Under the pieces are notes generated by a model. It saw only the letters and a program-made list of their open reading frames with translations. It was not told the origin of the DNA and did not search any database. Source: Natrinema versiforme (GTDB lineage: Archaea > Halobacteriota > Halobacteria > Halobacteriales > Natrialbaceae). From it: a DNA stretch of 64,000 nt. Location of the stretch: NCBI RefSeq assembly GCF_005576615.1, contig NZ_CP040330.1, positions 3,410,001 through 3,474,000 on the forward strand. Reading direction: 5' to 3'. The translations under genes were made by a program, and so were the position numbers. Numbering within the stretch: position 1 is the first letter of the stretch; every line of letters begins with the position of its first letter. This document shows, one piece after another, positions 1-64,000 of this stretch.

Positions 1-810
1 TCCGCCGAGACAGCGCGAGGCAACGACGACCGGGACGCCCGCGTCGAGCGCGTCGGCGATCGCGTCGCTGAGGGCTGCGGTCGTGTTACCGAGACCGGTG
101 CCTTCGATAACGAGGCCGTCGACGCCGGCATCGACCGCCTCGTCGACGGGATCGCGCGGACAGTCGGCGTAGCTCGGAACGATCCGGACCGCCGCGTCCG
201 GCACGACGGGGTCGAAGAGCGCGTTCGCCTCGGGCGGCGAGTAGTGAAACCGGAAGCCGCCGTGATCGAGCGAGGCGACCGGCCCCGAGTCGGGCGACCG
301 GAACGTATCGAGGCGGCTCGTGTGGGCCTTCGTGACGGACCGCGCCTCGTGGAGTTGCTCGTCGAAGGCGACATAGGAGCCGCCGGCCGCCTGCACCGCG
401 TCGTGGTCCGCGGCTCGGACCGCGGTAACGATGTTCGCGGGCCCGTCGGGACTGATTTCGTCGGGTCGGCGCTGTGCGCCTGTGAACACGATCGGAGTGT
501 CGCCGCCCAGAGTCTGGTCGGCGAAAAACGCCGACTCCTCTAAGGTGTCCGTTCCGTGAGTTACGACGATCGCGTCTGCACCCGCCGAGATCGCCGCCTC
601 GGCTCGCCTGACGATCGTCACCATCGTCTCGAAGTCCATGGTGAAACTCGGAATCTGTGCGACCTGTTCGACCGAGACGGACGCGTAGTCGTCAATCTCG
701 GGAATGTCCGCGAGCAGTTCGGACCCCTGCTTGTCCGGCTTGGCACCGTCATCCTTGCCGGTGCTTGCGATCGTGCCACCTGTGCTGAGTATATGAACGT
801 TTGAATTCAT
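1..810 (-). CDS. L-asparaginase-like amidohydrolase (partial, runs off left edge)
   Basis: The reading frame is open from the ATG at 808-810 to the first base of the window, so the C-terminus is missing; 270 residues are visible. It belongs to the asparaginase/glutaminase family: residues 10-17 read TGGTIAST (first catalytic Thr, T13) and residues 84-89 read THGTDT (second Thr and Asp of the active site). The family hydrolyses side-chain amides such as asparagine to aspartate plus ammonia. It follows the ABC permease gene by 91 bp on the same strand, so it is probably the distal part of the same operon. No signal peptide is seen, so it should be cytoplasmic. The true substrate could be another half-amide, given the imidase-like hydrolase at 6216-7115; that link is inference. 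Confidence 0.9.
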   Translation of the reverse strand, partial: MNSNVHILSTGGTIASTGKDDGAKPDKQGSELLADIPEIDDYASVSVEQVAQIPSFTMDFETMVTIVRRAEAAISAGADAIVVTHGTDTLEESAFFADQTLGGDTPIVFTGAQRRPDEISPDGPANIVTAVRAADHDAVQAAGGSYVAFDEQLHEARSVTKAHTSRLDTFRSPDSGPVASLDHGGFRFHYSPPEANALFDPVVPDAAVRIVPSYADCPRDPVDEAVDAGVDGLVIEGTGLGNTTAALSDAIADALDAGVPVVVASRCLGG

Positions 811-901
811 GCTATCTGTGGGATGATATTTGCTGCACCTAATCGTTTCGAAGCGAGAAGCGAGAGCGGACGGAAGTGGGAGTGGAGATCGGAGACATCG
901 G

Positions 902-1735
902 TTAGTTTGCCGTATTGCGGATGACGAGCCAGCCGGCGATGAGCAGGAGGACCGTCGAGAAGACTGTCGTCACGCTGCCGAGGGCGAACAGTTCCGGCGT
1001 GGCCCGATCGGCTGACGCCACCGAGAACACCTGAATCGGCATCGTCGTTTCCCGGCCGACGAGCAACAGCCCTCGCTCGGCTTCGTTGTACGAGAGCGTG
1101 AACGCGAACACCGCCGCCCCGAGCACCGTCGGCAGAATCTGCGGCAGGACGACCTTGCGAAAGCTGGTGAGCTTGCTGGCACCCATCACCTGCGCCGCCC
1201 GCTCGTTTTCCCGCAGGTTCGGCGGGAAGCCGGCGAGCAACACGATCACGGCAAAGGGGAGCGTCCAGACGACGTGGACCGGAATCGCGAGCATGAGCCC
1301 CCGGTTGAGCTGAAACACCTGTGTCAGCAGTAGCAGCGTGCCGACGCCGTACGTGATCCCCGGCGTGATGATGCCGAGAATAATGAGATACAACATCCCG
1401 CGCTGCCCCCAGAAATCGTACCGGTACGCGAGGGCGGTCGCCGTCGCGAGTAGCGTCGTGATTACGGTCACGACCAGCGCGAGCTGGATCGACCGGGAAA
1501 TCGCACTCCACATCGTGCCGTTCGCGAACAGGGACTCGTAGGCCTCGAGCGTAAAGCCGGCGAAGGGCGCCGTCACACCGCCGGTGTTAAACGAAAACAC
1601 CAGCAGGGAGATGATCGGAGCGTAGATGTAGATCGCCATCAGGACGAAGTACGCCGTTACTAGTCGCTTGGTATTGAGCCGATTCAGCAGCCCCGTTACT
1701 GTAGATCCGTCTGTTGAACTCTGGCGAGTAGCCAT
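902..1735 (-). CDS. ABC transporter permease, PotC/spermidine-putrescine type
   Basis: A 277-residue inner-membrane permease with about six hydrophobic segments. The EAA loop that contacts the ATPase is clear near the middle (ERAAQVMGASKLTSF followed by ILP). The first helix region (YFVLMAIYIYAPIISLLVFSF) is typical of PotC-like polyamine/2-aminoethylphosphonate/opine uptake permeases. I chose ATG 1735 (MATRQSS) over an upstream in-frame ATG at 1822 because the extension is Arg-rich and lies in the divergent promoter region; GGGTG precedes this start. It is the partner of the permease at 3818-4741, from which it is separated by an oppositely oriented chaperonin gene. The ATPase is not in the window and may lie beyond the left edge. 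Confidence 0.9.
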   Translation of the reverse strand: MATRQSSTDGSTVTGLLNRLNTKRLVTAYFVLMAIYIYAPIISLLVFSFNTGGVTAPFAGFTLEAYESLFANGTMWSAISRSIQLALVVTVITTLLATATALAYRYDFWGQRGMLYLIILGIITPGITYGVGTLLLLTQVFQLNRGLMLAIPVHVVWTLPFAVIVLLAGFPPNLRENERAAQVMGASKLTSFRKVVLPQILPTVLGAAVFAFTLSYNEAERGLLLVGRETTMPIQVFSVASADRATPELFALGSVTTVFSTVLLLIAGWLVIRNTAN

Positions 1736-1859
1736 CACCCAATGTGGTACCCCATCACACATAAAACATGGTTTTTTACGGGACGGCCTCGCCTGCTGGC
1801 GACTTCGTCGCCGCTGCAACAACAGTCATAAGGCTCGAAAACCGATTTCAGATCAGATC

Positions 1860-3620
1860 ATGTCCCTAGACGAAAGTGAGATTTCTTTTCCGCAAGCAAA
1901 CATCGCAGCGATCAAAGGGATCGCAGGTGTTCTCGCTCCGTCGCTCGGCCCCGTGTCACACGACAAGTTCATCGGGGAACGGACCGCCTCGCAGGGGGCG
2001 TCCTCGCCCGGCGGGGTCGCGTACGACGAGTACGTCGTCACCGGTGACGGACGAACGATTCTAGACGCGCTGCCGCTGGAACACCCGATAGCGCCCGTCG
2101 TCAGACGAGTCGCAGGCGACGAGTTTCCGGAGGACACCGAAACGGTCGGCGAACACGTCACCGACGGCGTCACGTCGACGGTCCTGCTGCTCGCGTCGCT
2201 GCTCGACGAAGCCGAGACGCTGCTCGAGCAGGGCGTTCACCCGACGACCGTGCGACAGGGGTACGTCGACGCGCTGTCGATCGCGACGGACTCCCTGCGC
2301 GACTCGTGCCAACGGCTGGATTCGTTTTCGGACCCCGCGGCGGCCGAGCTGGCGGTCGCACGAACCGCGATGACCGGCAACGACGTGGGCGGGATGGCCG
2401 ACCGATGGGCCGAGTTCGCGTGCGAGGCGGCCGCCGAGGTCGGATATCCGACGCCGGAAACGTTCGGCGTGGAGGGAGTGTCGACCGGCTCGATCGAGGA
2501 CTCGAGGCTGCTCCGGGGGACCGTCCTCCCGAGAAACGAGATCACCTCCGAGCGGATGCCGACCGCGGTCGACGACGCGACCGTCCTCGTCCTGTCGGGC
2601 TTCGAACGCGGGGATGCGGGGGACGGCCGCGTCGGCGGTCTCCGGAACCCCGAACTCACACAGGAGGCAACGATCGAGGTCTCCGAGCCGGGGGATATCG
2701 TGGGGTACGAAGATCTGTATGCGGAGCGGCGGGGCGAGATCATACGGGCGCTCATCGAGCACGATGTCGACGTCGTCGTCACCCGACTCGGGATCGACGA
2801 TCGCTACCGCCGGCAGCTCGCCGACGCCGGTATCCTCGCCGTTCGCGGCGTGAACCGACTCAAACTTGCACGGATCGCCAAGGCGACAGGGGCGAATCAG
2901 GTCAGGGACCCGAGCGACATCAGCGCTGACGACCTCGGCTACGCGGGACGAGTCGAGCAGCAACGCGCCGAGAAACGGAGCAGGCGGCGGGGTCGACGGC
3001 GGATCGTCGTCTTCGACGGCTGTCGGAATCCCGACTCGATGACCGTCTTCCTCCGCGGAAACTGGGGGGAACTCAACTCCGAGGCGGCGCGGCAACTCCG
3101 TAAGGCTACCGCCGCAGTCGCGTCGGCGCGCGGCGAACACGGTCGGTCGGCTGGCGTGGTGCCCGGCGGCGGCGCGGCCGACATCGGTGTCGCGCGGGAC
3201 GTTCGGGCGGCGGCACCCGAGACTGGCTCTCGCTCCCAACTCGCGATGGACGCCTTCGCCGACGCCGTCGAACGGATTCCCTACGGGCTCGCGAAAAACG
3301 CAGGTCTGGATCCGATCTCGACGCTCGCCGACCTCAGAGAGGCGGCGAGTAACACGGGGTATGAGACCGGACTGGTGCTTCCTGAGGGAGTCGTCACCGA
3401 CGTGGAAGAACGCGGCGTCCTCGATCCGTTCGCTCTGAAGACGTGGAGCTACGTGACCGCAGTCGAAGTCGCCGGAGCGGTCCTCCGCATCGACGACGCC
3501 ATCGACGCCAAAACGTCTCGAGAGCCTGCCGACGAGGGGGACGTGATCTTCGATGATCACGCCGAGAAACACCAAGATCACCTGGACGAACATGGCACGG
3601 ACGGAACCGTCTGGGAGTAG
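1860..3620 (+). CDS. Divergent thermosome-like group II chaperonin (TCP-1/cpn60 family)
   Basis: 586 residues, close to the family's usual 540-560. Recognisable blocks are VTGDGRTIL and HPIAPVVRR (equatorial domain), TDGVTSTVLL in place of the ATPase motif GDGTTT, an apical domain with GILAVRGVNR and DLGYAGRVEQQ, then SAGVVPGGGA and KNAGLDPISTL near residues 430-490. The catalytic Asp of DG-T and the Asp of GLDP are kept, but LGPKGxDK is altered to LGPVSHDKFI. I read this as a chaperonin paralogue with changed nucleotide-binding loops, not a housekeeping thermosome subunit. The start is ATG 1860 (MSLDESEI); the longer upstream frame is non-coding in character. It lies between, and opposite to, two ABC permease genes. 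Confidence 0.85.
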   Translation: MSLDESEISFPQANIAAIKGIAGVLAPSLGPVSHDKFIGERTASQGASSPGGVAYDEYVVTGDGRTILDALPLEHPIAPVVRRVAGDEFPEDTETVGEHVTDGVTSTVLLLASLLDEAETLLEQGVHPTTVRQGYVDALSIATDSLRDSCQRLDSFSDPAAAELAVARTAMTGNDVGGMADRWAEFACEAAAEVGYPTPETFGVEGVSTGSIEDSRLLRGTVLPRNEITSERMPTAVDDATVLVLSGFERGDAGDGRVGGLRNPELTQEATIEVSEPGDIVGYEDLYAERRGEIIRALIEHDVDVVVTRLGIDDRYRRQLADAGILAVRGVNRLKLARIAKATGANQVRDPSDISADDLGYAGRVEQQRAEKRSRRRGRRRIVVFDGCRNPDSMTVFLRGNWGELNSEAARQLRKATAAVASARGEHGRSAGVVPGGGAADIGVARDVRAAAPETGSRSQLAMDAFADAVERIPYGLAKNAGLDPISTLADLREAASNTGYETGLVLPEGVVTDVEERGVLDPFALKTWSYVTAVEVAGAVLRIDDAIDAKTSREPADEGDVIFDDHAEKHQDHLDEHGTDGTVWE

Positions 3621-3817
3621 ATTCGGTTACTGACGGCGCGCCGGTATCGGTTTTCAGGCGTATTACGCCGGAACTGCTTGACCGACGAGGGAGCCATTGG
3701 TTACAGCAATTCAACTGCAATCGGATGCAACGACCAACGATTCGATCCGCGGAGTCTCACTGGCCAACTGTATCGGATTGGAAGGTAGAACTCGAGTCGA
3801 AAACGGAGACGGCGGCG

Positions 3818-4741
3818 CTAGTTCTGTGCGATCTCGCTGATATCGACGACGCGGAACAGCGCGAAGACGAACGCGAAGATCACGACCAGTAGCATGATCG
3901 ACATCGCCGACGCGTTCGGGTAGTGGAGTCCGCGCTGGACCTCTTGGTAGATGAGCCCGGTAAGGGTCGCAGAGCCCGAACTGAGGAACTGCGGGATGGT
4001 GAGGTTCCCGATCGCGAGGACGAAGGTGAACATGCAGCCGATGGCGACGCCGGGCAGGCTGAGCGGCCACGTGACGTTGCGGAACGTCGCGATCGAATCA
4101 GCGCGCAGCGTCTCCGAGGCGTCGAGCAGATCCTCGTCAATCTGGGACAGCGAGATGTAGATCGGCGCTGCCATGAACACGAGGAAGTTCTGGAGGTATC
4201 CGACGACCTGCGAGAAGAGGCTAAAGATGAGCCACCGAAGCGGTTCGTCGATGATCCCGATCGAGAGGAGGACCCAGTTGATGGCCCCGGATCGACCCAG
4301 AATCGGGAACCACGCGATCGTCCTGATGAGCTCCGAGGTCCAGAACGGAATCACGAGGAACAATAGCAGGATGATCCCGCCCAACTCGCTGGTGTAGAAC
4401 CGGAGGTAGTATGCGATGGGATAGGCGAACACGAGCGTGAGGAGCGTCACCAGGATGCCGGTTCCGATGGTGCGGACGAAGACCGCACGGACCGTCCCGT
4501 CGGTGAAGACGCGGGTCCACGGATCCAGCGTGAACTCGTATATCACGCTGAAACTCGAGTAGGACATGAAGCTGTAGAAGCCGATCACGGCAAGCGGCAG
4601 GAGGAGAAACGCGGTAAACCACGCGACCGTCGGCAGTGACAGCGCGTACGGCTCGCTCAAGCGCAGCCGCGAACCCTTGCTCGTCGCTCGGTCCGATACT
4701 GATCTATCATCGGCGGAATCGGCCGCGGTATCGGTTGTCAT
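3818..4741 (-). CDS. ABC transporter permease, PotB type
   Basis: A 307-residue membrane permease with a hydrophilic 35-residue N-terminus and about six transmembrane segments. The coupling loop is visible as LLDASETLRADSIATFRNV followed by PLSLPGVA, corresponding to the EAA motif. FLVIPFWTSELIRTIAW is characteristic of PotB-like permeases. The start ATG lies 26 bp after the stop of the binding-protein gene on the same strand, so the two are co-transcribed. The partner permease is at 902-1735. Substrate class is amine, amino-acid-derived or small organic compounds; the exact substrate cannot be read from the sequence. Confidence 0.9.
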   Translation of the reverse strand: MTTDTAADSADDRSVSDRATSKGSRLRLSEPYALSLPTVAWFTAFLLLPLAVIGFYSFMSYSSFSVIYEFTLDPWTRVFTDGTVRAVFVRTIGTGILVTLLTLVFAYPIAYYLRFYTSELGGIILLLFLVIPFWTSELIRTIAWFPILGRSGAINWVLLSIGIIDEPLRWLIFSLFSQVVGYLQNFLVFMAAPIYISLSQIDEDLLDASETLRADSIATFRNVTWPLSLPGVAIGCMFTFVLAIGNLTIPQFLSSGSATLTGLIYQEVQRGLHYPNASAMSIMLLVVIFAFVFALFRVVDISEIAQN

Positions 4742-4767
4742 TGTAAAGTGTAGTACCTGCTATCAGA

Positions 4768-6081
4768 TTACGCGGCGAGGAAGTCGCCCCAGCGGTCCTG
4801 CATGTAGTCCGCCTCGTCGGGCCAGATCTGGAAGAACCCGATGTTATCGAAGCGCTCCTCGATGGGGCCGCTGTCACGGGTCGAACCGTCCGAGTTCGGA
4901 TCGCCCTCCTCGTCGGACCAGTCGTACTCTTGGGGATCGAACAGCGCCGGCTCGTCGACCGCGTCGTAGGTGCTTTCGCCGCGGTACGCCCAGTCGTAGT
5001 ATTCGGGCCCCATCCCCTCGCCGGAGTCGTCGGAGCCGTCGCGAACGAGTTCCTCGTTCTCGTAGTGGGGAACGGAGTATCCCCATCCCTGAACGAACCC
5101 GGGGTACCAAGCGCCGTAGTGAACGTCGTTCAGGAGCGAGCGGACCGCCCCGAGGTTGTCGCGTTCTCGAGCGCCGGGGTCGACCGACGCGATGCCGCCG
5201 AACCAGTAGCGGTAGCCCTGAATGCCGCCTTCCATGGTCGCGTACGTACACGGCGTTCCCTCGCGCCGGACGTCCATCGCCGCCGGTTGCCAGAGGTCGC
5301 CGATCACCGCCTCCTCGCCGGCCATCTGCGTCACGGATTCGCCGTAGGCCTCCCACGTCGTCCGGAACTGGCCGGCCTCTTTCTGTTCGGTCAGGAAATC
5401 GATGGCGGCGTCGAGTTGCTCCTGGGTCGGGTTGTTGAGGTCGCCGATGTCCCCGTCGACCATGTCGGTGTCGACCATGTGCATCAACGCCTGCGGGATG
5501 GTGATCGCCGCCGTTTCCCCGATGACCGACTGCCCTTCGTACTGCTCGTCGAACAGGGCGCTCCAGCGCGACGCCTCGTCGACGAACTTGGGGTTGTACC
5601 CGACCGCGTCGAAGTTGTACGCGTGTGGCGGGAACTGGAGTTCCGTCTGCTCGTCGTCCGCCCACAGGAGATCGTTGATCGTCTCCGTCTGCGCACCGAG
5701 GTAGCTCAGGCGCTCGCCGGGGTTGGTGAAGGCGTCGGAGACTTGCGTTTCATCCCAGTTGTCTAACTCGTCGGTCGGCGTCGGGATTGTGACGTCGGCC
5801 AGCGCACCGGCGCCCGAGGTCTCGACACTGTACGCGTCGATCGACGAGTTCTCGCCACCGAGCAACCGTTGCTGGACCGTCGGGATCGTCGCCGTCGTGA
5901 CGTCGATCTCGTTGCCGGTCATTTCGCTGTACTTCGCCGCCTGTTCGTCGCGGGCCGACCACGCGGGACCGATCCAGCGGAGGCCGTCATCGCTACCACC
6001 GCCGCCGATACAGCCGGCGAGGCCGGCTGCGGCAGCTGCACTTGCACCCTTGACAAAGTTTCGTCTGTTAATACCAGACAT
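4768..6081 (-). CDS. ABC transporter substrate-binding lipoprotein (PotD-like, Tat-exported)
   Basis: 437 residues. The N-terminus has a twin-arginine signal (NRRNFVKG at residues 5-12), an Ala-rich core and the lipobox LAGC with the lipid-attachment Cys at position 24, so the protein is exported folded and anchored outside the membrane. The body resembles the extracellular solute-binding family 1/PotD group. A TATA-like box on the minus strand at 6104-6112 is 27 bp upstream of the ATG, indicating a leaderless mRNA and making this the first gene of the operon with the permease at 3818-4741. The next plus-strand gene, a hydrolase, is divergently transcribed 134 bp away. Confidence 0.9.
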   Translation of the reverse strand: MSGINRRNFVKGASAAAAAGLAGCIGGGGSDDGLRWIGPAWSARDEQAAKYSEMTGNEIDVTTATIPTVQQRLLGGENSSIDAYSVETSGAGALADVTIPTPTDELDNWDETQVSDAFTNPGERLSYLGAQTETINDLLWADDEQTELQFPPHAYNFDAVGYNPKFVDEASRWSALFDEQYEGQSVIGETAAITIPQALMHMVDTDMVDGDIGDLNNPTQEQLDAAIDFLTEQKEAGQFRTTWEAYGESVTQMAGEEAVIGDLWQPAAMDVRREGTPCTYATMEGGIQGYRYWFGGIASVDPGARERDNLGAVRSLLNDVHYGAWYPGFVQGWGYSVPHYENEELVRDGSDDSGEGMGPEYYDWAYRGESTYDAVDEPALFDPQEYDWSDEEGDPNSDGSTRDSGPIEERFDNIGFFQIWPDEADYMQDRWGDFLAA

Positions 6082-6103
6082 GGTTCTGAGGGTGGTGCGA
6101 GAT

Positions 6104-6112
6104 ACTATAAAG
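6104..6112 (-). promoter_or_regulatory. TATA box of the binding-protein operon
   Basis: On the minus strand the sequence reads CTTTATAGT, centred 27 bp upstream of the ATG at 6081. Spacing fits a haloarchaeal leaderless transcript starting at or next to the start codon. Confidence 0.55.
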
Positions 6113-6177
6113 GTATCGGTGGTGCCGCCGACGGCGGGACGTGGCGACCGACTCCGGCCAATATTACTGGAGAGAAA

Positions 6178-6186
6178 GTATTTAAC
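6178..6186 (+). promoter_or_regulatory. TATA box of the deacetylase/imidase-like gene
   Basis: GTATTTAAC on the plus strand lies about 33 bp upstream of the ATG at 6216, consistent with a leaderless or nearly leaderless mRNA. Together with the minus-strand box at 6104-6112 it defines a divergent promoter region. Confidence 0.5.
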
Positions 6187-6215
6187 TCACTCCGAAGAGG
6201 TCATCCGATCGCACT

Positions 6216-7115
6216 ATGGGAGACATAGACATAGCAATCGGGATCGACGTTGATTGTGTCGCCGGCTGGCTCGGCTCCTACGGCGGCGAAGATTCGCCGG
6301 CAGACCTCTCGCGCGGACTGTGCGCAGGGAACGAAGGCATCCCGCGGATGCTCCAACTCCTCGAGGACGAGGGAGTGAAGGGATCGTGGTACGTCCCGGG
6401 CCACTCGATCGAGACTTTCGAGGAAGAAGTCCAAGCGGTCGCCGACGCCGGTCACGAACTCGGTGTCCACGGCTATTCCCACGAGAACCCGACGGACCTC
6501 TCGCGCGAGCAAGAAGACGAGATCATCGCCGTTTCGAAGGATCTCATCGAAGACGTCACGGGAGAAGAACCCGTCGGCCACCGTGCGAGCTGGTGGGAAT
6601 TCAGTGAGAACACGCCGGAACTCGTCGAAAAGCATGACTTCCTGTACGACAGCAGCCTGATGGAGCGGGAGTTCGAGCCGGGGTACATGCGCAAAGGCGA
6701 CGACTGGGAGCCGATCAAATACGATCAGGAGCCGGAGAGTTGGATGACGCCCTACGAATACGGCGAGGAAACGGACATCGTGGAGGTACCGATTAGCTGG
6801 TACCGCGACGACATCCCGCCGATGCTGTTCATCAAGCAGCCGTCGTACAACACCGGCTACAAGAGCCCCGTGATGATGTACGAGGAGTACTACAAGGCGC
6901 AGTTCGACTACCTGTACAACCGACGCGGCGCCGGCGTGTACACCTTTACCATTCACCCAGACATCCACGGGCTCCCGCACATGATCCCGCTGTTCGAGGA
7001 CTTCATCCAGTACGTCAAGAGCCACGAGAACGCGGAGTTCAAGACGATCGAAGAGATCGCTCGCAAGTACGAAGACGATCCGTCGGTCTACGAGAGCGAA
7101 GGCGAGTACATCTAG
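6216..7115 (+). CDS. Polysaccharide deacetylase/cyclic imidase-like metal hydrolase (HpPgdA-like)
   Basis: 299 residues, NodB-fold family. Candidate metal ligands are Asp13 in GIDVDC and His85/His89 in HGYSH; GHRASWW follows near residue 200 of the conserved core. The Asp13/His85/His89 spacing resembles the HpPgdA and cyclic-imide hydrolase branch more than chitin deacetylases, and there is no signal peptide, which argues for a cytoplasmic small-molecule substrate. Its promoter is divergent from an ABC uptake operon that also carries an asparaginase-like gene. A plausible job is opening a cyclic imide or deacylating an imported compound, with the asparaginase relative handling the resulting half-amide. 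This pathway is inference; the hydrolase family call is firm. Confidence 0.8.
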   Translation: MGDIDIAIGIDVDCVAGWLGSYGGEDSPADLSRGLCAGNEGIPRMLQLLEDEGVKGSWYVPGHSIETFEEEVQAVADAGHELGVHGYSHENPTDLSREQEDEIIAVSKDLIEDVTGEEPVGHRASWWEFSENTPELVEKHDFLYDSSLMEREFEPGYMRKGDDWEPIKYDQEPESWMTPYEYGEETDIVEVPISWYRDDIPPMLFIKQPSYNTGYKSPVMMYEEYYKAQFDYLYNRRGAGVYTFTIHPDIHGLPHMIPLFEDFIQYVKSHENAEFKTIEEIARKYEDDPSVYESEGEYI

Positions 7116-7141
7116 CGCCGCGTTCCGACCGAAACACTCCG

Positions 7142-7158
7142 TTATTTTTGCGCGTTTT
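7142..7158 (+). terminator. T-rich transcription terminator
   Basis: TTATTTTTGCGCGTTTT starts 27 bases after the stop of the imidase-like gene. T-runs without a hairpin are the usual archaeal terminators. Confidence 0.4.
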
Positions 7159-7224
7159 ACTCGGTACGTTCGATAGGAGCCGTGATAGCCGTGCCATCGG
7201 ACGAGTGGTTCGCATCGCCGTTCG

Positions 7225-7241
7225 GTTTGTACACCGCAAAC
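7225..7241. promoter_or_regulatory. Putative operator copy 1 (GTTTG-N7-CAAAC)
   Basis: Inverted repeat GTTTG-N7-CAAAC. It is the outermost of three copies with the same arm sequence and the same 7-base spacer in the 432-bp gap before the IclR gene. Confidence 0.55.
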
Positions 7242-7358
7242 ATATCTTCGAGATAGCGACCATATGAGTCCCTAATATCGATATAATAGTCAAAATATAA
7301 AATTATTACAGCCACAATAGCAGAAACGCGTACGAGTGAGAGGGAGTCCGTGGAGATT

Positions 7359-7377
7359 CGTTTGTAAATAGCAAACG
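7359..7377. promoter_or_regulatory. Putative operator copy 2 (CGTTTG-N7-CAAACG)
   Basis: Perfect 6-bp arms with spacer TAAATAG. Its centre is 135 bp from copy 1 and 140 bp from copy 3. Confidence 0.65.
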
Positions 7378-7498
7378 TGGGTGAAAGGCGTAGTAACGCG
7401 AGCATCGTTAACTAGTTTCACGATTTGTAGAAAACCACACTGCTGAAGCGACCCGAGAAAAATTCAGAGGTCGTTCAGAGAATGAATGTCAGTTGTAA

Positions 7499-7517
7499 CG
7501 TTTGCAGGCCACAAACG
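7499..7517. promoter_or_regulatory. Putative operator copy 3 overlapping the IclR promoter
   Basis: CGTTTG-CAGGCCA-CAAACG, perfect arms. It abuts the TATA-like GATATA at 7517-7522, which is 28 bp upstream of the IclR start at 7548. A bound dimer here would block assembly of TBP/TFB, so autoregulation is likely. Confidence 0.7.
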
Positions 7518-7547
7518 ATATAGGCTCAGTCGTGGTAAGACATCACG

Positions 7548-8354
7548 ATGACAGAGACCCCATCCGACCCCGACTCGCCCCGAACGCTCCAGACGGTCAC
7601 GAGAACGCTGGACGTGATCAAGGCGTTAAAGGAATTAAACGGCGCGACTGTCACCGAGTTAGCGTCTCATCTCGACCTCTCGAAAGGCGGGGCATACAAT
7701 CACTTGACGACGCTCAGGCAGAACGGGTTCGTGATCAAGAACGGCGACGAGTACGACCTCAGCCCGCGCTTCATCCTGATTGGGGAACACGTCCGTCAGG
7801 AGAACCTCCTGTATCGGTTCGGCAAGAAGGAGATCGACAAGCTCATCGAAGAAACCGGCGAGTACGCACAACTGGTGACCGAAAAGCACGGACTCGGTAT
7901 CGTTCTCTACCTGAAACGCGGTGAGAAGGCAATCGGCAGCGACTATCCGGATCAGATGGAACGGAAGCCGCTCGGCCTGCATCACACGGCTGCGGGGAAG
8001 TCGATCCTCGCGCATCTGCCGGACGAACGGGTCGAAGAAATCGTTGACCAACACGGGCTCCGAAAGCGAACTGCGAACACAATTACGGACATCGACGAAC
8101 TCTTCGAAGAGCGAGAGGTAGTCCGCGAGCGAGGGTACGCCTACAACATCGAAGAAGAGGTCGAAGGGCTCCGAGCCGTCGGGGCGGACATCAAAGGCCC
8201 GGACGGGAATATTCTCGGCGCGGTAAGCCTCTCGGGCCCGAAAAGCCGAATGCAGGGCGAACGATTCGAGGAAGAACTTCCGGAAATGGTGATGAACGCC
8301 GCCGATGTCATCGAGGTCAACATCAACATGCACGCTCAGTCGACGCAGTTTTGA
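7548..8354 (+). CDS. IclR family transcriptional regulator
   Basis: 268 residues. An N-terminal winged helix-turn-helix spans about residues 13-75 (TVTRTLDVIKALKEL, then TVTELASHLDLSKGGAYNHL as recognition region), followed by the IclR effector-binding domain with LHHTAAGKSILAHLP and the C-terminal GYAYNIEEEVEGLRAVGADI pattern. IclR proteins bind palindromic operators and sense small organic acids. The gene is next to the uptake/hydrolase cluster and is its best candidate regulator, and three identical palindromes sit in its upstream region. No matching palindrome was found in the divergent 6082-6215 promoter region. Confidence 0.93.
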   Translation: MTETPSDPDSPRTLQTVTRTLDVIKALKELNGATVTELASHLDLSKGGAYNHLTTLRQNGFVIKNGDEYDLSPRFILIGEHVRQENLLYRFGKKEIDKLIEETGEYAQLVTEKHGLGIVLYLKRGEKAIGSDYPDQMERKPLGLHHTAAGKSILAHLPDERVEEIVDQHGLRKRTANTITDIDELFEEREVVRERGYAYNIEEEVEGLRAVGADIKGPDGNILGAVSLSGPKSRMQGERFEEELPEMVMNAADVIEVNINMHAQSTQF

Positions 8355-9587
8355 GAGCGAACAGAGACTGTTACTTCCCGTTTCGTGCGTCCGATCGACA
8401 CCGTTCTCTTGATCCACAGCCAAATTTACAACCATATGGTCGTTATCCATCCAATGCGAGCATCCTACTCTGCTCGCCTTCGCGTCCAGAATTAGGACAT
8501 ATGTGATTACAAGTATGTGTTTGTAATTCATCAGAGAGGAGAATCGCACTGGCAGTAGCGAATTTCCAGTCGGTAGCAGCGCAACCATCGAGTTCCGTTT
8601 TCGTCCGATAGCAGTACGCTATGCTACTGAGATCACACAGTCGACAATGACTCGATGCTTGCATCTGTGGATATGAAGAACGGGACAGTCGACTCATCCC
8701 GCGATCGACATCACTCTCGATATCCTCGAGCAGTCCCATCGTCGAGACGATGCTGTTGTCATTCTCAACGAAAAAACCTGCGTAGCAACGTCCTATTTGA
8801 ACCGACCGGTGCATTGGCATGGGGGTGTTTCAATCTTGGCCCGAGCCGAGGATGCCGTTCGGCGTCGGACGACAGGTGAGTCGGTGCAATTTGTCGTGGT
8901 TCATTCCAGAAATCGACCGCCTCAACGATTCTCACGCACCGGTCCGATTGGGTTTCGCGAAGCGAGAGGCGATACCGTGGGAACTGATGCAAGTGAATTT
9001 TCCACACCATTTAGCAGAAGTATAACTTTGGAGTGTAGTTCAATACATCTAGAAGTAGTGTCTCGAGCGCTCGCGAGAGGCCGTTCGCGAGTGAGGAGAG
9101 AAGGCCGACCGACAGCCCACCATTGATGCGAGCCGAATCACGTTGTACTCGAGGAAACCGTGATTCGAATCGACTATCGGCAGTACTGACTGTACGCTGC
9201 GGTCGATTCAAAACGAACAGAATCCATCGAATACAGCTGTTTCCGGCGACTACGGTAGCAGTAACTGATCTCACTCTTCCAGCGTCGGTCGAGAAACGTG
9301 GCGTCGTCGAGGTCGTGTTTCTCGTCGATAAAGCACGGCGTTTCCAGTCGGGTACTCTGCCGACGCGGGCACCATTTCGAGACGAGAATCAGGGGTATCG
9401 GAACATCACCGAACGTATCTTCAGAGATATAAATCGAAAGACCTCTTCGATCGCAAACTGTTCAGTTACGGACAACCATCACTCCCGAATCGGAGCTCTA
9501 AGCCGTCGTCATTCTGCCCGGTGTGACAACCGAAACACGACCGGCCGGTACCAACGAACTGATTCGTGAACGCCGCCAGTGTCGCGG
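8355..9587. other. Gene-poor, AT-richer stretch without supportable genes
   Basis: About 1.2 kb with frequent stops in all frames and codon composition unlike the flanking genes. Short open frames on both strands (for example 8443-8820 minus) have Cys/Ser/Arg-rich, non-acidic translations that do not look haloarchaeal. It may be decayed mobile or accessory DNA; no transposase fragment could be recognised. Confidence 0.5.
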
Positions 9588-9770
9588 TCACGGCTCTCGA
9601 GTGAGGACGGCAAGCTTCGAGGGGGCCCTCGAGGGCGACGCTCGCGGATTACCAGGGTCGTCCGTCGTCGCCGTGACTGATCCGGCCGTTCCGGTCACGA
9701 ACGCGCCGACGCCGATCGATTTCAGGACGGTTCGTCTATCGATATCTAGGTGGTTGTGGTTGTCAACCAT
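9588..9770 (-). pseudogene. Truncated Tat-signal secreted protein (gene stub)
   Basis: A 60-residue frame begins with a clean Tat signal peptide: IDRRTVLKSIG followed by a hydrophobic stretch ending TAGSVTATT. After about 30 more residues it stops with no recognisable mature domain. An AT-rich TATA region (about 9785-9800) lies at leaderless distance from the ATG at 9770, so the promoter and start look genuine. The downstream 500 bases contain no continuation in any frame that I can follow. I read it as the 5' remnant of a secreted protein gene; a real tiny secreted peptide is the alternative. Confidence 0.45.
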
Positions 9771-10210
9771 ACGAATTCGTTGCACATATATATTCAATAA
9801 TTTTATCGAAGGATAAAACCTAGAACGCGCCAGTCGACCTATCGAACCGCAGATATGGCCCGTGAATCGCTTGTACGTCGCATTTTGATGCGACTGTGGC
9901 CGACCGAACGAAATCGTATAGTGTTCACTCTTCGGAACGTATTGGCGATTGCGATCGGCGAGAAACGGTGCTGGCCCACGGAAACCACTGGCTCTCGGCC
10001 GCACCGTCGAACATCCATTCGTCATTACCGAACCGTTGGGCCGATCGATCACGCCTGAAACGACCGATCCGAGGCGAAGCCGTCCTATCACTCGCGTCGA
10101 ATTATACGGCCGTAGGTGTGTAAGGGAAAGAGTACCGTCCGGACGGGGGTCACGTTCGAGACGAACGGAACCCCGGCTGGAACGCGACGACGGTTCGCGT
10201 CGGATAGGAC

Positions 10211-10570
10211 TCACGGCATCAACGGCGTGAGCAGCGGTTCACGGGAGACCAAGAGGACGACGTTGTTGCTCGCGAAGATGGCGTACATGACGACGACCGT
10301 GGCCACGAAGCCGATGTCGAACGGCCGCGAGAGGACGTAACCGATCGCGATCACGAAGCCGGCGTAGATGACGGCGGCGAGTACGACGCCGGCGAGTCCA
10401 AAGAGGTCGTACAGAAACACCGTCACGGGATTCAGTTCGTACGCGTAGGGCACGACGAAGAACAGGATCGTCGCGACGAGATCGACGAACCAGACGCTGA
10501 AAAACGCGGCGCGAAGGCTGGTGGTACCCGGTCTGTCCAACCCGATCCCGATTGAGGATGTTTCCACCAT
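10211..10570 (-). CDS. Small haloarchaeal membrane protein, unknown function
   Basis: 119 residues with three hydrophobic segments: AAFFSVWFVDLVATILFFVV, then LFGLAGVVLAAVIYAGFVIA, and GFVATVVVMYAIF. The motif ELNPV between helices 1 and 2 recalls DUF5658-type proteins, which carry ELNP at the same place; that assignment is tentative. The start at 10570 (MVETSSIG) was preferred to an upstream in-frame ATG because the extension is hydrophilic and atypical. It stands alone between non-coding DNA and a DUF3006-like gene on the same strand. Confidence 0.65.
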   Translation of the reverse strand: MVETSSIGIGLDRPGTTSLRAAFFSVWFVDLVATILFFVVPYAYELNPVTVFLYDLFGLAGVVLAAVIYAGFVIAIGYVLSRPFDIGFVATVVVMYAIFASNNVVLLVSREPLLTPLMP

Positions 10571-10735
10571 GATGTTCGGATAGAGCGGACTCCGAGCATT
10601 ACGCCTTTGACTTGCTGTTTCCGGGCACTGTGAGGGGTTCACACTATCGATATCGGCGGAGATGACACTGTCGGAAACGGCCGCTCGAGGGGCGTCCACG
10701 GGGTCCGTTTCGGCCGGTGCTCTCCGGCGTTCGAT

Positions 10736-11134
10736 TCAGCCGGCGGACGAGAGGCGTCCGAAGTCTGGGTCAGGACAGCCGTTCGGTTTCGACGGGACGT
10801 GTCGGTACGCGCGCAACTCGTCGTCCGCGGCGACAGTCAACAGGATGTCGTCCGCCGCGATCTCGTCGAAGCGATCGACCGAAAGCACGAGTTGGTCGAC
10901 GACTGCCTCCCCGTCCTCGAGCAGGAGGACGACGTGTTCGCCGTCGACGATCCGATCGACGACCCCGATGTACAGATCGGTGCCGTCGAGGACGTCGTCG
11001 GTCGCGTTATCCGTTGGCTCAGACGAGTCGCCGGTACTCGCACCGGCGGTCGTCACTGCGGCGAGCCCGCCCGTGCCGAGCGCACCGAGCGTTCGAAGGA
11101 CTGTCCGTCGCGGTCGTCGGGAGTGTTCCGACAT
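10736..11134 (-). CDS. Tat-exported DUF3006-like protein
   Basis: 132 residues. The N-terminus RRPRRTVLRTLGALGTGG is a twin-arginine signal with an Ala/Thr-rich end; there is no lipobox Cys. Residues about 50-110 (GVVDRIVDGEHVVLLLEDGE, then DILLTVAADDE) match the small beta-rich DUF3006 domain, normally about 70 residues and cytoplasmic in bacteria; here it is preceded by an export signal. The biological role of DUF3006 is unknown. I chose ATG 11134 because it directly precedes the Arg pair. Confidence 0.7.
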   Translation of the reverse strand: MSEHSRRPRRTVLRTLGALGTGGLAAVTTAGASTGDSSEPTDNATDDVLDGTDLYIGVVDRIVDGEHVVLLLEDGEAVVDQLVLSVDRFDEIAADDILLTVAADDELRAYRHVPSKPNGCPDPDFGRLSSAG

Positions 11135-11953
11135 ACCCCCGTTGGCCGCGGATTCCCTGATAAACCCTCGGACGGTCTGCCCCACCGCTCAGCCGGCTGA
11201 CTGGACTCGCTACTGACTGGACGTCTCGTACCCCAACTATCGGTACTTTTTATTTATCCTTAATAAATCGTAAGTCGATATGCCGGATTGGATTTCGAGA
11301 GTATCGACACTCGAGCGACCCGTCCGCAATAGGGCCGACTAAAGCCGATCTACTGACGCTGATAGCCCGGGACCGGAGATACTCCTCGGAGACAGGAACA
11401 GCGGGTTGCCTGTCGCCGTCTCCTCGTGTAGCCAGTAGATGACAGATAACTAGTTATAATGTATTAACGATAGATAGCGAGGAGGCCGACATCCCATAAC
11501 AGTAGTACGATTGTTATGGTTGTCGAGAGTGAGAATCGTTCGACGCTAGTCGACTGACGAACCATCGCAGTCGCACGCATCCGTCTCGAGCAGCGTGGCA
11601 GTGTCGTACTGTCGAACACAGACCGCACAGAGGCACTGCACGTCGGCTCTATCCCGGACCCGTCTGCGGTTCAATCATCGAATGATCCGTCTCGGAAGCC
11701 GAAGACAGTCGTTTCGATGCGGAGATGAAGGAATTCACTATGCGGGATGAGTTCGACGTGTTTCGAAGCGAGCGTTCCAGCATGCGGAAAGTGTGGTGAA
11801 TATCCGTGTCCGTTCGCTCGACGATGTCGAGTCGTCCGACCAGTGTTTCATCCAGTAAAATGCCGTTCTCGGATAACGGTCCGATGCACCGGTCAGCGAG
11901 AACGACGCGGTCGATCAGGCACTGCCGGGTTCGTCACTCCGATTTCGGGTCCG
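11135..11953. other. Intergenic region without supportable genes
   Basis: 819 bases. One minus-strand frame near 11551-11665 encodes a Cys-rich tail (QCLCAVC, CDCDG) but has no start codon and is preceded by a stop. No RNA gene or repeat was recognised; AT-rich patches around 11246-11275 and 11445-11475 could hold promoters. Confidence 0.5.
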
Positions 11954-12730
11954 TCAGCCGTACGCGAGGGTGACCCTGATTTCGCCCGCCTTGTCCCGGA
12001 GTCGCGTCGGGAGCTCGTCGTGGACGCGCTCGTCCGTGAATCGGCTGGTCGGCCCGAAGACGGCCAGCGAGCCGAGGAACTCGTCGTCGGGCGTGTAGAC
12101 GGGGACGGCGACGCCGCGGAGTCCGTCCATGTGCTCCTGATTGTTCACCGCGTACCCGCGCTCGCGGATCGTCTCGAGTTCGTCGAACAGCGCGTCGGGG
12201 TCAGTGATCGTGTTCGACGTAATCGGCTCGAGTCCGACCTCGTCGACGTAGCCGGAGACCGCCTCGTCGTCCCACTCCGCGAGAATGAGCTTGCCGGAGG
12301 CCATCGAGTGCAGCGGCCGCCGCTGACCGATCATCGTGTTCGAGAGGCTTCCGTAGCGGTGGACGTAGACGGCCTCGTTGTCCTCTTCGACGATGAACAC
12401 CGCTCGTTCGTCGGTCTCCTGTCCGAGTTCGAACACCGCTCGCTTGGCGGCCGTGTATCCCACTTTTCGGGATCGAGCCTGTTCGCCGAGTTCGACGAAG
12501 CGGAACCCGACGTAGTAGTTCCCGTTGCGCTCGATCACGTAGCCCAGATCAGTAAGCGTTTGCAGGTGTCGGTAGACGGTGCTCTTCGGGAGGTCGGTCC
12601 GTTCCGTGAGGTCCGCGATCGTGACGCCCTCCTCGGCTTTGAGCGCCTCGAGGAGCGCGAACGTTTTCCGCGTCGTCGAGACGCCCACGGCGTTGGCGTC
12701 GACCTCGGTTTCGTCCCGATCCGTATCCAT
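11954..12730 (-). CDS. IclR family transcriptional regulator
   Basis: 258 residues. Winged helix-turn-helix at about 20-75 (TTRKTFALLEALKAEEGVT, then LPKSTVYRHLQTLTDLGYV) and an IclR ligand-binding domain with PLHSMASGKLILAEW and GYAVNNQEHMDGLRGVAVPV. It is followed 182 bp away, on the same strand and upstream in transcription order, by a glutaryl-CoA-dehydrogenase-like gene, and lies 1.5 kb from a TAXI-TRAP uptake system, so it probably controls that acid-uptake/catabolism set. IclR regulators commonly respond to aromatic or dicarboxylic acid intermediates; the effector is not readable here. Confidence 0.92.
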   Translation of the reverse strand: MDTDRDETEVDANAVGVSTTRKTFALLEALKAEEGVTIADLTERTDLPKSTVYRHLQTLTDLGYVIERNGNYYVGFRFVELGEQARSRKVGYTAAKRAVFELGQETDERAVFIVEEDNEAVYVHRYGSLSNTMIGQRRPLHSMASGKLILAEWDDEAVSGYVDEVGLEPITSNTITDPDALFDELETIRERGYAVNNQEHMDGLRGVAVPVYTPDDEFLGSLAVFGPTSRFTDERVHDELPTRLRDKAGEIRVTLAYG

Positions 12731-12912
12731 ATCCGATGATATTCACACGTCGCAATCAATGTTCCGGATACTGAAACGGAGGTGTCGCCTGACGGGACGA
12801 ACATTCCGTCACCGGATTCGCGTCGACGAGGAGTCCCCTCGAGTCGGTCCGCGATCGGAGAACGCGAAGCGAGAAAAAGCGAAAAGCGGAGACGAACTGC
12901 CGGATCGGGTCG

Positions 12913-14076
12913 TTACTGGTAGGCGGGAATGCCGGTGAACTCCTCGCCGAGAACGAGGGTGTGGATGTCGTGAGTACCCTCGTAGGTGTAGACGGTCTCC
13001 ATGTTGGACATGTGACGCATCGGGGAGTAATCGGTGGTGATGCCGTTGCCGCCGAGCATCTCGCGAGCGATCCGGGCCTGATCGCGGGCCGTCCGGACGT
13101 TGTTTCGCTTCGCCATCGAGACGTGCTGGGGCCGCATGTCGCCGCGTTCCTTGAGTTCGGCGAGGCGGTAGGCCAGCAGTTGGGCCAGCGTGATCTGCGT
13201 GCCCATCTCCGCGAGCTTGCGCTGTTGAAGTTGGAACTGACCGATCGGACCGCCGAACTGGTCGCGATCCGTCGCGTACTGTCGGGCCTCCTCGAAGCAG
13301 TCCCGGGCAGCGCCGATGGCACCCCACGCGATCCCGTAGCGGGCCTGCGTGAGACAGGACAGCGGTCCCTTCATCCCGGAGACGCCGGGCAGGACATTCT
13401 CCTCCGGCACGTAGACGTCGTTCAGCCCGATTTCGCCCGTGATCGAGGCGCGCAGGGAGAGCTTCTCGGTGATCTTGTTCGTGCTGACGCCGTCGCGGTC
13501 GGTCTCGACGAGGAAGCCGCGAACCGGATCGTCTTCGGCCGAGCGGTCCCGCGCCCAGACGATCGCGACATCGGCGATCGGCGAGTTCGTGATCCACGTC
13601 TTCGAGCCGTTCAGGACGTAGCCGTCGTCGTCACGTTCGGCGGAGGTCTCCATCGCCGACGGGTTCGAGCCGTGTTCGGGCTCGGTCAGGCCGAAACAAC
13701 CGATCGCTTCGCCCCGACCCATCGCCGGCAGCCACTCCTCTTTCTGTTCCTCGCTCCCGTAGGCGTGAATCGGATACATGACGAGCGCGCCCTGGACCGA
13801 CGCCATCGAGCGCAGCCCCGAGTCGCCCGCCTCGAGTTCCTGCATCAAGAGCCCGTAGGCCGTCTCCGAGACGTTCGGCGACCCGTAGCCCTCGAGGTTC
13901 GGCGCGTAGAAGCCGAGTTCACCCATCTTCGGGATGAGCTCCTTCGGGAACGTTCCGTTCTCGAAGTGCTCGCCGATATCGGGTTTGACGTGTTCGTCGA
14001 CGAACTCCCGGGCGGTGTCCCGGATCATCCGCTCTTCCTGGTCGAGGTCCGCCTCGAGCTGAACGAAATCCAGCAT
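12913..14076 (-). CDS. Acyl-CoA dehydrogenase, glutaryl-CoA dehydrogenase-like
   Basis: 387 residues, full-length. FAD-binding signatures CFGLTEPEHGSNPS and TWITNSP are present. The C-terminal half has ARYGIAWGAIGAA, MLGGNGI and YEGTHDIHTLVLG, the combination seen in glutaryl-CoA dehydrogenases (YEGTHDIHALILG), with the catalytic Glu in YEGT. The family oxidises and decarboxylates glutaryl-CoA to crotonyl-CoA, an end step of lysine, tryptophan and some aromatic catabolism. It is divergent from the TAXI-TRAP transporter genes (208 bp apart) and next to an IclR gene. Strict substrate cannot be proven by motif reading; a related short-chain acyl-CoA is possible. Confidence 0.88.
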   Translation of the reverse strand: MLDFVQLEADLDQEERMIRDTAREFVDEHVKPDIGEHFENGTFPKELIPKMGELGFYAPNLEGYGSPNVSETAYGLLMQELEAGDSGLRSMASVQGALVMYPIHAYGSEEQKEEWLPAMGRGEAIGCFGLTEPEHGSNPSAMETSAERDDDGYVLNGSKTWITNSPIADVAIVWARDRSAEDDPVRGFLVETDRDGVSTNKITEKLSLRASITGEIGLNDVYVPEENVLPGVSGMKGPLSCLTQARYGIAWGAIGAARDCFEEARQYATDRDQFGGPIGQFQLQQRKLAEMGTQITLAQLLAYRLAELKERGDMRPQHVSMAKRNNVRTARDQARIAREMLGGNGITTDYSPMRHMSNMETVYTYEGTHDIHTLVLGEEFTGIPAYQ

Positions 14077-14254
14077 ACGTCATACTTCGCCAAGGGCGCA
14101 ATAGGCGTTGCGGTACGTAGTATCAAGCGTCAGGTCGGCTCGTAACTCCGGCATCGAACCGTCGGTTACGCGTTCATCGGAGCAGATGGATCGCGGATAT
14201 CGATTCGAGCGACCGTTCGGATCCGACGGGTGATTTCGCGAGATAGCGGAAGGA

Positions 14255-14262
14255 TTATAATA
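14255..14262 (+). promoter_or_regulatory. TATA box of the TAXI-TRAP operon, with a Shine-Dalgarno site downstream
   Basis: TTATAATA lies 27 bp upstream of the ATG at 14285, and GAAGGAG at 14271-14277 sits 7 bases before the same ATG. Both support 14285 as the start instead of the earlier in-frame ATG at 14270. Confidence 0.6.
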
Positions 14263-14284
14263 CCTAAGTATGAAGGAGTGTCCC

Positions 14285-15358
14285 ATGGTGGAAGAGCGGA
14301 CTTACATCTCTAAGGATACGACTCGACGATCACTTCTCGCAGCGGCCGGCGTCGGAACCGCGACTGCACTCGCCGGCTGTATCGGCGGTCAGTCGAGCGG
14401 CAGCGACCAAGACCTCGAGTCGCTGTCGGACATCAATAGTGACACGAGAGTGTCGCCGACACCGAGCGGTTCCGGTACTGCTCCGGCGCTCGAACGGGCG
14501 CTCGATCACGCGACCGACGACTACGAACGCGTGAGTACGTCGTACGGCGAGCAAGGCAACGCGATGAACGAGAACCAACTCGACGTCGGCGTCGGGACGC
14601 TCATGAACTTCGGGATCGTTCCGAGCTGGCTGCAAGAGACCGCGAGCACCGTCGACAATCTTCGCGTGCTCGACGTGTCGGACGAAACCGAGCAGGCGTG
14701 GAACGACGACGACCGACTGCTGATCCAGTCGGCCGACACGAGCCAGATTGACAACGTGGACACGCCCGGCGAGGTTCCCGCACCGACCTTCGCGTACAAC
14801 TTCGTCTGCCGAGGGGACCTCGAGTACGATACGGTCTACACGTTCCTCGAGACGATGTACGAACAGCGCCAGCAGCTGGCGGACTACCACGGCCTGCTGG
14901 GGACGTTCGAAGAGGACGAGTTCTGGGTCAAGAACATGTACGACGGCGTTCCCTTCCATCCCGCTGCGGCCGACTTCTACGAGGAGATCGGCGTGTGGAG
15001 CGACGAGTACGAGCGCGCCGACGGCAGCTCCAGTGGCAGCGGTGGGAGCGGCGAGACGACCGTCCGAATGCGGACCTCGGATTCGACGACGACCGCGTAC
15101 TCCGCGAATCAGGGAATGGCGAGCGCGGTCAACGACGGCACTGACGACCTGTTCGTCGAGGCACAGACGAGCCAGGGCACCGAGGCGAACCTCGGTGCAC
15201 TCAACGACGAGACGGCCGAGATGGTGTACATCCAGAACTGGTCGGCACAGGAGGTCCAAGAAGGGGCCGGTAACTACAGCGAACTCGACTTCGAAATGGC
15301 ACAGGTAGTTCACTTCTACGACCTGCCGTGGTTCTTCATCGCAGACGGCGGTAACTAG
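14285..15358 (+). CDS. TAXI-family TRAP solute-binding lipoprotein with circularly permuted domain order
   Basis: 357 residues from ATG 14285. A Tat-type leader (DTTRRSLLAAAG) ends in the lipobox LAGC, lipid Cys at 32, so it is membrane-anchored outside. Residues about 43-238 match the C-terminal part of ordinary TAXI receptors: LSDINSDTRVSPTPSGSGT corresponds to the family's ADLKGKRV..GxxGSGT, and PFHPAAADFYEEIGVW to the normal C-terminal PLHPGAERFYKEAGV. A Ser/Gly linker (SSSGSGGSG, about 248-256) follows, then residues about 258-357 match the normal N-terminal part: RTSDSTTTAYSANQGMASAV, EAQTSQGTEANLGALN. The two halves are therefore in swapped order. The next gene is the matching permease, with GGAGG overlapping this stop codon. 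Confidence 0.85.
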   Translation: MVEERTYISKDTTRRSLLAAAGVGTATALAGCIGGQSSGSDQDLESLSDINSDTRVSPTPSGSGTAPALERALDHATDDYERVSTSYGEQGNAMNENQLDVGVGTLMNFGIVPSWLQETASTVDNLRVLDVSDETEQAWNDDDRLLIQSADTSQIDNVDTPGEVPAPTFAYNFVCRGDLEYDTVYTFLETMYEQRQQLADYHGLLGTFEEDEFWVKNMYDGVPFHPAAADFYEEIGVWSDEYERADGSSSGSGGSGETTVRMRTSDSTTTAYSANQGMASAVNDGTDDLFVEAQTSQGTEANLGALNDETAEMVYIQNWSAQEVQEGAGNYSELDFEMAQVVHFYDLPWFFIADGGN

Positions 15359-15366
15359 GAGGACCG

Positions 15367-17580
15367 ATGTCTACAACCAGTTATTATTCCGAGCGGGAGC
15401 TTCCACAGCTAGCTCTCGGCTTTGTCATCTACGCGTTGGGAGCACTTTTTACGGCATACACCGTCTTGTATGCTGTCTCCCTCGTCGGCGGATGGCCACT
15501 CTCGGGTATCATCGATAAACCCGGATGGGTCGATCGGGACGAACTGTACATGATCATCTTCCTCGGGTGGGGGATCGCGCTCTATTACCTCGACTACGCG
15601 AAGAGCCAATTCGATAGCGACGGATCCGAGGCGGACGTTGTCGACGGATCGGCAGCGACCGAAGTCCCGCAGTCGACATCGTCGCCGGACGAGGAAGGAC
15701 GGGTGCCGGGTCTCGAGCGCGTGCGTCGTCTCTCCGCCGCGATCGATCCGTACATCGCAATTGTGTTCGCCATGGCGGCGATCCTCACGACGGTTTACGT
15801 CTACACGAACTTCAGTCGACTCGACGGTGACGCGTTCATCCTCGGCTACAACACCACGGATCACATCGTCGGTGCGATACTGATCGCGGTGGCGATCGAC
15901 ACGACCCGTCGGGCGTTCGGAACGTCCATCGCGGCCGTCGCCGTCGTCGCGATCGCGTACGCTCACTCGGCGGTCGGCCCCCGACTGTTCGGTGTCTTCG
16001 AGCACTCGGGCCAGAGCTGGCAACAGATCACCGAGAACGGCGCGATCGCTATCAGCGGCGTCTACGACAGCACGATGATGGGGATCGGCTCGACGTGGGT
16101 CGCGATCTTCATCATGTTCGCCGGGATCGCCAAGGCCTACGGGCTGATGGACTTCGTCCGCGAGGTCGGCAGCGAACTCGGGACGAGTCTACGAACCGGC
16201 GTCGTCCAGATCGCCGTTATCTCGAGTATGATCATGGGTTCGATTACCGGCAGCGCCGCGGCGAACACGGCGACGACCGGCTCCTTCACGATCCCGATGA
16301 TCAAGGATCAGGGCGTCCGCGACGACGTCGCCGCCTCGATCGAGGCGGTCGCCTCCGCGGGCGGCCAGATGCTGCCGCCGGTGATGGGGGTCGCCGCGTT
16401 CCTGATGGCCGACATCCTCCAAGTTCCGTATCTGGACATCGTTCAGGCGGGCGTCATTCCGGCGGCGCTGTTCTACTTCAGCGTCTGTCTCGCCGTCCAC
16501 TTCACGATCCTCAAGTTCGGCTGGATCTCGAACGATCTCACGTCGTTCAACTGGCGGCTCCTCCTCAACGGAGCCCACTTCGTGGTACCGATGGCTGTGC
16601 TCCTGTACACGCTCGTCTACCTGCGGTACACCCCGCTCTCGGCGGGCATGAACACCATTTTCGCGATCGTCGGCGTGATGTTCGTCCGGAACTTTCTCGT
16701 CGGCGTCCTGAACATCGGTTCGAGCGAGGTCACGTTCGATATCGGTGAGCGGCAAATTCAGGGAGACGACGTTCTCTGGAACGTCCTCGCAACGATCAAA
16801 CAGACGGCGGACGGGTTCAAGCAGGGCGGCCTCGATATGGCCCCGCTCGTCGGCGTGCTCGCGGCCATGGGCGTGATCGTCGAAATGCTCGAGGGCACCG
16901 GACTGACCGCCCGCGTCGCGACGACGATCGTCGGACTGGGTGACGTGAGCATTCTCGGCTTCGGCGGGGGGCTCTTCGTCGTCCTCTTCCTCGCGATGAT
17001 CGCCAGCATCCTGTTCGGGCTGGGGATGCCGACGCCCGCGGCGTACATCCTCGTGGCCATTCTGGTCGCCAAACCGATCACCGAACTCGGGACGCCCCCG
17101 ATCGCGACGCACATGTTCGTGTTCTACTTCGCGATGCTGTCGGCGATCACCCCGCCGGTCGCGATCTCGGTCGCGATCGGCTCTCGGATCGCGGGTGCCA
17201 GCTTCATGCGCTCGTGTCAACAGGCGCTTCGGCTCGGCGCGCCCGGGTTCGTCATCCCCTACGCCTTCATCGCGAACGACAGCCTCATCTACTGGTCGAG
17301 CGAGACGCTGATCGCGTTCCCCGTCGTACTGGCGGGTACCGTCGCACTGATCGTCGCGACGATCGGGTTCGACGGGGCTCGAGACCTCTCGGTCCCGGTC
17401 CGGGGCCTCTACATCGCCGCTGCGTTCTGTGCGATGTTCGGGTCGCTCGTCCACGTCGCGGTCCAGATCGTCGCCGCGGCCGCCATCATCGGCGTGTTGC
17501 TCCACGCCCGCTTCGTCGTCGGCTACGAGATGCCGACCGAGGGCGGCTCCGGTATCGACACGTCGTCGACCAGCGACTGA
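15367..17580 (+). CDS. TRAP transporter fused permease (DctQ-DctM type, TAXI-associated)
   Basis: 737 residues, the usual size of TAXI-linked fused permeases. The N-terminal 200 residues carry several hydrophobic helices (DctQ-like part) interrupted by a charged loop at about 80-120; the remainder is the DctM-like core with many helices, including SSMIMGSITGSAAANTATTG near residue 290, GGQMLPPVMGVAAF and SILFGLGMPTPAAYIL. These glycine-rich stretches are the conserved TRAP large-subunit motifs. It imports organic acids using an ion gradient, receiving substrate from the adjacent binding protein. Translation is probably coupled: GGAGG overlaps the upstream stop and lies 5 bases from this ATG. 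Confidence 0.93.
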   Translation: MSTTSYYSERELPQLALGFVIYALGALFTAYTVLYAVSLVGGWPLSGIIDKPGWVDRDELYMIIFLGWGIALYYLDYAKSQFDSDGSEADVVDGSAATEVPQSTSSPDEEGRVPGLERVRRLSAAIDPYIAIVFAMAAILTTVYVYTNFSRLDGDAFILGYNTTDHIVGAILIAVAIDTTRRAFGTSIAAVAVVAIAYAHSAVGPRLFGVFEHSGQSWQQITENGAIAISGVYDSTMMGIGSTWVAIFIMFAGIAKAYGLMDFVREVGSELGTSLRTGVVQIAVISSMIMGSITGSAAANTATTGSFTIPMIKDQGVRDDVAASIEAVASAGGQMLPPVMGVAAFLMADILQVPYLDIVQAGVIPAALFYFSVCLAVHFTILKFGWISNDLTSFNWRLLLNGAHFVVPMAVLLYTLVYLRYTPLSAGMNTIFAIVGVMFVRNFLVGVLNIGSSEVTFDIGERQIQGDDVLWNVLATIKQTADGFKQGGLDMAPLVGVLAAMGVIVEMLEGTGLTARVATTIVGLGDVSILGFGGGLFVVLFLAMIASILFGLGMPTPAAYILVAILVAKPITELGTPPIATHMFVFYFAMLSAITPPVAISVAIGSRIAGASFMRSCQQALRLGAPGFVIPYAFIANDSLIYWSSETLIAFPVVLAGTVALIVATIGFDGARDLSVPVRGLYIAAAFCAMFGSLVHVAVQIVAAAAIIGVLLHARFVVGYEMPTEGGSGIDTSSTSD

Positions 17581-17688
17581 CTGCGGCCCGCCGGCCGGGC
17601 CACTCGCCCCCGTTTCTCGAACAACCGAAATAAATTGGATCGATGAGTAACAACCCTTTTGTGGCCCTCAGACGACCGTACACAAAGT

Positions 17689-19308
17689 ATGACAAATCTC
17701 GTTCGGGAGGTCGGGGCGACGGTCGATGCGAACCCGGATTCGGCTGCGATCGCCTACGACGGCGCGGAACTGAGCTACGAGGAGTTCTGGACGCAAGCCG
17801 GACAGTTCGCACAGGCACTCGAGGACCGCGGGATCGGCGAGGGTGACCGCGTCGGGATCTACCTGCCGAACCTGCCACAGTTCGTGACGGCGTTCTACGG
17901 CACCCTGCGTGCCGGCGGGATCATCGTCCCGATGAATCCCCAGTACAAGGCCCGCGAGATCCGCCACATGCTCGGCGACAGCGGGGCGAAGGCCGTCGTC
18001 GCGCTGGCCGATCTCGTTCCCAACGTCCTCGAGGTACAGGACGACACCGACGTCGAGCAGGTCGTCAGCGTCGGTGAGCAAAGCTCACCGGGCAGCGAGA
18101 CGTCGTCTCGCGATGTCGGCGCGGACGTCGACGGCGCGACGGCGTTCGACGAGTTCCTCGCCGCAGAGACCAAGGCGACCGTCGATCGCGCGGACGACGA
18201 CGTCGCGGTCCAGCCGTACACGTCGGGGACGACCGGCACGCCGAAGGGCGTGCTGTTGACCCACCACAACCTCGCCTTTACGACGCGGGCCAACGCGAGC
18301 GTGCCGCCGGGCGGGTTTCAGGCCTCCGACCGTCTCATCGGCACGCTCCCGCTGTTCCACATCTACGGCATGTCCGTCGTGATGAACGGCGCGATGTACA
18401 GCGGCGGGACCTACTACCCCGTCCCCGAGTGGGACGCCCCGACGGTGATGAACCAACTCGAGGACGACGAGATCACGATCATGTTCGCCGTCCCCGCGAT
18501 GTTCAACGACATGATCAACCAGCCCGACGCCGAGAGCTACGAGTTCGAGGCCCTGCGCTTTGCGAACTCCGGGGGCTCGAGCCTGCCGCTCGAGGTCTTA
18601 GAGCGGTTCGAATCGCTCTGGGGCGTCCAGCTCAACGAGGGGTACGGCCTGACCGAGACGAGTCCGGTCACCCACGCCAACACGAACGACGCCCGCCGGA
18701 AGGGCAGCATCGGCCAGCCCCTCGAGGGCGTGGAGGCGAAGATCGTCGACGAGGAGTTCAACGAGGTGCCCCGCGTCGAGGAGGGGCCGATCGACGAGGA
18801 GGAGGCGGCGATCCACGAGATCACGGGCGAACTCGTCATCCACGGGCCGAACGTGATGAAGGAGTACTACGGGCTGCCCGAGGCCAACGAGGAGGCCTTT
18901 ACCAACGAGGACGGCAAGCGCTGGTTCCACACCGGCGACATCGGCTACTGGGACGAGGATAACTTCTTCTACGTCGTCGACCGGGAGAAGCACATGATCG
19001 TCACCGGCGGCTACAACGTCTATCCGCGCGAGGTCGAAGAACTCCTCTTCGAACACGAGGACGTCGCCGACGCCGCCGTCGTCGGGATTCCGGACGAGCG
19101 CCGCGGCGAGACCGTCAAGGCGTTCATCGTGACCACGCCCGACGCCGAGGCGACGCCGGAAGACATCAAACAGTACTGTCTGACCAACCTCGCGGAGTAC
19201 AAACATCCCCGCGAGGTCGAGTTCGTTCAGGAACTCCCGCGGACGACGACGGGGAAGGTCCAGAAGTTCGAGCTTCGCGGCGACGACGCCGACGACATCG
19301 GCGAGTAA
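17689..19308 (+). CDS. Acyl-CoA synthetase (AMP-forming), fatty-acid/carboxylic-acid CoA ligase
   Basis: 539 residues. The ATP/AMP-binding loop YTSGTTGTPKGVLLTHHN is near residues 182-199, GYGLTETSPVTH near 318, HTGDIGYWDEDNFFYVVDREKHMIVTGG near 415, and the C-terminal catalytic Lys in PRTTTGKVQKFELR near 520. The enzyme activates a carboxylic acid to its CoA thioester. It lies 108 bp downstream of the TRAP permease on the same strand and upstream of an acyl-CoA dehydrogenase, so import, activation and first oxidation are encoded consecutively. ATG 17689 (MTNLVREVG) was preferred to an upstream in-frame codon because alignable sequence begins there. Confidence 0.92.
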   Translation: MTNLVREVGATVDANPDSAAIAYDGAELSYEEFWTQAGQFAQALEDRGIGEGDRVGIYLPNLPQFVTAFYGTLRAGGIIVPMNPQYKAREIRHMLGDSGAKAVVALADLVPNVLEVQDDTDVEQVVSVGEQSSPGSETSSRDVGADVDGATAFDEFLAAETKATVDRADDDVAVQPYTSGTTGTPKGVLLTHHNLAFTTRANASVPPGGFQASDRLIGTLPLFHIYGMSVVMNGAMYSGGTYYPVPEWDAPTVMNQLEDDEITIMFAVPAMFNDMINQPDAESYEFEALRFANSGGSSLPLEVLERFESLWGVQLNEGYGLTETSPVTHANTNDARRKGSIGQPLEGVEAKIVDEEFNEVPRVEEGPIDEEEAAIHEITGELVIHGPNVMKEYYGLPEANEEAFTNEDGKRWFHTGDIGYWDEDNFFYVVDREKHMIVTGGYNVYPREVEELLFEHEDVADAAVVGIPDERRGETVKAFIVTTPDAEATPEDIKQYCLTNLAEYKHPREVEFVQELPRTTTGKVQKFELRGDDADDIGE

Positions 19309-19443
19309 TCGCGAGCCCACTCGCCGCTCGGTCTCTTGCGATCCGCTCGTTTCCGTGCTTACGGGCCGCCCGACGGAAGATTAACAAAAACAAATTTCGA
19401 GCGTATCCGAAGATACTTTGTAAGACGACACCAAGCAAACGAT

Positions 19444-20583
19444 ATGGCATTCCAGCTGTCAGCTGAGCACGAGGCGATCCGCGAGGCCGTCCGCGAGTTC
19501 GGTGAAAACGAGATGGCACCGGTCGCCGAGGAACACGATCGAGAGGGCAAGTATCCCGAGGACCTTCGCCGGAAGGCCGCCGAGTACGACTTCGTCGCGC
19601 CGAGTATCCCGCTCGAGTACGGCGGTGCCGGGATGGACAAAATCTCCTCGACGATCGTCACCGAGGAACTCTGGCGCGCGGATCCGGGGATCGGCTCCGC
19701 GATCGGCAGCGCCGGCTTCGGCTCGAACATGATCATGGAGTTCGGCGACGAGTGGATGAAAGAGGAGTGGCTGCCCAAGATCGCGAACGGAGAGATCGCG
19801 TCGGTGTCGATGATCTCCGAGCCCGCACACGGCTCGAACGTCGCCGGCATCGAGACGGTCGCCGAGAAGGACGGCGACGAGTTCGTCGCCAACGGCAACA
19901 AGATGTGGATCACCAACGGCACCGTCGCCGACATCGGCGTCCTCATGGCCAAGACGAGCCCCGGCGAGGGCCACAAGGGCATCACCGCCTTCCTCGTCGA
20001 GATGGACTGGGACGGCATCACGACCGATAAGATCAACAACAAGCTCGGGATCCGCGCCTCCGACCTCGCGGAGGTCGTCATCGACGACGTGCGCATCCCC
20101 GAGGAGAACGTCATCGGCGAGGTCGACAAGGGCTTCTACCAGCTGATGGAGTTCTTCGCCGCCGGTCGTGCCAACGTCGCCGCACAGGCCGTCGGCGCCG
20201 CCCAGGGCGCGCTCGACGCCGCCATCGAGTACGCCAACCAGCGCGAGCAGTTCGACCAGAAGATCTCCGAGTTCCAGGCCATCCAGCACAAGATCGCCGA
20301 GATGGCCACCAAGGTCGAGGCCGCCCGCTCGCTGACCTACCGCGCCGCGACCCAGGTCGAGCAGGAGAACCAGGACATCGCCGCGCAGTACTCGAGCATG
20401 GCGAAGTACTTCGCGAGCGAGATCTCGGTCGAAGTCGCCGACGAGGGCATTCAGGTCCACGGCGGCTCGGGCTATGTGACGGACTACCCCGCCGAGCGCT
20501 ACTACCGCGACGCCCGCATCACGAAGATCTACGAGGGCACCAGCGAGATCCAGAAGAACATCATCGCCGACCAGATCCTCTGA
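19444..20583 (+). CDS. Acyl-CoA dehydrogenase (short/branched-chain type)
   Basis: 379 residues, standard length. It contains the FAD-binding signatures VSMISEPAHGSNVAG and MWITNG, AQAVGAAQGALDAAIEYA, QVHGGSGYVTDYPAERYYRDARI and IYEGTSEIQKNIIADQIL with the catalytic Glu in YEGTSEIQ. It catalyses alpha,beta-dehydrogenation of an acyl-CoA, passing electrons to ETF. The start at 19444 (MAFQLSAEHEAI) matches family N-termini; the upstream open extension is Arg-rich and not conserved in style. Part of the import-activation-oxidation series with the CoA ligase 135 bp upstream. Confidence 0.93.
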   Translation: MAFQLSAEHEAIREAVREFGENEMAPVAEEHDREGKYPEDLRRKAAEYDFVAPSIPLEYGGAGMDKISSTIVTEELWRADPGIGSAIGSAGFGSNMIMEFGDEWMKEEWLPKIANGEIASVSMISEPAHGSNVAGIETVAEKDGDEFVANGNKMWITNGTVADIGVLMAKTSPGEGHKGITAFLVEMDWDGITTDKINNKLGIRASDLAEVVIDDVRIPEENVIGEVDKGFYQLMEFFAAGRANVAAQAVGAAQGALDAAIEYANQREQFDQKISEFQAIQHKIAEMATKVEAARSLTYRAATQVEQENQDIAAQYSSMAKYFASEISVEVADEGIQVHGGSGYVTDYPAERYYRDARITKIYEGTSEIQKNIIADQIL

Positions 20584-20817
20584 TAGGGCGCGTTGCGGCG
20601 TAAATCGATCTTCTCTGTCGTTTTCGCAGCTCTTTCCGATCCGTTTCGAGACTCGTCTCGTAAGCCGAGTGTTCGAGATGTCCGAGCGTGAAATCCACTC
20701 GAGTCCGCTCTCGAGTAGTCGCGAAACCAACGACGAAGCTAGCTCGAGACGCGAGCGGAGCGCCGCTCGCCTACTGCTCCGGCACGCGCGGAGTTCGACG
20801 GCAGCACCCTGACGCAT

Positions 20818-20877
20818 CCACCTTTTGTCTCGGCCGACGCTGACGCGTCGCCCTCGCAAAATCTGGACCAAAAGGCC
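20818..20877 (-). repeat. Dispersed element, copy 1 (ACCTTTTG...CAAAATCT-GGACCAAAAG)
   Basis: 60-bp unit downstream of the first thiolase gene. One end reads CCACCTTTTGTCTCGG, the other CGCAAAATCTGGACCAAAAG. Related copies are at 20929-20988, 48302-48364 and 51833-51899. Outward of it (about 20793-20811) is a decayed third copy of the thiolase gene end. Confidence 0.7.
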
Positions 20878-20889
20878 TAGACGACCCGT

Positions 20890-20922
20890 CTAGTTGACGG
20901 TAAATTCGATCGCTGCACCCTG
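20890..20922 (-). repeat. Duplicated 3' end of the thiolase gene, including a stop codon
   Basis: On the minus strand this 33-bp stretch encodes [10 protein letters not shown] followed by a stop, matching the true gene end at 21002-21034 ([10 protein letters not shown], stop) with 6 mismatches. It is separated from the gene by element copy 2. Confidence 0.75.
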
Positions 20923-20928
20923 CCACGT

Positions 20929-20988
20929 CCACCTTTTGTCTCGGTCGTCGCTTGCGCTCCTCCCTCGCAAAATCTGGACCAAAAAGCC
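20929..20988 (-). repeat. Dispersed element, copy 2
   Basis: Same ends as copy 1 (CCACCTTTTGTCTCGG and CTCGCAAAATCTGGACCAAAA) with a different 15-20 bp middle. Read in the direction of the thiolase gene it starts GGCTTTTTGGTC just after the stop codon, so it may also act as the gene's T-rich terminator. Confidence 0.75.
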
Positions 20989-21001
20989 TCGTTCAACCGT
21001 C

Positions 21002-22138
21002 TTAGGCGACGGTAAACTCGATAGCCGCACCCTGCCCGTAGCCGACGCACATCGTCGAGAGCCCGAGGCCGCCGCCCCGGCGCTGTAGTTCGTGGATCAG
21101 CGTCACAGGGAGGCGAGCGCCGGAGGCCCCCAGCGGGTGGCCGATGGCGATCGCGCCGCCGTTGACGTTGAACGTCTCGTCGTCGAAGCCGAGTTCGTCC
21201 CGGCAGTAGATCGTCTGGCTGGCGAAGGCCTCGTTGAGTTCCACGAGGTCGTAGTCGTCGGCGTCGCGGCCGTTTCGCTCCCAGATGCCCCGCACCGCCG
21301 GCACCGGGCCGATCCCCATCACCGTTGGATCGACGCCCGCGACGTTGTGATCCTCGATTTCGGCCATGACCTCGAGGTCCCGCTCGTCGGCGAATTCTCG
21401 GCTCGTGATCAGGACTCCTGCAGCGCCGTCGGAGACCTGCGAGGCGTTGGCCGCGGTGACGGTGCCGTCTTCCTCAAAGGCGGGCGGGAGGCCGGCAATC
21501 TTCTCCGCGGTCGTCCCGGGACGGAGTCCCTCGTCCTCGGTGATCGTGCCCTCGGCCGTGTCGATGGGGACGATCTCGTCGTCGAATTTGCCCGCCTCGG
21601 TGGCCTCGCAGGCGCGTTGCTGGCTTCGGGCCCCGTACTCGTCTTGGGCCTCGCGGGAGATGTCGTACTCGCGGGCGACCGTCTCGGCGGTCTGGCCCAT
21701 CGCGAGCCCGGCCGCGTCGTACTGCTCGGCGATGCCCGCGTAGGAGTCGATCCCTTTTCGGCGCTCGTTGCGAGACATGTTCTCGACGCCGCCGGCGACG
21801 ATGACCTCGCGCTGGCCCGCTCGAACGGCGTCGCTGGCGCTCATGATCGCCTCCGCCGAGGAGGCACAGAGCCGATCGATGGTGGTGCCGGGCACGCTTT
21901 CGCCCAGCTCCGACAGGAGGGCGATCACCCGCGCGATGTTGTTGCTCTGCTTGTTGACCTGCTTGGCACAGCCCCACCGGATGTCGTCGACGGCCTCGCC
22001 CGAGAGGCCGGTCCGCTCGAGCATCGCGTCGACGAGCGGGACCGAAAGCTCCTCGCTGCCGGTGTCGGCGAAGACGCCGCCGTGTTTCCCCTGCGGAGTC
22101 CGGACTGCCTGCACGATAACTGGCTGCCGATCGCTCAT
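21002..22138 (-). CDS. Thiolase (acetyl-CoA C-acyltransferase)
   Basis: 378 residues. Catalytic residues are visible: nucleophilic Cys91 in [12 protein letters not shown], His334 in [18 protein letters not shown] and Cys364 in CVGYGQGAA. It cleaves 3-ketoacyl-CoA to acetyl-CoA plus a shortened acyl-CoA, or runs in the condensation direction. It is a close paralogue of the thiolase at 50681-51817 (same length, same catalytic positions). It is convergent with the acyl-CoA dehydrogenase upstream on the plus strand. The 3' end is duplicated downstream together with a short repeat element. Confidence 0.95.
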
Positions 22139-22258
22139 TGGTACTGAGTGGCTCGCACTCGGGAACCAAAGGCACTCCGTTCTTCGGGTTCGGTCGTCGG
22201 TTTACAGAAGTAGGCATTTCGTTGTCGTGAATAGACAGGTGCCACACGGGTAGAAAAT

Positions 22259-22340
22259 ATAGTAGTCACTGAAACGATTTACATACTGATCGCAACGCGG
22301 TCGTGCGATCAGATGTGCAATGACTTTCAGTGGCTACTAT
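22259..22340. repeat. 82-bp extragenic palindrome
   Basis: Outer 16-bp arms ATAGTAGTCACTGAAA (22259-22274) and TTTCAGTGGCTACTAT (22325-22340) pair with one mismatch. An inner stem is formed by ACATACTGATCGCA (22281-22294) and TGCGATCAGATGT (22304-22316). Imperfect dyads of this type behave as multicopy intergenic palindromes in haloarchaeal genomes; copy number here cannot be measured. Confidence 0.75.
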
Positions 22341-22690
22341 CGGTGCCCAGAAAGCCCCGAGACGGCTCGACTCGGGGGACTCGCTTCGCTCCTCGGCCGT
22401 GGGCCTGCGGTGCTTCCGTCGTCCGCCTTCCGCGAGCCCTCTCGCCCCTTTCAGTCCCGCCCGACCAGCACCACACCCTCCCCAACCGACTGCGGTCCTC
22501 GCTCCCCGGCTCGCGGCGTTGCCGCTCGCCTTTCCGCGGCGTCCTCAGAAGTGCAAAGCACTTCTGATGGGTTCGAGAATCGCGACGCGATTTTCGAACG
22601 CTTCGCGCCGCGCTTTCGGTCGCTGCGGTCCTCGTCCCTCGCACAGTGGCGTCGATCGGCCCTCGCAAGACTCGAGCACGATCGACAGCG
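22341..22690. repeat. GC-rich non-coding element with strong hairpins
   Basis: About 350 bp adjoining the palindrome. It contains TCAGAAGTGC/GCACTTCTGA (22545-22567, perfect 10-bp stem, 3-base loop), a 13-base stem with one mismatch at 22571-22599, and CCCCGAG/CTCGGGG near 22355-22378. The phrases CCCTCCCCA-CCGA and CTCGTCCCTCGC recur in the element at 31891-32180. It shows no coding periodicity I trust on either strand. Confidence 0.55.
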
Positions 22691-22801
22691 CGCGCCGTGA
22701 GTTGGTTCGGAGACGGGACAGGCGGGGACTTCGTCTCGGTCGCAGTAGTGCTGTTTGTTCGAAAGGGAACGCTTTTGATCGCTTCGTCTGTCTCCCCGTA
22801 C

Positions 22802-23686
22802 ATGCAAATCGCAGTCCTCGGAGCCGGCAGTATGGGCCACGGAATCGCACAGGTCTCCGCGATGGCGGGCCACGATGTCGTCCTGCGGGACATCGAGGAG
22901 GACTTCGTCGAGGACGGTCTCGAGGGAATCCGAACCAACCTCCAAGGTGGCGTCGACCGGGACAAACTCAGCGAGTCGGAGATGGTGGAAACGCTCGAGC
23001 GCATCGACGGGACGACGGACCTCGAGGCGGCGGTCGCGGACGCGGCCCTCGTCGTCGAGGCCGTCCCGGAGGACATGGACCTCAAGCAGGACGTGTTCGC
23101 CGATATCGAAGCCGCCGCGAGCGAGGACACCGTGATCGCCTCGAACACGTCCTCGCTGTCCGTGACCGAGATGGCGAGCGTCCTCGAGCACCCCGAGCGG
23201 GCGGTGGGACTGCACTTCTTCAACCCGCCCCACATCATGGATCTGGTGGAGATCGTCATCGCCGAGCAGACCGACGACCGCACGGAGGAGTTCGCCGTCG
23301 ACTACGTCCGGGGCATCGAGAAGGAGGACGTGGTCGTGCGCGATACGGCCGGCTTCGCCACCTCGAGACTCGGCCTCGCGCTCGGCCTCGAGGCGATCCG
23401 GATGGTCGAGCAGGGCGTCGCCAGCCCGGCCGACATCGACGAGGGGATGGAGATCGGCTACGGCCACCCGATGGGACCGCTCGAGTTGACCGACCACGTC
23501 GGACTGGACGTGCGCCTGCACATCGCCGAACACCTCCGCGAGGAGTTGGGCGAGCGGTTCAAGCCGCCCCAGTCGCTGCGCCGGAAGGTCCGGGCGGGCA
23601 ACCTCGGCAAGAAGACCGGCGAGGGCTACTACGTCTGGGAGGACGGCGAGCGCGTCGGGATGAGCGGCGACTGGGGCGAGGACTGA
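22802..23686 (+). CDS. 3-hydroxyacyl-CoA dehydrogenase
   Basis: 294 residues, full family length. The Rossmann NAD motif GAGSMGHGIA is at residues 7-16, followed by VVEAVPEDMDLK, SNTSSLSVTEMA, GLHFFNPPHIMDLVEIV (catalytic His in the HFFNP loop) and a complete C-terminal domain ending GNLGKKTGEGYYVW. It oxidises (S)-3-hydroxyacyl-CoA to 3-ketoacyl-CoA, the step before thiolase. The start is ATG 22802 (MQIAVLGAG); the upstream extension of the frame is in the repeat element and is not coding. Compare the shortened paralogue at 32296-33033. Confidence 0.95.
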   Translation: MQIAVLGAGSMGHGIAQVSAMAGHDVVLRDIEEDFVEDGLEGIRTNLQGGVDRDKLSESEMVETLERIDGTTDLEAAVADAALVVEAVPEDMDLKQDVFADIEAAASEDTVIASNTSSLSVTEMASVLEHPERAVGLHFFNPPHIMDLVEIVIAEQTDDRTEEFAVDYVRGIEKEDVVVRDTAGFATSRLGLALGLEAIRMVEQGVASPADIDEGMEIGYGHPMGPLELTDHVGLDVRLHIAEHLREELGERFKPPQSLRRKVRAGNLGKKTGEGYYVWEDGERVGMSGDWGED

Positions 23687-24361
23687 CCGACGCGGACGGC
23701 CGGTCGGCAGAGATATCGGATTTCAGTATTGAGACCGGATCTATCTGATATCAAATAGTAACTCGAGTCTCGTTATCCTCTCGACGCCGGAGCGACTTTC
23801 GTGCGGGTATCGACGGATAACGCCGCCAAAATACGGATTTCCGGATCGCTATCGACGCGACTGATTCCCGATCGCGAGACGACCCTAGAATGGCTGTACG
23901 TGGGCCAGATTCCCCACAATTCTCTCGCTTCTCCCTCTACACCCACGGTAGTTGTGTAGTTGATGTGTATGGGTCAGAGACAGTGTACGAGTTAGGGTAG
24001 ACGCTGTCGTATCGAACCGATCTCGACCGGATCGCGCGTTTCCGCGCCTCGAGAATCGGCTGGGAGTATCGTGTGCTACTCTGTCCCAACTAGGTAGGCA
24101 GAGCGCTCGTTCTGTTGGCCTGCGCACGGTTACGTGCCGTCCGACGGGCGGACGGTGGCCCCGGGGGCGTACCTGCGAACACGACACGGAGCACGACCAC
24201 TCGATCACCACCAGTTCGAACACCTCACGCATTCGGCAGGGGACACCTCCCCGCCGACACCCTCGGTCCGAACGGTTCTCGACGGTCGTTCGTCGCCCAG
24301 GCCCGCGAGGCTGGGTTTGGCAATGCCGACGCTTTTGGCCGCCCCTGCGTAAGGAAGCAGT
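23687..24361. other. Intergenic region, nothing recognised
   Basis: 675 bases between 3-hydroxyacyl-CoA dehydrogenase and the large FAD/Fe-S gene. Open frames such as 23885-24232 minus are short and Arg/His-rich. There is no tRNA T-loop pattern and no repeat shared with the other intergenic elements. Confidence 0.5.
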
Positions 24362-27300
24362 ATGTCACTGGAGCCGAGCGGCGACCCGGCCGCCGACCGT
24401 CGTGCGAACTACGACTACCGGAGCGACGAGGTGGATCGCCCGGCGCTGGTCGCCGATCTCGAGGCCGTCGTCGACTGTGAGGTCCGCGCGGACTCCTACT
24501 CCCGAGAACTGTACGCGACCGACGCGAGCGCCTACGAGGTAACGCCGATCGCCGTCGCCTTCCCGCAGTCGACGGCCGACGTCGCCGCTATCGTCGAGTA
24601 CTGCGCGGAGCGGGAGATCCCGGTCCTGCCACGCGGCGGGGGAACGAGCCTCGCGGGGCAGACGGTCAACCGCGCCGTCGTGCTGGATTTCACGCGGCAC
24701 ATGAACGAGATCCGCACTCTCGATCCCGACGGACGAACGGCGACGGTAGAACCCGGGACGATCCTCGGCACGCTGAACGAGGCCCTCGCTCCCCACGACC
24801 TGAAGTTCGCCCCGGACCCGGCGTGGGGGGACAAGAGCGCTATCGGCGGCGCGATCGGCAACAACTCGACGGGCGCCCACTCGCTGAAGTACGGCAAGAC
24901 CGACGCCTACGTCGAGCGGGTCGAAGCCGTCCTCGCCGACGGGACCGTGACGACCTTCGGCGAGGTCACCCTCGAGGAGATCGCCGACCGCGCCGATCTC
25001 GACGGGGACCTCGAGGCCCGGATCTACGCCGAAGTCGACCGCATCCTCGAGGAGGACGCCGACCTGATCGAGGAGACGTATCCCGACCTGAAGCGAAACG
25101 TCTCGGGGTACAATCTCGACCGACTGGTGGCCGAAGCGCGCGGCGAACCCATGCCGGGCGGCCAAGACGCCAGCGACTCGGGGACCGTCAACCTCGCGCG
25201 CCTGCTGGCGGGCAGCGAGGGCACGCTGGCGATCGTCACCGAGGCGACCGTCTCGCTCGAGCCCGTTCCCGAGACGAAGGCCGTCGCCCTCCTCTGCTAT
25301 CCGGAACTCCACGACGCGATGCGGGACATCGAACCGATCCTCGCCCACGACCCCGCCGCGGTCGAGGTGCTCGACGACGTGCTGATCGACCTCGCTCGCG
25401 ACACTGCCGAGTTCGGCCCCGTCACGGAGATGCTCCCGGAGGGCACCAACGCCACGCTGCTGGTCGAGTTCTACGCCGAGGACGCCGACCACGGGAAGGA
25501 GCAGGTCTCCGGCCTGCTCGCGGACCGCGTCCCCTCGGCGAGCCCCGCCGGCGAACCGGCCGCGGACGCGCCGCGGACCGACGGCGCGGAGACGCTCGCC
25601 CTCGAGGCGCTCGAGGCCTACGACGCGGACGAGCGCGCCCAGCTGTGGAAGCTCCGGAAGTCCGGGCTCCCGATCCTGCTCTCGCGGACGACCGACGACA
25701 AACACATCAGCTTCATCGAGGACACCGCAATTCCGCCCGAACACCTGCCGGAGTTCGTCGAGCGCTTCGAGGAGATCCTCGAGACTCACGACACCTACGC
25801 CGCCTTTTACGCCCACGCGGGGCCCGGCGTGCTCCACGTCCGGCCGCTCGTGAACACGAAGACCGAAATCGGGCTGGACCAGTTACACGGCATCGCGGAC
25901 GACGTCACCGATCTCGTCGTGGATCTGGACGGCTCGGTTTCGGGCGAACACGGCGACGGCCGCGCCCGCACCCAGTGGAATCACAAGCTCTACGGCGACG
26001 ACCTCTGGGAGAGCTTTCAGGACCTCAAGACGGCGTTCGACCCCGACTGGCTCCTGAATCCGGGACAGGTCGTGTTTCGGGAGGACGACCCCACCGATCT
26101 GCGCGAGCACCTGCGGTTCGACCCCGACTACGAGTTCGAGGCCGGCTTCGAGCCCGCCCTCGAGTGGGAGAACGACAACGGCATGCAGGGCATGGTCGAA
26201 CTCTGCCACGGCTGTGGCGGCTGTCGGGGCGAACAGGAGACTACCGGCGGCGTGATGTGTCCGACCTACCGGGCAAGTCAGGAAGAGATCACGGCGACCC
26301 GCGGCCGAGCGAACGCGCTCCGGCAGGCCATGAGCGGCGACTTAGAGCCCGACGAGGCCGTCTCCGACGAGTTCGTCGAGGAGGTGATGGGGCTCTGTAT
26401 CGGCTGCAAGGGCTGTGCCATCGACTGCCCGAGCGAGGTCGACATGGCGAAGCTCAAGGCCGAAGTCACCCACGAGTACCACCAGCGCAACGGCGCGACG
26501 CTCCGGGACCGGCTCTTCGCCAACGTCGCGACGCTCTCGAAGGTGGGGAGCCAGCTCGCCCCGCTGTCGAACGCCCTGCCGAAGCTCCCGGGCGCGCGCA
26601 AGGCCCTCGAGGTGGTCGTCGGAATCGATTCGGACCGGCCGCTGCCGACGTTCCACGCGACGACCTTTCGTGACTGGTTCCACCAGCGGGGCGGCGCTCG
26701 CGTCAGCGAGGCCGAGGCCGACCGCAAGGCCGTCCTCTACCCCGATAGCTACACCAACTACAGCCATCCCGACGCCGGGAAGGCGGCCGTCCGCGTGCTC
26801 GAGGCCGCCGGCGTCCACGTCGCCGTCCCCGACGACCTCGGCGATACCGGCCGGCCGGCGTTCTCGAAGGGGTTCCTCGACAAGTCGGAAGACGCCGCCC
26901 GCAAGAACGTCACCGCGCTCGCGCCGCGGGTCGCCGACGGCTGGGACGTGGTCGTCATCGAGCCCTCCGACGCGGTCATGTTCCAGGGGGACTACCTCGA
27001 CCTGCTCTCCTCGGAGGCCGCCGAGACGCTCGCCGGCGCGACCTACGGCGTCTGCGAGTACATCGACACCTTCCGGCTGGACGAGACGATCGCGTTCGAC
27101 GCCGGCTCGGCGGCGCAGGATCTCGTCTATCACGGCCACTGCCACCAGAAGTCGGTCGCGAAGGACCACCACGCCGTCGGCGTGCTCCGGCGGGCCGGCT
27201 ACGCCGTCGACCCGCTCGATTCGGGCTGCTGTGGGATGGCCGGCAGTTTCGGCTACGAGTCCGAACACGCCTCGATGAGCGACGCCATCGCCTCGATCCT

Positions 27301-27439
27301 GTACGAGCAGGTCGATGAGAGCGCGGGCGACCGCGTCGTCGCCCCCGGTGCCTCCTGTCGCACCCAACTCGAGAATCGGCCGGGGGCGCCCGAGGAACCA
27401 CCGACGCCGATCGAAGTCATGGCCGAGGCGCTCGAGTAA
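24362..27439 (+). CDS. Fused FAD-binding and Fe-S oxidoreductase (D-lactate/2-hydroxyacid dehydrogenase type, GlcD-GlcF-like)
   Basis: 1025 residues. Residues about 30-215 are a PP-loop FAD domain (LPRGGGTSLAGQTV, then GAIGNNSTGAHSLKYGKT), about 230-590 the FAD-linked oxidase C-terminal domain ending SVSGEHGDGRARTQW and LLNPGQVV. Two Fe-S motifs follow: CHGCGGC...CPTY near 613 and CIGCKGCAIDCPSEV near 677. A CCG domain pair is at GHCHQKS (about 924) and SGCCGMAGSFGYE (about 953). The architecture equals glycolate oxidase subunits D and F fused, as in many D-lactate dehydrogenases. Electrons would pass from the 2-hydroxyacid via FAD and Fe-S to the quinone pool or ETF. It is transcribed alone. 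Confidence 0.9.
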   Translation: MSLEPSGDPAADRRANYDYRSDEVDRPALVADLEAVVDCEVRADSYSRELYATDASAYEVTPIAVAFPQSTADVAAIVEYCAEREIPVLPRGGGTSLAGQTVNRAVVLDFTRHMNEIRTLDPDGRTATVEPGTILGTLNEALAPHDLKFAPDPAWGDKSAIGGAIGNNSTGAHSLKYGKTDAYVERVEAVLADGTVTTFGEVTLEEIADRADLDGDLEARIYAEVDRILEEDADLIEETYPDLKRNVSGYNLDRLVAEARGEPMPGGQDASDSGTVNLARLLAGSEGTLAIVTEATVSLEPVPETKAVALLCYPELHDAMRDIEPILAHDPAAVEVLDDVLIDLARDTAEFGPVTEMLPEGTNATLLVEFYAEDADHGKEQVSGLLADRVPSASPAGEPAADAPRTDGAETLALEALEAYDADERAQLWKLRKSGLPILLSRTTDDKHISFIEDTAIPPEHLPEFVERFEEILETHDTYAAFYAHAGPGVLHVRPLVNTKTEIGLDQLHGIADDVTDLVVDLDGSVSGEHGDGRARTQWNHKLYGDDLWESFQDLKTAFDPDWLLNPGQVVFREDDPTDLREHLRFDPDYEFEAGFEPALEWENDNGMQGMVELCHGCGGCRGEQETTGGVMCPTYRASQEEITATRGRANALRQAMSGDLEPDEAVSDEFVEEVMGLCIGCKGCAIDCPSEVDMAKLKAEVTHEYHQRNGATLRDRLFANVATLSKVGSQLAPLSNALPKLPGARKALEVVVGIDSDRPLPTFHATTFRDWFHQRGGARVSEAEADRKAVLYPDSYTNYSHPDAGKAAVRVLEAAGVHVAVPDDLGDTGRPAFSKGFLDKSEDAARKNVTALAPRVADGWDVVVIEPSDAVMFQGDYLDLLSSEAAETLAGATYGVCEYIDTFRLDETIAFDAGSAAQDLVYHGHCHQKSVAKDHHAVGVLRRAGYAVDPLDSGCCGMAGSFGYESEHASMSDAIASILYEQVDESAGDRVVAPGASCRTQLENRPGAPEEPPTPIEVMAEALE

Positions 27440-27594
27440 TCGCGGCCCGCGGTAGCACCGTCTGACGGAGACGGTCGGTTTTGGCGCCGGTCCGTCTTTG
27501 TTGCCGCCGAGACGCTTCATCCGTCATCCGACGCTTCCCTCGACTGACGAGGTGGCTCGAGTCGCCGCTCCACGACCGATGGCCGACTGGATGC

Positions 27595-27606
27595 AAAGAT
27601 ATCTTT
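27595..27606. promoter_or_regulatory. Perfect palindrome AAAGATATCTTT at the membrane protein/XRE promoter
   Basis: A 12-bp perfect dyad directly upstream of, and touching, the TATA-like TTACATTTAT (27605-27614), which is 30 bp from the ATG at 27640. It is the obvious operator for the XRE protein at the end of the operon. Confidence 0.55.
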
Positions 27607-27639
27607 ACATTTATGTAGTCCAAGCCACAAGTGTCGCAC

Positions 27640-28293
27640 ATGCCTGAAAACCCGCTCAGGGCGTACGGTTCCCTCCTGGTCCTCGTTGCAGCGATCACCA
27701 GTGGTCTCGTCATCGCGTCCGGATTCGTCGCGATCGATGTCGTTCTCGACACGATCACGGTCTGGGGCTACCTCGGGGCCGTCGGCGTGATGGTCGTCTG
27801 TGCGTTCGTCGGTTTGGCCATCGATCTCAGAGGAACCCTCGAGGAGGAATTCTTCGGTGCCGACCGGCCGGAACCCACGCCGGCCGACGGGTCGACTGGG
27901 TCGCTGCTCCCCCTGCAGTACAACGTGCTCCTGTTTCTCGTGCCGGCGCTGATTATCCCGGCGTTCGAAGTCGCTACTGGGACCGCGCCCGCCGACCCGT
28001 CGCTCGGGGACCTCCTCGTGTCTCCGATGATATTGGTCGTCCTCTTCAACGTCGGGTACTACGGGCGGACGCGCCGTGGTTCGGGCGGCATCGTCGACGA
28101 GCGCGACGTCCGGAACCTCGATCTCGCGCTGGCCGTTGTCGGTGTCGTCCTCCTCGTATCGATGGTGGGACTCTACGGCTGGTATGCGGTGAGTGACGCC
28201 ACCGTTCCACGGGAGGTCGACGGTCTCGCCGCCGTCGGCATCGTCACGGTCTTGCTCGTCCTCGGTGCGACCGAGATTCGCCAGCGTATTTGA
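27640..28293 (+). CDS. Multi-pass membrane protein paired with an XRE regulator
   Basis: 217 residues with about six hydrophobic segments in three pairs, for example LLVLVAAITSGLVIASGFVA near the N-terminus, VWGYLGAVGVMVVCAFVGLA, then a charged loop at about 65-90, and VVGVVLLVSMVGLYGWYAV near 185. Function is unknown. It is followed 27 bp later by a 66-residue XRE-type regulator; membrane protein plus small XRE protein is a recurrent two-gene unit (DUF2178-like pairs). A GTG at 27631 is in frame, but the TATA spacing favours ATG 27640 and a leaderless message. Confidence 0.75.
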   Translation: MPENPLRAYGSLLVLVAAITSGLVIASGFVAIDVVLDTITVWGYLGAVGVMVVCAFVGLAIDLRGTLEEEFFGADRPEPTPADGSTGSLLPLQYNVLLFLVPALIIPAFEVATGTAPADPSLGDLLVSPMILVVLFNVGYYGRTRRGSGGIVDERDVRNLDLALAVVGVVLLVSMVGLYGWYAVSDATVPREVDGLAAVGIVTVLLVLGATEIRQRI

Positions 28294-28320
28294 TGTTCGA
28301 ACCCGATATTCGACCGAGCG

Positions 28321-28521
28321 ATGGACAACGAACTCCGGGAACGGCGCGAGGAACACGGCCTCACCCAGCAGGAACTGGCCGACGAGGTCGGCGTGAGCCG
28401 CCAGACGATTTACGCGATCGAACACTCGAAGTACGATCCGTCGCTGACGCTGGCGTTCAAACTCGCCCGGTGTTTCGACTGTGCCGTCGAGGAACTCTTC
28501 CATCCGAAGGGAGACGATTGA
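28321..28521 (+). CDS. Small XRE-family helix-turn-helix regulator
   Basis: 66 residues, almost entirely one helix-turn-helix domain: LRERREEHGLTQQELADEVG, then SRQTIYAIEHSKYDPSL and LAFKLARCFDCAVEELF. This is the YozG/Cro-like group of very short regulators that act with a partner membrane protein. It is the second gene of the unit beginning at 27640 and probably represses that promoter through the palindrome at 27595-27606. Confidence 0.9.
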   Translation: MDNELRERREEHGLTQQELADEVGVSRQTIYAIEHSKYDPSLTLAFKLARCFDCAVEELFHPKGDD

Positions 28522-28557
28522 CGGTTCTTCGGCATCACGAAAACCGTCTTCGTCCGG

Positions 28558-29598
28558 TCACCGTCCGACCAGGTCCTCGTATCGCGCGCCGGTCTGTTTC
28601 AGCGTCTCGGTCGAGTAGAGCCGTTCGTGCTCGACGGGGAGGTAGTCGGCGGCGAGTTCGTCGATCTTCGCGTCGACGGCTTCGGGGTCGCGGCCGTGGA
28701 GCATCGTGAACAGGTTGTACGGCCACTCCTGCTCAGGTCTGCGGGGGCGGTGATAACAAAGCGTGACGGAGGGGAGCCCGCCCGCGCGCTCGCCCCACTC
28801 GTCGAGGGAGTCGTCGGGCACGTCCCAGACGACCATGCAGTTGGCGTCGAAGCCCGTCACGACATGGTTGACCACGCAGCCGATCCGCTTGATACAGCCC
28901 GTTTCCCGGAGCCGCTCGATGGCCTCGAGGACGTCTTCGACCGCGTAGCCGACGTTTTCGGCGATGTCGCGGTAGGGCGTCGCCGACAGCGGGAACCCGT
29001 TCTGGATCTCGAGCAGCAACTCGGCCTCGAGCGCGGAGAGGTCGCCCGTCGCCGCCTCGCTGATCCGGGTCGCCGAGGCGTCGGTGCGGTCCTCGAGCGA
29101 TTCGCGTGCAAAGCGGTCGCCGTTGACGACGGGAAACTCGAGGTCGATGTAGTAGTCGGTCAGCATCGGCAGGTCGAGCACCGCACAGCCGGTGCGGTCC
29201 TCGATTTCGGCGAGGATGTCGTCTCGAGCGTCCTGCGACCCCGCGGTGACGACAAACCACATGTTCCACTCGTGGTCGCGGGCGTAGTTGTGGTTGACCT
29301 GCCGGTAGTCGTTGATGACGGCCGCGATCTCGTCGAAGCGGTCCGCGGGCGCTCGGACCGCGGCGAGGGTCGACGAACCGATGACCGGCGGGTTGAGGAC
29401 GGCACCGAACCGGCGGACGATCCCCGATTCCCGGAGGGCGCGAACGCGGTCGACCGCCGCCGATTCGTCGATCCCGAGATCGGCGGCGACGCTGCGGAAC
29501 GGGCGCTCGGCGATCGGGAAGCCGCTCTGATAGCCGTCGATCAGGGCCGCGTCCACGTCGTCGATGGCTTCGCGCCAGTTCCCCGACAGGGTACTCAT
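28558..29598 (-). CDS. ahbAB: Siroheme decarboxylase, fused AhbA-AhbB
   Basis: 346 residues made of two homologous halves, each with an Lrp/AsnC-like winged helix followed by an effector-type domain. Half 1 begins DAALIDGYQSGFPIAERPF and half 2 begins EAELLLEIQNGFPLSATPY; each has a VNHNYARDHEWNMWFVV or VTLCYHRPRRPEQEWPYNLF block. The YxR-H and CYHRP-stretches are characteristic of siroheme decarboxylases AhbA and AhbB, which convert siroheme to didecarboxysiroheme in the alternative haem pathway. The two subunits are separate genes in many archaea and fused here. A pure transcription regulator is less likely. The start is ATG 29598 (MSTLSGNW). Confidence 0.85.
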   Translation of the reverse strand: MSTLSGNWREAIDDVDAALIDGYQSGFPIAERPFRSVAADLGIDESAAVDRVRALRESGIVRRFGAVLNPPVIGSSTLAAVRAPADRFDEIAAVINDYRQVNHNYARDHEWNMWFVVTAGSQDARDDILAEIEDRTGCAVLDLPMLTDYYIDLEFPVVNGDRFARESLEDRTDASATRISEAATGDLSALEAELLLEIQNGFPLSATPYRDIAENVGYAVEDVLEAIERLRETGCIKRIGCVVNHVVTGFDANCMVVWDVPDDSLDEWGERAGGLPSVTLCYHRPRRPEQEWPYNLFTMLHGRDPEAVDAKIDELAADYLPVEHERLYSTETLKQTGARYEDLVGR

Positions 29599-29767
29599 TG
29601 GTTGCCCTAGGGAGAAGACGACCGTATCGTTTTCGGGTCGTCCCGAACGACGGGACGGGTTGGGTTTCCGGTACTCGGGGCCCGCTGCGATGGAAAACCC
29701 GTTATTCGGTGGGGGAGGAACTACCGGAAACGGGGGGTTTTTGCGCCGTCCGTCCGAACGAGTGCAC

Positions 29768-30886
29768 ATGGCGCAGGCAACACAGGAGTTCGGCGACTGG
29801 CCGCTGAAACGGCTGATGACGGACGTAGTCGGTTCCGGTCCCAAATCGGCCGACGACATGAGCCGCGAGCAGGCCCGCGAGGCCTTCCAGCGGATTCTGG
29901 CGGACGAACCCGACGCGACCACGCTCGGCGCGTTCTGGCTGGCCAACCGCTGGAAGCGCAACAACCCCGAGGAGCTGGCGGCCTACACCGACGTCATGCG
30001 CGAGGAGTCGGTCGTCACCGCCGAGCCCGAGGCCGATCCGGTCGACTGCGGGGCGAACTACGACGGCAAGCACACCTCCGCCGTCCTCGGCGTCGGTGCC
30101 GGCGTCGTCGCCGCCGCCGCGGGCACCCCCGTCGTCGTCCACTCCGGCGACCGGGTCCCGACCCAGAAGGCTACGGCCTACAAGCACGTCCTCGACGACC
30201 TCGGCGTCCAGACCGAACTCGAGCCGAGCGAGAGCGCGGACATGGTCGACGAGACCGGCTTCGGCTTCTACTACCAGCCGGCGTTCAATCCCGGCGTTCA
30301 GGACCTCTACGACCGACGCGACCAGATGGGCGTCCGGACGTTCGTCAACACGATCGAGACGATCGCCAACCCCGCGAACGCCGACGTCCACCTCGGCTCG
30401 TTCTACCACCTCGCGTTCGCGAAGAAGCTGACGGATACCCTCAAAGCGAGCGACCGACTCGACTACTCCCGCGCCATCTTCTTCCAGGGGATGGAGGGCT
30501 ACGACGACATCCGACCCGGATATACGAAGGTGGCCGAATGGGACGAGAGCGAGGCGCGGAGCGCCTCGGACAATGCGAGCGGCGACGAGCCGCGAGCGGG
30601 CGAGGAGCTCGAGGACTACGAGATCGAGACCGCCGAGTACGGCATGGCGATGGAAGCCGAGGACCTCGAGGTCGAGGACGTGACCGCCGATTCGGCCGCG
30701 ATCACCGAGGAAATCCTCGCCGGCGAGCGCGATGACCACTTCGCCGACGCCATCGCGCTCAACGGGGCGTTCCGGATGTACGCCCGCCGAGATGTCGAGA
30801 GCCTCGAGGACGGCCTCGAGCAGGCTCGCGACGTCATCGCGGACGGCAGCGCGCAGGCAGTGCTCGAGGACCTCCGAGCGTTCTGA
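29768..30886 (+). CDS. TrpD-like nucleotide-phosphoribosyltransferase-fold protein (TrpD2/YbiB-like)
   Basis: 372 residues with the anthranilate phosphoribosyltransferase fold: N-terminal helices (LKRLMTDVVGSGPKSADDMS, AFQRILADEPDATTLGAFWL) and the core VGAGVVAAAAGTPVVVHSGDRVPTQKATAYKHVLDDLGV. The PRPP loop that reads GTGGD in true TrpD is replaced by CGANYDGKHTS, so catalysis of the tryptophan pathway reaction is doubtful. Residues about 262-295 form an acidic insertion. It is divergent from ahbAB (169 bp apart). The start at 29768 follows a run of non-coding-like upstream codons. Confidence 0.75.
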   Translation: MAQATQEFGDWPLKRLMTDVVGSGPKSADDMSREQAREAFQRILADEPDATTLGAFWLANRWKRNNPEELAAYTDVMREESVVTAEPEADPVDCGANYDGKHTSAVLGVGAGVVAAAAGTPVVVHSGDRVPTQKATAYKHVLDDLGVQTELEPSESADMVDETGFGFYYQPAFNPGVQDLYDRRDQMGVRTFVNTIETIANPANADVHLGSFYHLAFAKKLTDTLKASDRLDYSRAIFFQGMEGYDDIRPGYTKVAEWDESEARSASDNASGDEPRAGEELEDYEIETAEYGMAMEAEDLEVEDVTADSAAITEEILAGERDDHFADAIALNGAFRMYARRDVESLEDGLEQARDVIADGSAQAVLEDLRAF

Positions 30887-30992
30887 GTCCTCGGGACTCG
30901 TCTCCGGTCGGTGATCGGCACTCGAGGACGGAATTCGGGGACGCGAGGCGACGAACAGTGTCCTTTTTGATCGTTGCCCGTGACCACCGTCC

Positions 30993-31790
30993 ATGGACGA
31001 GTCACTGGAGGCGGCCACGGTGGAGTTCGACGACGAGCGCGGCGTCGGCACGCTCACGATGAACCGCCCGGACGCGCTGAACGCGCTGAACGGCCAGCTC
31101 AGAGACGACATCATCGCGGGGCTCGAACTCCTCGAGGAGCGAAACGAGGATGCCGACGGCGTCGCCCTCCGCGCGGTAGTCCTCGAGGGAGCCGGCGAAA
31201 AGGCGTTCTGTGCGGGCGCGGACATCGGTGGCTTTGCCGACGAGTCGGCGGGCGGTTCCTCGGCGCGATCCCATTACGACGTCATCCGGGACTTCCCGGC
31301 ACCGGTTATCGCGAAGATCGACGGCTACTGTCTGGGCGGCGGCCTCGAGACCGCGCTGGCGTGTGACTTCCGACTGGCCAGCGAAGGGTCGACGTTCGGC
31401 TTCCCGGAGGTCACCCTCGGCATCCTCCCCGGTGCCGGCGGCATCCAGTACGTCGAGAAACTCGCCGGCCCCGCGGTCGCGAAGGAACTCGCGATGACCG
31501 GCGAGCACATCCCCGCCGCACGCGCGGGCGAGGAAGGAATCGTCAACCACGTCTACGCCGACGACGAGTTCGAGGACGAGGTCGAGGCGTTCGTCACCGA
31601 CCTCGCTGGCCAAGCCCCGCTGGCGATTCAGGCGATCAAGAAGTCCGCGAACATGGCGGTCCAGACGGGGCTCGAGGAGGGGCTGAAATACGACCGCCAG
31701 CTCTTCGAGGGGCTCCTCGAGACCGAGGACCACGCGGAGGGAGCGGCGGCGTTTGCCGAGGACCGCGAACCCGAGTTCGACGGGAAGTAA
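30993..31790 (+). CDS. Enoyl-CoA hydratase/isomerase family protein
   Basis: 265 residues, crotonase fold. It has TLTMNRPDALNALNGQL near residue 20, AGEKAFCAGADIGGF (oxyanion-hole region), IDGYCLGGGLETALACDFRLAS and FGFPEVTLGILPGAGGIQ with the catalytic Glu in FPEVTLG. It hydrates 2-enoyl-CoA to 3-hydroxyacyl-CoA. It lies 106 bp downstream of the TrpD-like gene and belongs functionally with the beta-oxidation genes of this window. Confidence 0.93.
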   Translation: MDESLEAATVEFDDERGVGTLTMNRPDALNALNGQLRDDIIAGLELLEERNEDADGVALRAVVLEGAGEKAFCAGADIGGFADESAGGSSARSHYDVIRDFPAPVIAKIDGYCLGGGLETALACDFRLASEGSTFGFPEVTLGILPGAGGIQYVEKLAGPAVAKELAMTGEHIPAARAGEEGIVNHVYADDEFEDEVEAFVTDLAGQAPLAIQAIKKSANMAVQTGLEEGLKYDRQLFEGLLETEDHAEGAAAFAEDREPEFDGK

Positions 31791-31890
31791 CCGGACGAGG
31801 CGGCCGACCGCTGTCTCCGGGCTGATTGTCGACTTGCGGTGGCGTGCGCTGTCGATCGGCCAGATCAGTAGCGACGGCCGATCGATGACG

Positions 31891-32180
31891 CTGCGCGAGG
31901 GGTGAGCGAGTGCAACGAGCGAATCGGCTGGGGTGGATGTGGCTATCTTCTTCCAGCGAGAGAATCCCGCCGTTCACGGCGGGCGTGAATCGCGTAATCC
32001 CGGTGCAACAATTCCGTGCAGCCACGATAGCAGGACACACTCTGTTGTCGGGTCTACCTATCGGTCAGCGTATTATGTCATCCGAGAGGGAGCGCGCTGC
32101 CATCGTGGCAACTAGGGACTCCACGCCCTCCCCAGCCGATTCGCTCCCTCTTTTCAGTCGGTCGCTCATCCCTCGCGCAA
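31891..32180. repeat. Non-coding element bounded by inverted repeats, with an IS200/IS605-like terminal hairpin
   Basis: CCCCAGCCGATTCGCTC occurs in inverted orientation near 31916-31932 and directly near 32131-32147 (17 bp identical), with further outer similarity (CTCA-CCCTCGCGCA). Inside, GAATCCCGCCGTTCACGGCGGG at 31963-31983 contains a perfect 7-bp stem with a TTCA loop, the form of the right-end hairpin of TnpB-type IS200/IS605 elements. No transposase gene remains. Parts of the element resemble the one at 22341-22690. Confidence 0.45.
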
Positions 32181-32295
32181 TGTCGTCGCCCGTCCTCGTC
32201 GCACTCGAACGGGCGACAGCGCGCGCCACCGCTTGCCGGACCGGCAGTCCGAATACCGGATCGGCAGTTCGTGGAGAAACTGAAAGAGCTGCCCG

Positions 32296-33033
32296 CTAGT
32301 CCCACTCTTCGCCGATGCCGCGCAGCGAGAACGGGCCGACGGGGAGATTGTACCCTTCCTCGAGGGCTTTGTCGACCTGCTCCTCCGTCGCGATGCCTTC
32401 GTCGACGATCTTCTGGGCTTCCTCGCGCATCGCGGCGTGACAGCGGTTGGCGATAAAGCCGTAGGAGCCGGGGTCGTCGTCGATGGTGACGCTGGTCTTT
32501 CCGAGTTCGTCGACGAGTGATTCGGCGCGTTCGACGACGCTGTCGTCGGTCAGCGGCGACCGCACGATCTCGACCATCGACATGATCGGCACCGGGTTGA
32601 AGAAGTGCGTGACCGCGACCCGCGAGGGATCGGAGACGCCGTTCGCGATGGCGGTCACCGAAAAGCCGCTCGTGTTCGAGTACAGCGGCTGGTCGTCCGT
32701 GACGTCGTCCAAGTCCCGGAAGACCTGTCCCTTGATCGCGAGGTCCTCCGTGACCGCCTCGATGACGAACTCGGTTCCGTCGGTCGCCGCGTCGAGGTCG
32801 GTCGTGAACGTCAGCCGCTCGAGTACCTCGTCTTTCTCCTCCTCGGAGAGATACCCGCCCTCGACGGCGTCCTCGAGGCCGTAGTTGCCCGAGACGAGTC
32901 GCTCGCGGGCCTTGTCGGCCAACTCCTCGTTGATCTCGCGGACGGCGACCTCGTAGCCGTTCCGTGCGAGCACCTGTGCGATACCGGCACCCATGATACC
33001 GCCGCCGACGACGGCAGCGCGCTGTCGTGCCAT
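32296..33033 (-). CDS. 3-hydroxyacyl-CoA dehydrogenase, C-terminally short
   Basis: 245 residues. The NAD motif GGGIMGAGIAQ is at residues 9-19, followed by VIEAVTEDLAIKGQVF, SNTSGFSVTAIA, VTHFFNPVPIMSMVEIV and YGFIANRCHAAMREEA. The C-terminal domain begins (YNLPVGPFSLRGIG) but stops after GPFSLRGIGEEWD, about 45-50 residues earlier than the full-length paralogue at 22802-23686, losing the KKTGEGFY-type tail. The Rossmann domain and active-site His are intact, so it may be functional with altered dimerisation. A non-coding repeat element lies just past the stop, which could explain a truncation. The start is ATG 33033. Confidence 0.85.
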   Translation of the reverse strand: MARQRAAVVGGGIMGAGIAQVLARNGYEVAVREINEELADKARERLVSGNYGLEDAVEGGYLSEEEKDEVLERLTFTTDLDAATDGTEFVIEAVTEDLAIKGQVFRDLDDVTDDQPLYSNTSGFSVTAIANGVSDPSRVAVTHFFNPVPIMSMVEIVRSPLTDDSVVERAESLVDELGKTSVTIDDDPGSYGFIANRCHAAMREEAQKIVDEGIATEEQVDKALEEGYNLPVGPFSLRGIGEEWD

Positions 33034-33180
33034 GCCACCACGCTTCACGGGGACGGACTTAGTTCTTCTCGAGGGTGACGACCGACGGAATCGAAATCGG
33101 TCTCGGACGCGGGACGAGACCGGTGTCCGCCGAGTGAGCCCCGACAGCAGGCTTTTGGAACGCGGCAGGGACGTGATACC

Positions 33181-34347
33181 ATGCAACTCGATTCCGTGCG
33201 AGTGCTCGATCTGTCGCACCTGCTCCCGGGACCGTACGCGACGCAGTTGCTCGCCGACGCGGGTGCCGACGTGGTGAAAGTCGAGGACGTCGATTCGGGC
33301 GACGGCGCGCGGCGGATGCCGCCGACGACCGATCGCGGCGTCGGCGCGCTGTTCGACGGCGTCAATCGCGGCAAGCGAAGCGTCGCGCTCGACCTGAAAT
33401 CGGGGGCCGGGCGGCGGGCGTTCTACCGGCTGGTCGAGACGGCCGATGTCGTCTTCGAGCAGTTCCGACCCGGCGTCGCTGAGCGCCTCGAGATCGGGTA
33501 TGAGACGCTACGCGAGTACAACGCGGACCTGATCTACTGTTCGCTGTCGGGCTACGGGCAGACGGGGCCCTATGCCGAGCGCGCGGGCCACGACCTCAAC
33601 TACGTCGGGGTCGCCGGACTGCTCGATATGACCCGCGAGGACGAGTCGATGGCACCGCAACTGCCGGGCTACCAGATCGGCGATCTCGGCGGCGGGCTGT
33701 TCGCGGCCTTTTCTATCGTCGGCGGCCTCCTCTCGCGGGAACTCGGCCACGGTGGCGGCGAGTACATCGACGTGGCCATGACCGACGTCGTCGCCTCCTT
33801 CTCGCAGGCGGTCGCCCACGAGGCGCTCACCGGCGACGACCCGCGGCCCGGCGAGACCGCGCTCACCGGCCGGCTCCCGTGGTACGACATCTACGAGACC
33901 GCGGACGGACGGTACGTGACTCTCGCCGCACTCGAGCCGAAGTTCTGGGACGCCTTCTGCGAGGAAGTCGGCCGCGAGGACCTCGTCGATTCCCACGGGA
34001 GCGAGGACCCGGCCGAACTCGAAGCCGTGCGCGAGGAACTGACGGCGCTGTTCGCGGAGCGCTCGCGGGACGCGTGGCTCGAGGCGCTGTCCGACGAGGC
34101 GACGGTCGGGCCGGTGTGTACGCCGGCCGAAGCCCTCGCGCATCCCCAACTCGAGGCCCGCGGGTTGATCGAGCGGCCGGCCGACGCACCGCCGCGGATT
34201 GGGTTCCCCGCTGCGGGATCGGACGTACCCGAAGGCCGTGACGAGTCCGTGCCGGCCCACGGCGAACACACCGACGAACTGCTCGCCTCGATCGGCTACG
34301 ACGAGGACGAGCGGGCCGACCTCCGCGAGACCGGAGCGATTCGCTGA
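33181..34347 (+). CDS. CaiB/BaiF family CoA transferase or alpha-methylacyl-CoA racemase
   Basis: 388 residues, type III CoA-transferase fold. N-terminal VRVLDLSHLLPGPYATQLLADAGADVVKVE and NRGKRSVALDLKS are family signatures. AGHDLNYVGVAG (about residues 136-147) and YQIGDLGGGLFAAF (about 162-175) match the His and Asp loops used by alpha-methylacyl-CoA racemase rather than by formyl-CoA transferase. Such an enzyme would interconvert (R)- and (S)-2-methylacyl-CoA so that methyl-branched chains can enter beta-oxidation. It precedes an acyl-CoA dehydrogenase and a MaoC hydratase on the same strand. Transferase activity remains possible. Confidence 0.88.
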   Translation: MQLDSVRVLDLSHLLPGPYATQLLADAGADVVKVEDVDSGDGARRMPPTTDRGVGALFDGVNRGKRSVALDLKSGAGRRAFYRLVETADVVFEQFRPGVAERLEIGYETLREYNADLIYCSLSGYGQTGPYAERAGHDLNYVGVAGLLDMTREDESMAPQLPGYQIGDLGGGLFAAFSIVGGLLSRELGHGGGEYIDVAMTDVVASFSQAVAHEALTGDDPRPGETALTGRLPWYDIYETADGRYVTLAALEPKFWDAFCEEVGREDLVDSHGSEDPAELEAVREELTALFAERSRDAWLEALSDEATVGPVCTPAEALAHPQLEARGLIERPADAPPRIGFPAAGSDVPEGRDESVPAHGEHTDELLASIGYDEDERADLRETGAIR

Positions 34348-34409
34348 AGGGTACGTCGGCCCATCACGGCAGCAGTCCCACCTCGATTGCCAGTGTATGA
34401 GTTCTTCGA

Positions 34410-34419
34410 CCTATATCTT
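34410..34419 (+). promoter_or_regulatory. TATA box of the ACAD10/11-like gene
   Basis: CCTATATCTT is centred about 25 bp before the ATG at 34439, which selects that start (MDDMEYHD) among several in-frame ATGs and indicates a leaderless mRNA. Confidence 0.5.
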
Positions 34420-34438
34420 TACAATGCTGTATGCGATC

Positions 34439-35698
34439 ATGGATGATATGGAATACCACGACTCGGAGAAAGCGACGGACGTTGCGGGGCGAGTAGAAGA
34501 CTTCATGGACGAAGTCGTCATTCCGCGCGAGCGAGAGGCGCTGGCCACGGGCGAGGAGATCACGATGGACGAAATCGAGGAGATGTGGGAGCTGGCCAAA
34601 GAGCGCGATCTGTTCGCCCCGCAGGTTCCCGAGGAGTACGGCGGGCAGGGCTTGGACTTCAGCGACATGCTGCCGTCGTTCGAACAGGTCGGGCGCTCGC
34701 TCATCGGCGCGCTGTCGATCCGCGCGAACGCGCCCCAAGAGGGGAACATGCACACCTTGGAGATGGTGGGGACCGAGGACCAGAAAGCGGAGTATCTGCG
34801 CCCACTCGTCCAGGGCGAGCTCTCCTCTGCGTTCGCGATGACCGAACCCAAACAGGGCGGCGGCTCGGACCCGAAGATGCTCCAGAGCACCGCCGTCAAG
34901 GACGGCGACGAGTGGGTCATCAACGCCCACAAGTGGTGGACCTCCGACGGGTTGAACGCGGACTTCTATCTGGTGATGGCCCGGACCGATCTGGACGCCC
35001 ACCCCTACGAGGGCACTTCGATCATCCTCGTTCCGCGGGACGCTGACGGCGTCGAGGTCGTGCGGAACATCCCCCATCTCGGCGGTCACGGCATCACCGA
35101 ACGCGAGGGCGGCCACGCCGAAGTGAAGTTCGACAACGTCCGGGTTCCCGTCGAGAACACGATCGGCGAGGAAAACGAGGGGTTCCGGATCGCCCAGATG
35201 CGACTCGGGGGCGGCCGGCTGACCCACTGCATGCGCTACTCCGGCATGGCCGAGCGCTCGCTCGACATCGCCAAGGCCTACCTGCAGGAACGGGAGGCCT
35301 TCGGCACGAAACTCGAGGAGAAACAGGCGCTGCGCCACCGCATCGCCGACGCCGAAACGCGGCTGCACGCCGCCCGTTGTATGGTCCGTCACGCCGCCCG
35401 CGAACTCGACGAAAGCGACGCCCGCATCGAGGTCGCGATGTCGAAGATGTTCACCGCGAACGTTACCAACGAAACGATCGACCTCGCCCTGCAGTGTTGT
35501 GGCGGCAACGGGATCGGCAAGGACCTGCCGATCGCGCACTTCTACGAGAACGTCCGCGCGTTCCGCCTCGTCGACGGGGCCGACGAGGTCCACCGCCGCT
35601 CGATCGCCCGCTGGGCCTTCGAGGACGTCGACGAGACCGAGATCGAGAACGCGCTCCAGTTCGACGAGGACCTGCGGATCGACGCCCTCGATGACTGA
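34439..35698 (+). CDS. Acyl-CoA dehydrogenase, ACAD10/11-like
   Basis: 419 residues. FAFxTEP-type FAD loop SSAFAMTEPKQGGGSDPK, KWWTSDG, GHGITEREGGHAEVKFDNVRVP and CCGGNGIGKDLPIAHFYENVRAFRL are present. The segment after the last helix reads VDGADEVHRRSIARW, like the GPDEVH signature of ACAD10/ACAD11-type enzymes, instead of YEGTxEI of classical members, so the catalytic base differs from that of the dehydrogenases at 12913 and 19444. The likely substrates are branched or modified long-chain acyl-CoAs. A MaoC hydratase follows 152 bp downstream on the same strand. Confidence 0.9.
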   Translation: MDDMEYHDSEKATDVAGRVEDFMDEVVIPREREALATGEEITMDEIEEMWELAKERDLFAPQVPEEYGGQGLDFSDMLPSFEQVGRSLIGALSIRANAPQEGNMHTLEMVGTEDQKAEYLRPLVQGELSSAFAMTEPKQGGGSDPKMLQSTAVKDGDEWVINAHKWWTSDGLNADFYLVMARTDLDAHPYEGTSIILVPRDADGVEVVRNIPHLGGHGITEREGGHAEVKFDNVRVPVENTIGEENEGFRIAQMRLGGGRLTHCMRYSGMAERSLDIAKAYLQEREAFGTKLEEKQALRHRIADAETRLHAARCMVRHAARELDESDARIEVAMSKMFTANVTNETIDLALQCCGGNGIGKDLPIAHFYENVRAFRLVDGADEVHRRSIARWAFEDVDETEIENALQFDEDLRIDALDD

Positions 35699-35850
35699 CC
35701 GAACGGAGTCCGGGGCCCGGAAGCGGTTCCGGTACGCCGATTGTGTCCGAACCGCGGCCGCGATGAGACGCGGACAGCGCGGTCCCGGCCGGGGCTCGAG
35801 CGACGCGAAACGACAATCCGACGCGGCGACCGACGCCGCGGGGGGTCGCC

Positions 35851-36864
35851 GTGCCGACTAAGCCCCTCGCGGACCTCGAGGCGATGGTCGGCGACTCGCG
35901 GGTCACCGTCGAGGAGTTCCGGATCGAACCCGGCAAGGTCGAGGAGTTCGCGCGGGCGATCACGGCCGAGGACCCCGTTTTCCGCGACGAGGCGGCGGCC
36001 GCCGAACGGGGCTACGACCACGTGCCCGCGCCGCTTACGTACACGCAGGTCGGCCGGTTCCCGCGGTACACGCCCGCCGACGTCGACGGGAAGGGCTTCG
36101 ACCTCGGCTTCCGACCGGAGTACGTCCTCCACGGCGAGCAGGCCTACGAGTACGAGCGCCCGGTCGCCGTCGGCGACGTGCTCGAGGGGACGACCACCCT
36201 CGCGGACGTCTTCCAGCGCGAGGGCGGCCGCGCAGGGACGATGACCTTCGCCGTCCTCGAGACGGAGTACCGGACCCGGGACGGCGAACTCGTGCTCACC
36301 GACCGGTCGACCGCGATCGAAACGGAGGGCGCGGTCGACGACGAAAGCGACCCCGACGATTCCGCGAGCGACGCCCCCGACGCGACCGAGCCTGACGGCG
36401 GCACCGCCGGCTCGGAGTCGGCGGTGCCATCGACCGCGGCGGACGAATTCGACCGAGTCCGTACCGCCGCCGATCTTGCGGTCGGCGACACCGGGCCGAC
36501 GGTCGTCGTCGAGGACCTCGATCGCAAGCAGTTCGTCAAGTACGCGGGGGCGAGCGGCGACTTCAATCCGATTCACTACGACGAACCATACGCCACGGCC
36601 GCGGGCAACGAGAGCGTCTTCGGGCAGGGGATGTTCACCGCCGGCGTCGCCTCCAGAGTCGTCACCGACTGGTTCGATCTCGCTGCCGTCTCGAGTTTCG
36701 GCGTCCGGTTCCAGTCCCGCGTGTTCCCCGGTGACACCGTCGTCGCGACCGGCGAAGTCGTCGACGTCGACCGGGATTCGGGAACCGTCGAAACCGAACT
36801 CGAGGCGTCCACGGCCGACGGCGAGACGCTGCTGACCGGAACCGCGACGGCCGCCCTCGAGTAG
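35851..36864 (+). CDS. Double-hotdog MaoC-like hydratase ((R)-specific enoyl-CoA hydratase type)
   Basis: 337 residues in two hotdog domains joined by an acidic linker at about 160-195. Domain 1 (FARAITAEDPVFRD, AERGYDHVPAPLTY) resembles the FAS1-like/MaoC N-terminal dehydratase domain, HadA-like. Domain 2 carries the hydratase-2 motif YAGASGDFNPIHYDEPYA with catalytic Asp and His. The pair would form a pseudo-dimer hydrating trans-2-enoyl-CoA. Mesaconyl-CoA hydratase of haloarchaea has a similar build, so that substrate cannot be excluded. The frame opens with GTG at 35851; the next ATG (35884) would delete part of domain 1. Confidence 0.85.
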   Translation: MPTKPLADLEAMVGDSRVTVEEFRIEPGKVEEFARAITAEDPVFRDEAAAAERGYDHVPAPLTYTQVGRFPRYTPADVDGKGFDLGFRPEYVLHGEQAYEYERPVAVGDVLEGTTTLADVFQREGGRAGTMTFAVLETEYRTRDGELVLTDRSTAIETEGAVDDESDPDDSASDAPDATEPDGGTAGSESAVPSTAADEFDRVRTAADLAVGDTGPTVVVEDLDRKQFVKYAGASGDFNPIHYDEPYATAAGNESVFGQGMFTAGVASRVVTDWFDLAAVSSFGVRFQSRVFPGDTVVATGEVVDVDRDSGTVETELEASTADGETLLTGTATAALE

Positions 36865-37393
36865 CGCGGGGGACCGGATACCGACCGGCGAGTGGTGAAA
36901 TATCCGGCGTATCGGCCGCGGAACGGCCGATGTTTGGCCGTTTGTTGATTACACACCTAGCCGTGTAATCCCTCGAGAGACGGGTTCGAGGGGAGATAGC
37001 GCCAACTCGTCTTCGCGCGTTCGAAGTCGAACGCGGGGTGGTCGAGTCGCCGACTACCCGGTTGAACGCGAGTTATTGACAGTCGGAAAACTATATCTCA
37101 TAGGTGAGAGTACGGATCGGTTCGCAGTCCGATCTAACGCACACGCCGAACGAAACGCAACCGCAGATTCGAGACGAACTGTTCGTTGGGGTCGAGAAGT
37201 AAACTGGACCTTCTCGCCGTTTTCGTCGCCATCGGCGATCGGCTCGGGCACGCTTTCGGTCCGGGTTCCGTCGCGAACTCGAGACGTCACTCGGGGACTG
37301 ACGACGTTTTGCGGGGCCAGTTCTCCACCTGAGAGATATTCGATAGGACGGGGGAGTTAGCAGATTCGTTCGAAGTCGTTCGTTTCATCTCCG
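36865..37393. other. Intergenic region with one clear palindrome
   Basis: 529 bases between convergent genes (MaoC hydratase and MATE exporter). GATTACAC-N8-GTGTAATC at 36947-36970 is the only structure that stands out; no credible reading frame is present. Confidence 0.5.
36947..36970. repeat. 24-bp inverted repeat GATTACAC-N8-GTGTAATC
   Basis: Perfect 8-bp arms with an 8-base spacer (ACCTAGCC), 82 bp after the MaoC stop codon. The gene pair is convergent, so a termination or RNA-processing role is as possible as protein binding. Confidence 0.5.
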
Positions 37394-38776
37394 TTAGCCG
37401 GCCTCGTCCGCTCGCTCGGCCATCATCGACGCGGCCGTCGCCGCCCAGTCGCCCCAGACGAACCCGATCGCGACGACGAGCGCCCACCACGCGTAGCTGA
37501 GCACGATCCCGACGTAAACACCGGTGAGTCCGTAGTCGAAGGTCACACCGGCGAGATACGAAAAGCCGAGCAGGAAGCCGGCGGTTCCAGTGAATCGGGC
37601 GTAGAATGGGGTGCGCGTATCGCCCGCGCCGCGGAGGCTCCCCGACAACGGGAAGAAGAGGCCGAAGAAGAACATCGAGACGCCGAAGACGCGAGCGAAG
37701 GTCGCGGCGTACTCGAGGGTAGCCGGGTCGGAGGTGAACAGCCGGGCGATCGGGGTCGCCCCGACGAGCAGGACGATTCCGGCGAGTCCGAGCGTGAGGA
37801 CGCTCAGCGCCGTGATCGCCAGTCCCGCGAACCGCGCGTCGTCGGGCCGGCCCTCGCCGAGGGTCTGTCCGACGACGATGCTCGCGGCGACGCTGTAGGA
37901 GCGGTACAGCGGGCCGCTGAACTGCTGGTAGATCCGCCGCCCGATGTGGTAGGCCGCCGTCACTTCGGTGCCGAAGGTGAGCAAGAGCGCGTTAAAGGGG
38001 AAGTTCGCGAGCGAGGTGCTCATTCCTTCGGCGAAGTTCGGCAGGCTCACCGCGACGAGTTGGCGCGTGATCGTGAGACTCCGCGGGCGAGCGAACGAGA
38101 GGTCGGTCCGATCGACCGCGATCGCGGCCGTGATCGCGACGGCCTCGACCGTGCGGCCGATCGCCGTCGCCAGCCCGACGCCGACGATTCCGAGCGCCGG
38201 GAGGCCGCCGAGACCGAGCCCTAACCCGGCCGTCGCACCGATGTTGATCACGTTCGCGGTACCGTTGACCACCATCGGCGTCCGCGTATCGCCGGTGCCC
38301 TGCAGCGAGCGCGCGCCGACGAGACCGACGATGCGCATCGGCGCAGCGGCGAAGACCAGCGCGAGGTAGCGCCCGCCGGTCTCGGCCACGTCGGGTTCGG
38401 CACCCAGCAGGGCGATCAGCGGCCGGGACAGGAAGACCCCAACGAGTACAAGCGGCAATCCAAGCAGAAAGCCGATGAGAAACGCCTGCGTGATCGCCCG
38501 GTCTCGAGTCGCCGCCGCACCCCGGCCGGTGTCCTGACTCGAGAGGGTGATCGCGCCGGTTCCGAGGCCGAGCCCGATCCGCAGCGGGAGTTGGGCGTAG
38601 AGATCCGCGAGCCCGACGGCGGCGACGGCGGTGGGCGAGAACAGCCCGGTGACGATGATGTCGACCGTCCGCATCAGCGTGTTGAGCGTCTGCTGGACCG
38701 CGATCGGCCACGAGAGGGAGAACGTCCGCCGCCAAACGCGCCGGACGCGCCGGACGCGGGTCCCGTGTTCGGCCAT
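37394..38776 (-). CDS. MATE family multidrug/Na+ exporter
   Basis: 460 residues with twelve predicted helices in two homologous halves. The MATE pattern is visible in SLSWPIAVQQTLNTLMRTVDIIVTG followed by FSPTAVAAVGLADLY near the N-terminus and SLPNFAEGMSTSLANFPFN with GTEVTAAYHIGRR in the second half; QGTGDTRTPM and RGAGDTRTPF are the paired loops typical of the family. It extrudes cationic compounds in exchange for Na+ or H+. I chose ATG 38776 (MAEHGTRV); the longer upstream frame runs into the divergent promoter. It is divergent from an SDR gene. Confidence 0.92.
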   Translation of the reverse strand: MAEHGTRVRRVRRVWRRTFSLSWPIAVQQTLNTLMRTVDIIVTGLFSPTAVAAVGLADLYAQLPLRIGLGLGTGAITLSSQDTGRGAAATRDRAITQAFLIGFLLGLPLVLVGVFLSRPLIALLGAEPDVAETGGRYLALVFAAAPMRIVGLVGARSLQGTGDTRTPMVVNGTANVINIGATAGLGLGLGGLPALGIVGVGLATAIGRTVEAVAITAAIAVDRTDLSFARPRSLTITRQLVAVSLPNFAEGMSTSLANFPFNALLLTFGTEVTAAYHIGRRIYQQFSGPLYRSYSVAASIVVGQTLGEGRPDDARFAGLAITALSVLTLGLAGIVLLVGATPIARLFTSDPATLEYAATFARVFGVSMFFFGLFFPLSGSLRGAGDTRTPFYARFTGTAGFLLGFSYLAGVTFDYGLTGVYVGIVLSYAWWALVVAIGFVWGDWAATAASMMAERADEAG

Positions 38777-38970
38777 ACAGCGGCTAGGACGGACAACCGG
38801 CGGATCAACGTGTTGGTCCCGATAGGGGTCGACGCCGCGCTCGGCGGCCGACGTGGGCGGGTAGTTCGAGAGCTGTGCGATGAGTCGATGCCGCACCCCT
38901 ATTTTATCATTGTTAAAGTCTGGTGCCGTTTTGTGGAACAGTCGGGGTGTTGCGTCGGATAACCATGAAC

Positions 38971-38980
38971 GAATTTATGT
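38971..38980 (+). promoter_or_regulatory. TATA box of the SDR gene
   Basis: GAATTTATGT is centred about 28 bp upstream of the ATG at 39004, supporting that start and a leaderless mRNA. Confidence 0.5.
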
Positions 38981-39003
38981 GGCAGCCGACCGATGCTGTG
39001 CTC

Positions 39004-39762
39004 ATGCGACTCGAAGATCAAACGGTAGTCATCACCGGTGCAGCGTCGGGGATCGGGCAAGCGACGGCCGAGCGCTGCGCCGAGGAGGGCGCACGCGTCA
39101 TCGTCACGGACATCGACACCGACGGCGGCGAGGCGGTCGCACAGGCCATCGAGGAGGATGGCGGCGACGCGGCGTTCTACGAACTCGACGTCACCGACAG
39201 CGACCAGTTCCACGCGGTCGTCGACGAGGTCGCCGAGACCCACGGACTCGACGTGATGATCAACAACGCCGGCACCGGCCACCCGGGCGGCAGCCTCGAG
39301 ACGCTCGAGGACGACGTCCGGGACTTCGTCATCGACATCAACATCAAGGGGGTCTGGAACGGCTGTCACGCGGCGCTTCCCCACCTGAAAGAGCAGGGCC
39401 ACGGTGCGATCGTCAACGTCGGCTCGCTGGCGAGTATCCTCGGACTCCCCAAGCAGTCCGCCTACTCGATGAGCAAGGGCGCAGTGTTGAACATGACGAA
39501 GGCCGTCGCCGCCGAGGCCGGCCCTCACGGCGTCCGCGCGAACACGGTCTGTCCCGGCTTCACCGAGACCTCGCTGCTCGATCAGTACCTCGAGGACCAA
39601 GAGGACCCCGAGGCGGCCCGCAAGCGGATGATCGAACAGTACCCGCTCAAGCGGCTGGCCGAGCCGGAGGAAATCGCGGACGCGATCCTGTTCCTGGCGA
39701 GCGAGGAGTCGTCGTTCGTCAACGGCCACGGGCTAGTCGTCGACGGCGGCTTCTCGGCGTGA
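39004..39762 (+). CDS. Short-chain dehydrogenase/reductase (classical SDR)
   Basis: 252 residues. The cofactor motif TGAASGIG spans residues 11-18; Asp36 in VTDIDTD after the second strand suggests NAD preference over NADP. NNAG is at 87-90, Ser141 and YSMSK with Tyr154/Lys158 form the catalytic set, and the C-terminus FVNGHGLVVDGGFSA is typical of glucose/3-oxoacyl-reductase-type SDRs. The substrate is an alcohol or ketone that cannot be specified. The start was set by the TATA box and by alignment with classical SDR N-termini. Confidence 0.92.
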   Translation: MRLEDQTVVITGAASGIGQATAERCAEEGARVIVTDIDTDGGEAVAQAIEEDGGDAAFYELDVTDSDQFHAVVDEVAETHGLDVMINNAGTGHPGGSLETLEDDVRDFVIDINIKGVWNGCHAALPHLKEQGHGAIVNVGSLASILGLPKQSAYSMSKGAVLNMTKAVAAEAGPHGVRANTVCPGFTETSLLDQYLEDQEDPEAARKRMIEQYPLKRLAEPEEIADAILFLASEESSFVNGHGLVVDGGFSA

Positions 39763-39795
39763 ACTGAGCGGTCACGCCGCCGTTTCGCTCACTTC

Positions 39796-40767
39796 TTACT
39801 CCTCGCGGACCAGCGCCACGCTCGCGAGCTGGTCGCCCGCGGTCACGGTCGCCTCGCGGGTGAGCGCGTAGAGCACGCCGTCCCGGTCCGCGCGGGCCTC
39901 GTGGAGCGGCTCGTATGTCGTCGGGTGATAGACCGTCCCGAGCGCCGCGCCCTCCGAGAGTGACGCTCCGATCTCGAGTCCCGGCTCGGGCCGGAAGAGT
40001 CCAGAGTCGTCGGCGGTGACCTGTCCGAGGTGGTTCCGCGCGACGATCGGATCGCGGTCTGGAACCTCGCCCGGAAGGAGACCGAGGTACCGACAGACGT
40101 CGAGCAGTCCCTCGATCCCCTCCGCGACGACCTCCTCGAGGATCTGTTTGTTATGGGCGAGTTCGGGCGTGATCGACGGGATCCCCTCCTCGGCGGCGGC
40201 GACCCGAAGCTTTCCCGCGAAGCCGCGGCGGTGCCACTCGTCGGGGGCCTCCTCGTCGGCCTGCTCGGACAGCAGGAGGTCGGTTCCGAAGGCGTCGGCG
40301 AGGCTGCGCGAGCGCTCGTCGTCCTCGCGGTAGACGACGTGGGGAAGCATGTTCGGGCTGCCCGTGTGGAGGTCGACGAGGGCGTCGGCGGCCGTGACGT
40401 ACTCCCAGAGACGAGCGGCCATGCGCTGGTGGAGGCTGCCCTCGTCGTCGCCCGGCCAGATCCGGTTCATGTTGGGGTTGACGCTATCGAGTTGCTCCGG
40501 GGTGGTGTAGGAGACGCGATCGAAGGTCAGCGGGTTCGCGACGGGGACGGCGATCACGGTTCCGGACAGCGACTCGAGGGGCAGGCGCTCGTGGAACCGC
40601 CGGAGTACCTCCGTCCCGTTTATCTCGCGGCCGTGCTGGGCCGCCTGCACGTACAGGGTCGGGCCCGGCTCGTCGCCGCGATAGGTGTGGACCGTCGTCG
40701 TCAGTTCCACGCCCGACGGCAACCGGGCGAGCGTGATCCGCTCGGCCGTGTGCGTGCCTGCGCTCAT
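39796..40767 (-). CDS. Succinylglutamate desuccinylase/aspartoacylase-family deacylase
   Basis: 323 residues, M14-type zinc hydrolase. QAAQHGREINGTE holds the first metal pair (His and Glu), DLHTGSPNMLP the second His, and ITPELAHNKQILEE a later conserved Glu. The C-terminal part (ADDSGLFRPEPGLEIGASLSEG followed by LGTVY) is the barrel-sandwich region common in AstE/AspA-like proteins. These enzymes remove acyl groups from acyl-amino acids or similar. It is convergent with the SDR gene, 33 bp apart. The start at 40767 follows the predicted domain start. Confidence 0.87.
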   Translation of the reverse strand: MSAGTHTAERITLARLPSGVELTTTVHTYRGDEPGPTLYVQAAQHGREINGTEVLRRFHERLPLESLSGTVIAVPVANPLTFDRVSYTTPEQLDSVNPNMNRIWPGDDEGSLHQRMAARLWEYVTAADALVDLHTGSPNMLPHVVYREDDERSRSLADAFGTDLLLSEQADEEAPDEWHRRGFAGKLRVAAAEEGIPSITPELAHNKQILEEVVAEGIEGLLDVCRYLGLLPGEVPDRDPIVARNHLGQVTADDSGLFRPEPGLEIGASLSEGAALGTVYHPTTYEPLHEARADRDGVLYALTREATVTAGDQLASVALVREE

Positions 40768-40864
40768 GTCCCGCCGTTCTACGTCCCGCGGTATGTACCT
40801 GCGGCCGCCCCTCGCCACCATCACCCGAATTCGTAGCTGAAAATAGCGGAGGAAGAGCAGTGGC

Positions 40865-41197
40865 TTACCAGTGAACGTATTCGGAGAGTTGCGCTGTCGC
40901 CTCGTCGACGATATCGTTCCGCAATCTGCCCTGGTAGCTCTCGATCAGGTCCGAATCGATCGAATTGACCGACCACGGCATGATCGAACTCGATCGAGGC
41001 GCACCTCCCTCTTCCCAGTCCGCCTCGTCCAGCGGGATTCGTTCCTCGTACCACGTCCGAGTCGTGAGCGAGAGCGAGATATATTGTTCCCCGTGAAACG
41101 GCGTCTTCTCGTAATCGATGAGTAGAAACGGACGACCGCTCGAGCCATCTCTGAACGGATCGAGAGCGACGACGACGTCGCCGCGCTCGTAACTCAT
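40865..41197 (-). CDS. MazF/PemK-like toxin
   Basis: 110 residues. The N-terminal beta core YERGDVVVALDPFRDG, then SSGRPFLLIDYE and QYISLSLTTRTW follow the PemK/MazF SH3-like barrel, whose members are mRNA interferases. It begins 2 bp after the stop codon of the winged-helix gene on the same strand, the standard antitoxin-then-toxin order. An alternative is a non-toxic MazF-fold protein, but the pairing argues for a toxin. Confidence 0.8.
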   Translation of the reverse strand: MSYERGDVVVALDPFRDGSSGRPFLLIDYEKTPFHGEQYISLSLTTRTWYEERIPLDEADWEEGGAPRSSSIMPWSVNSIDSDLIESYQGRLRNDIVDEATAQLSEYVHW

Positions 41198-41199
41198 CG

Positions 41200-41544
41200 C
41201 TATTCGCCCTCGGCAGCGTGTTCTCGCCACTCCTCGAGGTCTTCTTCCCCGTATCGCTCGTCCAGCGCCTCCATGATCCGGTGTGTGCGGTATGCATCGC
41301 GAACGGTCTCTCGTTCACCGATCGCCCAGTAGTCTCCCTTGTGTCGAACGAGGTTCCGGTCCTCGAGGCGGCTGAGAACCGTCCCGATCGAATTTTTCTT
41401 GATGTCGATCCGTTCAGCGATCTCGGAGGGGGTGTACGCCTTATCGTCGTTCGTCGCGAGGAATCGAACGACCATCTCGGCGTTCGTGAGTGTATTCAGT
41501 TCGTCACTGGAACTCTCATCGAACGTCTCGATGTCGATCGGCAT
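41200..41544 (-). CDS. Winged-helix (MarR-like) antitoxin
   Basis: 114 residues. Residues about 22-85 form a winged helix: LTNAEMVVRFLATNDDKAYTP, then EIAERIDIKKNSIGTVLSRLEDRNLVRHKGDYW. The C-terminal acidic helix (ALDERYGEEDLEEWREH) could neutralise the toxin encoded 2 bp downstream. DNA binding would give autorepression. The start at 41544 (MPIDIETF) was chosen because the few residues encoded upstream are hydrophobic and atypical. Confidence 0.82.
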   Translation of the reverse strand: MPIDIETFDESSSDELNTLTNAEMVVRFLATNDDKAYTPSEIAERIDIKKNSIGTVLSRLEDRNLVRHKGDYWAIGERETVRDAYRTHRIMEALDERYGEEDLEEWREHAAEGE

Positions 41545-41668
41545 GGACGTCAGTAGTGTACAGAGAGTCATAGATGTTTTCCTGTAAGTGGAGTAAGCGA
41601 TTACACGCGGGCAGCCTCATCCGAGCGAGACCACTAGCGTTTTCACTCGTCCCGCCGTCCCGGAACCT

Positions 41669-42187
41669 ATGGGAGACGTTACTGCGACGCTGCACACCAA
41701 CAAGGGCGATATCGATGTCGAACTCTACGACGAGCGCGCGCCGCGGACCGTCGATAACTTCGTCGGGCTCGCGACCGGCGGCAAGACCTGGGAAGACCCC
41801 GAGACGGGCGAGGAGGTCGAGGACGAGCCGCTGTACGACGACGTGGCTTTCCACCGCGTCATCGAGGACTTCATGATTCAGGGCGGCGACCCGACCGAGA
41901 CCGGTCGCGGCGGCCCCGGCTACCAGTTCGACGACGAGTTCCACGACGAACTCCGCCACGACGACGCGGGGGTTCTGAGCATGGCTAACTCCGGCCCCGA
42001 CACCAACGGCTCGCAGTTCTTCATCACGCTCGACGCCCAGCCCCACCTTGACGACCGCCACTCCGTCTTCGGCAAGGTCACCGACGGGATGGACGTCGTC
42101 CGTGAAATCGGCACCGTCGACACGAACGCGAACGACCAGCCGAAAGAAGCGGTCGTCCTCGAGTCGGTCTCCGTCGACTACGAGTAA
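41669..42187 (+). CDS. Cyclophilin-type peptidyl-prolyl cis-trans isomerase
   Basis: 172 residues, cytoplasmic. Cyclophilin signatures are VDNFVGLATG, YDDVAFHRVIEDFMIQGGDPTETG with the catalytic Arg in FHRV, GVLSMANSGPDTNGSQFFITL and HSVFGKVTDGMDVV. It accelerates proline isomerisation during protein folding. A second cyclophilin with a lipoprotein leader lies 133 bp downstream and is about three-quarters identical by eye, indicating tandem duplication. Confidence 0.95.
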   Translation: MGDVTATLHTNKGDIDVELYDERAPRTVDNFVGLATGGKTWEDPETGEEVEDEPLYDDVAFHRVIEDFMIQGGDPTETGRGGPGYQFDDEFHDELRHDDAGVLSMANSGPDTNGSQFFITLDAQPHLDDRHSVFGKVTDGMDVVREIGTVDTNANDQPKEAVVLESVSVDYE

Positions 42188-42320
42188 TCGTCGCCGGCCG
42201 AACGCGGCCGTTTCGATCGATTTTACGGTGGGTCGCGCGCTCGAGTCGACTCGAGCGGACCGCCCACCGCTTGCGACCCGAATCCGATAGCGTTAGGTCG
42301 ACCCCGCACCCACGAGCGGT

Positions 42321-42983
42321 ATCACTCGCTATCGACGACCGCTACTGGCCGGCATCGGCTCGAGTCTCGGACTCGTGCTCGCGGGCTGTGCGAGCGACGG
42401 CGGAGACGAGACGGACGAAGAGACGACTCCCGACGCGGACGAGTCCGCGACGACTGCAACAGTAAGCGGCGACCGCACGGCGACGCTGCACACGAGCGAG
42501 GGCGACGTCGAGGTCGAACTCTACGGCGACCGCGTCCCCCGAACCGTCGAGAACTTCGTCGGGCTCGCGACGGGCGAGCGCGCGTGGACCGACCCCGAAA
42601 CGGGCGAAAAAGCCGAGGGCGAACCGCTGTACGACGATGTCGCCTTCCACCGCGTCATCGAGGACTTCATGATCCAGACCGGCGATCCGACCGGCACCGG
42701 TCGCGGCGGCCCCGGCTACCGGTTCGACGACGAATTTCACGAGGACCTGCGCCACGACGACGCGGGGGTTCTGAGCATGGCCAACTCCGGCCCCGACACC
42801 AACGGCTCGCAGTTCTTCATCACGCTCGCTCCCCAACCCCACCTCGACGGCCGCCACGCCGTCTTCGGGCGAGTCGTCGACGGAATGGCTATCGTCCGCG
42901 AAATCGGCAGCGTCGAAACCGACGGCAACGACCGGCCGACGGACGCCGTCGTGCTCGAGTCGGTCTCGGTCGACGGCGAGTAG
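42321..42983 (+). CDS. Lipoprotein cyclophilin lacking an ordinary start codon
   Basis: The frame is open from just after a TAG at 42294-42296. Residues read ITRYRRPLLAGIGSSLGLVL then AGC, an intact twin-arginine-like lipoprotein leader, but its first codon is ATC at 42321 where an ATG would be expected. The only accepted start codon before the mature protein is GTG 42375, which would leave MLAGC with no signal peptide. The cyclophilin domain that follows is complete (FHRVIEDFMIQTGDP, MANSGPDTNGSQFFITL). Options are a rare ATC start, a mutated start codon or a sequencing error. If expressed with the leader, it is an extracytoplasmic prolyl isomerase. Confidence 0.7.
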   Translation: MTRYRRPLLAGIGSSLGLVLAGCASDGGDETDEETTPDADESATTATVSGDRTATLHTSEGDVEVELYGDRVPRTVENFVGLATGERAWTDPETGEKAEGEPLYDDVAFHRVIEDFMIQTGDPTGTGRGGPGYRFDDEFHEDLRHDDAGVLSMANSGPDTNGSQFFITLAPQPHLDGRHAVFGRVVDGMAIVREIGSVETDGNDRPTDAVVLESVSVDGE

Positions 42984-43038
42984 GGTGACCGCCGCGGAGG
43001 CGGCGACGGACCTCGGAATCACCGGCCTACGGGCCGGA

Positions 43039-43060
43039 CCGTTCCGTTCGACCGGAACGG
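43039..43060. promoter_or_regulatory. Putative operator upstream of the PAS histidine kinase
   Basis: CCGTTCCG-TTCGAC-CGGAACGG, perfect 8-bp arms. It lies immediately upstream of the TATA-like TTTTACCGTA (43070-43079), which is about 27 bp from the ATG at 43101, in the position of an activator or repressor site. Confidence 0.55.
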
Positions 43061-43100
43061 ACCAAGACGTTTTACCGTATGCGCTGCTGTATTTCGGTGA

Positions 43101-46100
43101 ATGGGATCGTCGTCCACTGACGCGGACCAAGAGACGCGTATTCGCCGACAGGAGGTCATCGCGGACCTCAGTCAGCAGGCCCTCGAGACGGGGGATCTCG
43201 AGGGGTTGTTGGACGACGCGGCGACGGCCGTCGCGGAGACCCTCGCCGTGGAGTACTGTCCGATCTTCGAACTGCGGACCGACGGCACGGCGGCCGTTCT
43301 GCGCGCGGGGAGCGACCTGCCGACGGCGTGCATCGGATCGACAACCGTACCCGCGGAGCGGTCGTCCTCCGCGGGACGCGCTCTCCGGGCCGACGAGCCG
43401 GTCGTCGCCGAACTCGACGGCGACGAATCGCCGTTCTCCGGGTCGGGGCCCCTCGCCGCCGCCGACGTTACCGGCGGCGTCACCGTCCGGATCGGGTCGA
43501 GCGACGATCCGTGGGGCGTCGTGGGCGCGTACGCGACCGACGGTCGGACGTTCTCCGACGCCGACGGCGCGTTCCTCGAGCGCGTCGCGGACGTCCTCGG
43601 ATCGGCGATCGAAAACGCCCGCACGCGACGCGACCTCGAGCGGACGGAACGGCGGTTCGAGGCGATCTTCGAGGATCCGAACATCCTCGTGGGACTGCTC
43701 GAACCCGACGGAACGGTCCTCGATATCAACGGGACGGCAATGGAGTACATCGACGCCGATCTCGACGACGTGACCGGCGAGCCGTTCTGGGAGACGCCGT
43801 GGTGGAGCGGGGACGACGACGACGTGAGCGAGGACGTACGGGAGTGGACCGAACGGGCCGCCGGCGGCGAGTACGTGCCCTTCGAGGCCGATCTCACGGG
43901 ACCCGACGGCGAACGGTACACGCTCGAGGGCGCGTTCCGCCCGGTCACGGACGACGAGGGGACCGTCACCTCGGTGATCGTCTCGGATCGCGACGTCACC
44001 GAGCGCACGGAACGCGAACGCGAACTCGAGGAGTCAGAGCAGCGCTACCGGACGCTGGTCGAGCACTTCCCCAATGGCGCCGTCGCACTGGTCGACGAGG
44101 ACCTCACCTACCGGACCGTCGGTGGGAGTCCCACGGACACGGCCGGTGCCACGGTCGATGAGGTCGAGGGGCGTCCGGTCTCGGAGGCCGTCCCGTCGTC
44201 GCTGGCCGACGACCTCGTGCCGCGCTACGAGGCCGCCCTCGAGGGCGAGTCGAGCGCGTTCGAGGCGACCATCGACGGCCGGGTCTTCGACTTTCAGGTC
44301 GTCCCCGTCCGCGACGACGACGGCGAGGTGTTCGCCGCGCTCGGCATGTCCCAGGACGTTACCGAGCGCCACGAGTCCCAGCGCCAACTCGAGGAGTCCG
44401 AGCGACGCTACCGGACGCTGATCGACAACTTCCCGAACGGCGCGGTGGCGCTGTTCGACGAGGACCTGCGCTACCAGATCGTTGGCGGTACCGCCTTCGA
44501 GGAACTCGAGGACTCGTCGGAGACGATCGTCGGGAAGACTGTCTGGGATCGGTATCCGCCCGACTTGGCCGAGCGAATGGCAGCGTCGTTCGAGGCCGCC
44601 CTCGAGGGCGATCCCAATTCCTTCGAGATGTCGCTTCACAACCGGGACTGGATGGCCTACACGGTCCCCGTCACGGACGACGACGGAGAGAGCGTCGGCG
44701 GAATGGTCATGAGCCAAGAGATCACCGAGCGCAAGGAACGCGAGCGGAAGCTTCGCGAGCGCGAGCGCCGCCTCGAGCGGTACAAGGAGTACACCGACGA
44801 GATCCACGACGCCATCGACGACGTCTTCTACGTCGTCGGTGAGGACGGCTCGCTACAGCGGTGGAACCGGAGTGTGGCCGAGGTGACCGGCTACACCGAG
44901 GCCGAACTCGCCGCGATGGAGCCGACGGACCTCATCGCGACGGACGACCGAGCAGCGGCCGTCGACGCCATTCGCCGCGGGTTCGAGACGGGATCAACCA
45001 GCGCGGAGCTGGCGGTTCGGACGAAAGACGGCGACACCGTTCCCTTCGAGTTCAACGCGTCGCGACTCGAGGACCCGTGGGGGAACACCGTCCTCGCGGG
45101 CATCGGTCGCGACATCACCGACCGGCTCGCCCGCGAGCGACACCTCGAGCGCTACGAGACGATCGTCGAGGTGGTCGACGACGGCGTCTACGTCGTCGAC
45201 GAGGACGGCTACTTCACGATGGTCAACGAGACCTACGCGGAGATGCTCGGCTACGAGCCAGCGGACCTCGTCGGCGCGCACGTCTCGTTGGTCGTCGACG
45301 ACGAGATCCACGACCGAATCGAAACGCTCGAGGCGACCGCGGAGAGCGGCGACGAGTGGCCGACGATGGAAGCCGACCTCCGGACGGCCGACGGCGAGAC
45401 GGTCCCCGCCGAAGCGAACTTCGCGACGCTGCCCGAAGACGACAGCGACTGGCACCGGGTCGGGATCGCCCGAGACATCAGCGAGCGCACGGAACGCAAG
45501 CGCCGGCTCGAGGAGTCCGAACGTCGGTACCGGACGCTCGTCGAGAACTTCCCCGACGGCGCGGTGGGGCTCTACGACGAGGACCTCGAGTACATCGTCG
45601 TCGGCGGCGAGGCGTTCGACGATCTGGGGATCTCGGAGGACGAGGTCGCTGGCGCGACGATCGCCGATCGGTACCCGGACGACCTCCTCGAGGAAGTCGA
45701 GCCGTACTATCGGGCCGTATTCGACGGGGAGGCGAACACGTTCGAGTTCCGGGCCCACGGCCGAGACGTTTTGGCCCACACGCTCCCCGTCCGAAACGAG
45801 GACGACGAGATCTTCGCGGGCATGGTGCTGGCACAGGACGTCACGGAGCGCCGCGAGTACGAACGGAAAATCGAGGACTCCAACGAGCGCCTCGAGCAGT
45901 TCGCCTACGCGGCCAGCCACGACCTGCAGGAACCGCTGCGGATGGTCACGAGTTACCTCACGCTGCTCGAGAACCGCTACGCGGACGCCTTCGACGAGGA
46001 CGGGCAGGAGTTCCTCGCGTACGCCGTCGACGGGGCCGACCGGATGCGAGAGATGATCGACGGCCTCCTCGAATATTCGCGCGTCGAGACCCGCGGCGAC

Positions 46101-46718
46101 CCGTTCGAGCCGATGGACCTCGAGGCGGTCGTCGACAACGTGCTGGCGGACCTCCAGTTCCGGATCGAGGAGACCGACGCCGAGGTCACCGTCGAAGCGT
46201 TACCCCGCCTCGAGGGCGACGCGAGCCAGTTACGGCAGGTGTTCCAGAACCTCTTGTCGAACGCGCTCACCTACAGCGGGGACGAGCCCCCGCGGATTCA
46301 CGTCGGCGCCGAGCGCCGCGAGGCGCCACGCGCCTCGGACCGGCGGCGCACGGAACGGGGTTCCGCGGACGAGCGAGCGGCGAACTCGTTCGAGACAGCG
46401 AAGCCGTCTCCTGATGACGGAAGTCCCGAATCGACTTCCGACTCACCGCGAGAGGACGGCGACGCCGCGGAGAACGCCGGCGACGAGTGGGTGATCTCGG
46501 TCGCGGACGAGGGAATCGGCATCGACGACGAGGATCAAGATCGGGTGTTCACCATCTTCGATCGCCTCCACAGCCGCGAGGAGTACTCGGGGACCGGTAT
46601 CGGCCTCGCGCTCTGTGAACGCATCGTCCAACGCCACGGCGGCGACATCTGGGTCGAATCCGAGCCCGGCGAGGGATCGACGTTCTTCGTCGCCCTTCCC
46701 GCCTCGCAGGCGGAGTAG
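43101..46718 (+). CDS. Multi-PAS sensor histidine kinase
   Basis: 1205 residues, no transmembrane segments, so a cytoplasmic sensor. Order: GAF-like domain (about 20-170), PAS 1 (about 178), PAS 2 (312), PAS 3 (433), PAS 4 (560), PAS 5 (683), PAS 6 (806), HisKA with the phospho-His in AASHDLQEPLR (about 935-945), HATPase with N box QVFQNLLSNAL, G1 DEGIGIDDED and G2 GTGIGLAL. PAS 2, 3 and 6 are near-copies sharing RYRTL--FPNGAVAL-DEDL. A 60-residue acidic, Ser-rich insertion splits the ATPase domain before the G1 box. No response regulator is adjacent, so the partner is encoded elsewhere. Stimulus unknown; redox or light is common for such kinases in haloarchaea. Confidence 0.93.
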   Translation: MGSSSTDADQETRIRRQEVIADLSQQALETGDLEGLLDDAATAVAETLAVEYCPIFELRTDGTAAVLRAGSDLPTACIGSTTVPAERSSSAGRALRADEPVVAELDGDESPFSGSGPLAAADVTGGVTVRIGSSDDPWGVVGAYATDGRTFSDADGAFLERVADVLGSAIENARTRRDLERTERRFEAIFEDPNILVGLLEPDGTVLDINGTAMEYIDADLDDVTGEPFWETPWWSGDDDDVSEDVREWTERAAGGEYVPFEADLTGPDGERYTLEGAFRPVTDDEGTVTSVIVSDRDVTERTERERELEESEQRYRTLVEHFPNGAVALVDEDLTYRTVGGSPTDTAGATVDEVEGRPVSEAVPSSLADDLVPRYEAALEGESSAFEATIDGRVFDFQVVPVRDDDGEVFAALGMSQDVTERHESQRQLEESERRYRTLIDNFPNGAVALFDEDLRYQIVGGTAFEELEDSSETIVGKTVWDRYPPDLAERMAASFEAALEGDPNSFEMSLHNRDWMAYTVPVTDDDGESVGGMVMSQEITERKERERKLRERERRLERYKEYTDEIHDAIDDVFYVVGEDGSLQRWNRSVAEVTGYTEAELAAMEPTDLIATDDRAAAVDAIRRGFETGSTSAELAVRTKDGDTVPFEFNASRLEDPWGNTVLAGIGRDITDRLARERHLERYETIVEVVDDGVYVVDEDGYFTMVNETYAEMLGYEPADLVGAHVSLVVDDEIHDRIETLEATAESGDEWPTMEADLRTADGETVPAEANFATLPEDDSDWHRVGIARDISERTERKRRLEESERRYRTLVENFPDGAVGLYDEDLEYIVVGGEAFDDLGISEDEVAGATIADRYPDDLLEEVEPYYRAVFDGEANTFEFRAHGRDVLAHTLPVRNEDDEIFAGMVLAQDVTERREYERKIEDSNERLEQFAYAASHDLQEPLRMVTSYLTLLENRYADAFDEDGQEFLAYAVDGADRMREMIDGLLEYSRVETRGDPFEPMDLEAVVDNVLADLQFRIEETDAEVTVEALPRLEGDASQLRQVFQNLLSNALTYSGDEPPRIHVGAERREAPRASDRRRTERGSADERAANSFETAKPSPDDGSPESTSDSPREDGDAAENAGDEWVISVADEGIGIDDEDQDRVFTIFDRLHSREEYSGTGIGLALCERIVQRHGGDIWVESEPGEGSTFFVALPASQAE

Positions 46719-46802
46719 TACGGTCTCGAGTCGCCGGCCCCCGTCGCGACGACGAAACGACAACGCCCCGGGACTTTACTCACGCGCGGTCATATTGCGG
46801 GT

Positions 46803-47753
46803 ATGGGCTGGACAGCAGACGAGATTCCCGACCAGAGCGGACGCACGATCGTCGTCACGGGCGCGAACAGCGGCATCGGCCTCGAGGCCACCCGCGAACT
46901 CGCGCGCAACGGCGCGACGGTGATCATGGCCACGCGGAGCACCGAGCGCGGCGACGACGCGGCCGACGAGATCCTCGAGGACGTTCCCGACGCCGACCTC
47001 CGCGTCGAGGAGTGCGACCTCGCCGACCTCGAGTCGGTTCGGGACTTCGCGGACCGACTCACAGACGAGACGATCGACGTACTGATCAACAACGCGGGAG
47101 TCATGGCGATCCCACGGTCGGAGACCGAAGACGGCTTCGAGACCCAGTTCGGCGTTAACCACCTCGGCCACTTCGCGCTGACCGGACTACTGCTCGAGAA
47201 TCTGGCGACCGACGAGGGGGAGCCGGCGCGGGTCGTCACCGTCTCGAGCGGCGTCCACGAGAACGGCGAGATCGACTTCGACGACCTCCAGGGCGAGGCG
47301 TCCTACGACAAGTGGGACGCCTACGCCCAGTCGAAACTGGCGAACGTGCTCTTCGCGTACGAACTCGAGCGGCGGTTCCTCACGGCGGATATGAACGCGG
47401 AGAGTATGGCGGTACATCCGGGCTACGCCAACACGCAGCTACAGGTCCGCGGGCCCGAGCAGAGCGGAAGCCGGCTCCGAATGGCGGCGATGAAACTGAT
47501 GAACGCGGTGGCCGCCCAATCGGCCGAGATGGGCGCGCTACCGACGCTGTACGCCGCGGCCGCGCCCGAGGTCGAGGGCGGCGCGTACTACGGCCCCGGC
47601 GGCTTCCAGAACATGCGCGGGACGCCCGAGCGACAGGCCTCCTCGGATCGGTCCTACGACGAGGAGACGGCCCGTCGGCTGTGGGCGGTCTCGGAAGAAC
47701 TGACCGGCGTCACGTACGACCTGCCGGAACCGAAAGCCGAGGTCGCAGCGTAG
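46803..47753 (+). CDS. Short-chain dehydrogenase/reductase, retinol dehydrogenase-like
   Basis: 316 residues. TGANSGIGLEATRELA is the NADP(H) motif; MATRSTERG after strand 2 has the Arg typical of NADP preference. NNAGVMA, HLGHFALTGLLL, VTVSSGVH and the catalytic YAQSKLAN are all present. Longer than classical SDRs by about 60 residues, matching the RDH11/oxidoreductase branch annotated widely in haloarchaea. Substrate unknown. A ferredoxin gene follows 74 bp downstream on the same strand. Confidence 0.9.
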   Translation: MGWTADEIPDQSGRTIVVTGANSGIGLEATRELARNGATVIMATRSTERGDDAADEILEDVPDADLRVEECDLADLESVRDFADRLTDETIDVLINNAGVMAIPRSETEDGFETQFGVNHLGHFALTGLLLENLATDEGEPARVVTVSSGVHENGEIDFDDLQGEASYDKWDAYAQSKLANVLFAYELERRFLTADMNAESMAVHPGYANTQLQVRGPEQSGSRLRMAAMKLMNAVAAQSAEMGALPTLYAAAAPEVEGGAYYGPGGFQNMRGTPERQASSDRSYDEETARRLWAVSEELTGVTYDLPEPKAEVAA

Positions 47754-47827
47754 GGCCGGGGGCCCCGCGCTCGTCGTCACCTGCGGCAACCGTAACGCGA
47801 AAGACGATACAGTCAAACCCCTACGTA

Positions 47828-48169
47828 ATGAGCGACGACGACGGCATTCAACGCGCGAGCGACGTCGGTTCCAGCGACGCGCCGCCGGTCGAGGAGAAAC
47901 CGTACAAGATCATCTTCGAGGCCAACAAGTGCTTCGGCGCGGGCAAGTGCGCCGAGGTCAGCGCCAACTGGGAGATGTCCATCGCCTCGGGCATGGCCAA
48001 ACCCAACGAGTACTTCTTCGGTGAGGAGGACCTCGAGCACAACGTCCGCGCCGCGGAGATCTGTCCCGCGAAGAAAGACGAGGGCTGTATCCACGTGGTC
48101 GACCGCCGGACCGACGAGGAGATCGCACCGGACCCCCACGGCGACGGCACGCTGAGCGTCGACTGGTAG
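47828..48169 (+). CDS. Single-cluster ferredoxin
   Basis: 113 residues. Four Cys occur in EANKCFGAGKCAEVSANWEM and AAEICPAKKDEGCIHVVD, the pattern of a one-cluster (3Fe-4S or 4Fe-4S) ferredoxin of the FixX/P450-partner kind, different from the 2Fe-2S ferredoxin that is the main haloarchaeal one. The sequence is acidic with an unstructured N-terminus of about 25 residues. The start is ATG 47828; a longer upstream open frame overlaps the SDR gene and is not coding. Redox partner unknown. Confidence 0.85.
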   Translation: MSDDDGIQRASDVGSSDAPPVEEKPYKIIFEANKCFGAGKCAEVSANWEMSIASGMAKPNEYFFGEEDLEHNVRAAEICPAKKDEGCIHVVDRRTDEEIAPDPHGDGTLSVDW

Positions 48170-48204
48170 CACCCGTCTCGAGGCGCAGCTCTGACCGCTC
48201 GAGG

Positions 48205-48293
48205 ACACACCGAAACGCACATCCCCACCCTGGAACAACGGTCGAGTGCCTTCTGTGCGAGGGGAGCCAAGCAGGCCAACGGCGGTGGGCTTA
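48205..48293 (+). repeat. 89-bp direct repeat: promoter plus 5' half of tRNA-Leu (truncated copy)
   Basis: Matches 48422-48510 with 5 mismatches. The stretch 48257-48293 reproduces the tRNA-Leu 5' half (GCGAGGGG-GCCAAGCAGGCC) through the first bases of the anticodon loop (CTTA), then diverges. It is a broken tRNA gene, directly followed by a copy of the dispersed element. Confidence 0.8.
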
Positions 48294-48301
48294 TCACGCC
48301 G

Positions 48302-48364
48302 GGACCTTTTGCTGCGTTTCGCTCGCGAGCGCTCGCTCCACTTGCAAAATCTCCACCAAAAGCC
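48302..48364 (+). repeat. Dispersed element, copy at the tRNA locus
   Basis: GGACCTTTTGCTGCG at one end and TTGCAAAATCTCCACCAAAAG at the other with a hairpin-prone GCTCGCGAGCGC middle. Same family as 20818-20877, 20929-20988 and 51833-51899. It lies between the truncated and the intact tRNA copies. Confidence 0.7.
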
Positions 48365-48473
48365 GTCGTCACCCCCGCTGGGGGTTCCTCGGCCCGCTCG
48401 CTCCCGTCGGTCACTCGCGGTACACACCGAAACGCACATCCCCACCCCGGAACAACGATCGATTGCATTCTGT

Positions 48474-48557
48474 GCGAGGGTAGCCAAGCAGGCCAACGGC
48501 GGTGGGCTTAAGACCCGCTCCCGTAGGGGTCCTTGGGTTCAAATCCCAACCCTCGCA
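48474..48557 (+). tRNA. tRNA-Leu (anticodon TAA)
   Basis: 84 nt. Acceptor GCGAGGG pairs with CCCTCGC, discriminator A; D-arm GCCAAGCAGGCCAACGGC; anticodon loop CTTAAGA gives anticodon TAA; a long variable arm (class II) around CCCGTAGGGGTCC; T-arm TTGGGTTCAAATCCCAA. No intron and no encoded CCA (the A is followed by CTC). The upstream 50 bp are duplicated at 48205-48256. Confidence 0.95.
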
Positions 48558-48595
48558 CTCGTCACGAGCACCCGCGAGTGACGAGTGTGAGACGC

Positions 48596-48675
48596 GGGAT
48601 TTGAACGAGAGAAGTCGCAGCCCGGACGTGAGCGAACGCGAACGTCCCGGAACGTCTTCGCGTTGTTCAAATCCC
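48596..48675. repeat. Hairpin unit built on a tRNA T-arm copy (first)
   Basis: GGGATTTGAAC (48596-48606) pairs with GTTCAAATCCC (48665-48675); an inner GGACGT/ACGTCC stem is also possible. The right arm continues as a copy of the tRNA-Leu 3' end to 48685 (AACCCTCGCA). Confidence 0.65.
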
Positions 48676-48727
48676 AACCCTCGCATGTCGCCGCGAACAC
48701 ACTGCGAGTGACGAGTGTGCAACGCGT

Positions 48728-48800
48728 GACTTGAACCAGACCGAGGTTCTGCGAGCAATGCGAGCAGGTTCTCGAGCGTGGTTCAAATCCCAACCCTGCA
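48728..48800. repeat. Hairpin unit built on a tRNA T-arm copy (second)
   Basis: TTGAACCA (48731-48738) pairs with TGGTTCAA (48779-48786). The right arm again copies the tRNA 3' end (GTTCAAATCCCAACCCTGCA, to 48800). GCGAGTGACGAGTGTG occurs before both units, at 48574 and 48704. Confidence 0.6.
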
Positions 48801-48947
48801 AGCGAGGTCGGCAAGAGCACGCAACTCGAGGGCGGCATAGCTAGCAGATACAGCGCGGTCGAGCGGGGTCAGAACTGCTAGCGCTGCCGTGCAGGAGCGC
48901 GCAGGTACAACCGTTTCACCCGATCGGGTGGTAGTCGACGGCGTTCG

Positions 48948-49202
48948 ATGAGCGATCGGAACACCGCGAATCGGGACGACGAGGGGTCACGGATCGCGAC
49001 CAATCGAGCGGCGGCCGCTATTGCCGTCGGATCGCTGCTGGTCGCGGGCGCAATCGCGTTGCTCGCCCGGCGCGGCCTGCTCGAGTTCCTCGTCGCTCGC
49101 GGGGTCGCCGTAGACGCGTTGCCGTTCTATCTGCTGTTCGTGGCCCTCTTACTCTGGCTCGTGGTCTGGAGTTGGGGACGGTTGATGTCGCTCCTCCAGT
49201 GA
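48948..49202 (+). CDS. Small two-helix membrane protein, unknown
   Basis: 84 residues with a charged N-terminus (about 20 residues), helix 1 AAAAIAVGSLLVAGAIALLA and helix 2 LPFYLLFVALLLWLVVWSWG. No motif identifies a function. It is the first gene after the tRNA repeat region and converges on the membrane protein gene at 49224-49658. Confidence 0.65.
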   Translation: MSDRNTANRDDEGSRIATNRAAAAIAVGSLLVAGAIALLARRGLLEFLVARGVAVDALPFYLLFVALLLWLVVWSWGRLMSLLQ

Positions 49203-49223
49203 GAATCGTCGATAGCGGCCCCT

Positions 49224-49658
49224 TCACGCGTAGCGTCGGGGGAGCAAGACCGCGAGCGGGGCGTAGATCGCCGCCGTGATAACGAGCGTTATGAGGATAC
49301 CGAGGCGAAGGTCCTCGGAGACGAGCCGCCACGAGAGCAGCAGAATCCCCGCGGGCGGGAGCGCGAGGCCGGCCGCCGTCCGATGAAACTGGCGGAGCCG
49401 CTTCCCCGCTTCCACCGACGTCAGCGCCGGCTCGCTGTGCTCGTCATCGTCGTCCGCCATGAAAGCGGGAACGGAGAGGTACATCCCGAGGCCGACGACG
49501 AACCCGACGACCGCGCCGAACGCCAGATCGCCGAAGAGTTCGAGACCGACGTACGCGAACACCGGCACGTCCAGCGCTCCGGCGACGAGCCCGATCAGCG
49601 TGGGCGAGAGCTGTCCCTCCGCGGTTGACTCCGACTGCTGACGACCTGACCCGCTCAT
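49224..49658 (-). CDS. Membrane protein, unknown function
   Basis: 144 residues with four hydrophobic segments: TLIGLVAGALDVPVFAYVGL, LAFGAVVGFVVGLGMYLSV, LALPPAGILLLSW and LGILITLVITAAIYAPLAV. An acidic loop DDDDEHSEPAL lies between helices 2 and 3. No family recognised. ATG 49658 (MSGSGRQQ) was preferred to an earlier in-frame start because the extension is Arg-rich and lies in the intergenic region. Confidence 0.7.
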   Translation of the reverse strand: MSGSGRQQSESTAEGQLSPTLIGLVAGALDVPVFAYVGLELFGDLAFGAVVGFVVGLGMYLSVPAFMADDDDEHSEPALTSVEAGKRLRQFHRTAAGLALPPAGILLLSWRLVSEDLRLGILITLVITAAIYAPLAVLLPRRYA

Positions 49659-49773
49659 TCGTACGTCGACCGACTCACCCCAGCCATATGACGTTGCTGT
49701 CACGCGGCTCAAGCGAAAACCTCGCTCGGTGATCCGGCGGCGCTCGTCGGGAGCGCGGCGAACTGCTGACGGC

Positions 49774-50508
49774 TTACTCCTCGCCGTCGACCACGTCCTC
49801 GGCGCGGAGTTCCTCGCTGGCCTCCCGGACCTCCCGCATGACACTCGAGATGCGTTCCTCGGCCTCGAGTTCGTCTTCGACGGAGAGGTCGACGCCCTCG
49901 ACCTCGAGGAGGAACTTGGCGACCTCGGTGGCCTCGTACATCACGTCGTCGAGCTCCTCGGCGGTGAAGAAGTCACACATCGCGCCATAGAGGAAGGTCG
50001 CGCCGGCGGTTCGGACCTTGTCCTCGAAGGAAGAACGGGCCTGATTGACCGCCTGCGGCGTGTAGGTGTCGGTCATGAAGGGGACCAGATCGGGCAGGTT
50101 CTCGCCGATCTTGGTCATCTCGACGCCGGTCTCGGTCCGGAAGTCCGAACAGAGCCGGGCGATGGCCCACTCGCGGGCGGTGATGTAGGTCCGATCCCGC
50201 AGGAACTCGTTGACCCGGTCGTACTGCGCGCCGTCCATCTTGGTAAAGCGGGCGTATTTCTGGACGTCTTCGGGGATGTCGTTTGCTTCGGGTTCGGGGT
50301 CCGGAACGCCCGGCATCGATCCCTCGCCGTCGCCCTCGGACGCCGCCCGCTCGTCGCTACCCGTCGCGGGCGATTCATCGCCCGCCGGTGGCTCGTCCGT
50401 CCCCGTCGCAGCGTCCGCGCCGCTCGAGTCCTCGTCCGGTCCGGCCGACTCGTCGGATCGTTCCGGGCGATCGGAATCGGACCGATCGACCGTCTCGTTG
50501 CCGTCCAT
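49774..50508 (-). CDS. Conserved haloarchaeal protein (DUF5806-like)
   Basis: 244 residues. The first 75 are a disordered acidic Ser/Asp/Glu/Pro segment. The rest is a well-folded alpha-helical domain beginning VQKYARFTKMDGAQYDRVNEF and RDRTYITAREWAIARLCSDF, a conserved block in haloarchaeal hypothetical proteins that I recall as DUF5806. No catalytic residues are evident. Function unknown. It is divergent from the thiolase gene at 50681. Confidence 0.8.
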   Translation of the reverse strand: MDGNETVDRSDSDRPERSDESAGPDEDSSGADAATGTDEPPAGDESPATGSDERAASEGDGEGSMPGVPDPEPEANDIPEDVQKYARFTKMDGAQYDRVNEFLRDRTYITAREWAIARLCSDFRTETGVEMTKIGENLPDLVPFMTDTYTPQAVNQARSSFEDKVRTAGATFLYGAMCDFFTAEELDDVMYEATEVAKFLLEVEGVDLSVEDELEAEERISSVMREVREASEELRAEDVVDGEE

Positions 50509-50680
50509 GGAGGGCCATTACCAAACGGCGGGCAAAAGGATTCCCCTCCCCCGTGGCGGTCCGCGACGGGGCCGGATCGCCGGCAACGGGCGCTCAGACG
50601 CTAGCCGGGCGGCCATAAACACGTTTCCCGTCCTCGAGAGTTCGACCGGATTTAAGGTCGTGAGGGACCTTCGGTAGTAT

Positions 50681-51817
50681 ATGTCACAGACGCCAGTCGT
50701 GGTCGAGGCAGTCCGGACGCCACAGGGGAAAGAAGACGGCGTGTTCGCCGACGTTCGCAGCGAGGACCTCTCGGTGCCGCTGATCGACGAGATTCTGGCC
50801 GAGACCGGCGTCTCCGGCGAGGAGGTCGACGACCTGATGTGGGGCTGTGCCCAACAACGCGGCGAACAGGACAACAACCTCGCCCGCGTCATCGCCCTGC
50901 TCTCGGAGCTCGGCGAGAACGTGCCGGCGACGACGATCAACCGCTGGTGTGCCTCCTCGATGCAATCGGTCATCTCCGCCTCCGACGCCATCGCGGCCGG
51001 CAACCGCGACGCCATCATCGCCGGCGGCGTCGAGAGCATGAGCCGCGTCCCGATGGGCGAAGGTTTCTCGGAGATCCACCCGCGGCTGGCCGAACTCTAC
51101 GACCTCGGCGACCTCCAGATGGGGATGACCGCCGAGAAGGTCGCCGAGGAGCACGGCATCAGCCGCGAAGCTCAAGACGAGTACGCCGCACGGAGCCAGC
51201 AAAACGCCGTCGAGGCCACCGAAGAGGGTCGCTTCGACGACGAGATCGTCCCGATCGAGACCGAGGACGGCACCGTCGAGGAAGACGAGGGCCTCCGCCC
51301 CGGCACGACCCCCGAAAAGCTCGCCGAACTGCCGACCGTCTTCAAGGACGACGGCTCCGTGACACCCGGCAACGCCTCCCAGATCTCCGACGGCGCCTCG
51401 GCCCTGCTGGTCACGAGCGAGGCCTTCGCCGAGGAACACGACCTCGAGATCATGGCCAAAGTCGGCAAGAACAACGTCGCCGGCGTCGATCCGACTGTCA
51501 TGGGCATCGGCCCGGTCCCGGCGACGAAGGGGCTGCTCGAGCGCAACGGGCGCGACATCGACGAGTACGACCTCGTGGAGCTCAACGAGGCCTTCGCGAG
51601 CCAGTCGCTGTACTCCCGGGACGAACTCGGGATCGACCCCGAAATCTTCAACGTCAACGGCGGTGCGATCGCCATCGGCCACCCGCTGGGGGCCTCCGGC
51701 GCTCGCCTCCCCGTGACGCTGATCCACGAACTCCAGAAGCGCGGCGGCGGCCTCGGGCTGGCGACGCTCTGTGTCGGCTTCGGGCAGGGCGCGGCGATTG
51801 AATTCGACGTCAACTGA
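50681..51817 (+). CDS. Thiolase (acetyl-CoA C-acyltransferase), second copy
   Basis: 378 residues with Cys91 (NRWCASSMQSVI), His334 ([18 protein letters not shown]) and Cys364 (CVGFGQGAA), identical spacing to the thiolase at 21002-22138. It differs mainly in the loop around residues 120-150 (MSRVPMGEGFSEIHPRLAE), which shapes substrate preference. It stands away from the other beta-oxidation genes. Its last 33 bp are repeated at 51906-51938 behind a copy of the same dispersed element found behind the first thiolase. Confidence 0.95.
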   Translation: MSQTPVVVEAVRTPQGKEDGVFADVRSEDLSVPLIDEILAETGVSGEEVDDLMWGCAQQRGEQDNNLARVIALLSELGENVPATTINRWCASSMQSVISASDAIAAGNRDAIIAGGVESMSRVPMGEGFSEIHPRLAELYDLGDLQMGMTAEKVAEEHGISREAQDEYAARSQQNAVEATEEGRFDDEIVPIETEDGTVEEDEGLRPGTTPEKLAELPTVFKDDGSVTPGNASQISDGASALLVTSEAFAEEHDLEIMAKVGKNNVAGVDPTVMGIGPVPATKGLLERNGRDIDEYDLVELNEAFASQSLYSRDELGIDPEIFNVNGGAIAIGHPLGASGARLPVTLIHELQKRGGGLGLATLCVGFGQGAAIEFDVN

Positions 51818-51832
51818 GACGGGTACGCTAGA

Positions 51833-51899
51833 CCTTTTGGTCCAGATTTTGCGAGGCCGACCCGAGTGAAGCGAGCAGGTCGGCCGAGACAAAAGGTGG
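51833..51899 (+). repeat. Dispersed element, copy behind the second thiolase
   Basis: Starts 16 bp after the stop: ACCTTTTGGTCCAGATTTTGCG, with a palindromic middle (GCCGACC...GGTCGGC), ending CCGAGACAAAAGGTGG. Orientation relative to the gene equals that at the first thiolase. Confidence 0.75.
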
Positions 51900-51905
51900 T
51901 CGCGT

Positions 51906-51938
51906 CAGGGCGCGGCGATCGAGTTCGACGTCAACTGA
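51906..51938 (+). repeat. Duplicated 3' end of the second thiolase gene with stop codon
   Basis: 33 bp encoding QGAAIEFDVN and a stop, matching the true gene end at 51785-51817 with 2 mismatches. A degenerate further element (GCCTTTTTGGTC...CCGAGACGAGAGGTG) follows at about 51952-51990. Confidence 0.8.
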
Positions 51939-52077
51939 GACGGTTGCGCTAGCCTTTTTGGTCTTTTCGCGAACCGGCCGAGACGAGAGGTGAGCGGCGA
52001 GAGACGATACTCGAGTGTGGCCGAGACTGAACTGCTCGAGGTATTTGCAGGGGCGAAAAATGGGCTGGGAAAGCGGC

Positions 52078-52494
52078 CTAGAACAGACCGTCGGAGATCC
52101 ACTCCGGCATCCCGGCGAACGGGTCGTCAGGTGCGTCCGTGGGTTCCTCAGGGGTTTCGACGGAGTCCTCGGGGGCGTCCGTTGGCGCTTCATCGTCGGG
52201 CGCTTCTTCGGGGTCCTCCGACACGTCTCCGAGGTCGGTCGGGACGTCAACGGAGAGATCGAGGTCGTCGAGCGGGTCACTCTGGGAGTCGTCTACGACG
52301 TTCTGGGCTTCGACCTCGAGTGACTCCTGGGTGACCTCGTTGATCGACTCTCGTTCGCTGATCTGCGAGACGTTTTCCTCGACGGACTGTTCTTCGGCGG
52401 CCGCCACCGCCCCCGTCCCGGCGACGGTTGCGAGCAGGCCGATCGTGATCGCGACGACGAGTACCGCTCCGAACCGATTTCTCCTCCGTGTCAT
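52078..52494 (-). CDS. Secreted acidic low-complexity protein
   Basis: 138 residues. A Sec-type signal peptide (RRRNRFGAVLVVAITIGLL to about residue 32, AVAAAEE) precedes a mature part of Glu/Asp/Pro/Thr-rich sequence with repeated DAPED and ETPEEPTDAPDD segments. No enzymatic motif and no membrane anchor at the C-terminus (ends MPEWISDGLF). Probably an extracellular or cell-surface-associated protein of unknown role. Confidence 0.7.
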   Translation of the reverse strand: MTRRRNRFGAVLVVAITIGLLATVAGTGAVAAAEEQSVEENVSQISERESINEVTQESLEVEAQNVVDDSQSDPLDDLDLSVDVPTDLGDVSEDPEEAPDDEAPTDAPEDSVETPEEPTDAPDDPFAGMPEWISDGLF

Positions 52495-52875
52495 GGTTGT
52501 ACTGCCCTCATGGGCAGGCCGTCCGATCGGGGTTAGTGACGATAAACCAACAGAACCGTTCGCCGATCGAACAGCGAGTTTCGCCGGTGAAATCGGGTTC
52601 GGGACACCGTACGCGAGCGACGGGCGACGCCGGCGGTGCGGCGAGGAACCGGTGGGGGAGACGGGGACGGCAGCGACACGGCACGGAATAGTCTCGAGTT
52701 ACCAGTGGTCGACGAACCGAAAGCAGACGGTATCGCCGCGGGAGCCGGTTCCCGTATTCCGTCCCTACCGGACGACCCCGTCGAGCCGCGCCGCGGCGGC
52801 GAACGAACACCGGATCCCGGTCCGGATCGCCGCCGTCGGCTGACCGTTTTATACTCTCGAGCCGTACGCTCGCGC
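52495..52875. other. Intergenic region with divergent promoters
   Basis: 381 bases between divergent genes. The only assignable site is the TATA-like GTTTTATACT at 52846-52855 for the next plus-strand gene. Small Arg-rich frames were not accepted as genes. Confidence 0.5.
52846..52855 (+). promoter_or_regulatory. TATA box of the small membrane protein gene
   Basis: GTTTTATACT centred 26 bp upstream of the ATG at 52876; indicates a leaderless message and excludes the longer upstream open frame. Confidence 0.6.
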
Positions 52876-53193
52876 ATGCAAACCGGCCTCCTCGCGATCA
52901 TCGTCGGGATCCCGCTCGCGTGGCATCTCGGGCTGACCGCCCTAGCCTACTACGACGCCGGACGGGTCGGACTCGAGCCGCCGAAGAAGTGGGCGGCGAT
53001 CACCTTCTGCATCCCGCTGATCGGCTTTTTCATCTACCTGTTCGAGCGCAGCGAGCTGTCGTACGATCCGGAGACCGATCCCTATCGGGGACACAACGTC
53101 AACATCCATCCCTCGCGGGCGGACGACAGTTCGCTGCCGTCGCGCGGTGACGACCGACTGTCACTGGAAGACGACCGAGACGAGGAGGAGTAG
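52876..53193 (+). CDS. Small membrane protein with PLDc_N-like pair of helices
   Basis: 105 residues. Helix 1 LLAIIVGIPLAWHLGLTALA, helix 2 WAAITFCIPLIGFFIYLFER, then an acidic cytoplasmic tail with Ser/Asp/Glu. The helix-loop-helix with PLIGFFIYLFER resembles the phospholipase D-nuclease N-terminal domain (PLDc_N), here as a stand-alone protein. Function unknown. Confidence 0.7.
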   Translation: MQTGLLAIIVGIPLAWHLGLTALAYYDAGRVGLEPPKKWAAITFCIPLIGFFIYLFERSELSYDPETDPYRGHNVNIHPSRADDSSLPSRGDDRLSLEDDRDEEE

Positions 53194-53351
53194 CCGAACG
53201 CCGTCGAGCGGGAGGTGGACGGCGAGCCACTGTCATGGGGCGGCTGCCGACCGGAAATGTGTGATCGGTCATATATCCCTCGGTGGTTGTGAACAACAGA
53301 CATAGTCGGAGGAGACGGAGTCCGTCGATGCGTTGTACCGGAGCGGCGACC

Positions 53352-53360
53352 TTTTTTATC
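53352..53360 (+). promoter_or_regulatory. TATA box of the MFS gene
   Basis: TTTTTTATC about 25 bp upstream of the ATG at 53381; supports that start over the in-frame ATG at 53333. Confidence 0.55.
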
Positions 53361-53380
53361 CGGGAACGCGGAGCCCGAGT

Positions 53381-54556
53381 ATGGACCGGGCCCGCGGCTG
53401 GACGATCGCGATCTTTCTGTTCGTGTTCGGCGACGCAGTGGCGATGCAGGCCCGGGGGCCGATCCTCTCGGAACTCGAGGCCGGATTCGGCGTCTCCGAG
53501 GGTGCACTGGGGCTGGTCGCACCGGCCGGGACCGCCGGCTTCGTGGTCGCCGTGGTCGCGACCGGGCTGCTCGCGGGCCGACTCCGCATGCGACGAACGC
53601 TGGTGGTCGGGGTCGTCGGCGTCGCCTGCGCGCTCGTCGCGATGGCGGCCGCGCCCCTGTACGCGGTCTTCCTGCTCGCGCTGCTCGCACAGGGGGCCGC
53701 TGCGGGCGCGTTTCGCGGCGTCGACCGCGTCGTATTGAGCCACCTCCACGCCGCCCGGCGCGGCCGGGTGTACACGGCCTACGCGCTCGTCTGGGCCGTC
53801 GGCGCGGTCGCCGGCCCGCAACTCGTCAGCGCCGTGCTCTCGGTCGCCGACTGGCGGGCCGTCTTCGTCGTCATCGCGCTCTGTTTCGTGCCGACCGCGG
53901 TCGCCGCCGGCCGCCTCGAGCTCCCCTCGATGTCCGCCGAGCGGTCGCTCTCGCGGGCCGCGCTCGCGGACCTGCTCCGCCGACCGTCGGTCGTCGGCGC
54001 GTGCGTCGGCATGCTGCTCGTCGGAGCCGTCGAGGGGATCATGTTCACGTGGCTCGCGTACTACGCGGGCGAGTTCTACGCCACGGCGACAGCGAACCTC
54101 CTGCTGTCGACGTACCTGCTCGCGTACATCCCCGCTCGGTTCGGATACACGCTCGCCGTCGACCGCGTGCCGTATCTCGCGCTGTTGTTCGTCGCCGTCC
54201 TGCCCGCGATCCCGGCGCTCGCGGTCGCGTTCTCCGGGACGACCGGCCCCGTGCTGTTCCTCGCCGTCTTCGTCGCCGGCGCGGGCCTCTCGAGTGGCTT
54301 CCCGATACTGGCGGCCTACGCCGTCGAGGCCGCGCCGTCGTACACCGGGCCGCTCAACGCGCTGACGACCGGCGCGACCTACGCGGGAATCGCGACCGCA
54401 CCCGCCGCCGTCGGCGCGCTCGCGGAACTGTACGGCATCGGGCGCGCGCTGTGGCTCGCGGTCGCCATCGCGGGCGCGCTCCTCGTCACGATCGGAGCGA
54501 CGTGGCTGTGGACCGGCACGGCGACCGCGCCGACGGTCGCGACGGCGTCGGATTAA
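53381..54556 (+). CDS. Major facilitator superfamily transporter
   Basis: 391 residues, twelve hydrophobic segments. N-terminal half shows GDAVAMQARGPILSELEAGF and the loop 2-3 region GLLAGRLRMRRTLVVG (MFS motif A-like, R-MRR), the second half ARFGYTLAVDRVPYLALL and ASYAVEAAPSYTGPLNAL-like stretches. Direction and substrate cannot be read. It is GC-rich like the genome average and converges on the AT-rich halocin-like gene 65 bp away, so it is probably not part of that island. Confidence 0.9.
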   Translation: MDRARGWTIAIFLFVFGDAVAMQARGPILSELEAGFGVSEGALGLVAPAGTAGFVVAVVATGLLAGRLRMRRTLVVGVVGVACALVAMAAAPLYAVFLLALLAQGAAAGAFRGVDRVVLSHLHAARRGRVYTAYALVWAVGAVAGPQLVSAVLSVADWRAVFVVIALCFVPTAVAAGRLELPSMSAERSLSRAALADLLRRPSVVGACVGMLLVGAVEGIMFTWLAYYAGEFYATATANLLLSTYLLAYIPARFGYTLAVDRVPYLALLFVAVLPAIPALAVAFSGTTGPVLFLAVFVAGAGLSSGFPILAAYAVEAAPSYTGPLNALTTGATYAGIATAPAAVGALAELYGIGRALWLAVAIAGALLVTIGATWLWTGTATAPTVATASD

Positions 54557-54621
54557 ATCCCAGATAGACAACGAGACTCAAGAACGAGATAATCAGACGA
54601 TTGCTGTTTCAGCGAATCACG

Positions 54622-55611
54622 TTAAAGCGTTGGATTGTCGCAGCTCGACGTGTATTGGTGACAGGACAATATCGTCAAACCAACACCTGGGAGACAAATA
54701 CTGATAATAGTTAAGGCACAAGCAGCGCCTATCGGGCCAAAAAAGCCACATCCAGCGGCGGCCAGCCCACAATTAGGCGCTGACGTTATCAAATCGGCAG
54801 CACAGGATATCGCCATTTTACTACATTCTTTTGACTGATGGGATTGTATCGAAATTCCATCAGATTGTGTGAATTGATCCGAGAGGGGAGTTGTTTCTGT
54901 AACGGCCATGGTATCATAATCAATTCGAGTGATAGTCTCCCCAGAGAACACCACGATCTCGTTCCGACCTTCCCGTTTCTTTTTTGCTCTCTGCCCACGT
55001 GAATCCTTCAATTCAGAGATGACAGAGATGCTTGTCTGATCGCGCTGTTCTGTTTCTGTCACCTGCAGAGCGTTTTCGCGTTCGGCATCAGTCGGTTCCC
55101 TGACGAAAATGAGTGGCTTGTCGACAGATTTCGAGAGTACCTTGGCATTTGTATTTTTCGGCCATCCTATTGAGCCAGAAATTCTCTTTTCGATTCCTGT
55201 TGGGATATTCGATTTCTCGAGATCGATATACGCAATCCCGTCACTTTCGTCTAATGTCTTTCTCAGGACACCGTACTTTGTCTGTATAGAGAGGATACTG
55301 GATAGTTTTGTGCCGTCTTTTTCTAGAGAGTATACAGTGGCATCATCCGTGGACATTTTTCCAGGAGTGATGGAAAGTGTCTCTAAGATAGATTCCACAG
55401 TCGGATCGCTAAGCATCTCTTCAATCTCACTCGCTTCTGCAGAGCGTTCGTTTGATACGGGAGCGTTCGACGTAGCAGAGACGGCATTGGAAGTTCCGAC
55501 TATCCCTGCTGTACCGGCTAAGCCACCCCCAAGAGAACTGAGGACTTTTCTTCGTGCGATATTGTTTGATTGTTCATCGTTATAGTCGCTGTTATACGAA
55601 TTACCCATCAT
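54622..55611 (-). CDS. Halocin C8-like bacteriocin precursor (Tat-exported, Cys-rich C-terminus)
   Basis: 329 residues. A Tat signal is clear (ARRKVLSSLGGGLAGTAGIV, residues 19-38, ending near SAT at 45-47). Residues about 48-255 are hydrophilic, with no Cys at all. The last about 70 residues switch to a hydrophobic, Gly/Ala/Ile-rich peptide with eight Cys at 263, 270, 281, 288, 298, 306, 317 and 324. Halocin C8 is made in this way: one precursor with Tat signal, an immunity part and a Cys-rich C-terminal peptide. The gene is visibly AT-richer than its neighbours, indicating transfer. It could instead be another secreted Cys-rich protein, but the architecture argues for an antimicrobial. No separate maturation gene is adjacent. 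Confidence 0.75.
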   Translation of the reverse strand: MMGNSYNSDYNDEQSNNIARRKVLSSLGGGLAGTAGIVGTSNAVSATSNAPVSNERSAEASEIEEMLSDPTVESILETLSITPGKMSTDDATVYSLEKDGTKLSSILSIQTKYGVLRKTLDESDGIAYIDLEKSNIPTGIEKRISGSIGWPKNTNAKVLSKSVDKPLIFVREPTDAERENALQVTETEQRDQTSISVISELKDSRGQRAKKKREGRNEIVVFSGETITRIDYDTMAVTETTPLSDQFTQSDGISIQSHQSKECSKMAISCAADLITSAPNCGLAAAGCGFFGPIGAACALTIISICLPGVGLTILSCHQYTSSCDNPTL

Positions 55612-55932
55612 ACTGTAACCTTACATTTCAGCACCCATACTTATATTTTTCTGCTGTTATGATATGCGTGTATCCCACGAGGTATCCCATAATACGCAGT
55701 TGTTTCCTCATCGGCACACCCATTTACATACGGACATGTTCCGGAGAGCGCTATTCTGGCAGAATCTTTTGAGGGGATCGGAAAATGCCGGAACAGTACA
55801 GAAAAATTGCTAGAGATCGACGACGAGAACCCACTAAACCGGTTACGGAACCAGATTATCACAATTGAGCGACCACGAAGACGGGACGACACCACCGCCG
55901 TTCCCGTCGACGATGACATTGGCAACGCGACT
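55612..55932. other. AT-rich intergenic region upstream of the halocin-like gene
   Basis: 321 bases, part of the AT-rich island. On the minus strand an AAAATATAAG-type box (about 55643-55652) lies 32-40 bp upstream of the precursor start. No convincing additional gene; the small plus-strand frame 55554-55772 has atypical composition. Confidence 0.5.
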
Positions 55933-57618
55933 TCAGTCGTCTGCTGGCGTGCCGTGACCGCTCTGGAACTGCGCGTCGGGGACCGTTCCGTCGTCGTTCC
56001 AGCCGCGTTCGTCGTAGTACTCCGCGAGTCCCTGCTCGAAGTCCGGAATCTCGTAGGGGAGCCGATCGTCGGCCCGGTCGAAGCCGCGCTGATTGTTGAA
56101 GTGGCGCTCGAGGGAGACGATCTCGCCGCCGAGTGCGAGCAGTTCCTCGTAGTCGGCGTCGAGCAGTCCTTCGAAGCGCTCCTCGGTGATGAAGTCCCGC
56201 GAGAACTTACAGAGGACGGCGCTGTCCTTGATGACGTTGCTGTTCTCGAGTTCGACCACCTTTGGCGGTTTCCCCTCGAGGCCGGACTTGTCGAAGGCGT
56301 CGTCGGCGTCGACGAGCGGGTACTCGTAGGGGTAGAACTCGGCGTACATGTGGTCGGCACCGCGGTTCGAGGTGGCGAAGGCCAGTCCCTGTCCGTTCAG
56401 GGTGCGACCGTCGTGGGCGGCGAACTCCATGCCCTTGACCGACCAGTTCTCGACGCCGAGGTCGTCGTGGATACGGTCGATGCCCTCCGCGAGCTGATCC
56501 CCGACGCCCTCGCGGTAGGCGATCTTCTCGACGAGGTCGTGGATCAGGTCGACGTTACCGAACTCGTCTTCGCTGGCGAGGTAGGCCGCGATGGTGTCGC
56601 CCGCCGAGATGGTGTCTACTCCGTACTCGTCGCAGAGCTTGTTCGACTTCATCACGTCGACGATGTTGTCGACGCCCGAGTTCGGGCCGAAGGCCATCAG
56701 CGTCTCGTACTCGGGACCTTCGGTCTCGAGGCCGGACTCCTCGTCTCGAGTCGGCAGTTTGCAGGCGAAGGCACACGACGAGCAGGTGCCTTTCTTGTAC
56801 TTCTTCTCCTCGACGCGGTCGCCGTTGACCCCCTCGATGCCCTCGAAGGAGAGCTCCGAGAAGTAGTAGCTCGGCAGGGCCTCGACCATGTTTGCGTACT
56901 CCGCGACGGAAGTGGTGCCCTGATCACGCATCGGGCTGTCGGAGTTTGCGGCCTCGCCATGGATCTCCATCTGGAGCGACGGGATCTCGACCTCGCGGGT
57001 CGAGTCGCCGTCGAAGGTGATCGCCTTGACGTTTTTCGATCCCAGCACGGCACCGAGTCCGCCGCGGCCGAAGGCTCGCTCCTCGGAGGTCATGATCGAG
57101 GCGAACCGGACCCGATTCTCGCCGGCCGGCCCGATAACGGTGGTGTGCTCCGAGCCGAGGCCGTGTTCGTCCTCGATGTACTCGCAGGTCTCGGGGACGG
57201 TCGCCTCCGCGAGGTCGGGTACTTCCTCGAACTCGACGCCCTCGTCGGTGACGTGGACGATGACGAGTTCGTCGCTCGCGCCGGTGATCTCGACGGCGCT
57301 GTAGCCCGTGCCGGTGAAGTTTCGCGAGAGGAAGCCGCCAGCGTTCGAGGACAGCAATCCGTCGGTCAGCGGCGAGACGCCGGTCGCCGACATCCGGCCG
57401 GTGAAGCTCATCATCGAGTGCTGGAGCGGCCCCGTCGCGAAGAACAGCCGGTTTTCAGGCCCCAGCGGGTCGGCGTCGAACGGGATCCGGTCGTGGGCGA
57501 GTTTCGTGCCGAGCGCCCGCCCGCCGATCGACGACTCGAGGAGGTCGTCGATGTCCTCGGTCTCGGCCGTTCGGTCGCCGACATCGATCGAATACAGCGG
57601 TCCCCGTACGTGTTTCAT
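55933..57618 (-). CDS. Aldehyde ferredoxin oxidoreductase (tungsten/molybdopterin enzyme)
   Basis: 561 residues. The N-terminal domain shows GRALGTKLAHDRIPFDADPLGPEN and the AOR block GFLSRNFTGTGYSAVEITGA, with RFASIMTSEERAFGRGGLGAVLGSKNVKAI. The Fe-S ligand motif CSSCAFAC (Cys-X2-Cys-X3-Cys) lies near residue 285, with a later Cys in DSAVLCKFSRD. EGPEYETLMAFGPNSGVDN and GVDTISAGDTIA are further family motifs. It oxidises aldehydes to acids (or reduces acids) with ferredoxin as partner. It is transcribed alone. ATG 57618 was chosen; the upstream extension is Arg-rich and not family-like. Confidence 0.93.
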   Translation of the reverse strand: MKHVRGPLYSIDVGDRTAETEDIDDLLESSIGGRALGTKLAHDRIPFDADPLGPENRLFFATGPLQHSMMSFTGRMSATGVSPLTDGLLSSNAGGFLSRNFTGTGYSAVEITGASDELVIVHVTDEGVEFEEVPDLAEATVPETCEYIEDEHGLGSEHTTVIGPAGENRVRFASIMTSEERAFGRGGLGAVLGSKNVKAITFDGDSTREVEIPSLQMEIHGEAANSDSPMRDQGTTSVAEYANMVEALPSYYFSELSFEGIEGVNGDRVEEKKYKKGTCSSCAFACKLPTRDEESGLETEGPEYETLMAFGPNSGVDNIVDVMKSNKLCDEYGVDTISAGDTIAAYLASEDEFGNVDLIHDLVEKIAYREGVGDQLAEGIDRIHDDLGVENWSVKGMEFAAHDGRTLNGQGLAFATSNRGADHMYAEFYPYEYPLVDADDAFDKSGLEGKPPKVVELENSNVIKDSAVLCKFSRDFITEERFEGLLDADYEELLALGGEIVSLERHFNNQRGFDRADDRLPYEIPDFEQGLAEYYDERGWNDDGTVPDAQFQSGHGTPADD

Positions 57619-57852
57619 AGTCACACAGTGGTGGTCACGGCCGCAAAACGGTATCGGTTTTCGAGATCGGGGCCGCGGTTCGACCCGCCGTCGTAGCGTG
57701 TCACAGGCGGTTGTCGACGGCGTTGGAACGACATCCGACCCGCCGGTTCGGCCGCGGATCGGTGACACTGAACGCCCTATCCCCGCCTCTCACTCCCACG
57801 TTCACTCTCGCTCGAGCGGAACGTTTATCCGAGTACCGAAGAAGCCGCCCGC

Positions 57853-58266
57853 ATGGCCAACACGGCGATCCTCTTTGCGCTCGGTGCATTGCTCCTGTAC
57901 GGCGGCTGGGCGGTGGCCGGCGGCGTCGCGACGCGGTCGCTCTCGCCCGTGAACGCGGTGTTTCTCTCCTACGTCGCGAGTATCGTCATCGCCGGCGGCT
58001 ACGTGCTCTCGCTGCGCCGTCCCATCTCCGGAACCCGCGTGGACATCGTTTTCGCGCTCGTCTCCGGGGCGTTCCTCGCGGCCGCCTCCATCAGCTTCTA
58101 CGCCGGTCTCGCCCGCGGGAACATGGCGATCATCTCGGCCATCGCCGCCCTCTACTTCGTGATCCCGGCGATCGTCGGCGTCTTCTACTTCGAGGCACAG
58201 CTCTCCCCGACGAACGTCGCCGGGCTGGCGCTCGCGGTCGTCGCCGTCGGCCTCGTCGCGGCCTGA
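57853..58266 (+). CDS. EamA/DMT-type half transporter
   Basis: 137 residues with five hydrophobic helices, equal to a single EamA domain (AILFALGALLLYGGWAVAGG, VNAVFLSYVASIVIAGGYVL, FALVSGAFLAAASISFYAGL, NMAIISAIAALYFVIPAI, then NVAGLALAVVAVGLVAA). Full-length DMT permeases have two such domains, so this should act as a homodimer, like other short EamA proteins. Substrate unknown. Confidence 0.85.
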   Translation: MANTAILFALGALLLYGGWAVAGGVATRSLSPVNAVFLSYVASIVIAGGYVLSLRRPISGTRVDIVFALVSGAFLAAASISFYAGLARGNMAIISAIAALYFVIPAIVGVFYFEAQLSPTNVAGLALAVVAVGLVAA

Positions 58267-58292
58267 TTCGGGACCCGCTCGAGCGCCCGATC

Positions 58293-59492
58293 TCAGAGCC
58301 CCTCGTCGCCGTTGCCCGCGACCTCGCGCAGGTGATCGATGCCCAGCGGCGGGCCGCGCACGAGCAGCGTCTCGCCGGCCGAACACGGGCGATCGGCGTC
58401 CGGATCGAACGTCCAGCCGTCGTCGGCGTGGATCGCGAGGACGACGACGCCGGTCCCTTCCTCGAACTCGAGGGCGGCAACCGTCGTCCCGTCGAGGTCG
58501 CTGCCCGCGCCGACCGAAACGGCCGCGATGGCTTCCTCGCTGTCCGCGAGGGCCGCGCCGAAGACCGGCGGCAGTTCGACCTCGCGGAGGACGACCTCGG
58601 CGATGTCGACCGCGGCGTCACAGATGACCTCCGAGGCCGCCGCGAGGTGGAGCAGCCCGCGGAGTTGCTCGGGGCTCCCGACATCGTCGTCGGCCTCGAT
58701 GACCCACGTCTCGAGGCGCGTTTCGTGTGCGTCGGAGGCCTCCTCGAGCGTGAGCACTTCCCGGGCGAGGGCGTCGCTGTCGAACCGGGCCGCGCCGTAG
58801 GCCAGCCCGGCCGCGAGTTCGGCCATGTCCTTGAGTTCGACGACGGTGTCGGCCGCTCGAGCGATGGCCTCGCTCTCGGCCGCTGCTGTCGACGGTTCGG
58901 GGGTCGGAAAGGACTCACCGGTCGCCCGCCGGTAGACCGCCTCGATCCCCTCGCGCGGGCCGCGGCCGACGATCACGTCGCCGGCGGAGAGTCGGTCGTC
59001 GCCCTCGGGCGCGAACGACCACTCGCCGTCGGGGCGGATCGCGATGAGGACGACGCCGGTCTCGCGGTCGAGTTCGAGGTCGCGCAGGCGGGCCCCCGCG
59101 AGGTCGGAGTCGGCGGCGACGGTCGCCCGGACGAGTCGCTCGTCCGCGTCGGGGAAAGCCCGCTCGAAGGCGTCGGGGACGCCGTCGCCGGAGCGGACGA
59201 TCCGGGCGATGTCGGCCGCGGCCTCGGTGATGCGGACGGCGCTCGCGGCGACCTGAAAGAGGCCGACCAGTCGCTCGGCCTCCTCGGCGCGCTTGGCCGC
59301 GAGCATCAGCGCGATCCGGGCGTGGTACTGCAGGTAGTTGACCCGCGACTCGAGTTCGAGCACCTCGTCGGCGAGCGACCGGTCGTCGTACCGAACGGCG
59401 GAGTAGGCGAGATCAACCGCGAGCTCCGAGGAGTCTTTGAGTTCCACGAGGATCTCCCGGACGTTCCGGGGCTCGTAGGTGATTTCGCGCAT
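58293..59492 (-). CDS. Tandem PhoU/TrkA-C (RCK_C) regulatory protein
   Basis: 399 residues, an internal duplication. Each half has a PhoU-like helical domain (EILVELKDSSELAVDLAYSA and VVELKDMAELAAGLAYGA) followed by an RCK_C domain (SDLAGARLRDLELDRETGVV and SDLDGTTVAALEFEEGTGVV, then SAGDVIVGRGP or SAGETLLVRGP). RCK_C domains sense ions or nucleotides and gate cation channels. It is divergently transcribed from the two MgtE-like genes (97 bp away), so it probably regulates Mg2+ transport. The start at 59492 gives a clean family N-terminus. Confidence 0.85.
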   Translation of the reverse strand: MREITYEPRNVREILVELKDSSELAVDLAYSAVRYDDRSLADEVLELESRVNYLQYHARIALMLAAKRAEEAERLVGLFQVAASAVRITEAAADIARIVRSGDGVPDAFERAFPDADERLVRATVAADSDLAGARLRDLELDRETGVVLIAIRPDGEWSFAPEGDDRLSAGDVIVGRGPREGIEAVYRRATGESFPTPEPSTAAAESEAIARAADTVVELKDMAELAAGLAYGAARFDSDALAREVLTLEEASDAHETRLETWVIEADDDVGSPEQLRGLLHLAAASEVICDAAVDIAEVVLREVELPPVFGAALADSEEAIAAVSVGAGSDLDGTTVAALEFEEGTGVVVLAIHADDGWTFDPDADRPCSAGETLLVRGPPLGIDHLREVAGNGDEGL

Positions 59493-59588
59493 TACACTCC
59501 GGTCGGCCGGATACCTAATCAAGATTGGGTCGCAGGGAACGGGGCAGCGAACCAACGCTTAATGCATCGGCGACACACCTTGTGACAG

Positions 59589-60161
59589 ATGTTGGGTCAC
59601 GACTCCGCCCTCGACGTGTATCGGCAGGCGCTGCCGGTCGTTCTCGTCAGTCTCGTCGCGGGCCTGTTCGCCGGGACGCTGCTGGGAACCGAAACGATGC
59701 GCGACGGGATCGAGAGCGTCCCCGGGATCCTCCTGTTGCTCCCCGCCTTTCTCGCCACCCGCGGCGGCGTCTACGGCTCGCTCGGCGCGCGGCTCTCGAG
59801 CGGCCTCCATCAGGGCGTGATCGCGCCCCGCTTCGAGTGGAACGGTCGACTGCGAAACGCGATCGTCGCCTCCTTCCTGAACGGGATGATCGTCTCCGTC
59901 TTCATCGCCGTCCTCGCATGGGGTGTCATGCTCGCGCTCGGTCGCCCGGCGAGCCTGCTCGAACTGGTCATCGTCCTGTTCGTCGCCGCCCTGCTGAGCG
60001 CGGTCGCGATGCTCGGCGTGTTGCTGACCGTGATCTTCAAGGGCTACCGGCGGGGGCTCGATCCCGACAACGTCATCGGTCCGGTCGTGACCACCGTCGG
60101 CGACGTCTTCGGCGTGGTCTTCCTGCTGACCGGTATCGCCGCGGCGGGGGCGGTACTGTGA
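59589..60161 (+). CDS. MgtE-like Mg2+ transporter subunit (first half-size protein)
   Basis: 190 residues consisting of one SLC41/MgtE membrane domain: five helices with PGILLLLPAFLATRGGVYGSLGARLSSGLH near residues 45-75 (the Mg2+ pore motif PALxxxxGNxGSxxxxRLS) and DPDNVIGPVVTTVGDVFG near the C-terminus. No cytoplasmic N or CBS domains. Its stop overlaps the GTG start of the next gene, so the two polypeptides are translated together and should make a heterodimer corresponding to a full pore. Leaderless or short-leader promoter; start ATG 59589. Confidence 0.9.
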   Translation: MLGHDSALDVYRQALPVVLVSLVAGLFAGTLLGTETMRDGIESVPGILLLLPAFLATRGGVYGSLGARLSSGLHQGVIAPRFEWNGRLRNAIVASFLNGMIVSVFIAVLAWGVMLALGRPASLLELVIVLFVAALLSAVAMLGVLLTVIFKGYRRGLDPDNVIGPVVTTVGDVFGVVFLLTGIAAAGAVL

Positions 60162-60760
60162 GCGTCGGCGGCGACCTCCTCCACGGCGAGGACCTCGAGG
60201 ACGACCTGCTCGACGAGTGGTCGGTCAGGTCCATCGTCACGACGCTCGTGCCCCTGCTGGCCGTCCTCTCGGTCCTCCAGATGGTCTCGGGGACGGTCCT
60301 CGAGAGCTACGAGGAACAGTTGCTCAAGAACCCGGCGCTGCTCGTCTTGGTCCCGGTGATGATCGGCACCGCCGGCAACCTCGGCTCGATCATGTGCGCC
60401 CGGCTGTCGACCCAGTTGCATCTGGGCACGCTCGAGTTCTCGCCGTCGAATCCGAATATCCGGGCCAACGTCGGGGCGGTCCTCGGGCTGGCGGCGACGG
60501 TGTTCGTGCTACTGGGACTCGCGTCGTGGGGGATCGGCCGCGCCCTCGGCGGGACGCTCGGGCTCGGCACGCTCCTGTTGATTACGATGGTCAGCGGCAT
60601 GCTGCTGGCGGTCTGGGTCGTCGTCGTCAGCTCCGTGTCCGTCTACGCCTCCTACCGGCTCGGCTACGACCCCGACGATACGACGATCCCGGTTGTGACG
60701 AACGTCTGTGACATCACCGGCGTGCTCATCCTCTTCGGCGTCGTCGGACTCGTGCTGTAA
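60158..60760 (+). CDS. MgtE-like Mg2+ transporter subunit (second half-size protein)
   Basis: 200 residues. The frame begins at GTG 60158, overlapping the upstream TGA in GTGA, so translational coupling is expected. VPVMIGTAGNLGSIMCARLSTQLHLG is the pore motif, and DPDDTTIPVVTNVCDITGVLILFG the C-terminal counterpart. Each of the two genes has one MgtE membrane domain, compatible with a two-polypeptide SLC41-like transporter. A longer frame beginning at 59525 is a shadow of the first gene. Confidence 0.9.
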   Translation: MSVGGDLLHGEDLEDDLLDEWSVRSIVTTLVPLLAVLSVLQMVSGTVLESYEEQLLKNPALLVLVPVMIGTAGNLGSIMCARLSTQLHLGTLEFSPSNPNIRANVGAVLGLAATVFVLLGLASWGIGRALGGTLGLGTLLLITMVSGMLLAVWVVVVSSVSVYASYRLGYDPDDTTIPVVTNVCDITGVLILFGVVGLVL

Positions 60761-60787
60761 GTCGGCCGCGCAGCGACGAGACCGAAT

Positions 60788-62677
60788 CTACACCGGCGTT
60801 CCGCACTGCTCGATCGTCTCGCGGACCGCCTCGGTCCGGCCGATGAGCGTGATGTGATCGCCACGCTGGAGTTCGACATCGGGCGTCGGCACCTCGCTGG
60901 TCCCGTTGCGACTCACGAGTGCGATGAGGACGCCGTTAGGGAGTTCGCTCCCGATGTCGGCGATCGGCTTGCCGATGAGGTCGTCGCTGGTGACTTCGAT
61001 CTCCTGGACGTCGCCGGAGCGGCCGAGTTCGGACATCCAGTTCGACAGCGCGGGCCGTTCGATCTGGTTGTCGATCGCCCACGCGGTCGACTCGGCCGCC
61101 GAGATGGTCTGGACGCCGAGGTCCTCGAACGCCGATGCGTTCGACGGCTCGTTCGCTCGAGCGATCACGTTCTCGACGTCGAAGTTCGACTTCGCGAGCT
61201 GTGCCACGAGGAGGTTCGCGTCGTCGTCGCCGGTCGCCGCGACGACGGTCTTGGCGTTTTCGGCACCCGACTCGCGTAACACCTCGACGTCGGCCCCGTC
61301 GCCCCGCCGAGCGGTGAAGCCGTCGTTGCGGAGTTGCTCGAGGATCGTCGGATCCTCCTCGATCAGCACTACGTTTTCACCGCGCGCTTCGAGCCGTTCT
61401 GCCAGCGAGCGACCGACGCGGCCGCCGCCGATGATGAGTACACGCATTGGAATCACGTCGAGTTTCTCCGCGATCTGTCGGGCGAGCCCGCCCTCGAGGA
61501 CGACCGTGATGAGGATGACGAGGAAGACCGTGCCGACGAGCAGGTCCGCACCGGCCGCGTTCTGCGGTGCGGTCTCAGTCTGCAGTCGGATCGCGAACAG
61601 GGTCGCGACCGACGCGGGGATGATGCCCCGCGGGCCGACAAAGCTCATGAACAGCGTCTCTCGGAACGTAAACCGGTCCCCTCGAGTCGTCAGGAAGACC
61701 AAGAGCGGTCGCAAGACGAACATCACGACGAAGACGACGGCCACGCCGCCGAGTCCGAGCGCGAACAGTTGCTCGAACTGGAGCAGCGCCGCGAGCGTGA
61801 TGAAGACAAAGGAGAGGACGATCAGCGTAATATCGCCTTTGAACGCCTCGATCTCGTCCTCGTAGGGGAGCCCGGCGTTCCCGAGGATCAGTCCGGCCGT
61901 GGCCGCGGCCGCCACGCCCGCCTCCGAGAAAACGTAATCGGCCATCCCGAAGGCGATGATCGCACCCGCGAGCGTGAGCAACCGGGCGTTTTGTGGCGCG
62001 TTATCCGGCGAGAGGTCGACGTACTGGAGCACCGACCAGACGACCGCGGCGACGACGACGCCGACGAGGAGTCCCGTGCCGAGCCGTTCGGCGAACAACT
62101 GGAGGTAGAGTTCGGTGGTCAGCGTCTCCTCCCCGACGGTCATCGCCTTGAACAGCACGACCGCGAGGATCGCCGCCGTCACGTCGTTGACGATCCCCTC
62201 CGTCTCGAGGGTCGCCGCGACCCGGTCGCGGACGGGAACGACCTTCAGGATCGGCGTGATGACCGTCGGCCCCGTCGCGATCAGGAGCGCGCCGATCAAC
62301 AGCGCGATGTCCCAGCCGGCCCCGAGGAAGAAACGCACCGCGCCGGCGGTCCCGAGAAACGCGATCACCGCGCCGATCGTAGTCAGCCGTAACACGGCTG
62401 TCGGCGCTTCTTTGATCTTCTCGATCTTGAGGTGGAACGCCCCCTCGAAGACGATGACGGCGACGGAGAGGCCGACGATCGTCGAGAGACCGCTCTCGCC
62501 GAAGGAGTCGATGGTCAACACGCCGAGCCCTTCCGGGCCGATCGCGACCCCGGACGCGATGAGAAAGAGGACACTCGGCACGCGGAATCTGGCCGAGAGG
62601 AGTTGCGAGAAGACACCGAGACCGACGATCGACGCGACCAAGAGGAGCAGATCGGCACCGCCTTCCGCCCCCGTCAT
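60788..62677 (-). CDS. Cation/proton antiporter with TrkA-N and TrkA-C domains
   Basis: 629 residues. Residues about 1-400 form a CPA-type antiporter with twelve or more helices, LIGALLIATGPTVITPIL and ETEGIVNDVTAAILAVV (ion-binding Asp in ND), and FVGPRGIIPASVATLFAI. An NAD-binding TrkA-N domain follows (MRVLIIGGGRVGRSLAERL, near 415), then a TrkA-C domain (DLIGKPIADIGSELPNGVL) at the C-terminus. Exchange of Na+ or K+ for H+ with nucleotide gating is the expected function. It is convergent with the second MgtE gene, 27 bp apart. Confidence 0.93.
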   Translation of the reverse strand: MTGAEGGADLLLLVASIVGLGVFSQLLSARFRVPSVLFLIASGVAIGPEGLGVLTIDSFGESGLSTIVGLSVAVIVFEGAFHLKIEKIKEAPTAVLRLTTIGAVIAFLGTAGAVRFFLGAGWDIALLIGALLIATGPTVITPILKVVPVRDRVAATLETEGIVNDVTAAILAVVLFKAMTVGEETLTTELYLQLFAERLGTGLLVGVVVAAVVWSVLQYVDLSPDNAPQNARLLTLAGAIIAFGMADYVFSEAGVAAAATAGLILGNAGLPYEDEIEAFKGDITLIVLSFVFITLAALLQFEQLFALGLGGVAVVFVVMFVLRPLLVFLTTRGDRFTFRETLFMSFVGPRGIIPASVATLFAIRLQTETAPQNAAGADLLVGTVFLVILITVVLEGGLARQIAEKLDVIPMRVLIIGGGRVGRSLAERLEARGENVVLIEEDPTILEQLRNDGFTARRGDGADVEVLRESGAENAKTVVAATGDDDANLLVAQLAKSNFDVENVIARANEPSNASAFEDLGVQTISAAESTAWAIDNQIERPALSNWMSELGRSGDVQEIEVTSDDLIGKPIADIGSELPNGVLIALVSRNGTSEVPTPDVELQRGDHITLIGRTEAVRETIEQCGTPV

Positions 62678-62867
62678 GGTCGTCGCCGTCGCCCCGCGAT
62701 CGGGTGGCGTATCGCTACTGCTTGTCCGTCCATTCGTGCGAATCCACTCGGTCCAATCGGTTAACTCCTGCGAGAAACGGCCGTAATTTGGTCGAGACGG
62801 GTTCCCCAGTCGTCACAGCGAGCGATTCGCGAGGGCGACCGGCGTCACCGCGGCGAGAACGGAGCGG

Positions 62868-64000
62868 TCAGTCGTCCGCGTAGATCCGGTCGACGCGGTC
62901 CTCGAACTGCTCGAGGATGACCCGTCGCTTCTTCTTCATCGTCGGGGTCAGCATGTCGTTTTCCTCGGTGAACTCCTGTGGGACGAGTTCGAACCGCTTG
63001 ATCGTCTCGTGTTTCTCGAAGTTCTCGTTGACCCGGTCGACCTCTCGCTGGATGTGCTCGCGGACCCGATCGTCGTCACACATCGCCTCGAGGTCGTTGG
63101 GGAGGTCGATGCCTTCCTCGTCGGCCCACTTGCGGAGGTGGGTCGTGTTGGGGACGAGCAACGCGCCGATGAACTTCTCGCCGTCGCCGACGACCATCGC
63201 CTGTTCGACGATCTCGCTGGCCGCGAAGGCGTCCTCGAGCGGGCCCGGCGCGACGTTTTTCCCCGTCGAGAGGACGATGATCTGTTTGAGCCGGTCGCGG
63301 AACTCGAGGTAGCCGTCGGGCCGCAGGTGGATGATGTCGCCGGTGCGGAACCAGCCCTCCTGCGTGAACGCGCCCTCGGTCGCGCCGGGCTTGTTCCAGT
63401 AGCCTTCGGTGACGTTCGGCCCCTTGACGAGGAGTTCCCCGGCCTCGCCGGGGTCGTCGGCGAAGGCCTCCTGATCGGCGACGGTCTCGTCGACTTTCAC
63501 GTCGACGTTGACTAAGGGTGCGCCGATCGTCCCGACCTCGACGGCGTCTTGGGGATTCGTCGCGACGACCGGCGAGGTCTCGGTCAGGCCGTACCCCTCG
63601 AAGATGGGCAGCCCCATCGCGTGATAGAGCCGACAGAGCTCCGGCGAGAGGCTCCCGCCGCCGCTGATGAGCAGGTCGATTTCGCCACCCAGCGCCTCCC
63701 GGACCGACGAGAAGACGAGTTTGTCCGCGACCGCCTGTTTGGCCGATAGGATCGGCCCCGGCGAGTCGGTCAGTTGATACTCGACGCCGACATCGGTGGC
63801 CCACTCGAAGATCCGTTCGGAGACCGCCGAGCCGCTGGCCTCCTCGCGGATGCTGTCGTAAATCTTCTCGTAGACCCGCGGCACGCTCGTGGCCGTCGTC
63901 GGCTCGACGATGCTGAAGTCCTCCTGAAGCGTGTCCGGACTCTCCGCGTAGGCGACGCAGGCACCGCTTGCAAAGAGCACGAAGTGACCGGCCGTCCGCT
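62868..64000 (-). CDS. Long-chain acyl-CoA synthetase (AMP-forming), partial at right edge
   Basis: The frame continues to the window edge, so the N-terminus (including the P-loop) is missing; about 377 residues are visible. Visible motifs are ISGGGSLSPELCRLYHAMGLPIFEGYGLTETSPVV, GWFRTGDIIHLRPDGYLEFRDRLKQIIVLSTGKNVAP and a C-terminal MKKKRRVILEQFEDRV. The GKNVAP-type loop and the family's C-terminus fit the FadD15/long-chain (LACS) group, different from the ligase at 17689-19308. It activates fatty acids to acyl-CoA. An in-frame ATG/GTG around 63980 is internal. Confidence 0.9.
   Translation of the reverse strand, partial: RTAGHFVLFASGACVAYAESPDTLQEDFSIVEPTTATSVPRVYEKIYDSIREEASGSAVSERIFEWATDVGVEYQLTDSPGPILSAKQAVADKLVFSSVREALGGEIDLLISGGGSLSPELCRLYHAMGLPIFEGYGLTETSPVVATNPQDAVEVGTIGAPLVNVDVKVDETVADQEAFADDPGEAGELLVKGPNVTEGYWNKPGATEGAFTQEGWFRTGDIIHLRPDGYLEFRDRLKQIIVLSTGKNVAPGPLEDAFAASEIVEQAMVVGDGEKFIGALLVPNTTHLRKWADEEGIDLPNDLEAMCDDDRVREHIQREVDRVNENFEKHETIKRFELVPQEFTEENDMLTPTMKKKRRVILEQFEDRVDRIYADD

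What the first reader, a model, noticed from the sequence alone, without database searches (positions are those of the whole stretch)
48205..48510. The same element separates a broken and an intact tRNA-Leu copy
An 89-bp direct repeat (94% identical) holds the promoter and 5' half of tRNA-Leu; the first copy breaks in the anticodon loop and is followed by the element (48302-48364), then the intact gene. Thus a third locus also has the element between duplicated gene pieces. Tail-end (thiolase) and head-end (tRNA) duplications both occur, so the element is linked to duplication, not to one gene family.
Basis: seen in the sequence. Interest (0 to 1): 0.65.

Follow-up and report, generated by a model that had tools for sequence, protein, structure and literature searches.

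The report
Hairpin repeat between duplicated gene ends
In salt-loving archaea a short non-coding hairpin repeat sits between a cut-off spare copy of a gene's end and the intact gene, at the same cut point in many species, which suggests small units that add a fresh gene end when they insert.

Summary
An 89-bp repeat (94%) carries the promoter and 5' half of tRNA-Leu(UAA). The same junction lies beside tRNA-Leu(UAA) in 10 of 125 family genomes, five genera. E is a hairpin-forming repeat essentially confined to the haloarchaeal order. In this genome (Natrinema by relatedness) one core subtype lies between duplicated gene ends at 8 of 11 loci, while the main subtype shows no flanking duplication (0 of 25) and usually follows a stop codon. 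So the link to duplication is real but limited to one subtype. Break points are fixed per gene: thiolase in 46 of 392 genomes by pattern (23 genera, at least one false), IleRS in 18 of 29 congeners. The cut-off copy always touches E's left end (8 of 8 gene families). Sister species carry clean empty sites. The two gene-end copies differ mostly at third codon positions. Best reading: small 'E + gene end' units that add a working gene end and displace the old one, architecturally like prophage e14 in icd but without a recombinase, then inherited, homogenised and lost. How they first form is unknown.

The parts
48205..48293 (+). S1: truncated copy (promoter region + first 37 nt of tRNA-Leu), ends inside the anticodon
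   Evidence: 94% to 48422-48510; sequence
48294..48303 (+). linker TCACGCCGGG between the break point and the ACCTTTT of E; ACGCCGGG part conserved at this locus in 10 genomes of 5 genera
48304..48421 (+). element E (left arm ACCTTTTGCTGCG, right arm/core GCAAAATCTCCACCAAAAGC at 48344-48363, then two further hairpin modules)
48422..48510 (+). S2: second repeat copy, continuous with the intact tRNA gene
48474..48558 (+). intact tRNA-Leu(UAA)
   Evidence: RF00005
20794..20811 (+). outermost truncated (decayed) thiolase-1 tail copy, antisense to the gene
20820..20875 (+). E copy 1 at thiolase-1
20876..20922 (+). second truncated thiolase-1 tail copy
20931..20986 (+). E copy 2 at thiolase-1; intact thiolase gene 21002-22138 (-) follows
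51833..51897 (-). E copy at thiolase-2 (gene 50681-51817 +)
51906..51963 (-). truncated thiolase-2 tail copy, preceded by an E right-end remnant
   Evidence: 90% to 51785-51842

Best explanation
E is a lineage-specific, hairpin-forming interspersed repeat of haloarchaea. At a limited set of genes (tRNA-Leu(UAA) 5' end; 3' ends of thiolase, IleRS, PurH, ArgF, an SDR and others) the insertion unit is E together with one working copy of the gene end. The unit sits at a fixed point X inside the gene. The gene keeps an intact end, and the other copy of that end survives as a truncated repeat on E's left side. Shown: the S1-E-S2 anatomy, constant X, one orientation, clean empty sites in sister species, third-position bias of S1/S2 differences. 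Inferred: that the unit is gained as a whole by recombination between related genomes, that copies are kept alike by gene conversion, and that recombination between the repeats removes the unit without a trace. The event that first joined E to X at each gene, and the enzyme if any, are not identified.
For: Flanking repeats at 8 of 11 loci of one core subtype, 0 of 25 of the main subtype. Constant junctions: tRNA-Leu 10 of 125 genomes; thiolase 46 of 392 by pattern, 29 of 30 fetched loci genuine; IleRS 18 of 29. Same orientation at 8 of 8 gene families. Empty sites: G008 aligns over 254 bp with S1 plus outer flank of G018, and G011 with that of G015. S1/S2 differences: 99 of 127 at third codon positions, 28 at positions 1-2, against half expected if S1 were neutral. 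Stem arms covary between loci. Decayed double unit at the same tRNA locus in G267.
Against: No recombinase, circle or mobile carrier was found. The window's thiolase-1 unit is absent at the exact junction from its nearest named orthologues, and its similarity to thiolase-2 units would also fit ectopic copying between paralogues. S1 shares lineage-specific residues with S2 of the same genome, so S1 is not simply a foreign tail; homogenisation must be added to the model. The S1/S2 counts are not independent between related genomes.
Confidence: 0.5

Rival explanations
1. Long target-site duplication: E is a non-autonomous transposon whose transposase makes 30-100 bp target duplications, and only insertions near gene ends survive because the duplication restores the gene.
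For: S1-E-S2 is the form of a target-site duplication; S1 is continuous with the sister species' flank. Long variable target duplications are recalled for IS1549/IS1634 (from memory, not read here).
Against: Random insertion predicts both orientations; 8 of 8 gene families show one. 0 of 25 main-subtype copies have a duplication. X is the same in 23 genera at thiolase. Homology between S1 and S2 at the outer IleRS copies ends at the stop codon by inspection, and differences are mostly third-position.
Confidence: 0.15
2. Tandem duplication: E was already next to the gene and an unequal event with end points at E's left end and X duplicated the E + gene-end segment; upstream E copies then decayed.
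For: Tandem arrays with further E remnants upstream of S1 at several loci: L080/L095, L129, L132, L137, G000 IleRS with three tails.
Against: At the window tRNA and in G018/G015 IleRS the flank outside S1 is the ordinary empty-site flank with no E, so an outer E must have been lost precisely. Does not explain why X is always joined to E's left end in unrelated genes.
Confidence: 0.2
3. E is a 3'-end processing or transcription-termination hairpin kept by selection, and the gene-end repeats are by-products of repeated recombination at such sites.
For: 20 of 26 distinct main-type copies start within 25 nt after the stop of an open frame of 100 codons or more, against 6.8% of random positions (one locus counted once). 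T tracts on both strands (sequence).
Against: The terminator scan finds none at the tRNA locus. E after Pan2 is present in only 13 of 29 congeners. No expression data.
Confidence: 0.1
4. The chimeric promoter + half-tRNA + E is itself a functional small RNA gene.
For: The half copy differs from the gene at 2 of 200 sites against 41 of 507 in the promoter stretch; below the neutral half-rate, p 0.012.
Against: Present in only 10 of 125 genomes; interrupted by an insertion in G204 and decayed in G267; no unusual folding (RNA z -0.95).
Confidence: 0.05

Closest known systems
Integrative elements in protein-gene 3' ends, e.g. prophage e14 in icd of E. coli
   Same: Insertion brings a working, partly recoded gene end and leaves the old end displaced. 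[quoted passage not shown]
   Different: The insert here is a non-coding element of roughly 60-230 bp with no recombinase, the same E occurs at unrelated genes, and units form short tandem arrays.
REP/BIME-type palindromic repeats (PMC3733652, abstract and passages read)
   Same: Many short, intergenic, hairpin-forming copies; no dedicated enzyme known for one class.
   Different: Larger with variable arms; no search with the GTAG or CGTC tags was made; duplicated gene ends are not part of the REP definition in the passages read.
PATEs, MITEs and SMRs of Haloquadratum (PMC3119063, passages read)
   Same: Transposase-free short repeats in a haloarchaeon; repeat-mediated precise deletion described there would remove E here.
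   Different: PATEs and SMRs make no target duplications; MITEs share ends with transposons; no E-like sequence was identified in that text.

Membership tests
MITE with long target duplication | direct repeats flank the element | tested here: met
   8 of 11 loci of one subtype, 0 of 25 of the other
MITE with long target duplication | either orientation relative to the target | tested here: not met
   8 of 8 gene families show one orientation
MITE with long target duplication | terminal inverted repeats shared with a transposon | not tested
   no search for transposons with E ends was made
integrative element of the e14/icd kind | insert restores the gene end; displaced copy remains | tested here: met
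integrative element of the e14/icd kind | own recombinase, autonomous or mobilised | tested here: inconclusive
   E is too short to encode one; none in phage records and 2 of 72,556 plasmid records carry E-like DNA; supply in trans not tested
REP/BIME repeats | short intergenic palindromes in many copies | tested here: met
   31 core hits in the genome, 28 on one contig; stem covariation
REP/BIME repeats | GTAG or CGTC tag and RAYT-type partner | not tested
   tags and RAYT genes were not searched
Rfam RNA families | match to a curated model over E | tested here: not met
   10 loci: tRNA only, plus one sub-threshold Guanidine-II hit elsewhere in L016
split or intron-containing tRNA | gene broken at canonical 37/38 with separate 3' half in use | tested here: not met
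   break after gene position 37, within the anticodon, and an intact gene is adjacent

The most novel reading that the evidence does not exclude
Haloarchaea carry a class of minimal gene-end cassettes: a hairpin repeat plus a recoded copy of a housekeeping gene's end (or of a tRNA promoter and 5' half), inserted at one fixed point per gene, moving between related genomes through the gene end's own homology and without a dedicated recombinase, so that essential genes swap their ends while keeping the old one as a fossil.
Probability: 0.3. Interest if true: 0.85.

Novelty: new variant of a known kind. Interest (0 to 1): 0.6.

Why it matters
If true, ends of essential genes, including a tRNA promoter and 5' half, can be replaced by tiny non-coding-plus-tail units whose sites are fixed over an archaeal order. 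That would give a testable case of gene-end exchange without a phage or integrase, explain orphan gene-end fragments in haloarchaeal intergenic DNA, and provide natural direct repeats for measuring gene conversion in polyploid archaea (polyploidy recalled).

Tried and rejected
Terminal hairpin made by the linker and the end of S1: folds exist, but permuting linkers among 8 loci gives p 0.21; set aside. Unusual folding of E: DNA z 0.23, half-tRNA+E RNA z -0.95; not significant. Viral carrier: a loose core pattern matched 120 or more viral stretches and was too weak; the stricter pattern matched 2 contigs, neither E by inspection (G+C 0.36 and 0.50). Phage records: none. Plasmids: 2 of 72,556, not followed. 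First flank test started 80 bases after the core and so missed the thiolases; redone, where the outer thiolase-1 copy (L117) is still not significant alone (9 of 10 E copies at the 8 loci pass). Twelve of the 22 genomes matched are unrelated sequence and were dropped. L140 is a false match. First IleRS count (16) used too tight a motif and was corrected to 18. In one search the outer copy of L176 runs into other sequence and supplies 7 of the 18 amino-acid changes; the test holds with and without it. Pfam and NCBIfam name no family for the upstream ORF 47828-48166; 'ferredoxin-like' is my own label. Papers: searches gave no description of this repeat or of E between duplicated gene ends; subscription papers are mostly not held, so absence from print is not shown.

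Full report
What was checked. E is longer than stated: it fills 48304-48421, after a 10-nt linker, up to the first base of the second repeat copy; other genomes align to it over nearly that whole length.

One family, two faces. A core pattern finds 31 places in the genome, 28 on the main contig, against 2 forward and 2 reverse for the backwards control; a few on other contigs look unrelated. The main type (L002-L026) reads, just after a stop codon, CGAAATTTTGC - hairpin - GCAAAATTTCGATCAAAAGCACTCC - further hairpins. A second core pattern gives 13 places at 11 loci. Eight of these 11 loci are S1-E-S2; of the other three, one is also in the main-type set, one follows a stop codon and one looks unrelated. 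None of the 25 main-type loci has a flanking repeat above background. So E alone does not imply duplication. L016 and the arms in other families bridge the two types. The outer stem pairs change together (G-C 9, C-G 9, A-T 2 at one position; C-G 15, G-C 6 at the next, among 24 arm types); the finder asked for at least 2 of 5 pairs, which favours pairing.

Where E occurs. E-like DNA is in 180 of 293 genomes of the order. The core is in 21 of 53 genomes of the order and 3 of 241 genomes of the phylum outside it, these with one hit each (split counted by me from its table). Rfam has no family over E.

tRNA-Leu(UAA). The junction GGGCTTA-NN-ACGCCGG-GACC occurs in 10 of 125 family genomes, in five genera by the search's labels, always beside the intact gene. 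Within the genus it is in 3 of 29 genomes, in three separate parts of the tree (in 27 of the 29 the tRNA locus itself was read, the other two rest on the pattern search). Empty sites such as G025 keep the same spacer upstream of the promoter. In G267 two decayed half-tRNA+E units lie between the upstream ORF and the intact tRNA. G003 and G199 keep what looks like a decayed E without the half (by inspection). E at this locus resembles E at the same locus in other genera more than other E of the same genome (by inspection), which points to common descent or exchange at the locus.

Thiolase. A pattern joining E's left end to the codons QGAA of the thiolase tail matches 46 of 392 genomes, 23 of 95 genera, 7 families; 9 genomes have a control hit by my count. 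Of 30 fetched loci 29 are S1-E-S2 with the same break. Among 21 haloarchaeal loci fetched by the window's first thiolase, the exact junction is in one, a second thiolase of N. thermotolerans; L235 and L237 look like diverged cases. Thus the window's thiolase-1 unit is probably a local gain, perhaps copied from a thiolase-2-like locus (inference).

IleRS and Pan2. IleRS carries S1-E-S2 in 18 of 29 congeners with one junction; E follows Pan2 without duplication in 13 of 29. Each needs 5 changes on a 2851-column tree. Sister pairs give clean empty sites: G008's tail and flank align with S1 and its outer flank in G018 over 254 bp (score 339, against 47 for the sequence after S2), likewise G011 with G015 (271 against 96). 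So one E+end unit is the difference.

What the copies say. At 8 of 8 gene families the truncated copy touches E's left end; the chance of one orientation throughout is 0.008 (2 x 0.5^8). In G000 the repeat is 32-97 nt and ends 5-9 nt before E's ACCTTTT at 8 of the 9 significant copies, the ninth aligning to 0. S1 and S2 differ at 28 first or second positions and 99 third positions over 19 IleRS and 32 thiolase copies; if S1 drifted freely about half would be expected at positions 1-2 (p 9e-11, related genomes not independent). In PurH, by reading the printed sequence, serine is TCT in one copy and AGC in the other. S1 also follows lineage-specific residues of S2. Both copies therefore look like recently working gene ends kept alike, not like an old dead duplicate. 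For tRNA-Leu the half differs at 2 of 200 sites and the promoter stretch at 41 of 507, but some halves are broken.

How it most likely works. The best fit is an inserted unit of E plus a working gene end. Architecturally this is what e14 does in icd (PMC2973815, passages), where loss of the prophage swaps ten synonymous and two other changes. Here the insert is tiny and lacks a recombinase. Homologous exchange could carry the unit between relatives and remove it; repeat-mediated precise deletion is described in Haloquadratum (PMC3119063, passages). The first joining of E to X is unexplained. Long target duplication and tandem duplication remain possible; orientation, constant X and third-position divergence count against the first, precise outer flanks against the second.

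Gene names. IleRS, ArgF, PurH, SDR, a PINA-like ATPase, Pan2 and a weak radical-SAM hit are from NCBIfam and Pfam; thiolase and acyl-CoA dehydrogenase from Pfam.

Literature. Nine answered searches (listed under tried and rejected) gave no description of this repeat; I read passages of PMC3119063, PMC3402447, PMC3733652 and PMC2973815 only.

Noticed in passing
48537-48557, 48665-48685, 48781-48801: The tRNA 3' end GTTCAAATCCCAACCCTCGCA is repeated downstream of the gene with about 100-bp spacers that contain an inverted GATTTGAAC; similar arrays are visible downstream of tRNA genes in other genomes (L066, L072, L095, L102, L109). The same tRNA gene thus has truncated copies on both sides, with different spacers.
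   Followed up: partly
L062, L066, L070, L072, L082 (about position 1500): In other genera E starts a few bases after the 3' end of tRNA genes.
   Followed up: no
L298 7098-7511: A 137-aa ORF without a Pfam match lies between two decayed half-tRNA+E units in G267.
   Followed up: partly
L022, L023, L016 and tRNA-locus E of G004, G008, G156: E arms often carry a recurring inserted sub-hairpin (CACGGGTTTCACCCGTTCGT...GCGGCG-CGCCGC) that turns up in different arms and loci.
   Followed up: no
L028 and L190/L195: Pan2 and its downstream region in G028 match G025 closely although G028's sister on the tree, G020, carries E there: a likely recombination of the locus between species.
   Followed up: no

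Follow-up and report, generated by a model that had tools for sequence, protein, structure and literature searches.

A gene on the minus strand of the window, the stretch of 64,000 nucleotides from Natrinema versiforme analysed here, probably codes for a halocin-like precursor of a secreted antimicrobial peptide, whose toxicity we infer. In the mechanism that we propose, the folded precursor would be exported via the Tat pathway and cut near residue 256 by an extracellular protease, for instance a subtilase of the halolysin type (subtilases are present in the genome), which would release a hydrophobic peptide of about 73 residues with four short helices and nested disulfides. The freed peptide may harm archaea related to the producer, probably by acting on their membrane; until cleavage the prodomain would hold it folded and inactive, and it may also protect the producer. 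A weapon is favoured over a housekeeping or surface protein because, in the family concerned, tails are exchanged, precursor genes form clusters and small membrane genes are found as neighbours. The genes of only a few antimicrobial peptides from archaea are known, and TIGR04449 is the sole curated halocin model that we met in this work.

The precursor gene and its AT-rich insert

Reading of the open reading frames gave an uninterrupted frame of 329 codons plus a stop from 55611 to 54622 on the minus strand (Table 1). A preliminary description of this DNA had assigned to its product a Tat signal, a Cys-free middle of about 200 residues and a hydrophobic tail with eight Cys within 62 residues, and all three parts were recovered. 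The twin-arginine motif ARRKVLSSLGGG occupies residues 19-30 and is followed by a hydrophobic stretch up to AVSA46; the two arginines are invariant in both the 6- and the 9-sequence alignment of the family. Tat models gave matches in 23 and 13 of 41 family members, mostly below the cut-off. The GRAVY value is +0.66 for the tail and -0.59 for the middle segment. The Cys residues of the tail stand at positions 263, 270, 281, 288, 298, 306, 317 and 324, spanning 62 residues, and the gaps between them (6, 10, 6, 9, 7, 10 and 6) are exactly those described before. Given how often Cys occurs in the long acidic ORFs of the window, the binomial probability of eight Cys in 72 residues is about 7e-8. 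Ahead of the gene, AAAATATAAG may represent a TATA-box-like element, judged from the letters only.

Table 1. Features in and around the precursor gene, in window positions
Feature	Position	Strand	Evidence or remark
Precursor gene, intact (329 codons and a stop)	54622..55611	-	Full-length homologues, best E 8e-31
Tat signal peptide region, residues 1-46	55474..55611	-	Twin arginine 20-21
Cys-free prodomain, residues 47-256 (210 aa)	54844..55473	-	AlphaFold2: beta-rich, pLDDT mostly above 90
Helix-loop-helix, residues 60-78	55378..55434	-	Same place as 54-79 in the halocin C8 precursor model
Mature peptide (predicted), roughly residues 257-329	54625..54843	-	Cleavage position approximate
Eight-cysteine core, C263-C324	54640..54825	-	Cys co-occurrence in homologues and low-confidence helix model
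Candidate TATA-box-like element AAAATATAAG	55640..55650	-	Some 30 nt ahead of the first ATG; read from sequence
AT-rich accessory insert between two convergent genes	54557..55900		GC of 39-53% in most 100-bp steps
Flanking MFS transporter gene (PF07690)	53333..54556	+	Outside the insert
Flanking conserved gene	55933..57768	-	Found in almost all of the 29 Natrinema genomes searched

The AlphaFold2 model of the tail contains helices at residues 261-277, 279-290, 295-306 and 311-322, with low confidence (pLDDT about 58). The model of the prodomain had no fold match among PDB or viral structures at E<=0.001, and a PDB match is likewise absent for the model of the halocin C8 precursor; the matches returned by PDB sequence and fold searches were due to the Tat signal or to chance. 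A cleavage motif of the V-S-T/I-Q type had been suspected before the first Cys, but even a loose form of it was present in no more than 15 of 47 members, so no cleavage site is claimed.

The gene had also been described as AT-richer than both flanks and as recently acquired. Its GC content is 46% and its GC3 is 45%, against a GC3 of 86-91% in four neighbouring genes, and the AT-rich stretch extends from about 54,560 to 55,900. The flanking gene on the minus strand reads as a putative aldehyde ferredoxin oxidoreductase. In three of the 29 Natrinema genomes (G144, G397 and G118) the two flanking genes face each other across a gap of 80-95 bp with nothing inside, whereas the gap in the window is about 1.38 kb. 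Since the flanking genes stand directly together in these three relatives, we regard the precursor gene as an accessory insert, and the empty site supports a recent acquisition. Neither a target-site duplication nor a flanking repeat was found that would mark the insertion. The gene is present in a single copy in its genome, and no full-length copy was seen in the other Natrinema genomes searched. An origin from a plasmid or virus is not supported, because no relatives of the protein were found in plasmid records, phage records or viral contigs. A similar composition is common in the family: at 31 of 35 loci the gene is lower in GC than its flanks, the difference exceeding 5 points at 22 of them, and two islets have a GC content of 42-54% inside 68-72% (L119) and 44-56% inside about 70% (L120). 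As separate observations, Natrinema genomes differ in whether they carry the MFS transporter gene at this place (G164 lacks it there), and a second low-GC stretch (52-59%) lies at 6500-10500 of the window, which is otherwise mostly 60-70% GC.

Family members and cysteine pairing

A protein search of 391 haloarchaeal genomes yielded full-length relatives with 24-31% identity, and a profile search yielded at least 48 further distinct family proteins, with about 38 of the 391 genomes (about 10%) represented; these counts are lower bounds, as few candidates were scored per genome. Profile matches that covered just the first 100 positions or so were Tat signals and were excluded. The members share a common plan of a Tat signal, a related prodomain and, in nearly all cases, a Cys-rich C-terminal tail. 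No model in Pfam or NCBIfam covers any part of them beyond the Tat signal. We concluded that this is a separate, unnamed family, absent from Pfam and NCBIfam, of which an earlier mention in the literature is possible. Scanning of contigs with the full window protein as a single sequence gave no relatives; scanning with the tail alignment gave three, in Natrinema mahii, Haloferax mucosum and Haloferax elongans. Several relatives are decayed: one in the same genus retains the prodomain without the tail (L101, G375:C1), that of Natrinema mahii retains the tail without the prodomain and is cut at a sharp GC boundary (L112, G107:C1), and that of Haloferax elongans is interrupted by a stop. At the other extreme, at least four different family precursors lie within about 7 kb at one locus (L094, G113:C17:302000-311500), which is probably a bacteriocin cluster.

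The tails of the family fit the template C1-(C1')-C2-C3-(C3')-C4-C5-(C5')-C6-C7-(C7')-C8, distributed across four predicted helices. In the window protein, the eight Cys without a prime are present. Other tails add C3' with C5' and C1' with C7', which brings them to 10 or 12 Cys, and some are without C3 and C6 or without C4 and C5. In 35 non-redundant tails (less than 60% identical), both partners were present or both absent in 17 and 18 tails for C1'-C7', in 30 and 5 for C3-C6, in 30 and 5 for C3'-C5', and in 32 and 3 for C4-C5, with no exceptions, these being counts of sequences and not of independent events. The phi coefficient of the four variable pairs is therefore 1.0 in this set; it is 0.88-1.0 in the 42 tails with redundancy included. 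Tails with two or more unplaceable Cys (for example L091, L094:867-1883, L103, L108 and L110) were left out, and the score used in fitting Cys to slots favours filled slots, not pairing. Loss of C3 and C6 arose at least twice, because it is found both in the eight-Cys subfamily (L005) and in the primed subfamily (L106 and L107).

Since these Cys are gained and lost in pairs, nested disulfides are expected, from helix 1 to helix 4 and from helix 2 to helix 3. For the window tail the predicted bonds are 263-324, 270-317, 281-306 and 288-298, and the paired Cys support the idea of disulfides, four of which had been put forward for it as possible. Among 23 TIGR04449 proteins, co-variation is seen once for the first and last Cys and four times for the fourth and seventh; these few events (a-j and d-g) would fit the same nesting. 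A disulfide map of this kind is directly testable, and it would extend to halocin C8.

Tail exchange, neighbouring genes and alternative explanations

Two tandem paralogues in one genome (G370) are 95% identical in the prodomain half, with 89% identity at third codon positions; their tails are 44% identical, with 32% identity at third codon positions. We concluded from this pair that tails are swapped as modules. The occurrence of the same prodomain with different tails raises the question of how the producer protects itself, and it would speak against immunity by the prodomain that is specific to one tail.

The genes downstream bear on the same question. A small ORF (50-230 aa) with multiple transmembrane segments lies within 200 bp downstream at 20 of 48 family loci and of 12 of 88 control genes (p 5e-4), and is co-directional at 13 of the 48 (p 0.01), the control being rough, ORF-based and small. 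The same holds for 12 of 24 TIGR04449 loci, for example with an ORF of 61 aa at 18 bp (L034) and one of 83 aa at 14 bp (L054). These neighbours, together with the swapping of tails, point to another immunity arrangement or to a role of the prodomain that would be general rather than tail-specific. No small membrane gene adjoins the window copy, so that no dedicated immunity gene is visible at this locus. A membrane protein with the motif PEYTGENRC.PCT adjoins family precursors at L002, L027/L071, L075 and L113, and a variant of it adjoins one TIGR04449 precursor (L048). We considered it as a specific partner, but proteins of this kind occur in 49 of 59 genomes, and we note no more than a loose association.

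In the literal halocin C8 scheme, which is a version of the precursor explanation and not exclusive of it, the prodomain would be a dedicated immunity protein of the HalI type for its own tail. The prodomain matches HalI in size and place and has a helix-loop-helix at the equal position, and a helix-loop-helix motif at the N terminus of HalI, to go by the title of Mei et al. 2008 (cited in PMC11509114), is said to be essential for immunity. The lack of a separate immunity gene beside the window copy agrees with this scheme. On the other side stand the near-identical prodomain halves with different tails in G370 and the small membrane genes beside many relatives and half of the TIGR04449 loci, which could provide immunity. 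A general carrier would fit the shared prodomain half, the differing tails and the membrane-gene neighbours better than an immunity protein does, and we hold the dedicated role to be possible with the balance tilted against it.

It is unlikely that the product is a cell-surface or secreted protein from which nothing is released, with the Cys-rich tail as a structural or interaction module for anchoring, adhesion or self-recognition. What speaks for such a module, besides the hydrophobicity of the tail, is a homologue in which the tail stands behind a beta-rich region of about 700 residues. This Tat protein of 1096 aa (L113 777-4067, G383:C4) has a beta-rich region (PF22237, SO2946-like) ahead of the prodomain and the eight-Cys tail. 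The preliminary description had named a tail embedded in a larger enzyme as evidence against its reading, and such proteins were looked for; the fusion does exist, but the SO2946-like domain is the sole partner recognised in it, no enzyme domain was found and the tail is still C-terminal. Part of this fusion is repeated elsewhere on the same contig (L114). Against a surface module, tails are exchanged and diversified on a conserved prodomain, the genes are accessory islets, and the predicted topology of the tail agrees with that of the halocin C8 family, the best-known member of which is released as a peptide (PMC11509114). Finally, it is quite improbable that the gene is foreign DNA that is silent or in decay and has no function at present. 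Such a state might be suggested by its foreign composition, its single copy, the lack of a full-length copy in the other Natrinema genomes searched and the decayed relatives in Natrinema mahii, G375 and Haloferax elongans; against it, the frame of the window copy is unbroken through 329 codons, none of the eight Cys or of the prodomain residues conserved in the family is lost, and the TATA-like element precedes the gene.

Relation to halocin C8 and other known systems

Saposin-like peptides of the NK-lysin and amoebapore type have nested disulfides that tie the two outer helices (1 and 4) to each other and likewise the two inner ones (2 and 3). The likeness of the window tail to them is one of topology only, no sequence or fold match having been found, and is likely an analogy. 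A second comparison is offered by HmHapP (HFX_0892) of Haloferax mediterranei, a secreted haloarchaeal precursor which is cut by an extracellular serine protease to give an antagonistic fragment, and for which activation by halolysin has been shown (PMC12893001). The protease step is of the kind proposed here for the window protein; the active fragment of HmHapP, however, is the N terminus with its helices, and a Cys-rich tail is not described in the parts of that source used here (PMC12893001).

The window protein had been called halocin C8-like, a claim that stands for the layout, which is that of ProC8, and for the order of elements in the AlphaFold2 models, but not for family membership. 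TIGR04449 matched none of 41 family members at E<=1 and did not match the window protein at E<=10, and it has no match in the window genome. The Cys spacing differs as well: the eight Cys of the window tail are separated by 6, 10, 6, 9, 7, 10 and 6 residues, and the ten Cys of halocin C8 by 2, 7, 3, 7, 13, 7, 8, 8 and 5. When whole mature profiles of the window family and the TIGR04449 proteins were aligned by hhalign, the probability was 88% and the score 47.4; among the controls, the reversed profile scored 32.0, the best of 60 column shuffles 17.3 and the best of 60 shuffles with Cys fixed 30.4. Aligned separately, the tail (17.6) and the prodomain (20.6) gave weak scores, and the prodomain match was limited to the helix-loop-helix. 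These profile and model comparisons indicate a probable remote homology.

In both AlphaFold2 models the prodomain is predicted with high confidence and follows the order E-H-H-E-E-E-E at nearly equal residue numbers, with divergence afterwards; the prodomain of the window protein is longer than that of halocin C8 and has extra strands. Both tails are modelled as four helices, that of halocin C8 with fair confidence (about 80). One precursor of 283 residues (L036), which we take to be ProC8, ends in 76 residues that start with DIDITGCSAC, and these sizes agree with those of ProC8 and mature halocin C8. The published lengths are 283 aa for the ProC8 precursor and 76 aa for mature halocin C8 (PMC11509114).

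TIGR04449 was found in 43 of the 391 haloarchaeal genomes and the new family in about 38, so that the two are similarly frequent, and adding a family of the halocin C8 layout that about one haloarchaeal genome in ten carries would make the list of candidates about twice as long. Tentatively, and at somewhat less than even chances, it may constitute a second superfamily of archaeal bacteriocin precursors, as common as that of halocin C8, in which a conserved Tat-exported prodomain would act as a general carrier and safety catch for exchangeable tails of 8, 10 or 12 Cys built on one nested disulfide ladder, and in which immunity would come from small neighbouring membrane proteins and not from the prodomain. 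Both families, ProC8 with TIGR04449 and that of the window protein, are haloarchaeal, Natrinema included, and combine in one precursor a Tat signal, a Cys-free prodomain of about 170-210 residues and, at the C terminus, a tail of about 75 residues that is hydrophobic, rich in Cys and predicted to form four helices; they also share the neighbouring small membrane genes, and the co-variation suggests that a nested pairing of the Cys may be common to both.
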